Shown piece after piece: positions 1-37,324 of a stretch of DNA of 37,324 nucleotides. Each line of letters starts with the position of its first letter. The stretch's first letter is position 1. The notes beneath the pieces are model-generated. The model did not search any database. It was given only the letters and a program-made list of their open reading frames with translations, and was not told the DNA's origin. The stretch comes from an uncultured Caryophanales bacterium (GTDB taxonomy: Bacteria; Bacillota_I; Bacilli_A; RF39; UBA660), in NCBI GenBank assembly GCA_947306705.1, contig CAMZHD010000006.1:1-37324 (forward strand). The letters run 5' to 3'. The translations under genes were made by a program, and so were the position numbers.

Positions 1-1057
1 CTTCTTCATGAACTTTAATTACTGTATCAATAGTCTCAATAAGATTTTGATTAGTTTTCTTAACAGTTTCTATATCAACAATAGCTCTTTCGCTTTCTTT
101 AGCAATTTCTATAGAACCTTGTTTTAATGTTTCACTATTCTTAACTAACATTTCATTAGTAAGTTTAGATACTTCTTGTTGTGATTGTAGTGCATGTTTA
201 GCATTACTAATACCAAGGGCAAGAACCATTTGATTCTTCCATAATGGAATTGTATTCGTAATAGAACTTTGAATCTTCTCTACTAACTCTGCTTCATTAT
301 TTTGAAGTAAACGAATTTGTGGAGCCATTTGAATAGAAATAACACGAGTAGTTTTTAAATCATAGATTTTCTTTTCAAAACGATTAATCGTATTTTCCAT
401 ATCATGAACTTTTTGAACATCAATTTGTTCTCCAGATTTTTCTGCTTTTTCTTTAAGTTCAGGCAATACTTTTTCTCTTAGTTCTTCAAGTTTCTTTTCT
501 CCAGCAATAATATATAAAGAAATTTCTTTGAAATAAGTAAGATTCTTTTCATACATCGTATCAAAAATTGCTACATCTTTTAACATTTGAATCTTATCTT
601 TTTCTAATCCTTTTTCAATCGTATCAATATTCTTTTCAATCTTAGAATATTTTGCGATAATCTTATCAATTTCTTTCTTAGCATTTGTAAATAGTTTTCC
701 AAGTCCTTTAGGTTCTCTAGTTACATCTCCATCAAAAGATTTAATTTGAGCAACTAAATCAGCAAGTAAATCTCCTGCAGCTCCTGTATTTTTAGTTTTA
801 ACATCTTCCAAAACAGTATCAGAAAACTCTGATATTTTTTGTTGAGAAGCAGCACCAAATTGAAGAACTTGTGTAGAATCAAATACATCAATCTTTTCTA
901 CAAACTCATCAATTGCTTTCTTCTCTTCTGGAGTTAATAAATCATAATTTAATGACTCCTCAATCTTTTCATCTGTAACTTCTCCTGTTGCTTCTGCAAT
1001 CCCTTTTACCTTTTCTTCTGTCTTAGCACTTTCTAATTTTAATTCTAATCCATTCAT
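1..1057 (-). CDS. TelA-like toxic anion resistance family protein (C-terminus cut by window edge)
   Basis: The open frame runs from an ATG at 1057 to the window edge without a stop, giving about 352 residues. The translation is soluble, charged and helical. Its C-terminal part contains QIRLLQNNEAELVEKIQ and a stretch reading TIPLWKNQMVLALG, which is the hallmark region of the TelA family (toxic anion resistance, Pfam TelA). Family members are usually near 370-400 residues, so only a short tail should be missing. The start has a GGAG box at 1065-1068, seven bases upstream and inside the end of the previous gene, whose stop is only two bases away. It is therefore the last visible gene of the operon with the two binding proteins and the XpaC-like protein. 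TelA proteins are linked to tellurite and envelope stress, but their biochemical role is not settled. The family call is firm; any function is inference. Confidence 0.85.
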   Translation of the reverse strand, partial: MNGLELKLESAKTEEKVKGIAEATGEVTDEKIEESLNYDLLTPEEKKAIDEFVEKIDVFDSTQVLQFGAASQQKISEFSDTVLEDVKTKNTGAAGDLLADLVAQIKSFDGDVTREPKGLGKLFTNAKKEIDKIIAKYSKIEKNIDTIEKGLEKDKIQMLKDVAIFDTMYEKNLTYFKEISLYIIAGEKKLEELREKVLPELKEKAEKSGEQIDVQKVHDMENTINRFEKKIYDLKTTRVISIQMAPQIRLLQNNEAELVEKIQSSITNTIPLWKNQMVLALGISNAKHALQSQQEVSKLTNEMLVKNSETLKQGSIEIAKESERAIVDIETVKKTNQNLIETIDTVIKVHEE

Positions 1058-1059
1058 AA

Positions 1060-2262
1060 CTATTCTCCATTCTTTAAATATTCAATTAATTGATTATATA
1101 CACTCATTTTTAAACTAGATACGGTACTTGTAATCGTTTGTGGAACTCCAATTCCAATACTAGATACATCATAACTTCCACCTGTAATACCAGTACGGAA
1201 TCCATATCTTTCCCAAGCAATTTGTTGAATCTCTTTATCATCAAATGCTTCATATAATTTTTTACCATTATCCGTAAAGTAAGCATAACAGTGTGAATTC
1301 CAAATCGTTGGAGATGGATATAAAATACGAATATCATTTTTTACTTGTTCAAATCCATCTGGATTGGAATTTGCAAAATCAATAATACTCTTTTCATAAT
1401 CCACAATCATTGGTTGTCCACCCATACCTGTTTTTAAATAACGTTCAAACAAATCAGCAGGTGTATTATTCATATAACCAGACTTAATATAGAATTGTTT
1501 TAACTTAGGTAAGTTATCCATGATATTTTCATCTGTAACTTGTCCTTCACTTAATGTTGAAAGTAAAAGTCCATAATAAGTAGCTCCTGGAGAAGAAGTA
1601 ACAGGATCTGTTGAAGCAATATTAATCTTTCCATATAATTCAGGAAGACCAATATCAGACCATCCTTTTCCTTCCAAGATATAAGTCATTAACTTATTCA
1701 TATCGCTGATGTAGTATACTCCTTCACTCTCTGTAACAATCCCCTCATTCATAAGAGCATCTACAATCTTTTGCCAACTATAAATAACAATTGGAGTATT
1801 AAGAGTTAAACTTCCTCCCTTAACACTATAACGATCTGCTTCTCCTGCTTCCTTGTTAGGGAACAATTTGTAATAGTCATAGAATCTTTGATCAGAAGTA
1901 AATAAAGCATCATACGTAGATACACCTTCTGAATGAATGGTATAGGAAGTATTACCAGATGCGATATCATTCGCAATCGTAGCATTTCCTAATCCAACAG
2001 ACTCACGAATCAATGGAAGTTGTACTGTTTTACCATTACTCCAATTATCAAATACAACATTTAATTTGTATTTCTTTCTTAAGATCTTCACAACATCTTC
2101 ATCAGCAAGGAAGTCTTCCTTTCCTCCACCAGTTGCGACATATACCGTGGTAAGTTTTCCATCAACAATATCTCCCCCACTATCACTGAATGCCTTATAT
2201 CCAATGATTGCTAAAATCAATACAACGAATATGACAATTCCAATTATTTGTTTTTTATTCAT
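1060..2262 (-). CDS. Membrane-anchored solute-binding-protein-like protein
   Basis: This 400-residue protein starts with one hydrophobic segment (residues 5-24) and no lipobox cysteine, so it is probably an N-terminally anchored extracytoplasmic protein. The rest resembles a periplasmic-binding-protein fold of the extracellular solute-binding type. It has an early TVYVATGGG strand-loop, a central STDPVTSSPGATYYG stretch like the ligand-site loop of such proteins, and a late YPSPTIW segment. The same SNPVTTNSGASAY-type loop occurs in the neighbouring VWA fusion, so the two are probably distant paralogues. A GGAGG box precedes the ATG, and the start overlaps the upstream gene by eight bases, indicating translational coupling. 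No ABC permease or ATPase lies nearby, which argues for ligand sensing or a structural role over transport. The ligand is unknown. Confidence 0.75.
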   Translation of the reverse strand: MNKKQIIGIVIFVVLILAIIGYKAFSDSGGDIVDGKLTTVYVATGGGKEDFLADEDVVKILRKKYKLNVVFDNWSNGKTVQLPLIRESVGLGNATIANDIASGNTSYTIHSEGVSTYDALFTSDQRFYDYYKLFPNKEAGEADRYSVKGGSLTLNTPIVIYSWQKIVDALMNEGIVTESEGVYYISDMNKLMTYILEGKGWSDIGLPELYGKINIASTDPVTSSPGATYYGLLLSTLSEGQVTDENIMDNLPKLKQFYIKSGYMNNTPADLFERYLKTGMGGQPMIVDYEKSIIDFANSNPDGFEQVKNDIRILYPSPTIWNSHCYAYFTDNGKKLYEAFDDKEIQQIAWERYGFRTGITGGSYDVSSIGIGVPQTITSTVSSLKMSVYNQLIEYLKNGE

Positions 2263-2881
2263 CTTCTTTTTCCTCCTTCTTTACTGGAAATTCCGCATCA
2301 TTAAATCCATCTGCTTTTAATAAAGAATCAAATACTTTCATCTCTGCATCCATATCAACCATATCCGTACGATATAAATCTTCTAATATCTTTTTATAAG
2401 CGCGATTAATTTCCCCTATCATTTTATTAGTAGATTTTAAGAACTTAGTCGTTTCACTAGAAGATAGTTTTTGATTTTCTATCTCATCATATCTCTCTAC
2501 TATTTTCACTGTAATAGGAAGATAATAATCAAAGAAATTATTCGTACGATTTACTTTCTTTGGTTCTTTTTCAATTGTCTTAATAATTTTAGAAACTGAT
2601 TCATGAATCTCATTTAAGGTTTGTCGAATGGATTCATCTTCAATCATAGGAATCATAGATAAGATTCTTTTATTTTGTTTCTTCGCAAGTTCCAAGGTTT
2701 CAAACAAACTTCGATTCGTATCTTTCAAAGTTAACTTAGATTCTCCTAAAACTAATTCTCCTGCTCCAAAAGCCATCGCCCCAATGATTAAGGAAGGAGC
2801 AAGAGGAACTGCTAATACTAAGTAAGGTACTGCGAAGAATGTACTTCCTATGACTGCTGATACAATCTCTTTATTCTTCAT
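2255..2881 (-). CDS. XpaC-like (5-bromo-4-chloroindolyl phosphate hydrolysis family) membrane protein
   Basis: The start is placed at the ATG at 2881, not the longer frame reaching 2923, because a perfect AGGAGG lies six bases upstream (2888-2893). This gives 208 residues. The N-terminus carries a hydrophobic hairpin rich in Pro, Ala and Gly (about residues 5-42), followed by a charged helical cytoplasmic region with an ITVKIVERYDEIE-like stretch and an acidic KKEEKEDE tail. This layout and its place beside TelA fit the XpaC family, which commonly neighbours telA in Bacillota. The historical family name comes from an indicator-substrate phenotype and does not establish a phosphatase. The stop of the VWA gene (2892) lies within the ribosome-binding site, so the genes are tightly coupled. 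Confidence 0.75.
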   Translation of the reverse strand: MKNKEIVSAVIGSTFFAVPYLVLAVPLAPSLIIGAMAFGAGELVLGESKLTLKDTNRSLFETLELAKKQNKRILSMIPMIEDESIRQTLNEIHESVSKIIKTIEKEPKKVNRTNNFFDYYLPITVKIVERYDEIENQKLSSSETTKFLKSTNKMIGEINRAYKKILEDLYRTDMVDMDAEMKVFDSLLKADGFNDAEFPVKKEEKEDE

Positions 2882-2891
2882 AATGCACCTC

Positions 2892-4511
2892 CTAGTTGTA
2901 TCCTCTAACTTCCATAAAGGCATCTACTAAGTTATGAGTACCATCAAATACTTTTCCATTACTTAATTCTGCTAAGGATTCTAATTGATAACGATCTGCA
3001 TTTGCAAACTGAATCGAATATATAGGAATTGGTTTATGAATATCTTGATATGTGTTTTCTACATCCTTAAATTGTCCTACATTTCCTTGTCCATCTGTTA
3101 ATACAATAACAGAAGTATTGTAATGTTCAGTATCTGCATCTCCTAATCGTCTTAATGCTTCTCGAACGGCAGGGTACAAAGCAGTACCACCACTTGGTTC
3201 TCTATCTTGAACTTTTTGATTAATTTCAAGTAACTCTTCTTCACTATTAGCACTCCATACTTCATCTACCGTAGAAGCAAATGGAATCACTTCTACAATA
3301 TCTTCTCCCGTAAATTGTAATAACTCTTCAGAAGCACGATCCGTTAAGATGAAATCCATCGCATCTCGAAGACTCGTAATTCCATCTCCCCACATACTAC
3401 CAGAATAATCTAGACAAAATACTACATGAACTGGTTTTCTTAAACTACTTTGATATAAAGCAAGAGCCTGCTTAATAACAGGAGTAGAAGGATATTTCAA
3501 AGGAGAAATATAACGAGTTGTATCAATTCCCCAATCAGGATTGAAAACAGTAGGATCTGCTTGATCCGTAACTCCTCCATACCAAGTTCTTCTACCATAC
3601 TTAGCTAATAAATCTTGTCCTTTATTTCCAAGTAAGAAAGAAACGATTGTTTCATACTGTTCTTTCTTCTTCTCATCTCTTTGATCAATATATCCAATTG
3701 GACTATCCGCAATAGATACTCCATCAACTGGATATAATGCATATAAAGGTTCCGTTCCCTTTTCTTTTAATTTTTGATTAATACTAATGATAGACGATTC
3801 ATAAGCAAATACCGCTTCATAATTACCTTGAACAAACATTTCTTCAAGATATTCTTCATCTCCACTAGAACGTTCTACTCCAGAGAAGAAACTCTTTAAT
3901 TGTTCTTTCAAAGCTTCATTCTCAAGCATCTCAGAAGTTAATACCTCAGGACTTCCTGCTAAGTTGGATAAAATTCCTAAATAAGCAGAAGCTCCACTAT
4001 TCGTTGTAACAGGATTAGACATACTGAACTTTAATTGTCCATTCTGTACAGCTTGTACAATATCTCTTGTATATAAATCTCTACCAACAAATCCTAACTC
4101 ATCAGCTTTTGATTTACGAATTCCAAAAATAACAGGATTAATACTAGTCGATTTCGTATTACTAATTTTTACTTTTGAACTATCTACTTGATACATCCAA
4201 ATTGAATTAGAAAGCCAAACAGCATCATATAATTCTCCTTGATTTAATCTTCTAATAATTTTTAAAGTATCATCATATTCAATCTCAAGATTAATACCTT
4301 CTTTAGCGGCAAATCTCTTTAATTCAGAATCCATACTTTCATTTTCATAACTAGATATCAAATAGAAAGAATTAGCTGAATAAGATCTTCTTCCTCCGTT
4401 ATCAATACTATTATCAGACATAACATCTAAAATAATATTTAAAAGGATATAACCGATAATAACAAACGCTATTATTTTACCCGCTGAATTACCATTATTA
4501 TTTTTTTTCAT
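2892..4511 (-). CDS. Membrane-anchored solute-binding domain fused to von Willebrand factor A domain
   Basis: This 539-residue protein has one N-terminal membrane segment (residues 12-30), a solute-binding-like domain (about 48-335) and a C-terminal VWA domain (about 360-535). The VWA metal site (MIDAS) looks complete: D368-x-S370-x-S372 in LDYSGSMWG, T443 in SGGTALYP and D473 in VLTDGQGN. The binding domain contains NPVTTNSGASAYLG, similar to the loop in the protein encoded just downstream. It is the first gene of the operon, with a sigma-A-like promoter at 4547-4575 and a GAGGGT box before the ATG. Combining ligand capture with a metal-dependent adhesion domain on the outer membrane face suggests a sensor or adhesive scaffold that may work with the XpaC/TelA pair; this is inference. 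The domain calls are strong. Confidence 0.85.
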   Translation of the reverse strand: MKKNNNGNSAGKIIAFVIIGYILLNIILDVMSDNSIDNGGRRSYSANSFYLISSYENESMDSELKRFAAKEGINLEIEYDDTLKIIRRLNQGELYDAVWLSNSIWMYQVDSSKVKISNTKSTSINPVIFGIRKSKADELGFVGRDLYTRDIVQAVQNGQLKFSMSNPVTTNSGASAYLGILSNLAGSPEVLTSEMLENEALKEQLKSFFSGVERSSGDEEYLEEMFVQGNYEAVFAYESSIISINQKLKEKGTEPLYALYPVDGVSIADSPIGYIDQRDEKKKEQYETIVSFLLGNKGQDLLAKYGRRTWYGGVTDQADPTVFNPDWGIDTTRYISPLKYPSTPVIKQALALYQSSLRKPVHVVFCLDYSGSMWGDGITSLRDAMDFILTDRASEELLQFTGEDIVEVIPFASTVDEVWSANSEEELLEINQKVQDREPSGGTALYPAVREALRRLGDADTEHYNTSVIVLTDGQGNVGQFKDVENTYQDIHKPIPIYSIQFANADRYQLESLAELSNGKVFDGTHNLVDAFMEVRGYN

Positions 4512-4546
4512 ATGTACCCTCTCTCACCCAATATTCTCACATTATC

Positions 4547-4575
4547 ATTCTATCATTTTTGGAAAAAGAAAACAA
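4547..4575 (-). promoter_or_regulatory. Sigma-A-like promoter of the VWA/XpaC/TelA operon
   Basis: On the minus strand the -35 box is TTGTTT (4570-4575) and the -10 box is TAGAAT (4547-4552), with a 17-base spacer. It lies 36 bases before the ATG at 4511. The -35 overlaps the T-rich tail of the candidate terminator of the preceding gene. Confidence 0.55.
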
Positions 4576-4628
4576 TAAAAGAAGGCAAAAAATCATCTTT
4601 CACTCCATGCTTTCAAAATTGCCTTCTT
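4570..4628 (-). terminator. Candidate intrinsic terminator overlapping the end of the phosphatase gene
   Basis: Ten-base perfect arms (4579-4588 and 4619-4628, AAGAAGGCAA with its complement) are followed on the minus strand by a T-rich tract. The loop is about 30 bases, which is long, and one arm lies inside the coding end of the phosphatase gene, so the call is moderate. Confidence 0.45.
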
Positions 4629-5501
4629 ACATTCTTCTTCACAATCATTATAATGAGGATTTAAAAAGATTCTTGCTGCTTTTAATTCTTCCTCACTCAT
4701 TTGACTTTTATGTCCATCAAAATAATAACCATCTACAATTTCATTGTTATGGTTAAAAATAAATAATTTCAAATATCCATCACAAATTTCTACTAATGGT
4801 ACGCTAGAAAGTCTGAATTCACCACATGCATACGCAGCACATCCACCATCAATATCCAAATAGTTTTGTTTTTGATTATAGAAAAATCCAGGATACTTTA
4901 AAACAACACTATGTCCTACAATCGTAAAATAATCAGGATGTCCTAGCATATGTCTACATCCATATTCATCAACTTCTCTTTTCCACAATAAAAAGTAATT
5001 AAAAACACTGTTATCCCCAATTTTACGAATACATGGATTATCTACTTTTTTAGGAGCTGCTGCATGAGAAATAAGAATAGGTTTATCTCCTATTTTTTCA
5101 TCAAAAGAATGATATATTTTAAGACTTCCCAAAAGATCTCTCCATCGATCACATATTTCATCACGTTTCTCATAAGAATTAAGAATATTCTTAGTTGCTT
5201 TTCCTCCATTTAGCATCCAGTCATAAGAAAGACCAATCGGATGACCCTCTCTTCTATTCTTTAAAGCTTGATACATCATTAATTCATGGTTTCCCCCTAA
5301 ATAGCGAATCAAAACAGAAGAATTATCCATTCTTCTTTCTACGTCTAAAAGCATACGGAAAGAATCAAGTCCTCGATCCATTAAATCTCCATTAATCGTT
5401 AATTCTACTGGCTCTATTAAAGAAACATTTTCTAAAAATCCCATTATAGAATCATAGACTTCTCCACATCCATGTAAATCACTCACAACAAATTTTCTCA
5501 T
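4593..5501 (-). CDS. PPP-type metallophosphatase (serine/threonine phosphatase or ApaH-like family)
   Basis: The start is taken as the ATG at 5501, preceded by an AAGGGGG box, not the longer frame to 5543. This gives 302 residues. The two-metal phosphatase signatures are in order: D8-x-H10 (SDLHG), GDLMDRG (D39 to G44), GNHE (residues 70-73), H146 in ISHAA and H197 in VGHSVV. This is the PPP metallophosphoesterase pattern seen in bacterial Ser/Thr phosphatases and diadenosine-tetraphosphatase relatives. It is a soluble protein of usual to slightly long size. It is the last gene of an operon, 29 bases after the acyltransferase-fold gene. The substrate (phosphoprotein or dinucleotide) cannot be told from sequence. 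The stop is TGA, which supports the standard code. Confidence 0.88.
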   Translation of the reverse strand: MRKFVVSDLHGCGEVYDSIMGFLENVSLIEPVELTINGDLMDRGLDSFRMLLDVERRMDNSSVLIRYLGGNHELMMYQALKNRREGHPIGLSYDWMLNGGKATKNILNSYEKRDEICDRWRDLLGSLKIYHSFDEKIGDKPILISHAAAPKKVDNPCIRKIGDNSVFNYFLLWKREVDEYGCRHMLGHPDYFTIVGHSVVLKYPGFFYNQKQNYLDIDGGCAAYACGEFRLSSVPLVEICDGYLKLFIFNHNNEIVDGYYFDGHKSQMSEEELKAARIFLNPHYNDCEEECKKAILKAWSER

Positions 5502-5530
5502 AGAATCCCCCTTAGTAAAAAAGACTACTT

Positions 5531-6376
5531 CTAGTCTTTCCACTCATATTTTTGACTTAACTTTTTATCAAGAACTTCTGGATGAAGTGCTACATCTTGT
5601 GCCATATTAACACTCTTTGCAAAATAGAAACCATCTGCAATTCTCTCATCCAACGTAAATGTTAAATCCACTCTTCTTCTACCATCCACTTCATGGATTG
5701 TTCCAATCGTAATAACAATAGAATTTGTACCATATTCATTTAAATGATGATAACAAGAATTCGCATGAATACTTCCTAAATTACTGAAAATAACGGTTGC
5801 ATAATTTGTATCTCCCTCAGTAAGAAATTTAGGATTCCATCCATGTTTATCTAAAAATTTAACAAATCCAACAATCATACCTAATAACCAACCAGGTAAT
5901 TTCGTAAAGAATTGTAACGTATCATCAAAATCATTTTTACCTTCATTTTTAGATTGAAATACATCAATCGCTGCTCTCTTACTCATTTCTAAAGCATTTT
6001 CTTCAGGATTTAATTCTAAGCAAATAATCTTTTCATCTGCATTATCTGTCATCTTATCTTTCGCAATAAAAGCAAAAGATACTTTATCTCTTTCATAGAC
6101 ACGTTTATTTTGAATAAAGCGATTTAATTTATTACGATTAAAGAATACTACTCCAAAAGTCGCTAATATGGCATGAAAATAAGTCATTTTATATTCTAAT
6201 TTTCCACTCTTATTTTTCTTATCTACATACTTGCATAATTCTTCAATATCAAAATCAAAAGTAGTAGATACTTCTGCATCTGTTCTACGATTAAAAATAT
6301 AAGGAAAAATAACCGCTATAGAACCCGTAGGTTTAATATACTTTCCATCTCTTCTATCTTTATTAAATAATCCCAT
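5531..6376 (-). CDS. Chloramphenicol acetyltransferase/E2-like acyltransferase-fold protein lacking the usual catalytic His
   Basis: The 281-residue sequence resembles the catalytic domain of 2-oxoacid dehydrogenase E2 and CAT-like acyltransferases: an early TFDFD strand, a central ATVIFSNLGSIH strand, and a C-terminal LTFTLDERIADGFYFAK block. In active E2/CAT enzymes the last block reads [DH]-H-x-x-x-D-G and its second residue is the catalytic histidine; here it is glutamate (DERIADG). There is no lipoyl or subunit-binding domain, so it is not part of a classical dehydrogenase complex. The AGGAG box overlaps the stop of the glycosyltransferase gene (6378), one base away, so the two are translated together. 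It may transfer acyl groups by a different mechanism, act in glycolipid or polysaccharide modification, or be inactive. Confidence 0.75.
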   Translation of the reverse strand: MGLFNKDRRDGKYIKPTGSIAVIFPYIFNRRTDAEVSTTFDFDIEELCKYVDKKNKSGKLEYKMTYFHAILATFGVVFFNRNKLNRFIQNKRVYERDKVSFAFIAKDKMTDNADEKIICLELNPEENALEMSKRAAIDVFQSKNEGKNDFDDTLQFFTKLPGWLLGMIVGFVKFLDKHGWNPKFLTEGDTNYATVIFSNLGSIHANSCYHHLNEYGTNSIVITIGTIHEVDGRRRVDLTFTLDERIADGFYFAKSVNMAQDVALHPEVLDKKLSQKYEWKD

Positions 6377-6377
6377 A

Positions 6378-7544
6378 CTAACTCCTTTTTATAGTATCCA
6401 AATACATTTGGTATACATCTTCTATCACTGTATCCCAATGATGATAAACATCTCGATAAGCACCTTCACTTACTTTTTTATATAAAGCAGTATCATTCAT
6501 AGCTTCATCAATAATATTCGCAAATTCTTCTTCATTCTTCGCAAGGAAACCATTTACTCGGTCTGTAATATCAGAACTTGTCTTAGAACCTTCCAAAAAT
6601 ACAGTAGGTACTTTCTGAGAAGCAGCTTCTATTTGTACAATACTAGAAGCATCATACAAGGATGGAAATAAGAATAAATCACTACGAACATAATACTCTT
6701 GTAATAAAGAACGATCTTCTACATTCCCACAAAGAATAATATTAGAATCTAATTTCTTTTGATGAATATACTTTTTTAACTCTTCATAATCTTGTCCATG
6801 TCCTACAAATAACATTTTATAAGAATAATTCAATTTCTTTTTATTTAATAAACTCAAGCTATCTACAATAAACAGGATATTCTTTAATTTATTAATTCTA
6901 CCTACAAACAAGAATACTTTATCTGAATCTTTCAAATGATGCATTTGATTTATATGATCTCTTGCTTTCTTTTTATGAGAGATATATTTCATTTCCGTAG
7001 CATTACAAAGTACATCCGGCATTTCCTTGACTCCATACTCATCATAATATAAATGAGCCATTCCACTATTTACCGCAAAACATTTACTACATCGATTATA
7101 AACAGATACAATTGTCTTTGTTAATTCTTGAGCCATCTTTTTATTATTCACAGCTCGAAAGAAATCTTGTCGATATTGACTATGCATTGTCCCAATGACA
7201 GGAATTTTTCTTCTTCTACCAATAAATACTCCATATTTTCCAATTGTAAAAGGAGAATGAATATGAATAATATCAAAATGATATTTAGATACTTCTTTTC
7301 TAAACTCTCGATCTACTAAAGGCAATGGTAAAGAATAATCCGCAAAAGGCATTTTAACACTTTTACATCTCACAATCTTATAAGGATAAACACTATCATC
7401 ATAAGGTTCCCTATAATCAGGAACAAAAACAACCACATTCGCAAATTTACTCAATCTTCTCGCATAATTATCTACTACCATTCCTACTCCATCCGTCATA
7501 GGAGGAAAAGAATCATTAAACAATCCAATCGTAATTGTCCTCAT
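6378..7544 (-). CDS. GT4-family glycosyltransferase (diacylglycerol glucosyltransferase-like)
   Basis: The start is placed at the ATG at 7544, with a GGTGAG box five bases upstream; a GTG three codons earlier lacks such a site. The 388-residue product has the GT-B, GT4 layout. The N-terminal domain carries FNDSFPPMTDGVG and IIHIHSPFTIGKYG, typical of the alpha-glucosyltransferases that act on diacylglycerol. The C-terminal nucleotide-sugar domain has FVGRINKLKN and the E-x7-E region, here D-x7-E (SLYDASSIVQIEA), so the first acidic residue is Asp rather than Glu. No membrane segment is evident; such enzymes sit on the inner face of the membrane. It heads an operon with the acyltransferase-fold protein and the phosphatase. 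Synthesis of a membrane glycolipid or lipoteichoic-acid anchor is likely but unproven. Confidence 0.88.
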   Translation of the reverse strand: MRTITIGLFNDSFPPMTDGVGMVVDNYARRLSKFANVVVFVPDYREPYDDSVYPYKIVRCKSVKMPFADYSLPLPLVDREFRKEVSKYHFDIIHIHSPFTIGKYGVFIGRRRKIPVIGTMHSQYRQDFFRAVNNKKMAQELTKTIVSVYNRCSKCFAVNSGMAHLYYDEYGVKEMPDVLCNATEMKYISHKKKARDHINQMHHLKDSDKVFLFVGRINKLKNILFIVDSLSLLNKKKLNYSYKMLFVGHGQDYEELKKYIHQKKLDSNIILCGNVEDRSLLQEYYVRSDLFLFPSLYDASSIVQIEAASQKVPTVFLEGSKTSSDITDRVNGFLAKNEEEFANIIDEAMNDTALYKKVSEGAYRDVYHHWDTVIEDVYQMYLDTIKRS

Positions 7545-7560
7545 TTCTCTCACCGTTTTT

Positions 7561-7569
7561 ATTATACCA
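7561..7569 (-). promoter_or_regulatory. Extended -10 promoter of the GT4 operon
   Basis: The minus strand reads TGGTATAAT, an extended -10 element, 16 bases before the ATG at 7544. No good -35 is seen because the upstream bases form the terminator of the preceding gene. Confidence 0.5.
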
Positions 7570-7570
7570 T

Positions 7571-7597
7571 AAAAAAAAGAAGAACAAGTCTTCTTTT
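7571..7597 (-). terminator. Intrinsic terminator after the 157-residue unknown gene
   Basis: Nine-base arms AAAAGAAGA (7575-7583) and its complement (7589-7597) enclose a five-base loop and are followed on the minus strand by a T run. The stop codon at 7596 lies partly inside the stem. Confidence 0.8.
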
Positions 7598-8069
7598 ATT
7601 GCTTAGGACCATATCCATTAGGATCAACTATCTTTTCTGAAAAACTCTCCACATCTTTTTTAATGCTCATCAGTTCAAATTCATATTCACTGAGTTCTGG
7701 TTTTTCAGAATAGAAGTCATCATCAAACAACATTTCTTCTTTACTCATTTCTCTACGACTTTCCAAATAGTCAAGGATTCTTCTTTTCACTTCTTCAGAA
7801 GCTCCCCCTAATACAGGATCTAAAGAAATAACCCCTCTACAGACTTCTTCAAATAAATCATCGAAGAAAGGAATATTTCCACTAATACTATCATAAGAAA
7901 GATTCATTCCTTGATTCTTATATTTCTGACAAACTTTAGTAATCGCAGGAGTTAAAACAATCTTTTCATAATAACTTCTATCACTGTCAGAACAATCATT
8001 CATATGAATTCGATAAGAATCTAATAAATCATTTCTAACCCTAACTTCCTCAAAATCAATTACTTCCAC
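7596..8069 (-). CDS. Unknown soluble acidic protein
   Basis: The frame can start at a GTG at 8078 or at a GTG at 8069. I choose 8069 because GAGGTG lies six bases before it, giving about 157 residues; starting at 8078 would overlap the upstream stop as GTGA. The sequence has no membrane segment, signal peptide or recognised domain. It is charged and probably helical, with an RRILDYLESRREMSKEEM segment and acidic clusters, and ends in DPNGYGPKQ. It sits directly downstream of a small acidic protein, and the pair has its own promoter and terminator, so the two probably act together. I do not recognise the family. Confidence 0.7.
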   Translation of the reverse strand: MEVIDFEEVRVRNDLLDSYRIHMNDCSDSDRSYYEKIVLTPAITKVCQKYKNQGMNLSYDSISGNIPFFDDLFEEVCRGVISLDPVLGGASEEVKRRILDYLESRREMSKEEMLFDDDFYSEKPELSEYEFELMSIKKDVESFSEKIVDPNGYGPKQ

Positions 8070-8074
8070 ATTCT

Positions 8075-8260
8075 TCACCTCAATTCACTATCATCCTCAT
8101 TATAATAATCATCTTCTTCTAAATCTTCCTCTTCAAAGTTCCAAGGATCATAGTTTTCTTTTTTTACTTTTTCTTTTTCCCATTCATCTAATCCATATAG
8201 ATTTTCTTCATTTTGTTTTTTCTTAGTTTCATCTTCAAATAAGATATCTAATAATCCCAT
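8075..8260 (-). CDS. Small highly acidic unknown protein
   Basis: The ATG at 8260 has an AGGTGA box, so it is preferred over a GTG at 8269; the product is 61 residues. It begins MGLLDILFEDETKKK and then becomes strongly acidic, with runs of Glu, Asp and Tyr, suggesting a disordered tail. No domain is recognised. Its stop is TGA at 8075, next to the start of the 157-residue protein, so the two are co-translated. The short hydrophobic N-terminus followed by an acidic tail could be a protein-binding or membrane-peripheral motif, but this is speculation. Confidence 0.6.
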   Translation of the reverse strand: MGLLDILFEDETKKKQNEENLYGLDEWEKEKVKKENYDPWNFEEEDLEEDDYYNEDDSELR

Positions 8261-8277
8261 CAGTCTCACCTATTCAA

Positions 8278-8286
8278 ATTATATCA
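8278..8286 (-). promoter_or_regulatory. Extended -10 promoter of the small-protein pair
   Basis: The minus strand reads TGATATAAT, an extended -10, 17 bases before the ATG at 8260. The upstream bases belong to the terminator hairpin of the Big_2 gene. Confidence 0.5.
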
Positions 8287-8293
8287 TATAACA

Positions 8294-8321
8294 AAAAATA
8301 TGGATAAAAATCCATATTTTT
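8294..8321 (-). terminator. Intrinsic terminator of the Big_2/beta-helix gene
   Basis: Perfect 12-base arms (8294-8305 and 8310-8321) with an AAAA loop on the plus strand. On the minus strand the hairpin ends in a short T run. The TAA stop at 8320-8322 lies in the stem. Confidence 0.75.
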
Positions 8322-11298
8322 AATAAGGGCAGTTTGTATTCCAATTTCCACTTGCAGAGTTTCCTTGATTATTAATTCTTTTGTTGCCAGAAAGTTTAGG
8401 ATATGGTTTATCAATACAAATGGCAGCACTCAAATAATTATCTGTAATCGTAATAGGGCCTGTAATTGGGCCAGTTCTTCCAGCCGTACTAATCGAATTT
8501 CCATTACCAAGACTGTATATTCTATTATTAGTAATGGTAATATGGTTTATTACATCAAAATCTTGATTTGGTTCTAAATCAATTCCTAATTGAGGAGAAG
8601 CTCCATGAATATCATAAATCTGATTATTATCAATTGTAACTTTAGTTCCAGACACTATAGAAATTCCTTGACGTCTACATTTATGAATTTTATTTCTCAG
8701 AATATAAATTTGATCTGTAGGATAAGAACCTGTATGGCTTCCACGCATTCTCATATAAATACCATCCCCTGTCATATAGGAAATATTCATATCCTCGATG
8801 TGAATATTACTAGAAGCTAATATCTTAATTCCAAATCCCCACTCATGAGTTCCTCCGTGGCTAGATCCACACATATTACTAGTTATATCATGATAACTAT
8901 CAATTAGATTTCCACTAGAATTACATCTATGGGTTTCTCGATCCCCCACAAGTCTTCCATTTCGAATAGTAGAATTTGTAACATTTTGAAAATAGACTAC
9001 AGCATATTTTGGATCATAATTGGTAAAAAGTTTAATAGTAGAACCATGCAAATCGAAATCTACATTAGAATACATACGAATCGCTGCATTATTATTGTTA
9101 TCTTTATCATCTACAATATTGGCAACCATATAAGTACCTTTGGCTATATAAATATTCCTAATGCCATTAATAGAGGCATACTGAATAGCCTCACTAATAC
9201 CCTTTGAATTTTTTGCAGCTATGGCTTTTTCAACATTGTCCCCTTCTGTAATGTGGAAATACTCATTATTGATTTTACCATTAGCAGCAATTGGTATTAC
9301 AGGAGCTGTAACAGTAACGACTGCACTTGCCTTCTTTCCATTGTTGCTTTGGGCAGTGATCGTAGCTTTTCCTGCACCAACTGCTGTAACATTTCCATTT
9401 CCATCTACCGTCGCAACAGATGGAGTGTCACTATACCAAGTAATGGAAGGATTGGTTGCATTAGAAGGAGTAATAGTTGCAATAATCTGCTCCGTACCTC
9501 CTACAACCAATGCTAAAGATGTTTTTGATAGAACGACACCTGTTACTTCGACCAAAGAACCTTTCTTTATAACAGATACAGAAACACTGGCAGATTTTCC
9601 ATTATTACTTTTAGCAATAACAGTAGTAGTACCCGCTTTTACACCTATTATTTTTCCATTCGCATTGACAGTCGCAATAGAAGTATCATTACTTTTCCAA
9701 GTAATGGTTGGATTCGTTGCATTAGAAGGACGAACCGAAGCAGTTACCGTAGTACTACCTCCTACTTCTAATTGAACATTATTCGTAGAGACAACTACTG
9801 ATGTAACATCAATCTCAGATTTATTTACTGTCACAATAAGACTTGCTGTCTTTCCATTATTACTCTTGACTATGATTGTAGCAGTTCCTTTTGATATAGC
9901 TGTTATTTTTCCAGTTTGTGTAACGGTTGCAACAGCAGCATTACTACTAGCCCAAGTAATCGTTTGATTCGTTGCATTACTTGGTTGTACAGAAGCACTA
10001 ACAGTTTCTGTTTGTCCAACTTCTAAAGAAACACTTGTCTTTGATAACGTAATTCCAGAAACCGCAATATCCGGTGAACTTTTTTTAGTAACAGCCACAG
10101 ACATACGGCTATTTTTTCCATTATAACTTTGAGCGATAATGGTTGCACTTCCTGCCTTCATAGCAGTAATAACTCCTCTTTGGTTTACCATTACAACGGA
10201 GGAATCACTACTAGAAAAAGTGATTGTTTGATTCGTTGCATTAGCCGGTTGTACAGAAGCAGTAATTACTTCTGTTTGACCTTCTTCCAAAATGGTACTA
10301 GTTTTAGATAACACCACTCCTGTTACTTCTACAATAGGAGTTCCGCCTGAAATGACTGTTACATAAACACTAGAAAGCATTCCATTAACACTTCTCGCAG
10401 TCACAATCGTCGTTCCTGCTTGTACTGCTTTTATTTTTCCACCATCTGTTACAGTTGCAACAGCAGGATTACTACTAGTCCAAGTAAGTGCCTGAACCGT
10501 TGCATTTTTTGGATTTACAGTAGCCGTAATGGTTTCTGTTTGTCCAATTTCCAATGTAATATTATTCTTAGATAAAGAAATACTAGTAACATCTACATTA
10601 TGAGAACTACTTTTTCCAACAGTAACCGCAATACTATCACTTTTCCCATTACTACTCTTCACAGTAATGGTAGCAGTTCCCTCTCGAATCGCCACAATTT
10701 TTCCACTTTCATTTACTGTCACAATAGAAGAATTACTACTAGACCAAATCAAAGTTCTATACGTAGCATCTTTTGGGCTAATAGTAGCTTGAAGAGTCTC
10801 TGATTCTCCTACTTTCATACGCATACTCTTTTTTGATAACGTAACTTGATTTACTTCTATAATCGGAACACTAGAGGGAACAACTGAAACATTTGCTTCT
10901 GCTACTATTCCATTATCACTCTCAGCTGTAATAATAGCAGTTCCTTCTCCTACTCCTACAACATATCCATTTTGATCCACATCTGCAATCGAAATATTAC
11001 TACTTTTCCAAGTAATGGTTGGAGTCGTCGCAGCATCCGGAGTAATAATTACTTCTAAAATAACTACTTCCCCAATATGAATAGAATAAGCATTTTGAAC
11101 AAAGCTAAGTTGTTCTACAGGAATTACCTGTTCTGGTGCAACTTGAGGAACTGACTCTATAATACTATGTAAATTTCTTGCTTCTCTTTTTCCACCCTGC
11201 AAATATTGAATTCCATTTCCAATTCCATAACATAACAAGAAGCCAAAAACAGCTATAAAAATAACACTAATAAGAGTTCCTTTTTTATCAGTATCCAT
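8320..11298 (-). CDS. Anchored surface protein: seven Big_2 Ig-like domains plus right-handed beta-helix
   Basis: The 992-residue product has one N-terminal membrane segment (about 9-27) and a short linker. Seven bacterial Ig-like (Big_2) domains follow, near residues 60-140, 148-228, 235-315, 323-404, 411-491, 496-577 and 582-664. Each shows the family pattern of a strand ending in L, an E-x-G-x-[ST] turn, a [NS]AT-x-x-x-[IL]-x-W region, an S-[IV]-A-x-V strand and a final GTATI/NGK repeat end. From about 670 to 970 is a pectate-lyase-like parallel beta-helix with repeated ITITNN-type rungs, as in polysaccharide-binding or -cleaving surface proteins. No sortase motif is seen. It is monocistronic, with its own terminator. 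A stalk of Ig domains presenting a glycan-active helix is the likely arrangement; catalysis is unproven. Confidence 0.88.
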   Translation of the reverse strand: MDTDKKGTLISVIFIAVFGFLLCYGIGNGIQYLQGGKREARNLHSIIESVPQVAPEQVIPVEQLSFVQNAYSIHIGEVVILEVIITPDAATTPTITWKSSNISIADVDQNGYVVGVGEGTAIITAESDNGIVAEANVSVVPSSVPIIEVNQVTLSKKSMRMKVGESETLQATISPKDATYRTLIWSSSNSSIVTVNESGKIVAIREGTATITVKSSNGKSDSIAVTVGKSSSHNVDVTSISLSKNNITLEIGQTETITATVNPKNATVQALTWTSSNPAVATVTDGGKIKAVQAGTTIVTARSVNGMLSSVYVTVISGGTPIVEVTGVVLSKTSTILEEGQTEVITASVQPANATNQTITFSSSDSSVVMVNQRGVITAMKAGSATIIAQSYNGKNSRMSVAVTKKSSPDIAVSGITLSKTSVSLEVGQTETVSASVQPSNATNQTITWASSNAAVATVTQTGKITAISKGTATIIVKSNNGKTASLIVTVNKSEIDVTSVVVSTNNVQLEVGGSTTVTASVRPSNATNPTITWKSNDTSIATVNANGKIIGVKAGTTTVIAKSNNGKSASVSVSVIKKGSLVEVTGVVLSKTSLALVVGGTEQIIATITPSNATNPSITWYSDTPSVATVDGNGNVTAVGAGKATITAQSNNGKKASAVVTVTAPVIPIAANGKINNEYFHITEGDNVEKAIAAKNSKGISEAIQYASINGIRNIYIAKGTYMVANIVDDKDNNNNAAIRMYSNVDFDLHGSTIKLFTNYDPKYAVVYFQNVTNSTIRNGRLVGDRETHRCNSSGNLIDSYHDITSNMCGSSHGGTHEWGFGIKILASSNIHIEDMNISYMTGDGIYMRMRGSHTGSYPTDQIYILRNKIHKCRRQGISIVSGTKVTIDNNQIYDIHGASPQLGIDLEPNQDFDVINHITITNNRIYSLGNGNSISTAGRTGPITGPITITDNYLSAAICIDKPYPKLSGNKRINNQGNSASGNWNTNCPY
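9304..11121 (-). repeat. Seven tandem Big_2-encoding repeats
   Basis: The coding repeat has a period of about 86 codons (roughly 260 bases). Units 4, 5 and 7 are the most alike (GVVLSKTS or GITLSKTS starts), pointing to recent duplication in the C-terminal half. The first unit is the most diverged. Confidence 0.8.
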
Positions 11299-11323
11299 AA
11301 TTCCATACCTTCTTTATACTTTT

Positions 11324-11379
11324 ATTATAAAAGAAACCAGTAAAAAATACATTATCTTATCTGGAAAAGGAATTCCTTT
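11324..11379 (-). promoter_or_regulatory. Candidate promoter (-10 TATAAT) with upstream palindrome for the Big_2 gene
   Basis: A TATAAT on the minus strand (11324-11329) lies 25 bases before the ATG at 11298, without a good -35. A perfect 14-base palindrome AAAGGAATTCCTTT (11366-11379) sits just upstream and could be an operator or activator site. Palindromes of this size can arise by chance in AT-rich DNA. Confidence 0.35.
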
Positions 11380-11394
11380 ACACCCTTTTTTACA

Positions 11395-11423
11395 CAATAA
11401 AAAAGCAGAAAAACTGCTTTTTT
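11395..11423 (-). terminator. Intrinsic terminator of the first SipW operon
   Basis: Ten-base arms (11399-11408 and 11414-11423, AAAAAAGCAG and its complement) enclose a five-base loop. A T-rich run follows on the minus strand. It lies directly after the PEGA/glycine-rich gene stop at 11428. Confidence 0.85.
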
Positions 11424-11427
11424 TATT

Positions 11428-13305
11428 TTATATCGTCTGTCCAAGATAAGTAATGATAGCGGCCCCACCAGTGGTACTAGGATTGGTTCCTACTAAATTA
11501 GATGTATAAGAAGAAGCACTTAATACATTTTGATTAACGTAAGAAGAACCCCCTCCTCCTCCAGAACCAGCATATAGATTAATAATAGTAGCTTTTTGGC
11601 TTCCACCGCCGGCTCCACCATAGAAACCAGAACCTCCTCCTCCACCTAAGTAGATAGCAGATCCACCAGTGAATAAAGAACCAGAACCTGTAGCAACACC
11701 ACTGTTAGTTCCTCCTACATTGGTTCCTCCCAAAGCAGGGAAATTAGAACAGTTAATAGTTGTTGTACCATTAGAACCATTATAAATAATTCCATTATCA
11801 TAAGCTGTCTTTGCAGAAGTTGTAATGTTTCCACCATCTCCACCAGATCCAGCAGTAGCAGTGATTGTTCTAGTACCACCACCTCCAGCTCCTCCAGCGA
11901 TTAATAATACTTTATTATCATTTAAGTCTGTGAGATTAATTGAAGAAACATTTACCCCGAAAGCAGAATATCCTCCACCTCCGGCACCTCCTCCAGAAGA
12001 AGGGCCTCCTCCATTAGCTCCCCCTACGCAAGATATATCTGATGAAAAAAGATTTGTTCCTGTGGATTCTCCATTTCCGCCAAGAGTGATATATAAAGTA
12101 TCTTCGTAATTCAAGTGAACGATTCCATAGACATATCCACTTGCTCCACCGAGACCCGAATTCAAGTTCAGATTTCCTCTACCACCAGCACCACCCCATA
12201 GTTCTATCAGATAATATCCATCTTTGTAGATTTCTTGAGTAACAACGGTTGGAACCGTTAGATCTGTATTGGTAAAAGTTCCTTCAAAAGGAGTTGCTTC
12301 TTGTAAAGTAACATTAATTGTTTGATTTCCTCCATTAATAACAGTAGAAGAAGTTTCTGTATTATAACCATTTTTCTTAACAGTATAAGTTATAGTATGT
12401 CCATCATATACAGAAACAGTTTGATTTCCTGTAGAATGAACTAATTCATTTCCACCCTCACTAATAATAACGGTAGCATCCGAGGGAGTTGGATGAATCG
12501 ACAACTGATAAACAACCGCTGTTTGCATGGTAACATTAATAACTTTATCTCCATCCATCGTAATGGTTCCTGTTTGAGGAAGATATCCTGTTTTTGTAAC
12601 AGTCCAAGTAATAACCGCATTTTCTTCAATTGGTCCTGAAAAATTACCTGTTCCAGACGCAATAACTTCTCCATTATGTTCAATCACAATCAAAGAATCA
12701 GGTTCCGTTGTATTAATCGTTAGATTATGATTTGGTAAATAACTCCACCCCACTGTAAATTGAGACGTAATATTCGTTAAATTTTGTGCAATCAAATAAG
12801 AAACTACATCCCCTACAAGTCCCAAAATATTGGTAATTAAATCTCTATTATAATAAATAACCACTTGAAAAGTATGTTCTGAAGCAGGAGGTATATAAGT
12901 TTCATTTACAGTAAGATTTCTTAATTCATAAGTCATATACATATTCGAAAAAGAATCTTTATTAAAACTTGTAATATAAACACCTGTAGAAGATAAATTT
13001 GTAATAGTAATGTCGGCAATTAAAGTTCCATACGTATATAAAGCTCCAGGAACAGTACCATTCAAATAAAAGGAATGTGTACTAAACTCCATATCTTCAT
13101 TTAGATACCCTCCATTTGTAGTACTATTCAAAGAAACACTCGTAATTCTTACATCACTATAAGGTCTTACGTACCCTCCTCCATCAATAGCAAAACTTGT
13201 GGAATATAAAGAATATCCAAAAGAAAAAGCTATAATCATTATAGCAAAGAAAAAAACAACTGGAGCAGTATTAAAATAATCATAGAATGTCTTTTTTTTC
13301 TTCAT
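11428..13305 (-). CDS. Surface protein with two PEGA domains and glycine-rich domain, probable SipW substrate
   Basis: The 625-residue product starts with a hydrophobic segment (residues 14-32) reading into FSFGYSLYSTSF, the same pattern as the TasA-like protein of this operon (LSFGYAAWSTTL), followed by YVRPYSDVRITSVSL. Residues 60-190 form a beta-rich domain. Two PEGA-type domains follow (about 193-260 and 265-334), each ending in a K-x-G-Y...INVT[ML]Q pattern. The C-terminal half (345-625) is a glycine-rich domain beginning LWGGAGGRG, with many GGGG turns and SSYVNQ near the end, like the Gly_rich surface domain. It overlaps the DUF5305-like gene by 26 bases with a GGAGG box, and is the last gene before a strong terminator. 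It is most likely a cell-surface matrix or adhesion protein. Confidence 0.85.
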   Translation of the reverse strand: MKKKKTFYDYFNTAPVVFFFAIMIIAFSFGYSLYSTSFAIDGGGYVRPYSDVRITSVSLNSTTNGGYLNEDMEFSTHSFYLNGTVPGALYTYGTLIADITITNLSSTGVYITSFNKDSFSNMYMTYELRNLTVNETYIPPASEHTFQVVIYYNRDLITNILGLVGDVVSYLIAQNLTNITSQFTVGWSYLPNHNLTINTTEPDSLIVIEHNGEVIASGTGNFSGPIEENAVITWTVTKTGYLPQTGTITMDGDKVINVTMQTAVVYQLSIHPTPSDATVIISEGGNELVHSTGNQTVSVYDGHTITYTVKKNGYNTETSSTVINGGNQTINVTLQEATPFEGTFTNTDLTVPTVVTQEIYKDGYYLIELWGGAGGRGNLNLNSGLGGASGYVYGIVHLNYEDTLYITLGGNGESTGTNLFSSDISCVGGANGGGPSSGGGAGGGGYSAFGVNVSSINLTDLNDNKVLLIAGGAGGGGTRTITATAGSGGDGGNITTSAKTAYDNGIIYNGSNGTTTINCSNFPALGGTNVGGTNSGVATGSGSLFTGGSAIYLGGGGGSGFYGGAGGGSQKATIINLYAGSGGGGGSSYVNQNVLSASSYTSNLVGTNPSTTGGAAIITYLGQTI

Positions 13306-14386
13306 TTACTCCTCCATTTGTTTCAATTGTTTTTTCTATTAAATCTGCACTATTTAATAAATAACGATATAGAATATCTTCATTAATAATATAAAATAAT
13401 GCTGTTTTACCAGGATCTATTTCACTATATAAGATAGGAGATCCTATATTATCATGAACATCTCTTAATTCTTCAAAAGAAGAAATATCAATGACTTGAT
13501 GATTTGTAATATCAGCAGTATCTTTTACATTTGCAATAATACTATCATTCTCTTTTAGAATCCTAGATAAAACTAATTCATATTTACTTTTTCCCTTAAA
13601 TAGAGATAAACCATTTTTAACAATATATATTCCTACAAAGATAGAACCTGTGAAAGAAATGATAAATAGAAGGAAACTAATAATAAATGACTTACTAAAT
13701 AGTTTCTTTTTAACAACAGTTCCTCTATTAGAAATATTATCATCTTCAAATGATATATTAATAGTTCTCTCCGTTAAAGGAATTCTAACTAATGATTTAC
13801 TATCCAATGTAATTGGTTTTTTAAATTTATCATTAGTACTTTTACTAACTACATTTAATACAACAGATACATCACTATCAGAAGTTAATCCATATCTAGA
13901 TTTAAACTCTTTTGCAAATTCATTGTATTTATCATAGTCAATACTAATATCTTGACTAAAACTATAATCTGCTACTTTATCTTTATAAACAGTAACAGCA
14001 TCTAATAATGGCTCTTTCTTTTCATATAATACAGTCTTTTTATCATCACTATATACTTTGACAATCGCATCAATTGTATAATACATGTCATACTTTGCAA
14101 GTTCAGATACAGAGAACTTATAATCATACGTTAATTCTATCTCATCAATTAATCCCGCAATATAACTCATACCTTGAGGTAATCGATTTGTTTCATAATA
14201 ATCATTCTCTTTTAATTTCACAAAGTAAGTCGCTTCACTCTTTTCATTATAAGTGATTACTTCTCCTGAATTATATACAAAAGCCTTTAAGAAACATCTA
14301 GTAGAAATACCAAAAAGCAAAGCAAAAACAACTAATGCAAGTATTAGTTTTGTAGAAGCATTCAGTTCTATTTTTTTACTAAACAT
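13280..14386 (-). CDS. DUF5305-like membrane protein of the SipW operon
   Basis: The 368-residue product has a membrane segment near residues 12-32, an extracellular beta-rich domain (35-225), a second membrane segment (about 232-256) and a cytoplasmic tail of about 110 residues. The ectodomain pattern of YDYKFSVSELAKYDMYYTIDA, a later VLYEKKEPLL strand and the paired membrane segments matches DUF5305, a family I know from archaea and Bacillota beside SipW-type signal peptidases. It lies 19 bases after sipW and overlaps the next gene. The tail contains short strands and a conserved-looking ISSFEELRDVHDN segment. Topology suggests an assembly partner for SipW-processed proteins or a sensor; this is inferred. 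Confidence 0.7.
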   Translation of the reverse strand: MFSKKIELNASTKLILALVVFALLFGISTRCFLKAFVYNSGEVITYNEKSEATYFVKLKENDYYETNRLPQGMSYIAGLIDEIELTYDYKFSVSELAKYDMYYTIDAIVKVYSDDKKTVLYEKKEPLLDAVTVYKDKVADYSFSQDISIDYDKYNEFAKEFKSRYGLTSDSDVSVVLNVVSKSTNDKFKKPITLDSKSLVRIPLTERTINISFEDDNISNRGTVVKKKLFSKSFIISFLLFIISFTGSIFVGIYIVKNGLSLFKGKSKYELVLSRILKENDSIIANVKDTADITNHQVIDISSFEELRDVHDNIGSPILYSEIDPGKTALFYIINEDILYRYLLNSADLIEKTIETNGGVNEEKKDIL

Positions 14387-14405
14387 TTCTTATCCTTCTT
14401 CCTTT

Positions 14406-15545
14406 TTATTCATTAAATAAATCATATAAGTATACAGTAGGCAACCCAATATATTTTATTTTAATATGAGTAGTTCCTACAATATCACTAACTTCAATGA
14501 GATAACCATCAGGGTTATCATTATGATCCCCTTTTGTTTCAAAAAATACTTCTTTTCCAGAATTATATTTTTTATAAATTCTATGAACAATGATTTTATC
14601 TTCTCTTTTAAAAACTAAAATATCACCAATATTAAGATCTCTTTTTTCTTCTTCTTTTAGTTTTTTAACAATTACTACGTCTCCTCTATCCAAATGAGGT
14701 TGCATACTACCACTCGCAATAACAATCGCTTGATGACTAAATAAACCACTCGTTAAAGATATCACAACTCCCAATACAAGTAAGGTACAAACATATAATA
14801 GTTTATGACTTTTTCTACTTTTAATATTTTCTTGATTAATTGGTAACTTTTTATAGAAATTATTAATAAGTATAAGTACAATGACTGGTATAGATAATTC
14901 ACAAATTGCTTGTAAATAATTTCCAAGATTGGGAACAATAGGTACCAAAAAGATTGGAATCTCTTTAATCAATCGATAAGTAATTTGTGTCTTATAACTA
15001 CTCTTAGTCGTTAAATATGTTAATAAAACATTTTTACTAATACTAGGAATAATATACAAACTAATACTATCGATATAAGTTGCTAATTCATGAAAATGAA
15101 TCTTACTAAATACAATAGAAGTATCTACCAAGAAAAAGAATACAAAAGATAAACATAAAAGAAATCGATTTTCTTTTATTTTTGTATTAATCATAAATCT
15201 ACATACTTCACATAGAATAATCATAAAAATCGTAGGAAGTATATTCTTGATAATACTAATTAGATTTAAATTATAAACATTATAATTAAATCCAAAGAAT
15301 AATCCACTTAAATAGAGAATTACATAATAGGTAATACAACTAATTAATAGGATTAAGATAATATCTTTTTCAAATCTTTTTTTACTACGATCAAATCCCA
15401 ACAATAATGCTGTTAGAAAAATCAGTAATAATAAGATTCCTGTAATCCAATATTGATTAATATTTTTAAAAACAAAACTTAATAAAAAGAAAAAACAGCA
15501 TGATAATGACAACATAGTTGTTGCATAAACAGTACTTTTTTTCAT
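14406..15545 (-). CDS. sipW: SipW/ER-type signal peptidase I with extended multi-pass N-terminus
   Basis: The 379-residue product has roughly seven to eight hydrophobic segments in residues 8-270, followed by the S26B signal peptidase domain. The catalytic serine is S280 in IASGSMQP, the histidine that replaces the bacterial lysine is H321 in IVHRIY, and the acidic region is KGDHND near 338-343, all as in the ER/SipW type. At 379 residues it is about twice the length of Bacillus SipW (about 190) because of the extra membrane domain. It follows the TasA-like gene by nine bases, its ribosome-binding site overlapping that gene's stop, and precedes the DUF5305-like gene. It should cleave the signal peptides of the TasA-like and PEGA proteins. 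The peptidase family is firm; the substrates are inferred from neighbourhood. Confidence 0.88.
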   Translation of the reverse strand: MKKSTVYATTMLSLSCCFFFLLSFVFKNINQYWITGILLLLIFLTALLLGFDRSKKRFEKDIILILLISCITYYVILYLSGLFFGFNYNVYNLNLISIIKNILPTIFMIILCEVCRFMINTKIKENRFLLCLSFVFFFLVDTSIVFSKIHFHELATYIDSISLYIIPSISKNVLLTYLTTKSSYKTQITYRLIKEIPIFLVPIVPNLGNYLQAICELSIPVIVLILINNFYKKLPINQENIKSRKSHKLLYVCTLLVLGVVISLTSGLFSHQAIVIASGSMQPHLDRGDVVIVKKLKEEEKRDLNIGDILVFKREDKIIVHRIYKKYNSGKEVFFETKGDHNDNPDGYLIEVSDIVGTTHIKIKYIGLPTVYLYDLFNE

Positions 15546-15554
15546 ATTTTTATC

Positions 15555-16148
15555 CTAATTTTGTTCATAAATCATTGTTGTTGTAGAAACAGTTACTTTA
15601 ATATCATCTGTTGGAGTAGCAGAGCTTGTACTCTTCCATTGAAGTGTCATTTTTAATTCTTTACTTCCAGTATTTTTAACTAAAGTATCATTAACAGCAA
15701 TAGCACTTCCATCAGCATATGTTAAAGTATAAGTTAAATCATTACATACGGCAGTTGCTTCTGCTTGAGTAGCAGTACTTCCTGTAGCTGGTGCACAACT
15801 AATAGTACCCATATTGTAAGTTTTTAATTTTGCATCAATGCTTCCTTCATTTTTAACTAACCAGTTATAAGTAACAGAATCTCCAGGTGCCTTTAAAGTA
15901 ATATCAAATCCACTAACAGCAGTTGAAGTTAAAGTTGCTCCTGTTGATGATGCATTTCCTGTAATCGTTGGTGTTAAAGATGATCCTGACTTATAAGCAA
16001 AATGAACATCCCAAGTTGCAGGATTAACCTTCGCACTTCCTGATATTGTTAATGTTGTTGACCATGCTGCATAACCAAATGATAATCCAGCAACAGCTAC
16101 CACCAATGCTATTAACGCAATTATTTTAAACCCTCTATCTTTTTCCAT
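15555..16148 (-). CDS. SipW-dependent TasA/camelysin-like surface protein
   Basis: The 197-residue protein has a charged start, a hydrophobic signal segment (residues 8-26) and the sequence SFGYAAWSTTLTISGSA, then NPATWDVHF. The last motif ([AV]-[ST]-W-[DN]-[VI]) recurs in the other TasA-like proteins here (positions 34075-34659 and 34687-35430). The mature part is threonine-, serine- and alanine-rich and predicted beta-sandwich, as in TasA and camelysin, whose SipW-cleaved forms polymerise as biofilm fibres. One cysteine pair is visible (about residues 115-135: ISCAPATGS and AVCNDL). It is the first gene of the operon with an excellent promoter (16203-16231), which suggests it is made in the largest amount. 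Fibre formation is inferred from the family. Confidence 0.83.
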   Translation of the reverse strand: MEKDRGFKIIALIALVVAVAGLSFGYAAWSTTLTISGSAKVNPATWDVHFAYKSGSSLTPTITGNASSTGATLTSTAVSGFDITLKAPGDSVTYNWLVKNEGSIDAKLKTYNMGTISCAPATGSTATQAEATAVCNDLTYTLTYADGSAIAVNDTLVKNTGSKELKMTLQWKSTSSATPTDDIKVTVSTTTMIYEQN

Positions 16149-16202
16149 ATTATTATTCTCCTTTCTAATGTCTTATCATAATAATATATCTATTACAAAA
16201 CA

Positions 16203-16231
16203 ATTATACTCAATTACATAAAGTATTTCAA
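16203..16231 (-). promoter_or_regulatory. Strong sigma-A-like promoter of the TasA-like/SipW operon
   Basis: On the minus strand TTGAAA (16226-16231) is separated by 17 bases from TATAAT (16203-16208), 54 bases before the ATG at 16148. This is the best consensus promoter in the window. An AGGAG box precedes the start. Confidence 0.85.
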
Positions 16232-16274
16232 AGCGTTATTTGAAAAGTTTACAGTTTATTAACAGTTCTCTGTA

Positions 16275-16304
16275 AAATAAAAAAGTAGAGATTTCTCTCT
16301 ACTT
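16275..16304 (-). terminator. Intrinsic terminator after the first phosphodiester glycosidase gene
   Basis: Arms of nine bases (16283-16291 and 16296-16304, AAGTAGAGA with its complement) with a four-base loop, then a T-rich tract on the minus strand. The stop codon at 16299 lies in the stem. Confidence 0.85.
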
Positions 16305-17420
16305 ATAATTATTTTTATCTGGTGCTTGTGCAGGTTTACCTTGTTTGTTTGTAACAATCCAAGCATTGGATACGGTTCTACCACCATATTCTCCACCAGC
16401 ACTAGGACGATTCCATAATTTACCTTCAATAGACATTGTACTAGAAGCACCACCATCTAAGTTAGCTGCATTGTATGCTTTATAACGTAATAAAACATCA
16501 ATAACATCATTCATAGAAGCTCCTGTACTATAACCAGGAAGTCTTCCTTCAATAATTAGGAATAAGACAACTCCATCTTTTCTTTGAGCAATGACACTAC
16601 GAGGAGCAATTCCCCATCCACCATCACCATGGATTTTTGCAGTCTTACCATTAACAATTAAGAAAGGTCCAAATTCAACAGCATCCATCATACCATCTTG
16701 AATAGCTTCTTCAGCAGATTTTGTTGTTAAATACATCTTATGGTCAGCAGTGAATCCAATTAATCCACCATCTCCACCTGGATGGTACCAAACTTTTTCT
16801 CCATTTTTAATAATAGCACCATATGGAATAGAACCATTTCCCCAACCATCTAAGTCTTCGAAACCTCCACCGTTAATTCCAACAAGTCCACCATTATTTT
16901 TAACTAATGTATTAACAGATTGTCCTGCTCTTCCTAATTTAGAAGAAACAGCAAGTTCTACATCAGCAGGATCATAAATACCAATTAACCAAGCTTTATA
17001 ACGTGGTTCAATAATACGAATGGTCTTATATACATCATTTCCTGGATCTCTTGTGAATAACTCTTGTTCATACTTATTAGAATAATGAGTTTTTTCACTA
17101 GCAGTACCAATAACAATCTCATCTAGATTAATCTCTTCTGTAGTTTGTTCAATATAGTTCTCACTCATGACTTTATTAACAGTATCTTCATCATATAAAG
17201 TATATGCTAAATACTTATGTTTCATAGTTGTCATAGCCGTAGGTATCCAGAATGATTTAAATTGATCATTATTAATCACAATTAAAGCATCAATGGCTAA
17301 GATATCTAATAATATGACTAAAATTGTTAATTTACTGATACGGAACCATTTTCTTTTTTTCTTATTTTTTTCTTTTGTTTCATTTTCTAAAACAACTTTT
17401 TCTTTCTTTTTACGTAACAT
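16299..17420 (-). CDS. Membrane-anchored phosphodiester glycosidase (NAGPA-like), paralogue 1
   Basis: The ATG at 17420 has a GGGGTG box six bases upstream and is preferred to a GTG at 17429; 373 residues result. A very basic cytoplasmic start is followed by a membrane segment (about residues 28-50) and a juxtamembrane FWIPTAMTTMKHKYLA. The C-terminal 200 residues match the phosphodiester glycosidase family: GINGGGFED, GFTADHKMYL, EFGPFLIVNG, GIAPRSVIAQRKDG, YNAANLDGGASSTM and GGRTVSNAWIV. The family includes the human enzyme uncovering mannose-6-phosphate and bacterial exopolysaccharide-linked proteins. It lies at the end of a transcription unit, directly overlapped by the stop of the 467-residue unknown. 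A paralogue sits at 19919-20965. Its substrate here is likely a surface glycan, but unknown. Confidence 0.88.
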   Translation of the reverse strand: MLRKKKEKVVLENETKEKNKKKRKWFRISKLTILVILLDILAIDALIVINNDQFKSFWIPTAMTTMKHKYLAYTLYDEDTVNKVMSENYIEQTTEEINLDEIVIGTASEKTHYSNKYEQELFTRDPGNDVYKTIRIIEPRYKAWLIGIYDPADVELAVSSKLGRAGQSVNTLVKNNGGLVGINGGGFEDLDGWGNGSIPYGAIIKNGEKVWYHPGGDGGLIGFTADHKMYLTTKSAEEAIQDGMMDAVEFGPFLIVNGKTAKIHGDGGWGIAPRSVIAQRKDGVVLFLIIEGRLPGYSTGASMNDVIDVLLRYKAYNAANLDGGASSTMSIEGKLWNRPSAGGEYGGRTVSNAWIVTNKQGKPAQAPDKNNYK

Positions 17421-17425
17421 ACCAA

Positions 17426-18829
17426 TCACCCCAATATATATGGATCTGTATAAGATCCGCTTCCAGAAATAAGATGTTCTTTTGAAATACTTACAACTGG
17501 AACTATATGTTTATATTCTCTTACATCAGCCTCTTCTAATAGTCCATTTGCATAACGACTATATTCCATACTTCCTACTTCTGAAGTTGTATTCATATGG
17601 AAATAATTTGTAAGGCCAACATTTGCCATATAATCAAATATATTTAATAATCCAACTTTGCAATCTACTTGGAAGACATAAGTATTCTCAAAAGAATAAC
17701 CATATTCATCACTAATCTCTCCTGTATAGAAACGAGATTCTAATAAATATCCTCCATACGTTAGACTAAATAAATAATCATGATTTAAATAATACGCTAT
17801 ATTATCCTGATCTGCTAATCGGAAAATACTATTTGTATTACTATAATTTCGATATACTTCTTCTCCATTTGGTAAAGTAATATATCCATTCTTATAAAGA
17901 CTTAATACTCCATTATCGTCTTTATAAACTCTCCATAAATCAGAACCCATTTGTACATAGGTATCTACATAGTTCTTTTTATCTCCTTGCTGAATCACAT
18001 ATGGATGATCAAAGGTTCCATCTCCAGAAGCTACTAATGTATTCTTCTTTAATGTAATAACAGGACGAACTCCATATCCAACATAATTATCACAAGTTTG
18101 AATACTTCCATCTTCTTCTACATATAAATGATCTTCATCTTCATTAATCCCAATTAAGAAGAATAATTTACCAGTATTCAAATAACTACTTTTTCCATTT
18201 GCTAATACATAATCACGTACTCCTAGAGTTGCAACAGAATCTTTAAATTCCTGGTCTCCAGAAGTCGTTTTACCGCCCTCTAATAAATCAACGGTATATT
18301 TCGTTTTAGCTAAAAATTCCTTTGGATAAGGTATTGTTTGATAATATGTACCAGAATGTGGTAAATCTGTTTTATTTAACCAGTTATATACATTCGATGA
18401 AAAGTAAGAAGCTTCATCTCCCCACATAAAGGAAGCTGCTATATCTTCAGCAATCAATCTTACTGTATTATCATTATTAACACGAATGACACGCCATGCT
18501 CGATTGGCAAAGATTACATAGTTATTCGTTACATTTCCTTTGAAATAATAACCATCAGAATCTTGATGTAATCCTTCTTCTTCTCCATGAACAACAGCAT
18601 TTCCTGTCGTAATTAAACCATTTAGTGTCATTGCTTCTTCTTCTAATCGCATATTTTGCCTGCTGTAATAGTATAGACTTCTATACCCAAAATAGAGTCC
18701 CATTCCAATCAAAGCTGTTAAGCTTAAAAAGTTAAAAATAAACTCTGCAGGACCAATTAAATGTTTTGGTTTTTTATTCGTTTTTGGTCTTCTCTTTAAT
18801 CGAATTTTTGCTTTTACTTTTTTTGCCAT
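17426..18829 (-). CDS. Membrane-anchored protein with two DUF6273-like extracellular units
   Basis: The 467-residue product has a very basic start (MAKKVKAKIRLKRRP), one membrane segment (about residues 30-52), then an extracellular region that is tyrosine- and asparagine-rich. It contains FANRAWRVIRVNNDNTVRL, NVYNWLN and YGVRPVITLKK, the layout of the DUF6273-type surface domains of gut Bacillota. The strand-turn at PVITLKKNTLVASGDGTFDHPYVI recurs at the C-terminus as PVVSISKEHLISGSGSYTDPYILG, so the region appears to be two tandem units ending in SG-x-G-[TS]-[FY]-x-x-PY. It has its own promoter and precedes the phosphodiester glycosidase gene with an overlap. The stop is TGA. Function is unknown; family assignment is tentative. 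Confidence 0.6.
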   Translation of the reverse strand: MAKKVKAKIRLKRRPKTNKKPKHLIGPAEFIFNFLSLTALIGMGLYFGYRSLYYYSRQNMRLEEEAMTLNGLITTGNAVVHGEEEGLHQDSDGYYFKGNVTNNYVIFANRAWRVIRVNNDNTVRLIAEDIAASFMWGDEASYFSSNVYNWLNKTDLPHSGTYYQTIPYPKEFLAKTKYTVDLLEGGKTTSGDQEFKDSVATLGVRDYVLANGKSSYLNTGKLFFLIGINEDEDHLYVEEDGSIQTCDNYVGYGVRPVITLKKNTLVASGDGTFDHPYVIQQGDKKNYVDTYVQMGSDLWRVYKDDNGVLSLYKNGYITLPNGEEVYRNYSNTNSIFRLADQDNIAYYLNHDYLFSLTYGGYLLESRFYTGEISDEYGYSFENTYVFQVDCKVGLLNIFDYMANVGLTNYFHMNTTSEVGSMEYSRYANGLLEEADVREYKHIVPVVSISKEHLISGSGSYTDPYILG

Positions 18830-18853
18830 ACTGAACTTTCTCCATCCTACAAG

Positions 18854-18882
18854 ATTATATCAAAGAAAAAGGAGAAGCACAA
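18854..18882 (-). promoter_or_regulatory. Promoter of the 467-residue protein/phosphodiester glycosidase unit
   Basis: TTGTGC (18877-18882) and TATAAT (18854-18859) on the minus strand with a 17-base spacer, 24 bases before the ATG at 18829. The spacing and the -10 are good but the -35 is weak. Confidence 0.55.
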
Positions 18883-18885
18883 GAC

Positions 18886-19866
18886 TTACACCATACTTTT
18901 AATATAATTATAAATTCGATTAGAAGTATTCTTTGTATAATGAAGTCCATCTGAAGTATCATAGCCTTCTCGATTTAAATAACCATAAACATCAATCCAA
19001 GTAATATTGCGATCTAAATTACTTTGAAGTTTTGTATTAAACTTAGCAATTCCATCATTCATAGAACTATATTTCCCACTGCAAGGGCCAATAGAAGCAT
19101 AATAAACTCTACTTCCATTCTTTGTCCAAGAAGAAACATTTTCATTCATATAGGAAATATAGCTATCGATATTTCTAAGATCATTGACTCCCATCCAAAA
19201 CACAATGGCAGTATCACTTTTGAAGTATTTTTCAGCAACCGGTACACCCGTTTGTTTCATCCATGTTAGTCCTTTTCCTCCTTGGGCAACAAAGATACTA
19301 TCTCCGACTAAATGAACTCCTCCACTACTGTAGTTTGCACCTTTCCAGTCTCCTGAAATATAAGCATACATTTGAACCGTTCTAGAATCTCCAATGAAGA
19401 CTACTTTTCCACTTCCATCAATATTAGGAGCTGTCGGTGGAACGGTAGCCTCTTCATTAGAATTCTCATTAGTAGATTGTTTTTTCCCTTTTTCATAATC
19501 ATCTGCATTAGGAGTGATTTTAGACTTTTGTTCTTTATCATAGGGATTAATATAAGTACTGTTAGAATTGGAACGTTCATTTGCTTGATTCCAACAACTA
19601 CTTACACTGGTACTTTCTCCAACCATTCCCATAACTGCATTTACAAATACAGGAATCATAAAAACAATCGCTGCTGCTAAAAACTTATTAAGGATATTCT
19701 TTTTTAAACCATTTTTTTGATCAGGATCATTCACCATACTGATGAATCCGATTGATCCCCAAATGATTAAAAGAATCGGAACAATGATTTGAATCAACAA
19801 CATCGCTCTTTTTACAATACTTAAAATAGCTCCTAAAGCGGGGCTATTACAAGCGTTCAATATCAT
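18886..19866 (-). CDS. Fusion of a two-helix pilin-like (TrbC/VirB2-type) N-terminus with an SGNH hydrolase
   Basis: The 326-residue protein has two hydrophobic helices (residues 18-43 and 60-84) with a short DPDQKNGLKK loop, like the small two-helix pilin family of conjugation systems. A low-complexity linker (85-150, Asn/Ser/Lys/Glu-rich) follows, then an SGNH/GDSL hydrolase (153-326). Its catalytic blocks are visible: VFIGDSRT with S161, MGVNDL with N228, and DGLHY with D306 and H309. The ATG at 19866 has an AGGTGA box and a good promoter (19901-19929). No other secretion or conjugation gene is in the window, so the N-terminus probably only anchors the hydrolase outside the cell. SGNH enzymes often deacylate surface sugars. 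The start could be N-terminally incomplete as a signal peptide. Confidence 0.72.
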   Translation of the reverse strand: MILNACNSPALGAILSIVKRAMLLIQIIVPILLIIWGSIGFISMVNDPDQKNGLKKNILNKFLAAAIVFMIPVFVNAVMGMVGESTSVSSCWNQANERSNSNSTYINPYDKEQKSKITPNADDYEKGKKQSTNENSNEEATVPPTAPNIDGSGKVVFIGDSRTVQMYAYISGDWKGANYSSGGVHLVGDSIFVAQGGKGLTWMKQTGVPVAEKYFKSDTAIVFWMGVNDLRNIDSYISYMNENVSSWTKNGSRVYYASIGPCSGKYSSMNDGIAKFNTKLQSNLDRNITWIDVYGYLNREGYDTSDGLHYTKNTSNRIYNYIKSMV

Positions 19867-19900
19867 CTAATCACCTCACACTCTCCCCAAAAGTGTCTAT

Positions 19901-19929
19901 ATTATAACACAAAAAGGGTTATTTTACAA
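19901..19929 (-). promoter_or_regulatory. Promoter of the SGNH fusion gene
   Basis: TTGTAA (19924-19929) and TATAAT (19901-19906) on the minus strand, spacer 17 bases, 34 bases before the ATG at 19866. The -35 overlaps the end of the upstream gene, so this gene can be transcribed separately. Confidence 0.7.
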
Positions 19930-20965
19930 CCCAAAATGTAGACATATTGCGAAGACCGTTTTCTCCTCCTGCTACAGGAGTATTCACAATTTTATGATTT
20001 ATCACTAATTCAGAAGAACTTCCACCATCTAAATTTGAAGCATTATAGGCTCCATATCGTTCCATAATATCGGTTAAATCAACCATATCCGCTCCAATAC
20101 TACTAGCAAGTCTTCCATTGATAACAAGGAATAATACAATTCCATCTTTTCTTTGACCAATGGCACTACGAGGAGCAATTCCCCATCCACCATTACCACG
20201 AATAAAGCTTCTCTTTCCGTTAACAATTAAGTATGGTCCAAATTCAATCGCATCTCGATATCCAATATCAATTGCTTCTTGCATACTCATATTTCCAAGG
20301 ATTAATTTATCTTCATTCGTAAATCCAATAAATCCTCCCCCCATACCAGCATCATAATAATCACTAACGACCTCTCCATTAGAAATAACGGTTCCATGAG
20401 GAAGAGCCCCATTACTATTCCAATCCGGATCATAGAATCCACCAGCATTCATCGCAATTATCGCATTTTCTCTTTTACTAACAGTTAAAATAGATTCTCC
20501 TGTCACTCCCAATTGAGAAGATGTTGCGATATGAATTCTAGAAGGATCATAAATAGCTACTAAGAATCCCTGATATCCATTTCCTTTGATATCAATCACT
20601 TTATATAAATCATTTTCTGGATCTTTTTGTAAGATTTGTTTTTCATACTCATTTCGATATATCGTAGTAGCATATTTACGAAACATAATCTCATCCGGAT
20701 TACTAATCTCATCAACTTCAATAATACTATTCTTTTCTAATACTTCTTGAATGTATTCTTCACTGTAAATAGAAGTTGCTAAATACTGATGCGTCATAGT
20801 TGTCATCGCACTGGTAATCCAAAACTCTTTAAAAGAATCAAATGGTCCATAAAATAAGAATAAAAAAGAAGAAAATCCCAAAACATAAAGACAGCAAACG
20901 ATTACTAAAATCTTTCGCTTTAAAGGCATCTTATATGTTTGTCTCACTTTCTTCGTATTTTTCAT
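19919..20965 (-). CDS. Membrane-anchored phosphodiester glycosidase (NAGPA-like), paralogue 2
   Basis: The 348-residue product has a basic start, one membrane segment (about residues 18-40), a juxtamembrane FWITSAMTTMTHQYLA and the phosphodiester glycosidase domain: IAMNAGGFYD, GFTNEDKLILG, EFGPYLIVNG, GIAPRSAIGQRKDG, YNASNLDGGSSSE and GLRNMSTFWVV. It matches paralogue 1 (16299-17420) over nearly its whole length, including the unusual stretch next to the membrane segment. Its C-terminus is shorter. It follows the 188-residue protein after a three-base gap, with a GAGG box in that gene's end. The two enzymes flank the SGNH hydrolase and the 467-residue protein, suggesting related surface-glycan roles. 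Confidence 0.88.
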   Translation of the reverse strand: MKNTKKVRQTYKMPLKRKILVIVCCLYVLGFSSFLFLFYGPFDSFKEFWITSAMTTMTHQYLATSIYSEEYIQEVLEKNSIIEVDEISNPDEIMFRKYATTIYRNEYEKQILQKDPENDLYKVIDIKGNGYQGFLVAIYDPSRIHIATSSQLGVTGESILTVSKRENAIIAMNAGGFYDPDWNSNGALPHGTVISNGEVVSDYYDAGMGGGFIGFTNEDKLILGNMSMQEAIDIGYRDAIEFGPYLIVNGKRSFIRGNGGWGIAPRSAIGQRKDGIVLFLVINGRLASSIGADMVDLTDIMERYGAYNASNLDGGSSSELVINHKIVNTPVAGGENGLRNMSTFWVVK

Positions 20966-20968
20966 TTT

Positions 20969-21535
20969 TTATTCCTCTTTACCATCAAAACTTCCGTCAC
21001 CATTATAATCAACATAATCTTTTTTCGTTGAATATTCTCGTATTCTAACAAAAGACCCTAACTGTCTTTGATAATCATTAAACTTTTTAACATTTTCATT
21101 ATATAGATGAATATCTGTTACAAAATAATTAATAATTTGTTCATAAATACTTCTATAATTATTACATTTACTGTTTACTTCACTATTTGGATAATAAACA
21201 TCAGTGCATAACTTATCTAAAGCTCTCGCATTTTTTACTAATTCATCTACTAATTGCTCATAATTTGATAATTTATCTTTTACAATACTATCTTCTTGGT
21301 ACATTGTGTCATAGAATAGATTACTTAAAGTAGCTGTGTATAATTCATCACGATATATTTCAAATACACTCGTATTCGTACTAAACACTTCAAATTCATC
21401 ATTCACAACACTAACTCTCTTATAAGTTTGTTCACGATCTCTTTTAAGTCCAATTACAAAAGAAGAAACACTACCAGAGATAATCATAATAAAACTTAAA
21501 GTAAGTATTCCAAAGGCTATTTTTCTGATATCCAT
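20969..21535 (-). CDS. Unknown membrane-anchored protein with EF-hand-like C-terminal loop
   Basis: The start is the ATG at 21535, with an AGGTGATA box, not the longer frame to 21637. The 188-residue product has a membrane segment (about residues 8-28), a helical extracellular region with two closely spaced cysteines (LCTDVYYPNSEVNSKC), and a C-terminal DYNGDGSFDGKEE. The last segment fits a calcium-binding loop (D-x-N-x-D-G-x-x-D-x-x-E), as in dockerins and EF-hands. There is one copy, not the pair of a true dockerin. It is coupled to the phosphodiester glycosidase gene downstream. I do not recognise the rest. Confidence 0.65.
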   Translation of the reverse strand: MDIRKIAFGILTLSFIMIISGSVSSFVIGLKRDREQTYKRVSVVNDEFEVFSTNTSVFEIYRDELYTATLSNLFYDTMYQEDSIVKDKLSNYEQLVDELVKNARALDKLCTDVYYPNSEVNSKCNNYRSIYEQIINYFVTDIHLYNENVKKFNDYQRQLGSFVRIREYSTKKDYVDYNGDGSFDGKEE

Positions 21536-21679
21536 ACTATCACCTATTTTAATTTTACCAAAAAAGACAATTAAATGGCATAAGATTTTATTACAATTGT
21601 ACATTCTGAAAGAACTAATTCCTTTATATATCAACAAATAATCAATTTTATTGACAAAATGTTTTACAAAATTTTACAT

Positions 21680-21714
21680 ATAAAAAAGTGTCTCTTTTGT
21701 AAGAAACACTTTTT
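21680..21714 (-). terminator. Intrinsic terminator of the giant prepilin operon
   Basis: Arms 21683-21694 and 21703-21714 (AAAAAGTGT with one G-T pair) form a 12-base stem. A T-rich tract follows on the minus strand. It directly follows the stop at 21716. The rest of the 180-base gap to 21535 holds only AT-rich sequence with a weak possible promoter (TTGTCA, 17 bases, TTGATA). Confidence 0.85.
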
Positions 21715-21715
21715 A

Positions 21716-22192
21716 TTATTTAGAAACAATTGCTTTTTTCTCTTCTTTTGTTAGTTTTTCAATCGTATAATCCGTTACAGAATGAAAATCTTCTGTGAAA
21801 AACTGATAGGAAGAAGAGATCTTTTGATCTGGTTTTAAATCTTGATAAGATACAAGAACTGTATTTGTTCCAAAATTTAATTTTAAGTATCCACTCTCTT
21901 TTTTAGATCCTCGATTCCATACTGTATAATCAACTCTACCAAATGTCTCGAGATAGGTAATTTCTACATCTGAAATACAAATACGTTCTAAACAATGAAG
22001 ATCTTTTAATCGATCATTTGTAATGACTTCTGTTCCTTCTAGCTCAGTTGTCTCCTCAGAATACTTATAAAAGTTATTCTCATCGATTTGATCTTTAGGA
22101 GAAGACTTATGTTTTGGTAGTAAAAAGATGAAACCCATTACCAACAAAACAACCGCAATAATTAATAAAATAATTTTCCAATTCTTTTTCAT
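21716..22192 (-). CDS. Small membrane-anchored unknown protein of the giant prepilin operon
   Basis: The 158-residue protein has a basic start, one membrane segment (about residues 6-25) and an extracellular region of about 125 residues. The latter has a cysteine pair (HCLERIC), then several alternating strands (VEITYLETFGRVDYTVWN, SGYLKLNFG, NTVLVSYQDL) consistent with a small beta-sandwich. It ends in a charged helix. An AGGAGG box and a start only eight bases after the prepilin stop show coupling to that gene. It is the last gene before the terminator. No family is recognised; an accessory or anchor for the prepilin is a guess. Confidence 0.7.
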   Translation of the reverse strand: MKKNWKIILLIIAVVLLVMGFIFLLPKHKSSPKDQIDENNFYKYSEETTELEGTEVITNDRLKDLHCLERICISDVEITYLETFGRVDYTVWNRGSKKESGYLKLNFGTNTVLVSYQDLKPDQKISSSYQFFTEDFHSVTDYTIEKLTKEEKKAIVSK

Positions 22193-22200
22193 AAATCCTC

Positions 22201-25200
22201 CTAATTATCCAATACACGGATATAAGGAACATCCGCATTCTTATCATAATTGAATAATCCTGCATCAATGGCAGCTGGGTGAATTGCCCCACGGCTAATC
22301 TCTGTTAAAGTAACAGAAGAATCTCCAGGATTATAAGACGTTGTATAAGATTTATAGTAAGTGGTTGCGGTATAAGTAACTCCCCCAATCGTAACAGACC
22401 ATTCTGGGCAAGACCTTGGTACCATACCAATCGCAATATAATTGTAGTTACTTTGTTTTGGATTATAGAAGCAATCAATATAACCACAAGTGGCTTGATA
22501 GGTTGTACGAGATGGATTTGTTTCAGGATGTAAGCACCTATAACTATTCAAGATAGCATCACGATAATACGTTGTCTTTGTATAATATCCAAATATATTA
22601 TTGGTTGGACAATTTGTATTCATAGGAGCAGAAGCACTGTTGTTCTTAACCCAGTAATAACATCTTCCTCCACATTTTTCAGCAGAAATCTTTGAGTTAT
22701 TCGTTACTGGATTTCCTTGAGAATCTGTATACGTACGATCCGGATCAAAAGTATATTCATAAATTGGATTCGTATTAATTGGATTCGTACAAACAGTATA
22801 ATCTTTATCATAAAGAGTTGTTTTAGTTGCCGTATGATTACTTGAATCCGCAACTTTTAACGTTAGAGAAACCGTATCATCTGTTAACTCACTAGGATCT
22901 GGATATTCAATAGTATAAGTTTTTCCACTAGACCCACTAAATGTCTCTCCATTGATATCTTGAGTAATATAATTCGTACAAGCCGTTAAACCAACACAAA
23001 CTTTATATGTATCCAATGGATCTGTAACTAGAACTTCTACAAGAACTCTACCATTTTCATCTTTGGCAGCTTTAAATGCTTTAATAACAGGTGTTTCATC
23101 ATTTACCACTTGATAATCAACAATGGATGTAATTGTTTCTGTAGTCTCTGTAACATTTCTAGAATCACGTACTCGAGCATAGATATGGTAAATAGATCCA
23201 TCTAAGGAACCAGGTAATGTGAAATCATATCCATTTGGATTATAAGTTACATAATTGTTTAGACAAGATTCTGTATCAGAATTTCCCTTTTTATAACAAA
23301 CTCTTACTTTGATATCTCCATCAGAATCAAAATCATCTCTGGCATCAATATCAAAATGAATATCTAATCCATTTCCATCAGGATTTCTTGATAAAACTCT
23401 AGGATTTGTATCCCATCCGATCACTCCTCTAATGAAAGGTGGTCTATCTTTATAAATCCAATAGGATTCAGATTCAGTTCCAATGTTTCCTTTATTATCC
23501 TTCGCAAATACATATAGAGTTTTTTCAGCACTTGGTTGATTATAGTATGGGAATGATCCCGTAGTAGTAAATGTATAATCATACTCATTTTGAGAATAAG
23601 GAACATAATTTGAAGCATGAGACTCATCACATTGATTTGGATCTTCGTTGAAACAGACTAATAAATCTTCTTGATTCGTTACATCATCAATAACTCCTAA
23701 AGTAATTTTTACATCAACCGTTCCACCAATCATAGATGGACACAAATCAACATTATGAGAACAAGCAGTACCGATACTACTAATATTAATTCCATTAATA
23801 GAAGGAGCTTGATCCATATACAATTGATAGTCAACAAAAGCTGTAGAAGTTTCTCCATAAGAATCTGTTAAGGTAATAACAATATGTTTCGTAGAACCAT
23901 CATAATTTCCATCAACAACAAAATCTATATTTTGACGATTATAATTTGCAAGAGTACTAGTTACTTTTAAAGTATCATCTTGTGTAATCTTTAATTCAAC
24001 TGTATCACTTTCTCCAAAATCATCTTCTGCTACTAGTTGAATATAAGTATTTAAGTTTCCTTCTTCAATAGAGTTTTCAGGATTAGAAGCTACGTTGAAA
24101 GATTCAATTCTTGGAGCTTGATTCTTATATAATTGATAAGTTGCACTTGTAGTTGAAACATGACCAGCAGCATCCATTAAACCAACATATAAATTACGAA
24201 CACGATTGGTTCCATCATATGGATGGGTTTCATCTAATGCAAAATCATATACTTTTTCATAATATCGGAATGACATTCCATAAGTTTCCGTAAAAGCACT
24301 TGGATTAGAGGCAACACACACATCAGGAGATTCAGAAAGACAAGCTAAAACATCATCATTTGAATTAATATCATCTGCAGCTTCTAATCGAAGAACAACA
24401 TGTCCTCCTCCCCCTAACTCAATAGGGCATAATGCTTCATTTTCGCACGCAATTCCAAGACTCGTAACTGTAAAACTACTAATAGCAGGAGCAAGATCTT
24501 CATGAACCACATATTTAGCAGTTTTAGGATTACTAACAGCACCCATAGAATCTTCAAGAGTAACCGTTAAAGTTCTCTCTTCCCCATCATAAGTACCAGC
24601 AAAAGTAAATGGAATTGGATTGTATAAATCATAATGAGTATCTTTTGTATTGACTCCATCTGATAAATGAACAATTACTTGATCATTAGGAGTAATATCA
24701 TCTGTAAAAGAAACACTGACATTAACAGATAAATTATGATATCCCGTAGTAACAGATTCAACTGCTACATAATCAGTTCCAGAAACATATTCATATTGAG
24801 GAGCAGCATTATTATGGAATGTATATTGAAAATCAGCAGAAGATACTTTTCCTGAAGTATCTTTTACAAAAGCATTTAAAGTACAACCACTTCCACATTG
24901 AAATGCATAATCTTTACTATCGGTATCTCCAAAATAAGAAGCATATGTAACATATTCTGAATCAGAACAAGTAGCACCGCTTCCCTCTGCAAAACAAACA
25001 CTTAATTCATCTGCTGTATTAATATCATCACTGATAGATAATCTTAATTTTGCAATCGTATTATTATAATTTTCATTATCTCTTCTAGATAACCCAGAGT
25101 TACTAAGGTTAATTTCAGGAGCTTCATTCGTATGTAATTGATATTCTAATGTCTTTTTCGCAACATTCTCTTTATCATCTTTTACAACGACAAAGATTTG

Positions 25201-26040
25201 AATAGTCTCTCCATTATAAGAATGATGACCATCATTAAAATCAAATGTTTTGGTAAAAGTATTATTATCTCCGTAATTGGTTCCTGTCCCAGAAGTTGCA
25301 TCATCATATCCTGTTAAGGATGTATAAACCGTTAAGCGATTCCTGGGAGTATCAGAATCATCTACTCTCAAAGTTAAAGTAGCATCCAAAGAATTATAAC
25401 TTTTTCCAGAAGTAGAACTAAGAGATGCTTTCATAATCTTAGGAGAAGATGAATTATCTTGAATAGAACTATCTGCTAAATCAGGAGAATTATAAACATG
25501 ATCAATTTCGGTTACATAATGATTTCCTAATTTTTGATTGATATAGTCAACCGTCATATGAGTATCTTCTACATAGACTAAATCTGCTTTTTGAAAAGTC
25601 TTAACTCTTCTATGTGCAGATCTTGAAGATAAAACATTTTCTTTCGTAAGTTCTATTCCTCGATACTCTCCATTTTTTGTTTTCTCTATAATCGTTGCAG
25701 AATACTCCATTTGACTATTGTCATTTTTAATAACGACATAAGATGCTTCTTTCTCATATTTTCCTTCATTTGGAGGGCTTTCAAACTCATCGCTATCTAG
25801 ATAGACTAAACTAACAACGATACACTCTCCTGGATTTGGTTTTTCAATATCAGAAGAAGCAGAACGAATCTTATAATCTGCTTTTGCGATTAATTTTTTC
25901 GCATCCGAAATATAAATCTTATCTTTGCTATCGCTAACCATGTTCACAATTCTAGGAATTGCAAAAATAGCTAAAACTCCCAAAATAACAACAGCCGCTA
26001 ATAACTCGATTAAAGTAAACCCCTTATGATTTTTACGCAT
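22201..26040 (-). CDS. Giant type IV prepilin-like protein (1279 residues) with eight tandem ectodomain repeats
   Basis: The ATG at 26040 has a GGAGGG box six bases upstream and is preferred to the frame reaching 26070. Residues 1-25 are a canonical prepilin leader: MRKNHKG then FTLIELLAAVVILGVLAIFAIP, with cleavage expected after G7 and glutamate at mature position 5. Residues 26-199 resemble the start of a pilin-like head with a C73. Residues 200-1083 hold eight repeats of about 100-125 residues (near 200, 307, 413, 517, 642, 745, 867, 983). Each has a central DD-[IF/V]-x3-D-x-[LV]-x-V motif and ends in a Y-x-[LVI]-[YH]-x-[ND]-x-[AP]P-x-I boundary. Residues 1084-1279 form a cysteine-rich C-terminal domain (eight cysteines). 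Ordinary pilins are about 150 residues. No pilus motor or prepilin peptidase gene is visible here. Confidence 0.88.
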   Translation of the reverse strand: MRKNHKGFTLIELLAAVVILGVLAIFAIPRIVNMVSDSKDKIYISDAKKLIAKADYKIRSASSDIEKPNPGECIVVSLVYLDSDEFESPPNEGKYEKEASYVVIKNDNSQMEYSATIIEKTKNGEYRGIELTKENVLSSRSAHRRVKTFQKADLVYVEDTHMTVDYINQKLGNHYVTEIDHVYNSPDLADSSIQDNSSSPKIMKASLSSTSGKSYNSLDATLTLRVDDSDTPRNRLTVYTSLTGYDDATSGTGTNYGDNNTFTKTFDFNDGHHSYNGETIQIFVVVKDDKENVAKKTLEYQLHTNEAPEINLSNSGLSRRDNENYNNTIAKLRLSISDDINTADELSVCFAEGSGATCSDSEYVTYASYFGDTDSKDYAFQCGSGCTLNAFVKDTSGKVSSADFQYTFHNNAAPQYEYVSGTDYVAVESVTTGYHNLSVNVSVSFTDDITPNDQVIVHLSDGVNTKDTHYDLYNPIPFTFAGTYDGEERTLTVTLEDSMGAVSNPKTAKYVVHEDLAPAISSFTVTSLGIACENEALCPIELGGGGHVVLRLEAADDINSNDDVLACLSESPDVCVASNPSAFTETYGMSFRYYEKVYDFALDETHPYDGTNRVRNLYVGLMDAAGHVSTTSATYQLYKNQAPRIESFNVASNPENSIEEGNLNTYIQLVAEDDFGESDTVELKITQDDTLKVTSTLANYNRQNIDFVVDGNYDGSTKHIVITLTDSYGETSTAFVDYQLYMDQAPSINGINISSIGTACSHNVDLCPSMIGGTVDVKITLGVIDDVTNQEDLLVCFNEDPNQCDESHASNYVPYSQNEYDYTFTTTGSFPYYNQPSAEKTLYVFAKDNKGNIGTESESYWIYKDRPPFIRGVIGWDTNPRVLSRNPDGNGLDIHFDIDARDDFDSDGDIKVRVCYKKGNSDTESCLNNYVTYNPNGYDFTLPGSLDGSIYHIYARVRDSRNVTETTETITSIVDYQVVNDETPVIKAFKAAKDENGRVLVEVLVTDPLDTYKVCVGLTACTNYITQDINGETFSGSSGKTYTIEYPDPSELTDDTVSLTLKVADSSNHTATKTTLYDKDYTVCTNPINTNPIYEYTFDPDRTYTDSQGNPVTNNSKISAEKCGGRCYYWVKNNSASAPMNTNCPTNNIFGYYTKTTYYRDAILNSYRCLHPETNPSRTTYQATCGYIDCFYNPKQSNYNYIAIGMVPRSCPEWSVTIGGVTYTATTYYKSYTTSYNPGDSSVTLTEISRGAIHPAAIDAGLFNYDKNADVPYIRVLDN
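22792..25443 (-). repeat. Eight protein-level repeats within the giant prepilin
   Basis: The repeats cover residues 200-1083, with units of about 300-370 bases. Units 4 and 6 share an extra cysteine loop (GIACENEALCP and GTACSHNVDLCP) after the boundary motif. Units 2, 4, 6, 7 and 8 carry a C-x(5-10)-C pair after the DD motif, while units 1, 3 and 5 do not. The pattern suggests duplication of two-unit blocks. Confidence 0.75.
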
Positions 26041-26053
26041 AGTATCCCTCCAT

Positions 26054-26932
26054 TCATTTCTTAAAAACAAATAGTTTACTGAAAATATAATTTAATAGTA
26101 TGACTACTACATTAGCAGTAATCTTAGAAAACAATTCATTAAGACTCATCACATCAATCATCAAATACATAATTCCCATATCAACTACTAATGTAACAAG
26201 TCGACTGATAAAAAAGGAAACACTCTCTTTTAATACTTTCAAGAAATTTTTCTCTCTGCTTTCAAACACAAATAACTTATTGGTAACAAAAGCAAATAGT
26301 ACTCCTACTATCCAAGCAATCATATTACTTACATAGACAGAAAGTGGAATTTTTCTTAACAGTATAAACGTTACTATATTAACAAGAGTCGTACAAGCTC
26401 CAAAAAATAAATACCATAATCCTTCTCGATACTTGTTATACCAAGAAGTATGATTTTCTTCTTCAATGTAAGTATCTAATAGATGAATCATATTCTTTGT
26501 ATTACTCTTAAATTTCTTTGGTTTAAAAGTTTTAATTTCTTTTAATAACTTTCCTAATTGATTAAAATCACTTAATTCAAGGATATATCCTTGTTTTACA
26601 AATTCTCCAATAATTTGTTTTTGATGATCATTATGATGTTCCTTATATTCTGCAAGTCTTGCTGCCGCAATGACTTTTTTTCCACGTTTAATGGCACCTA
26701 AGATAGATCCGGCTCCTCCATGAGTAATGATGATATCAGCCTCATCCATCAAACGATCAAATTCAGGTGCTGGTAATAAATCAAAGATTTCCATACAATC
26801 AGATTCATATTTTGTTTGCCCTGCTTGTACAACAACCTTTTCTTTGATTGATCCTTTTTTAATTTCCTTTTCAACAGCTTGTAATAGTCTAGGAAATTCT
26901 TTATCTTGTGTTCCTAATATAACAAGTATCAT
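26054..26932 (-). CDS. PssE-like glycosyltransferase (GT28 C-terminal) fused to a GtrA-type membrane domain
   Basis: The ATG at 26932 overlaps the stop of the preceding gene (TAATG), giving 292 residues; a longer GTG start four codons earlier is less likely. Residues 1-150 form the nucleotide-sugar-binding domain of PssE/Alg13-like enzymes: ILVILGTQD, DEADIIITHGGAGSILGAI and a KQIIGEFVKQGYIL segment. From about 165 to the end are four hydrophobic helices with the GtrA-family pattern (LWYLFFGACTTLVN, FVTNKLFVFESREK, LLNYIFSKLFVFK). GtrA proteins help move lipid-linked sugars across the membrane. The preceding gene encodes the PssD/Alg14-like partner that normally recruits PssE. The fusion would couple sugar transfer and flipping. 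It lies 13 bases before the prepilin. Confidence 0.85.
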   Translation of the reverse strand: MILVILGTQDKEFPRLLQAVEKEIKKGSIKEKVVVQAGQTKYESDCMEIFDLLPAPEFDRLMDEADIIITHGGAGSILGAIKRGKKVIAAARLAEYKEHHNDHQKQIIGEFVKQGYILELSDFNQLGKLLKEIKTFKPKKFKSNTKNMIHLLDTYIEEENHTSWYNKYREGLWYLFFGACTTLVNIVTFILLRKIPLSVYVSNMIAWIVGVLFAFVTNKLFVFESREKNFLKVLKESVSFFISRLVTLVVDMGIMYLMIDVMSLNELFSKITANVVVILLNYIFSKLFVFKK

Positions 26933-27408
26933 TAGAAAATCCACCCCCCAAACTCAGCTTTTGGATAGATTTCCTTCATACTCTCCCATTGAACAATAAA
27001 TTTATCACTAATAGGATATAGAAGTTTACCAGTAGATGTTTTTGTTACCATATTGGCAAATGTCTCTATATAAATAATTCTACTTCCTAATATTTTTCCA
27101 ATACAACACATAGGTCCTGCTGTATGAACGCCTGTTGTAATAATATAATCAGGTCTAAATTTTAAATAATAATAAAGACTAATAAAGCAATTTGCTAATA
27201 ACTTAAATGGATACGTCAACATATGATGTTTTGTTCCATAAATTAAGAATCTTACTTTGTCTTTATATTTTTCTTTTAAATATAAATTCGATTTTGTTTT
27301 CTCAGTAATTAAAGAATAATCATAATTTGAAAACATATCCGATAACTGTAATAATTCATTTAAATGTCCACCAGTGGAAGAAATAAACATTACACGTCTT
27401 TTAGTCAT
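26932..27408 (-). CDS. PssD/Alg14-like glycosyltransferase partner
   Basis: The ATG at 27408 gives 158 residues; its first codons overlap the end of the upstream GT4 gene by eight bases. The sequence begins with a Rossmann-like strand ending in the family motif STGGHLNELLQL, and continues with DYIITTGVHTAGPMCCIG and IIYIETFANM. This matches the PssD/Alg14 family, the membrane-associated half of a two-protein enzyme that adds the second sugar to a lipid carrier. A moderately hydrophobic stretch (about 60-85) may contact the membrane. Its partner is the PssE-like protein encoded immediately downstream, with the stop and start codons overlapping. Confidence 0.88.
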   Translation of the reverse strand: MTKRRVMFISSTGGHLNELLQLSDMFSNYDYSLITEKTKSNLYLKEKYKDKVRFLIYGTKHHMLTYPFKLLANCFISLYYYLKFRPDYIITTGVHTAGPMCCIGKILGSRIIYIETFANMVTKTSTGKLLYPISDKFIVQWESMKEIYPKAEFGGWIF

Positions 27409-28549
27409 AAATATCACTCTCTTCTATTAGGGTAAACCATTCTTCTCCAACCACATCACTCGTATATTTCGTAACACTTTCACGAGCTTGTTTTCCTATC
27501 ATTATTCTTTCTTCTTGATTATTCATCAAGTCTTCTATTTTTAATGCCATCGCATCTATATTACGATTTTTAACTAAGAAACCATTTTCTCCACTATTGA
27601 TAATTTCACGAGCTCCTTCTGCAGAAGAAAATGCAACGCAAGGAACTCCATGACTCATAGCTTCAATTAAAACAATTCCAAAAGATTCTGTAAAAGAAGT
27701 CATTACATAAATGGATGATTTCTGTAAGATTGCATCAATATCTTCTTTTCCAAGGAATCCGTGAAGAGTTACTTTATCTTGTAACTTATACTTTTGAATG
27801 GTATCTTCAATTGTTTCTCTTTCAGCTCCATCTCCAATAATATCAAGAGTCCAATCTGGATGTTTCTTTAATACTTTACGATAAACTTTTAATAAATCTA
27901 AATATCCCTTTTCAGGAGATAATCTTCCTACACTCACTAGTCTTTTTTCTTTTAAAGGAGCAATCTTAGGAGGTAGTTTATCAATAGCATTTGGTATATA
28001 TACACACATACATTTACTATTACTTAATTCTTTTGCATAAAACTTCTGTAATTCAGAAGAAACTAAAATAAAATAATCTAAGTTTTTAGCACTTCTAGAA
28101 ACATTATTTGCATACTTATAATTATCATGGAAATGATTATGTTCCCATCCAATCTTTAAAACAGAATCACGTCCATATCCACTCAACCAATAATTAAAAA
28201 TATCCCTTGTCGAAATAATGACATCTGCATCACACTTTCGAATGTACTGAACCATTGTTTTCTTACGCAAAGACAAAACTTTTAAAGAAAATAATCCTTC
28301 TTTGATAATAGAAAGTATATTTTTACTCTTCAAAGCTTTTCTTAAAGATTCATGATTTGGTTTTAAATCTCCGTTTAAGTAAACAACTTTTACTCTCTTA
28401 TCCAAAAAAAAGGCAGGTTTCTCATATAATCGATAACAAGTTGCAATCTCCACTTCATACCGAGTACAAAGAATATTAGCTAATGTTGTAACACATTTTT
28501 CAATTCCTCCATACCCTAAATGTAAGGATAAAATGGATATTTTTTTCAT
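27401..28549 (-). CDS. GT4-family glycosyltransferase
   Basis: The 382-residue product begins with ILSLHLGYGGIEKCVTTLA, the GT-B donor/acceptor opening of GT4 enzymes. It has the nucleotide-sugar region RLVSVGRLSPEKGYLDLL and an intact E-x7-E motif (FTESFGIVLIEAMSHG). No membrane segment is obvious. It is the first gene of the operon that ends with the giant prepilin, and it has an extended -10 promoter upstream (28567-28575). With PssD and PssE-GtrA it could build a short lipid-linked glycan or modify a surface protein. The sugar and acceptor cannot be read from the sequence. Confidence 0.88.
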   Translation of the reverse strand: MKKISILSLHLGYGGIEKCVTTLANILCTRYEVEIATCYRLYEKPAFFLDKRVKVVYLNGDLKPNHESLRKALKSKNILSIIKEGLFSLKVLSLRKKTMVQYIRKCDADVIISTRDIFNYWLSGYGRDSVLKIGWEHNHFHDNYKYANNVSRSAKNLDYFILVSSELQKFYAKELSNSKCMCVYIPNAIDKLPPKIAPLKEKRLVSVGRLSPEKGYLDLLKVYRKVLKKHPDWTLDIIGDGAERETIEDTIQKYKLQDKVTLHGFLGKEDIDAILQKSSIYVMTSFTESFGIVLIEAMSHGVPCVAFSSAEGAREIINSGENGFLVKNRNIDAMALKIEDLMNNQEERIMIGKQARESVTKYTSDVVGEEWFTLIEESDIYD

Positions 28550-28566
28550 AATACCACCTTATAATG

Positions 28567-28575
28567 ATTATACCA
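28567..28575 (-). promoter_or_regulatory. Extended -10 promoter of the glycosyltransferase/prepilin operon
   Basis: The minus strand reads TGGTATAAT, 17 bases before the ATG at 28549. The -35 region (TTTTAA) is weak. An AAGGTGG-like site precedes the start. No other strong promoter is evident down to 26040, so the prepilin probably depends on this one. Confidence 0.55.
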
Positions 28576-28602
28576 TCATGTGAAGAGAATTAAAAGATTT
28601 TC

Positions 28603-28631
28603 ATGCAAAAAAAAAGCATTGAAATGCTTTT
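28603..28631 (-). terminator. Intrinsic terminator after the Ala/Pro-rich protein gene
   Basis: Arms AAAAGCATT (28612-28620) and its complement (28623-28631) form the stem with a very short loop, which would open to about four bases. A run of nine T follows on the minus strand. Confidence 0.88.
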
Positions 28632-28632
28632 C

Positions 28633-29475
28633 TTATTGACCATTATTAGCAGGTGTTACAGGTGCTACAGGAGCAACTGGAGTAACAGGTGCAACAGGTG
28701 TAACAGCAGCTACAGGAGCTACCGTTGGTGCTGCAGGAGCAACAGGTGCTGGTGCAGGTGCTACTGGTGCTGGTTGAGCAACAGGAGCAACTTCAGCTAC
28801 AGGAGCAACAGGTGCTGGTGCAGGAATTTTTGGTATATTTTGTGTATTTTGTAATGGATCAGCTCCACCATAAATTTGATGATTATTTGTATTTGTATTT
28901 ACATTAATCTCTGGAACACTTGGACTAGCTCCACCATAAATAACAGGAGCAGTTGGTGCTGCTGGAGCAGCTGGTGCAGCAGGTACTGGTGCAGGAACTA
29001 CAGGTGCAGGAGTAACTGGATTTGCTGATTGAACAGCAGGTACTGGTGCAGCTGCAGGTGCAGCAGTTGGATTCATAACAGCAGGAGTTGGTACTGCAAC
29101 AGGTGCAGGCACGATTGCTGGTGCTGCAGGTGCTGGAGCAACTGGCTCAGGAGTAACTGGCGCTGGAGCTGGTTGAACAGCTACAGGTTCTACTGCAACA
29201 GGTGCAGGTTGAACAGCTACCGGCTCAACAGCAACAGGTGCTGGTTGAACGGCAACAGGTTCTGCAGCTACTGGTTGTGCTTCCATTCCAGGAGCAGCCA
29301 TTGTAGGTGCTGCAGGTTGTTGTTCTTGAAGAGCAGCTTCTGCTTTTGCTTTCTTTTCTTTCTTAGATTTTTTGCCCGTTACAATTAGGATTATTAAGGC
29401 AATAATTAATAGTGCAACTCCACCAGTTATAAACATTCCTGGTACAGTTGTAAACCATGATAGATCAAAATTCAT
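28633..29475 (-). CDS. Membrane-anchored Ala/Pro/Val-rich low-complexity protein
   Basis: The ATG at 29475 gives 280 residues. After a short outside segment (MNFDLSWFTTVPG), one membrane helix (about residues 13-35) is followed by a basic KKSKKEKKAK stretch, so the long tail is probably cytoplasmic (positive-inside rule). The tail (about residues 50-280) is built from Ala, Pro, Val, Gln and Thr, with near-repeats such as PVAVEPVAVQPA and two IYGGA[SD]P motifs. Its DNA is much richer in G and C than neighbouring genes because of codons for Ala and Pro. It is monocistronic with its own promoter and terminator. Function unknown; a scaffold or spacer protein is a guess. Confidence 0.75.
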   Translation of the reverse strand: MNFDLSWFTTVPGMFITGGVALLIIALIILIVTGKKSKKEKKAKAEAALQEQQPAAPTMAAPGMEAQPVAAEPVAVQPAPVAVEPVAVQPAPVAVEPVAVQPAPAPVTPEPVAPAPAAPAIVPAPVAVPTPAVMNPTAAPAAAPVPAVQSANPVTPAPVVPAPVPAAPAAPAAPTAPVIYGGASPSVPEINVNTNTNNHQIYGGADPLQNTQNIPKIPAPAPVAPVAEVAPVAQPAPVAPAPAPVAPAAPTVAPVAAVTPVAPVTPVAPVAPVTPANNGQ

Positions 29476-29510
29476 ATATAAACACACCCTCTATTCTATA
29501 ATCTATAATA

Positions 29511-29539
29511 ATGATAGCAAAAAAGTAATTGAAATGCAA
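29511..29539 (-). promoter_or_regulatory. Promoter of the Ala/Pro-rich protein gene
   Basis: TTGCAT (29534-29539) and TATCAT (29511-29516) on the minus strand with a 17-base spacer. The preceding bases make it an extended -10 (TGCTATCAT). It lies 35 bases before the ATG at 29475. Confidence 0.6.
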
Positions 29540-29563
29540 ACATTTTATTTTTTGTACATTTTT

Positions 29564-30223
29564 TTACAGTGTAAAAATTGTCCAATAATCTTTCTTCTCC
29601 GGAAATGCTTGAAATTTCAAGGTTTCCTTCGTTACTGGATGAGTAAAAGATAACTGGTAGGAAAACAAACTAATTTGCTTATTATCCTGTACTCCATATC
29701 TTTGATCTCCCAATAAATAATGACCACGAGAAGCAAATTGAACACGGATTTGATGATGTCTTCCTGTCTTTAACGTAATAGAAACTAAACTACAATCATG
29801 TTCAGGGTTATATTGTAATACTTCATACTCTAAAATAGCTTCTTTTCCATTTTCTGAAATAAAACTATTTCCATCATTTCCCTTTTCAATTTTATCAATC
29901 ATCTCACCAGAAGAAGCTTCCATTTTTCCATGAACAATCGCTAAATACTTTTTCTCAATGGAATGTTCATTAAAACTCTTACAAAGTCTAGAAGCAGCCT
30001 TACTACTTCTCGCAAATACCATAATTCCCCCTACTGGACGATCAAGTCTATGAACAAGTCCTAAATAAACATTTCCAGGTTTATGATATTTTACTTTAAT
30101 ATACTCTTTAATATCATCCATCAAAGAACGATCTCCTGTACTATCTCCTTGACTGAGTACATTAAACGGTTTTACCACAACAATAATATGATTATCTTCA
30201 TATAAAACATTTAACTTATTCAT
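29564..30223 (-). CDS. RluA-family pseudouridine synthase
   Basis: The ATG at 30223 gives 219 residues, with a GGGA box a few bases upstream; the longer frame would overlap the previous gene more. The product contains the RluA catalytic motif VHRLDRPVGG with aspartate D61, plus the family's NVLSQGDSTGD start, KKYLAIVHG strand, TGRHHQIRVQ motif and LLGDQRYG. It has no N-terminal S4 RNA-binding domain, as in short members of the family. It modifies uridine in rRNA or tRNA; the site is not predictable. It overlaps the methyltransferase gene by eight bases, a frequent pairing of RNA-modification enzymes. Confidence 0.92.
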   Translation of the reverse strand: MNKLNVLYEDNHIIVVVKPFNVLSQGDSTGDRSLMDDIKEYIKVKYHKPGNVYLGLVHRLDRPVGGIMVFARSSKAASRLCKSFNEHSIEKKYLAIVHGKMEASSGEMIDKIEKGNDGNSFISENGKEAILEYEVLQYNPEHDCSLVSITLKTGRHHQIRVQFASRGHYLLGDQRYGVQDNKQISLFSYQLSFTHPVTKETLKFQAFPEKKDYWTIFTL

Positions 30224-31088
30224 CGCATTCCCATCTTCCATAAATACCACAAGGTAATACTAATTGATTTTCCGTAATAGGAAGTCCTACTTCTCCAGAA
30301 GTAATTTTTCCTCCCAAAGATTTTGGAATTGTCATCTTTAATAAGTTTTCAAGTACCATAGAAGACATTCCTGTTGTATAAGAATTAATTAAAAAGAATA
30401 ATGGCTCATCCGATAATAATTCCATGCATATCGTAACTAAATAATTTAAACTCTTTTCAATATCCCATACTTCTCCATTTGCTCCTCTTCCATAACTAGG
30501 AGGATCCATAATAATAGCATCATATTTATTTCCTCTACGAATCTCTCTTTGAACAAACTTTACGACATCATCTACAATATAACGTATTTTATCTCCTTGA
30601 TAACCAGAAGAAGCTACATTTTCTTTACACCAATCAACCATTCCTCTAGAAGAATCCACATGCGTAACATGAGCTCCTGCTGATAGACAAGCAACAGTTG
30701 CTCCTCCTGTATAAGCAAATAAATTTAAGACTTTTACTTCTCTTTTAGAATTCTTTATTTTCTGAATCATAAAATCCCAATTCACAGCTTGTTCTGGAAA
30801 TAAACCAGTATGTTTAAATCCCATTTGCTTAATATGAAATTTTAAAGATTGATATTCAATCATCCAAGAAGATGGAAGGTTTCGAATCGTTTCCCAAGAA
30901 CCTCCTCCTTTATTACTTCTATGATAAATCGCATCTATTTTTCCTCGATACTTTTCTTTTAAATCTCCATTATCCCAAACAACTTGTGGATCTGGTCTTA
31001 GTAAATAATACTTTCCCCATCTTTCATATTTTTCTCCGCAAGAGGCATCAATACATTCATAATCTATCCATTGATTAGCTAACTTCAT
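30216..31088 (-). CDS. Class I SAM-dependent methyltransferase (RlmI/RlmK-like RNA methyltransferase)
   Basis: The 290-residue product has the Rossmann methyltransferase motifs in order: SAM site VLNLFAYTGGATVACLSAGA (119-138) and acidic loop THVDSS (142-147), then the catalytic IIMDPPSYGRG (192-202). The DPPSYG motif and upstream HTGLFPEQ element match 23S rRNA m5C/m7G methyltransferases of the RlmI/RlmK group. The full PUA domain of RlmI is missing, so the protein is shorter than the E. coli enzyme (about 396 residues). A promoter lies upstream (31110-31138). It is followed by the pseudouridine synthase. Substrate is inferred. Confidence 0.87.
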   Translation of the reverse strand: MKLANQWIDYECIDASCGEKYERWGKYYLLRPDPQVVWDNGDLKEKYRGKIDAIYHRSNKGGGSWETIRNLPSSWMIEYQSLKFHIKQMGFKHTGLFPEQAVNWDFMIQKIKNSKREVKVLNLFAYTGGATVACLSAGAHVTHVDSSRGMVDWCKENVASSGYQGDKIRYIVDDVVKFVQREIRRGNKYDAIIMDPPSYGRGANGEVWDIEKSLNYLVTICMELLSDEPLFFLINSYTTGMSSMVLENLLKMTIPKSLGGKITSGEVGLPITENQLVLPCGIYGRWECDE

Positions 31089-31109
31089 CCAATCACCTCA
31101 ATTTCCCAT

Positions 31110-31138
31110 AGTATAACACAAAGAAAAAAGAATGTCTC
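31110..31138 (-). promoter_or_regulatory. Promoter of the methyltransferase/pseudouridine synthase unit
   Basis: GAGACA (31133-31138) and TATACT (31110-31115) on the minus strand, spacer 17 bases. It overlaps the stop codon and candidate terminator of the preceding gene. Confidence 0.6.
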
Positions 31139-31151
31139 TAAAGAGCTTCTT
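31121..31151 (-). terminator. Imperfect candidate terminator overlapping a promoter
   Basis: Two short stems separated by an internal mismatch (31128-31151), followed by a T-rich tract on the minus strand. The TAG stop at 31138 lies inside. The imperfect stem lowers confidence. Confidence 0.4.
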
Positions 31152-31881
31152 TTTCTTCATATTCACTTCCTACTAAAATAGTCTTACAGTACTTACAACG
31201 AGTTTTTCCATGTTTATCTACATCATTAATAGCTCCACAATTAGGACAATGAGTAGATACAAAATCCGTAGAAGTTTTTCTCTTTTCAATAGAATAATAA
31301 ATGATAATTCGATCAATATCATCTATCTTTAGACCATTTAATAAATTCTTTTTATCTAAATATTTTAATTCTTGATAAACCTCATCCTTTAAATCATGAA
31401 AACTCAAATATTTAGGATTTGCTACATACTTAGCCATCTCATCTATTTGTAAATGACTTCCATAAATATAAGGCTTATATTTATCAAGTAATGCTTGATC
31501 AGCAACAGAACATGGTAATATTTGATAATGGGTAGTATCAATATAATAATCCCCTAATAATCTTTTATTCTTCAAATATTTAATCTTTAAAACACATTCT
31601 GTAAGTGCACAATCACTTTTCTCAGAAATCTTTCGAATACTAGTCATATGATCTCTCACAATAGATTGATAAATTACTTGAAGTTTATGATCAAAGTAGA
31701 CATCGCTTGGAATTGTCTTTCCATAAAACTTTGCATAGTTTTGAAAAGATTCTTCATTTACATGTCTCTTATCAATTTTATTTCGATAAAAAGAATTAGA
31801 TTTTCCTTTTATCACAATCACAACCCCTATCGCAATAATACATATGATAGATATAATATATCGGATAACAAGTATTTCCAT
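31138..31881 (-). CDS. Membrane protein with helical domains and C-terminal zinc ribbon
   Basis: The ATG at 31881 has a GGGG box and is preferred to one at 31899; 247 residues. One membrane segment (about residues 5-23) is followed by a region resembling tandem winged-helix units (a helix-strand pattern around KIRKISEKSDCALTECVLKI and a second DELYQELKYLDKK-like part). The C-terminus has a zinc ribbon with four cysteines: CPNCGAI and CKYCKT. The protein is probably cytoplasmic apart from the anchor. Such zinc-ribbon wHTH proteins can be nucleic-acid- or protein-binding. It follows the lipoprotein gene after a 20-base gap. Exact family is not recognised. Confidence 0.7.
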   Translation of the reverse strand: MEILVIRYIISIICIIAIGVVIVIKGKSNSFYRNKIDKRHVNEESFQNYAKFYGKTIPSDVYFDHKLQVIYQSIVRDHMTSIRKISEKSDCALTECVLKIKYLKNKRLLGDYYIDTTHYQILPCSVADQALLDKYKPYIYGSHLQIDEMAKYVANPKYLSFHDLKDEVYQELKYLDKKNLLNGLKIDDIDRIIIYYSIEKRKTSTDFVSTHCPNCGAINDVDKHGKTRCKYCKTILVGSEYEEKEAL

Positions 31882-31901
31882 GAGGTACCCCTTTCCCATT
31901 A

Positions 31902-32738
31902 TTATTCTGCTACAGAAAACATCTTTTTATAATCTGTAATTAACATACTACCCGTATAAGTAATAATACGATCTTTATATTGTTCATAAATTGGATCTTC
32001 CATCATTTGGAACTCACAACGAATATCAGCAAATTTTGTACATTGATCTGCATTAGACATTCTTAAACGGAATAATTTATAATCGGTTCTAACAAAAGTT
32101 GATAAAGAATCTCCCGCATAATTAAAGTCACGAATAATAGCCCCATAATCAGCTTTATCATATACTACAGAAGTACTTGTAATAAGTGGTGGTGAATTAC
32201 GATCTGCTTTTGTAATAATATCTGCATATACATTTCCATCCGCAAATAACAAATAATATAATCCTTGACTACTATCAGCTGTTTGTACTTTTACTGTATT
32301 TTCATCTCTTAATAATAAATCATATAAATCATAATTATTATCAGCTGTCGTCACCTCAGAATAAGGAGTAACATTATTTTCAGCCGTTAAATAATAATAC
32401 TTATTATCAGTAGCCTTAATAATACGATTATCTAAAATTGCTTTTACACGCAAATTATGAGCCTCTGCTTCTCTACAATTTTGTTTATTTGTATAAACTT
32501 GTCCTAATGATAATTCAAAGATTCTTCCATCTTCTAAAATCATATGTGATCCTGTAAAATAACGAATCTTTGCATAACTTACATCTTCTTTACTTGCTGG
32601 AAAAACAACATTGCAAGTAAATTCTCCCGCAAGAGAAAAACCCGCATGACGAATATCTCTTGTAACATCTCCATCACAAGCTGTACAAAGTAATACTAAA
32701 AATAAAAGTAACCAAAATCTTACGATTTTTTTCTTCAT
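31902..32738 (-). CDS. Lipoprotein with beta-propeller-like repeats
   Basis: The 278-residue product has a lipoprotein-like signal (KKKIVRFWLLLFLVLLCTAC, lipobox cysteine near residue 21, with an unusual Cys at position -3). The mature part contains several strand repeats reading I-x-x-[DN]-[GN]-x-x-[FY]-x-L, such as ILEDGRIFELS, NKYYYLT and LLFADGNVYAD. This recalls RCC1-like or other beta-propeller blades, though I cannot assign a family. Pairs of cysteines (NQNC-like and TKFADIRC) may form disulfides. It has an extended -10 candidate upstream. Role unknown. Confidence 0.7.
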   Translation of the reverse strand: MKKKIVRFWLLLFLVLLCTACDGDVTRDIRHAGFSLAGEFTCNVVFPASKEDVSYAKIRYFTGSHMILEDGRIFELSLGQVYTNKQNCREAEAHNLRVKAILDNRIIKATDNKYYYLTAENNVTPYSEVTTADNNYDLYDLLLRDENTVKVQTADSSQGLYYLLFADGNVYADIITKADRNSPPLITSTSVVYDKADYGAIIRDFNYAGDSLSTFVRTDYKLFRLRMSNADQCTKFADIRCEFQMMEDPIYEQYKDRIITYTGSMLITDYKKMFSVAE

Positions 32739-32762
32739 AAATAGATCCCTACCTTCAATATG

Positions 32763-32771
32763 AATATATCA
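32763..32771 (-). promoter_or_regulatory. Weak candidate promoter of the lipoprotein gene
   Basis: TGATATATT on the minus strand matches an extended -10, 25 bases before the ATG at 32738. The -35 (TTTCTT) is poor. Confidence 0.35.
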
Positions 32772-32791
32772 CATTTTTTGAATATAAGAAA

Positions 32792-33631
32792 CTAGATTTT
32801 TTTAATAATGTCAAATATCATTTGTGCTTTCAAAGCATCTTCTCCTAAATATTTTTCAAATACTTCCAAAGAACTCATCTTCTTTTTTCCTTTATAAAGT
32901 TTCTCTAATTTCTTGGAAGCTATCTCTATACTTTCAACATCACTAATATACTTATCAGTCTCAATCTGCATAATCCCTAATTTCTTTTTCATTCCTTTTA
33001 ATCGGAACATAAAATAATCATAATCTCTAAGAATTTTACTACGTTTATAATTCTCCAAAATCATAATAGAATACAAAATATTAGAAAATGTCTTATCTCC
33101 TGTATTACATACATCATAATATTGAAACTTTAATTTTGCATAATTTCTAAGAATTGCATCTTGACTCATAAAAGAAGAAACAATGGATTCTCTTTTAGAA
33201 AAGACATTCTTCTCCTTACAAAAACGATAGATGAATAAAATCATAAATCCCCATAAAAGAAGTCTAATATCTTCTCCACTTAAAAATACTTGATCTACTT
33301 GATTAATAAAGGTTTGATTTAAAACAAATCCAACAAGTAATAAACAAGCATAATAAAGAATATTACCCTCTTTCTTATCAAAGAAATCTCTTTCTAAGAA
33401 ATAACTACTATAAATCAAATCAAATATCATCAAGAATAAAAATATTAAAAAGATATTTTCATTCACATCCCATTTCCAAACCCCACATACTCCTGAACTA
33501 ATCATAAGAAATAGAACAGAAAGAACAATTTTCTCTATCTTAGAGAGTTGATATTTCTTCTCCAAAAACAAGATCCCTATAAAAAGAATAAACCCTAATA
33601 GAATATATAAAATCCAACCAAAAATCCCCAT
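32792..33631 (-). CDS. Polytopic membrane protein with cytoplasmic helical C-terminus, unknown family
   Basis: The 279-residue product has about five hydrophobic helices in residues 1-140. The C-terminal half (about 145-279) is soluble, basic and helical, with coiled-coil-like stretches (DYDYFMFRLKGMKKKLGIMQ and IASKKLEKLYKGKKK). No signature residues are seen. An excellent promoter (33655-33683) and a GAGG box support the start. Downstream is the lipoprotein gene. I do not recognise the family. Confidence 0.75.
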   Translation of the reverse strand: MGIFGWILYILLGFILFIGILFLEKKYQLSKIEKIVLSVLFLMISSGVCGVWKWDVNENIFLIFLFLMIFDLIYSSYFLERDFFDKKEGNILYYACLLLVGFVLNQTFINQVDQVFLSGEDIRLLLWGFMILFIYRFCKEKNVFSKRESIVSSFMSQDAILRNYAKLKFQYYDVCNTGDKTFSNILYSIMILENYKRSKILRDYDYFMFRLKGMKKKLGIMQIETDKYISDVESIEIASKKLEKLYKGKKKMSSLEVFEKYLGEDALKAQMIFDIIKKI

Positions 33632-33654
33632 AAATACACCTCACTTAATCATTT

Positions 33655-33683
33655 ATTATAAATAGATTTTTTATATTTGTAAA
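33655..33683 (-). promoter_or_regulatory. Strong sigma-A-like promoter of the polytopic membrane protein
   Basis: TTTACA (33678-33683) and TATAAT (33655-33660) on the minus strand with a 17-base spacer, 24 bases before the ATG at 33631. It begins one base after the end of the upstream gene. Confidence 0.75.
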
Positions 33684-33983
33684 TTATTTATGATTCCACT
33701 TTTTTAACTTATCTTTTACTAAAAACACTAAATCCATTGGTCCTTGTATTTCATTTAAAACTAGTAAAGCATCTTGAAGTTTTGTCTTTTCAGATACCTT
33801 TTCTTTTACATAAGTTTCTTCTTCTATATAAGAAAAACCTGGATTTGGATTCGTATTTTTAAATTTTTCAATAACAGACATAATATCTTTTAAAATATAT
33901 TCTTTTAAAGGATACTCATCCATAAAATGAATTCCGTAATAGCCACCTATCAAATATCGGAAATGATTTCTAACTTCTTCCAT
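33684..33983 (-). CDS. Small unknown soluble protein
   Basis: The ATG at 33983 has an AGGTGA box and is far better than the longer frame to 34124, which would run across the divergent gene. The product is 99 residues, charged and helical, with a GGYYGIHFMDEYP segment and a LKKW C-terminus. It has no membrane segment or known domain. It is divergently placed to the plus-strand gene at 34075, from which it is separated by 91 bases. Function unknown. Confidence 0.65.
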   Translation of the reverse strand: MEEVRNHFRYLIGGYYGIHFMDEYPLKEYILKDIMSVIEKFKNTNPNPGFSYIEEETYVKEKVSEKTKLQDALLVLNEIQGPMDLVFLVKDKLKKWNHK

Positions 33984-34048
33984 AACTTCACCTATACATA
34001 TCTTAACACATTTACAAAAAGAAAAGACTATTAAAAAATAAAAAGCTA

Positions 34049-34057
34049 TGATAAAAT
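34049..34057 (+). promoter_or_regulatory. Candidate extended -10 promoter for the plus-strand TasA-like gene
   Basis: TGATAAAAT on the plus strand resembles an extended -10, with AGGTGA then ATG at 34075. The -35 is weak. Confidence 0.35.
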
Positions 34058-34074
34058 AACAGTAAGGTGAGAGT

Positions 34075-34659
34075 ATGAAGAAAAAAGATATACGATTTAT
34101 AATAATATTCTTAGCAATACTCATTTTTGCAGGAGTTTACTTATTCCAGACATCTTATGCAAAGTATCGAAGGCAAATAAAATCAGACTTCTCCGCAACA
34201 ATCGCGAGTTGGAATATTAAAGTAAACAATGAAATGATTAATAATAAAACAGAATTAACCAATACAATTACTCCTGTGATTAACAATAGTACATATGTAA
34301 AACAAGGAACGATTGCTCCAGGAACGACAGGATACTTTGATTTAACAATAGATGCTACACTGGTAGATGTTGACTTTACTTATACCATTGATGTAGAACC
34401 AGACGTAGATACACCTTTGTTAGACTTTATCATTACTTCCTATACAATTGGAGCGACAACTGTTTACCTTCAGCCAGGAGATTCCATTATAGAAGACTTA
34501 GTAAAAAATACAGGAACAACATCCTTAAGAATAAACTTTGCTTGGGATGACAGTGCAACGAATCAAATGGATAATGAAGCAGATACAGAATATGCAATTG
34601 ATACCAATCATACAAATACAGATGTAACGGTATCCATTAACTTCATACAAAAAAGATAG
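34075..34659 (+). CDS. TasA-like SipW-dependent protein, the only plus-strand gene
   Basis: The 194-residue product has a basic start and a membrane/signal segment (residues 8-26) leading into FQTSYAKYRRQIKSDFSATIASWNIKVN. The TSYAKY and ASWN[IV] parts match the SipW-substrate family (TasA/camelysin) and the neighbours at 34687 and 15555. The mature part is beta-rich with many Thr and Asn. It is convergent with the second SipW operon and shares a bidirectional terminator with it (34651-34680). Cleavage by the peptidase at 35442-36038 is likely but unproven. Confidence 0.82.
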   Translation: MKKKDIRFIIIFLAILIFAGVYLFQTSYAKYRRQIKSDFSATIASWNIKVNNEMINNKTELTNTITPVINNSTYVKQGTIAPGTTGYFDLTIDATLVDVDFTYTIDVEPDVDTPLLDFIITSYTIGATTVYLQPGDSIIEDLVKNTGTTSLRINFAWDDSATNQMDNEADTEYAIDTNHTNTDVTVSINFIQKR

Positions 34660-34680
34660 ATTTCAAATCTATCTTTTATT
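34651..34680. terminator. Bidirectional intrinsic terminator between convergent genes
   Basis: Perfect 11-base arms (34651-34661 and 34667-34677, AAAAGATAGAT and its complement) with a five-base loop, T-rich on both strands. The TAG stop of the plus gene lies in the first arm. It would end both the plus-strand gene and the SipW operon. Confidence 0.85.
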
Positions 34681-34686
34681 TTTATC

Positions 34687-35430
34687 TTATAATTGAGAAG
34701 CAATTAATCGAATTCCTACAACCAAGCAAGGTTCTCCAGAAGTAGTTTCATAGGTATGACATTTCATTCCGAAGTAAGAATCTGCATCATCTTTTTCTAA
34801 GAAAAGACTTGCTTTCTCCGTATTATAAGTAGATTGGTTTGGAACACTGAATACATTATAATTTGTTCCACTCTGCTTATAGTAAATAAATCCTTGATCA
34901 TAATCATATACTTCATTTTGTGCAAAATAACGATTGGCTGTTTCATAAGGCCATTTAACATTTGCTGTAAAATCTAGACTACTGTTTGGAGCAATCGTAG
35001 AACCAGAAGTAACAATCTCCACAGAGAATGGATAATAGGTCTTAATATAATCAACTGGATTCGAAATCGTTGTTAAGTCAATCGTATGTCCTAGCAATGT
35101 ATAGGATGTAACAACGACATTAAATCCAACGGTAACTTCACTGTTATTTTCAACTAGAATTGTTTTCGAGAAATCAGGCATTCCTGGTTTCATTTTTGTT
35201 AGCGCAACGGTTGTATCATGATAAACTTGTCCATCTGCAGGATCTTTAAAGTATACATCCCAAGAAGCAACTGTACCTTCTAATGTTAAACTAGCATTAC
35301 TAGAAAAAGCAAACCATGCGAAAATATTAACACCTAATGTGAAAAGTGCTAATAAAATACTAATATACTTTTTCCTCTTTAAACGTTTTCTTAAAGAGGC
35401 AATGACTTCGCTATTTGTTTGCTCACTCAT
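34687..35430 (-). CDS. TasA-like SipW-dependent surface protein (second locus)
   Basis: The 247-residue product has a basic cytoplasmic start (SLRKRLKRKKYIS), a hydrophobic segment (about residues 23-42) ending in WFAFSSNASLTLEGTVASWDVYFKD, and a beta-rich extracellular part. The VASWDVYF motif matches the other TasA-like proteins. Two late cysteines (MKCHTYETTSGEPC) could form a disulfide. It is encoded 11 bases after the signal peptidase gene with an AGGTGA box, and ends at the shared terminator. It is probably the substrate of that peptidase and a surface or fibre component. Confidence 0.8.
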   Translation of the reverse strand: MSEQTNSEVIASLRKRLKRKKYISILLALFTLGVNIFAWFAFSSNASLTLEGTVASWDVYFKDPADGQVYHDTTVALTKMKPGMPDFSKTILVENNSEVTVGFNVVVTSYTLLGHTIDLTTISNPVDYIKTYYPFSVEIVTSGSTIAPNSSLDFTANVKWPYETANRYFAQNEVYDYDQGFIYYKQSGTNYNVFSVPNQSTYNTEKASLFLEKDDADSYFGMKCHTYETTSGEPCLVVGIRLIASQL

Positions 35431-35441
35431 GAATTCACCTT

Positions 35442-36038
35442 CTAAAGTACTTCTTCTTTTTCCTTCTTCTCTATTCTTTTTATTTCATTATTTTCAATTT
35501 GAATATCCGTGATAGTTTGTAATACCTCTAATACAATGACTAATACTAAAGGACAAAATACAAACAAGAAAAATCCCAATTGTGTTTTGACAACATGATT
35601 GACTTGAGAAATAACAGGAACAATTCCCATAACTTTTCCCAAGATTTGATCTTCTGTAATCGCAGGATCGGATGTTGGAGCTGCAATACCTTTTGTCACA
35701 AACAAATTCTTTCCGTCTTCTCCTTTTTCAATACGAATAATACGGTGAGTGACTAATTTACCATCTAATCCTCCACGATTTCCTTTGTAGGCAATATCAT
35801 CACCTACTTTTAATTTTTTGATATCCCAATCTTTAACCGCAATAACATCATTAACTTCGTAAGCTCCAGACATAGATCCTGTCGCAACAACAAATAAACG
35901 ATATCCCATAATACTTTTATTTCCGGTTACTCTTTGTACAATGACAAAGCTTAAATATAGAATCAATAGAATTGCAAAAGTTGTTTCTAAGATTCTAGAA
36001 ATAATACGATAAGGCTTACTGTTAAAAATCTTCTTCAT
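35442..36038 (-). CDS. sipW: SipW/ER-type signal peptidase I (second copy)
   Basis: The 198-residue protein has a membrane helix (about residues 16-36), the catalytic serine S55 in ATGSMSG, the ER-type histidine H98 in VTHRII, and a C-terminal membrane segment (about 153-175). Length and topology match Bacillus SipW closely, unlike the 379-residue copy at 14406. The usual TKGDAN-type acidic element reads TKGIAAPTSDP here, so the Asp next to the glycine is replaced and D124 may serve instead. It starts three bases after the DUF2357-like gene and is followed by a TasA-like gene. Confidence 0.87.
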   Translation of the reverse strand: MKKIFNSKPYRIISRILETTFAILLILYLSFVIVQRVTGNKSIMGYRLFVVATGSMSGAYEVNDVIAVKDWDIKKLKVGDDIAYKGNRGGLDGKLVTHRIIRIEKGEDGKNLFVTKGIAAPTSDPAITEDQILGKVMGIVPVISQVNHVVKTQLGFFLFVFCPLVLVIVLEVLQTITDIQIENNEIKRIEKKEKEEVL

Positions 36039-36041
36039 ATA

Positions 36042-37157
36042 TTATGCCTCTTTTCTATATAATTCTACTAAATCCCTCATAGCTTTATTCTCAAAATCTA
36101 AACGATCATCCATGATTTGAAAGATACGTTTCGTACGTTTTCCATTCTTCTCTTTCATAACACGAATTTGTTTTTCAAATAATTCCGCAATCTTATCTTC
36201 TGTAAGTTCCAAGTCTGTTTCAAGTAAGTTATCAATCAATCTCTGCATCATTTGATTAATAATATTAGCCTCTGTAGTAGAAGAACTTGTACTCATATAA
36301 TTACGGTTCGCAATAAATGCCATTAAGAAAGCTTGATCATATTCCTCTTTCAAAATACCTTTGTCAAAGTAATCTCTCTTCTCTTTCTCTTTTTTATCTT
36401 TACTACGATAAGTCTGTAAATAATTCCAAAGAGCTTCTGCTTTTCTAAAGTTTGGATTCTTTAAAATAACATTTGTCTTTTTAATCGGACTACGTACAGG
36501 AGATACATGAAGTCTACTAAGTGTTTGCATTAACTCTGTCCCAAAGAAACCATCAATTTGTGTTTTAAGTTTCTTTACACGTTCTGCATACGTCATAGTA
36601 GCACTATCTCCAGCATGTTCATTAACATTTTTTGTAACATCACTAACATTTAAAGAAATCTTTAAGTTTTCTCCTAATACATTTGTATTAGCCTCATATG
36701 CAAGATTTCTTTTATCTAAGCAATAACTAACTCCAGAAGTTTCTTTAATTCTTTGTTCAAAGAAAAATCTTAAATCTGTTAACAAAGTATAGATAAATCT
36801 ATTTTCATAAGTATCCATACTTTCCTCTTTATTAATATTCAAAATCTTAGATGGTTTAACATCTCCATCATCCTCAATCTTTTGAATCAAGTTTGTATGC
36901 TGCGTAAGATGAATAACAGATTCAACCGTTACTTTACGAGCAAGTTCTACCTTAACAATTTCCTCTTCATTAATAATGAATCGTTTCGGATTACGTAAGA
37001 TATTATCGATATAAGGAATTGTATCTTCTAAGATAGCCATCCATTCATAATCGAATTGCTTTTCATCGTAATCTCTTTTAACAAATAAGGTTGAATTTAA
37101 ATTATGAAGAAACAAATCATCTTCTTCTAAGATTTCTTCTTCTTCATGATTATCCAT
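36042..37157 (-). CDS. Unknown protein, weakly DUF2357-like
   Basis: The 371-residue product starts with an acidic stretch (MDNHEEEEILEEDDLF) and is mostly helical with no membrane segment. Residues 116-123 read TYENRFIY, like the conserved E-N-R-F element of DUF2357/McrC-related proteins, and a later segment near 275-295 reads YDQAFLMAFIANRNY. I could not find a PD-(D/E)XK nuclease motif, so a restriction role is not supported. It is cytoplasmic, 17 bases downstream of a gene cut by the edge, and three bases before a SipW gene. Function unknown. Confidence 0.55.
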   Translation of the reverse strand: MDNHEEEEILEEDDLFLHNLNSTLFVKRDYDEKQFDYEWMAILEDTIPYIDNILRNPKRFIINEEEIVKVELARKVTVESVIHLTQHTNLIQKIEDDGDVKPSKILNINKEESMDTYENRFIYTLLTDLRFFFEQRIKETSGVSYCLDKRNLAYEANTNVLGENLKISLNVSDVTKNVNEHAGDSATMTYAERVKKLKTQIDGFFGTELMQTLSRLHVSPVRSPIKKTNVILKNPNFRKAEALWNYLQTYRSKDKKEKEKRDYFDKGILKEEYDQAFLMAFIANRNYMSTSSSTTEANIINQMMQRLIDNLLETDLELTEDKIAELFEKQIRVMKEKNGKRTKRIFQIMDDRLDFENKAMRDLVELYRKEA

Positions 37158-37174
37158 CTCATCACCTTCTTTTT

Positions 37175-37324
37175 TTATACCATCTTCTTAAGTCTTAATA
37201 AATACTCTTTACATTCATTGAAATGTTCTTTTCCAAAACTCTTGTCTAAGAACTCAATAAATGGATCAATTTCATCACGGATATAAGCTAAGTTCAATTG
37301 TTCAAACTTACGCAAAATCTTACG
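37175..37324 (-). CDS. C-terminal fragment of an unknown protein (gene cut by window edge)
   Basis: The last 49 residues of a frame read from the window edge to a TAA at 37175. They are basic and helical, ending in ECKEYLLRLKKMV. The gap to the next start is 17 bases, so the gene is in the same operon. If the neighbour is truly DUF2357-like, an AAA ATPase of the McrB type would be one thing to look for beyond the edge. No domain can be named from this fragment. Confidence 0.6.
   Translation of the reverse strand, partial: RKILRKFEQLNLAYIRDEIDPFIEFLDKSFGKEHFNECKEYLLRLKKMV

Follow-up and report, generated by a model that had tools for sequence, protein, structure and literature searches.

The four genes described here probably build a sortase-independent, TasA-type surface fibre that ends in an adhesive head. 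They lie on the minus strand of the window, the whole 37,324-nt stretch of DNA that was analysed, and encode a TasA-like protein, a long SipW-type signal peptidase, a DUF5305 membrane protein and a second TasA-like protein that carries a stalk and a glycine-rich head. The most interesting points are the coupling of the long SipW with DUF5305, the design of a subunit plus an exchangeable head, and the ALK-type head.

Results

Gene 1 (16148-15555, 197 aa), gene 2 (15545-14406, 379 aa), gene 3 (14386-13280, 368 aa) and gene 4 (13305-11428, 625 aa) were re-found exactly as given in an earlier note on this DNA, which had described four genes with gaps of 19 nt or less or overlaps. The spacing is 9 nt between genes 1 and 2 and 19 nt between genes 2 and 3, and genes 3 and 4 overlap by 26 nt, with a GGAGGAG ribosome-binding-site-like sequence directly 5' of the gene 4 start, within the 3' end of gene 3. 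Gene 1 is preceded by a GGAG site and, further 5', by the promoter-like site TTGAAA-17-TATAAT (16231-16203, minus strand). This site, a consensus match only (11/12), was the top promoter-like match within 8 kb in a consensus scan; promoter-like sites overall were not enriched (37 observed vs 46.5 in shuffles). Terminator-like hairpins with T-runs flank the operon on the same strand, one belonging to the preceding gene (16304-16283, -11.1 kcal/mol, z -3.67) and one 3' of gene 4 (11423-11399, -10.6 kcal/mol, z -3.68). The promoter-like site and the hairpins agree with the single promoter and terminator proposed earlier, the shared transcript itself being putative. Comparison of gene order in related genomes found the four genes in the same order in two other species, at loci L091 and L092, whose SipW proteins are 72% and 58% identical to that of the window. 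Because the order is intact at both loci, the arrangement is not an assembly accident. Judged by its sequence, the four-gene set is a real operon and putatively a single transcription unit.

The product of gene 1 is a predicted TasA-like fibre subunit. Its SipW-type signal ends in ...GYA|AWST (cleavage predicted at A27/A28, by alignment only), in the same register as TWA|AFND of TasA and with aromatic residues at both P2 (Tyr26) and P2' (Trp29). Aromatic P2' residues, and also the P2 tryptophan of TasA, hinder E. coli LepB (PMC10269814). When a gene 1 family profile of 36 sequences was compared with the PDB, the best match among solved structures was AbpX (9sj2, E 7e-4 over 120 residues), which forms bundling pili and differs in being an archaeal filament protein. 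The match of this profile to Bacillaceae TasA was weak (83.7%, E 8e-6) and covered 40 columns only, in which both families have the motif PGDsvtY...N.G..DA. The curated Pfam/NCBIfam TasA, camelysin and cognate_SipW models gave no gene 1 match at E values up to 1, and the NCBIfam SipW-cognate signal model matched neither gene 1 nor gene 4. Since no curated TasA family matched, gene 1 was named TasA-like and not filed as TasA; its apparent relation to Bacillus TasA is remote and confined to the 40-column core motif.

Gene 2 encodes two regions. Residues 249-379 (14406..14801, minus strand) match ER/archaeal-type signal peptidase I, both by the S26B model TIGR02228 (102 bits, cut-off 51.85) and by similarity to human SEC11A (E 9e-20). 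In the alignment, Ser280, His321, Asp340 and Asp346 are conserved and are missing only in a degenerate homologue, L088. Residues 1-248 (14802..15545, minus strand) form a predicted extra membrane domain of about 250 residues, in which six hydrophobic segments precede the catalytic segment and G81, G85, E113xxR116, P205 and P220 are invariant among 19 aligned homologues. These findings bear out the earlier description of the peptidase as SipW-type and extended by a large membrane domain. Pfam gave no match in residues 1-248, and gene 2 missed the 190-bit cut-off of the Bacillus SipW equivalog NF046067, reaching 70.8 bits over residues 251-367 only.

Gene 3 (13280..14386, minus strand) had been called DUF5305-like, and this assignment was upheld by a full-length match to PF17231 (60.6 bits, cut-off 29, profile 1-217 of 217). 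An AlphaFold2 model built from an alignment with 42 relatives (pLDDT 88.6, pTM 0.64) predicts a transmembrane helix at residues 10-37, an extracytoplasmic beta-sandwich at 43-225, a second transmembrane helix at 232-263 and a cytoplasmic alpha/beta part at 268-345. Fold searches returned generic beta-sandwiches only, the best domain rows (transglutaminase, arrestin-like, TRAP) having Z of about 7.7. These matches are too generic to name any family, so that DUF5305 as a known fold was rejected. SPC22/23 of the signal peptidase complex, considered as a DUF5305 analogue, was absent among the matches listed, from which no exclusion follows. Among the papers searched, none names DUF5305.

The pairing of a SipW that has the extra membrane domain with DUF5305 is not special to the window and recurs in Bacilli and Clostridia. 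Within the genus, long SipW is nearly universal and often multicopy, with DUF5305 mostly a few hundred bases away, and the window's genome has at least three other SipW-DUF5305 loci with differing downstream genes. A GTDB genome scan yielded 80 loci in Bacilli and Clostridia, including ones from the cultured Geosporobacter, Lachnoanaerobaculum and Clostridium (such as Clostridium prolinivorans, locus L158), and nearly all have a TasA-like gene, a long SipW and DUF5305 in this order. At loci picked by SipW similarity, DUF5305 lay within 2.5 kb of 65/67 long SipW genes compared with 1/11 short ones, and the sole short SipW with DUF5305 nearby is a split long gene. As these loci had been picked by SipW, 20 loci were then picked by DUF5305. 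A SipW homologue of 367-402 aa was present in 16/20, in two of these (L202 and L203) with the peptidase part at the N-terminus, and no recognised SipW stood beside DUF5305 in 4/20. In nearly every locus the DUF5305 gene is placed between the peptidase and substrate genes. In Lachnoanaerobaculum the protein adjoining DUF5305 passes the NCBI SipW-cognate signal model, linking the module to substrates of SipW. What is unusual about the window's locus is the head that it carries and not the widespread SipW-DUF5305 pairing.

The 625-residue product of gene 4 is, by domain homology, a TasA-like subunit bearing a two-domain stalk. Its predicted SipW-type signal (residues 1-32; 13210..13305, minus strand) ends in ...GYS|LYST, with cleavage predicted at S32/L33, and is aromatic at both P2 (Tyr31) and P2' (Tyr34), as in gene 1 and in the TasA register. 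It is followed by a TasA-like anchor with a putative N-terminal donor strand (residues 33-192; 12730..13209, minus strand). The N-termini of genes 1 and 4 had been noted as related, and BLASTP confirmed this for the pair (E 2e-4). The relation had been understated, since the homology spans the whole TasA-like domain: hhalign matched the gene 4 N-domain to the TasA-like family at 98.9% (E 1e-17) and, without the signal, at 95.6% (E 4e-9), compared with 0.1% for a DUF5305 control. Residues 193-263 and 264-337 (12295..12729, minus strand) are two predicted PEGA/CnaB-like stalk domains. They match PF25641 (E 7e-10), the only model matched there, and structurally resemble CnaB-type domains, SlaB and pilins (Z 8-10), suggesting a CnaB/transthyretin-like fold. 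The two PEGA-like units reported earlier are thus present, but the Pfam PEGA model itself had no match in gene 4. For gene 4, AlphaFold gave a model with a mean pLDDT of 66 overall; most blocks of the stalk reach about 90 or higher, and confidence is low in the N-domain and the glycine-rich loops. Alignments that mixed N-domain and head fragments were misaligned and were left out of folding. A phage origin of gene 4 was rejected, since searches of viral contigs and phage records with the whole protein gave no match.

The glycine-rich part of gene 4 (residues 338-622; 11440..12294, minus strand) is, by sequence profile and predicted fold, an ALK/LTK-type glycine-rich domain, which the earlier note had missed. 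It matches PF12810 with 64 bits (cut-off 24.5, E 3e-17) over profile positions 6-226 of 243. A profile of 19 bacterial domains, the window's included, was compared with 177,635 PDB sequences and returned ALK, LTK and scd-2 only (E 9e-10); chance glycine richness as the source of the ALK match was rejected on this result. A PDB search with a profile of gene 4 alone (3 sequences) did not retrieve ALK. Because the 19-domain search carried a large composition-bias term (42.5 bits), a structure comparison of the head was added. Foldseek ranked LTK and ALK first, and the 12 best rows of VIA-align were all ALK/LTK (Z 13.2-14.8 over 200-220 residues), the next row having Z 10.0. Since the confidence of the model is only partial in this region, the fold claim rests on sequence and structure jointly. 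Unlike animal ALK/LTK (7lrz, 7nx1), gene 4 has no kinase or EGF part and is a predicted bacterial surface protein. Viral contigs also encode related head domains, with several of them in one protein.

Across related loci the N-domain of the fourth gene is constant but the head changes, its passengers including Listeria-Bacteroides repeats, DUF285, a phage Gp10-like domain and others. The window's locus, L091 and L092 all carry the ALK-like head and group with L072 and L095 in the SipW tree (support 0.999). At the sister locus L072, the anchor and PEGA part are kept (E 2e-10) and the protein ends in Listeria-Bacteroides repeats. This sister-locus difference fits a model in which heads are probably swapped from locus to locus and the assembly genes remain in place. 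Among 39 genomes of the genus, the ALK-like head was found on this locus in G000 and G005, which with L091 makes three genomes in total. The window's genome also encodes two further ALK-type proteins with N-termini different from that of gene 4: one (C15) has a pilin-like N-terminus, and the other (C17) is a repeat-bearing surface protein in a 979-aa frame.

Discussion

The model of a fibre with an adhesive head builds on the gene order, the protein families, the domain homologies, the conserved SipW-DUF5305 pairing and the head difference at the sister locus, from which we infer its further steps. Gene 1 would be the repeating fibre subunit that polymerises, and SipW (gene 2) would free the products of genes 1 and 4. 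Gene 4 would be a minor subunit, the free N-terminal strand of its TasA-like domain entering the fibre by donor-strand exchange, as with TapA, and giving the first donor strand to gene 1. Its stalk and ALK/LTK-like head would then protrude at the fibre end to bind a putative partner. Gene 3 would be a constant partner in the membrane, either for the peptidase or for the fibre as it grows, probably an accessory protein or assembly platform whose outer beta-sandwich may handle subunits or peptidase.

The TasA subunits of Bacillus subtilis are linked by a donor strand at their N-terminus; TapA has an N-terminus resembling this strand, provides the first one and starts the fibre (PMC9674648, PMC10151520). 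The tapA-sipW-tasA operon resembles the one described here in that a fibre subunit is encoded together with its own ER-type peptidase and a minor partner that has a donor-strand-like N-terminus. In contrast to that operon, the window's peptidase is extended by about 250 membrane residues, there is an additional DUF5305 gene, the minor partner is long with a stalk and ALK-like head, and the sequence similarity of the subunits is remote. The B. subtilis-like layout of genes 2, 1 and 4 suggests that the head is at the fibre end, comparable to the cap subunit proposed for archaeal threads, which are held together by donor-strand complementation (PMC9715654). The proposed thread cap, Saci_0405, has no predicted Sec signal, whereas gene 4 has one (PMC9715654). 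In Clostridium perfringens, sipW likewise adjoins the gene of a polymerising secreted protein, and loss of sipW stops BsaA secretion and pellicle formation; that operon, sipW-bsaABCRSD, differs in that it also encodes a two-component system along with three more secreted proteins (PMC7395162). CapP of Bacillus cereus, an accessory protein encoded beside tasA/calY, controls fibre formation, but it has a predicted helical N-domain and disordered repeats and no TasA-like domain (PMC13082335). With this different predicted fold, it was rejected as an equivalent of gene 4.

Gene 4 might instead act outside the fibre, as an adhesin, free or attached to the wall, that has only the peptidase in common with it. 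The use of other N-termini by the genome's two further ALK-type proteins speaks for such an adhesin. However, the gene 4 N-domain is homologous to the fibre subunit itself, beyond a shared signal, and is retained while passengers vary; we consider this alternative rather unlikely. Less probable still is the suggestion of the earlier note that the operon makes bulk matrix, in which the glycine-rich part would be structural filler. TasA-type proteins are matrix proteins in Bacillus, and glycine makes up 26% of gene 4 residues 345-622, but the match to ALK/LTK is specific and spans the whole domain in both sequence and fold, and ALK/LTK was the only PDB family that the profile retrieved. Heads also vary between related loci. 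The identity of the domain therefore speaks for a head that folds and binds and against bulk matrix material, and this second alternative has little to recommend it.

For DUF5305, a role as a regulator or anti-sigma-like secretion sensor, rather than an assembly factor, appears unlikely. The cytoplasmic part at residues 268-345, behind the second membrane helix, could signal inward, but Pfam shows no DNA-binding or sigma-binding family in it, and the place of the gene, flanked in almost all loci by those for peptidase and substrate, argues against regulation. The preferred reading of DUF5305 as a partner in assembly could be extended, tentatively and with a good deal of doubt, to a general scheme. 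Long SipW and DUF5305 would then make up a widespread machine of their own for fibre export, different from the short SipW of Bacillus, with DUF5305 as the assembly platform and the last gene as the exchangeable head, and the ligand-binding domain of animal ALK/LTK would belong to a family that provides such heads both on the surface of bacteria and in phage-associated proteins.

Together, these results give DUF5305 a testable role beside long SipW. They suggest that gut and rumen Bacilli may equip their TasA-type fibres with exchangeable heads, comparable to the tip adhesins of chaperone-usher pili, and they put at the predicted tip of such a fibre a domain that in animals is known to bind signalling ligands.

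Surface proteins and ALK-type domains

Next to the four-gene operon lies the gene for a 992-aa protein (window 8320-11298) that contains seven Big_2 domains and ends in a beta-helix; it is probably another surface protein. At 22201-26070, amid glycosyltransferase genes, the window also encodes a protein of 1289 residues that carries a prokaryotic N-terminal methylation (pilin-type) motif. Two more proteins with the ALK/LTK-type glycine-rich domain (PF12810) were observed in the same genome: one on contig C17 (L001), with surface repeats in a 979-aa frame, and one on contig C15 (L003), with a pilin-like N-terminus in a 632-aa frame. Many members of the genus carry the domain in frames of similar size. 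ALK-type domains were also present in viral contigs (L171-L201). One of these, L171, has at least four copies spread across three adjacent frames, and a frame with cysteine-rich repeats lies among them. The viral proteins are possibly phage receptor-binding or decoration proteins.

SipW and DUF5305 in other settings

L088 holds a SipW homologue (5735-6940) in which the catalytic Ser and His have been lost, with DTSAIGP and IIIDRIA at those sites; this homologue is perhaps a dead peptidase. Its neighbours are a TasA-like gene and one for a giant protein bearing three ALK-type domains. Three loci (L210, L218 and L220) hold solitary DUF5305 genes without a recognised SipW, each adjoining a UvrD-like helicase gene, a nucleotidyltransferase gene or both; this neighbourhood is a second conserved setting for DUF5305. 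At L202, SipW-like and DUF5305 genes are neighbours on a contig (C49) encoding acidic, haloarchaea-like proteins, and its genome, G142, is listed under the same class. This suggests either that archaea use the pair or that the G142 assembly is contaminated.

In four loci from Clostridia and Halobacillus (L128, L138, L143 and L148), a response regulator gene (~206-213 aa) lies upstream of the SipW module. A larger gene, which may encode its kinase, precedes it in L128 and L143. This layout resembles the two-component control of the Clostridium perfringens bsa operon, sipW-bsaABCRSD (PMC7395162).
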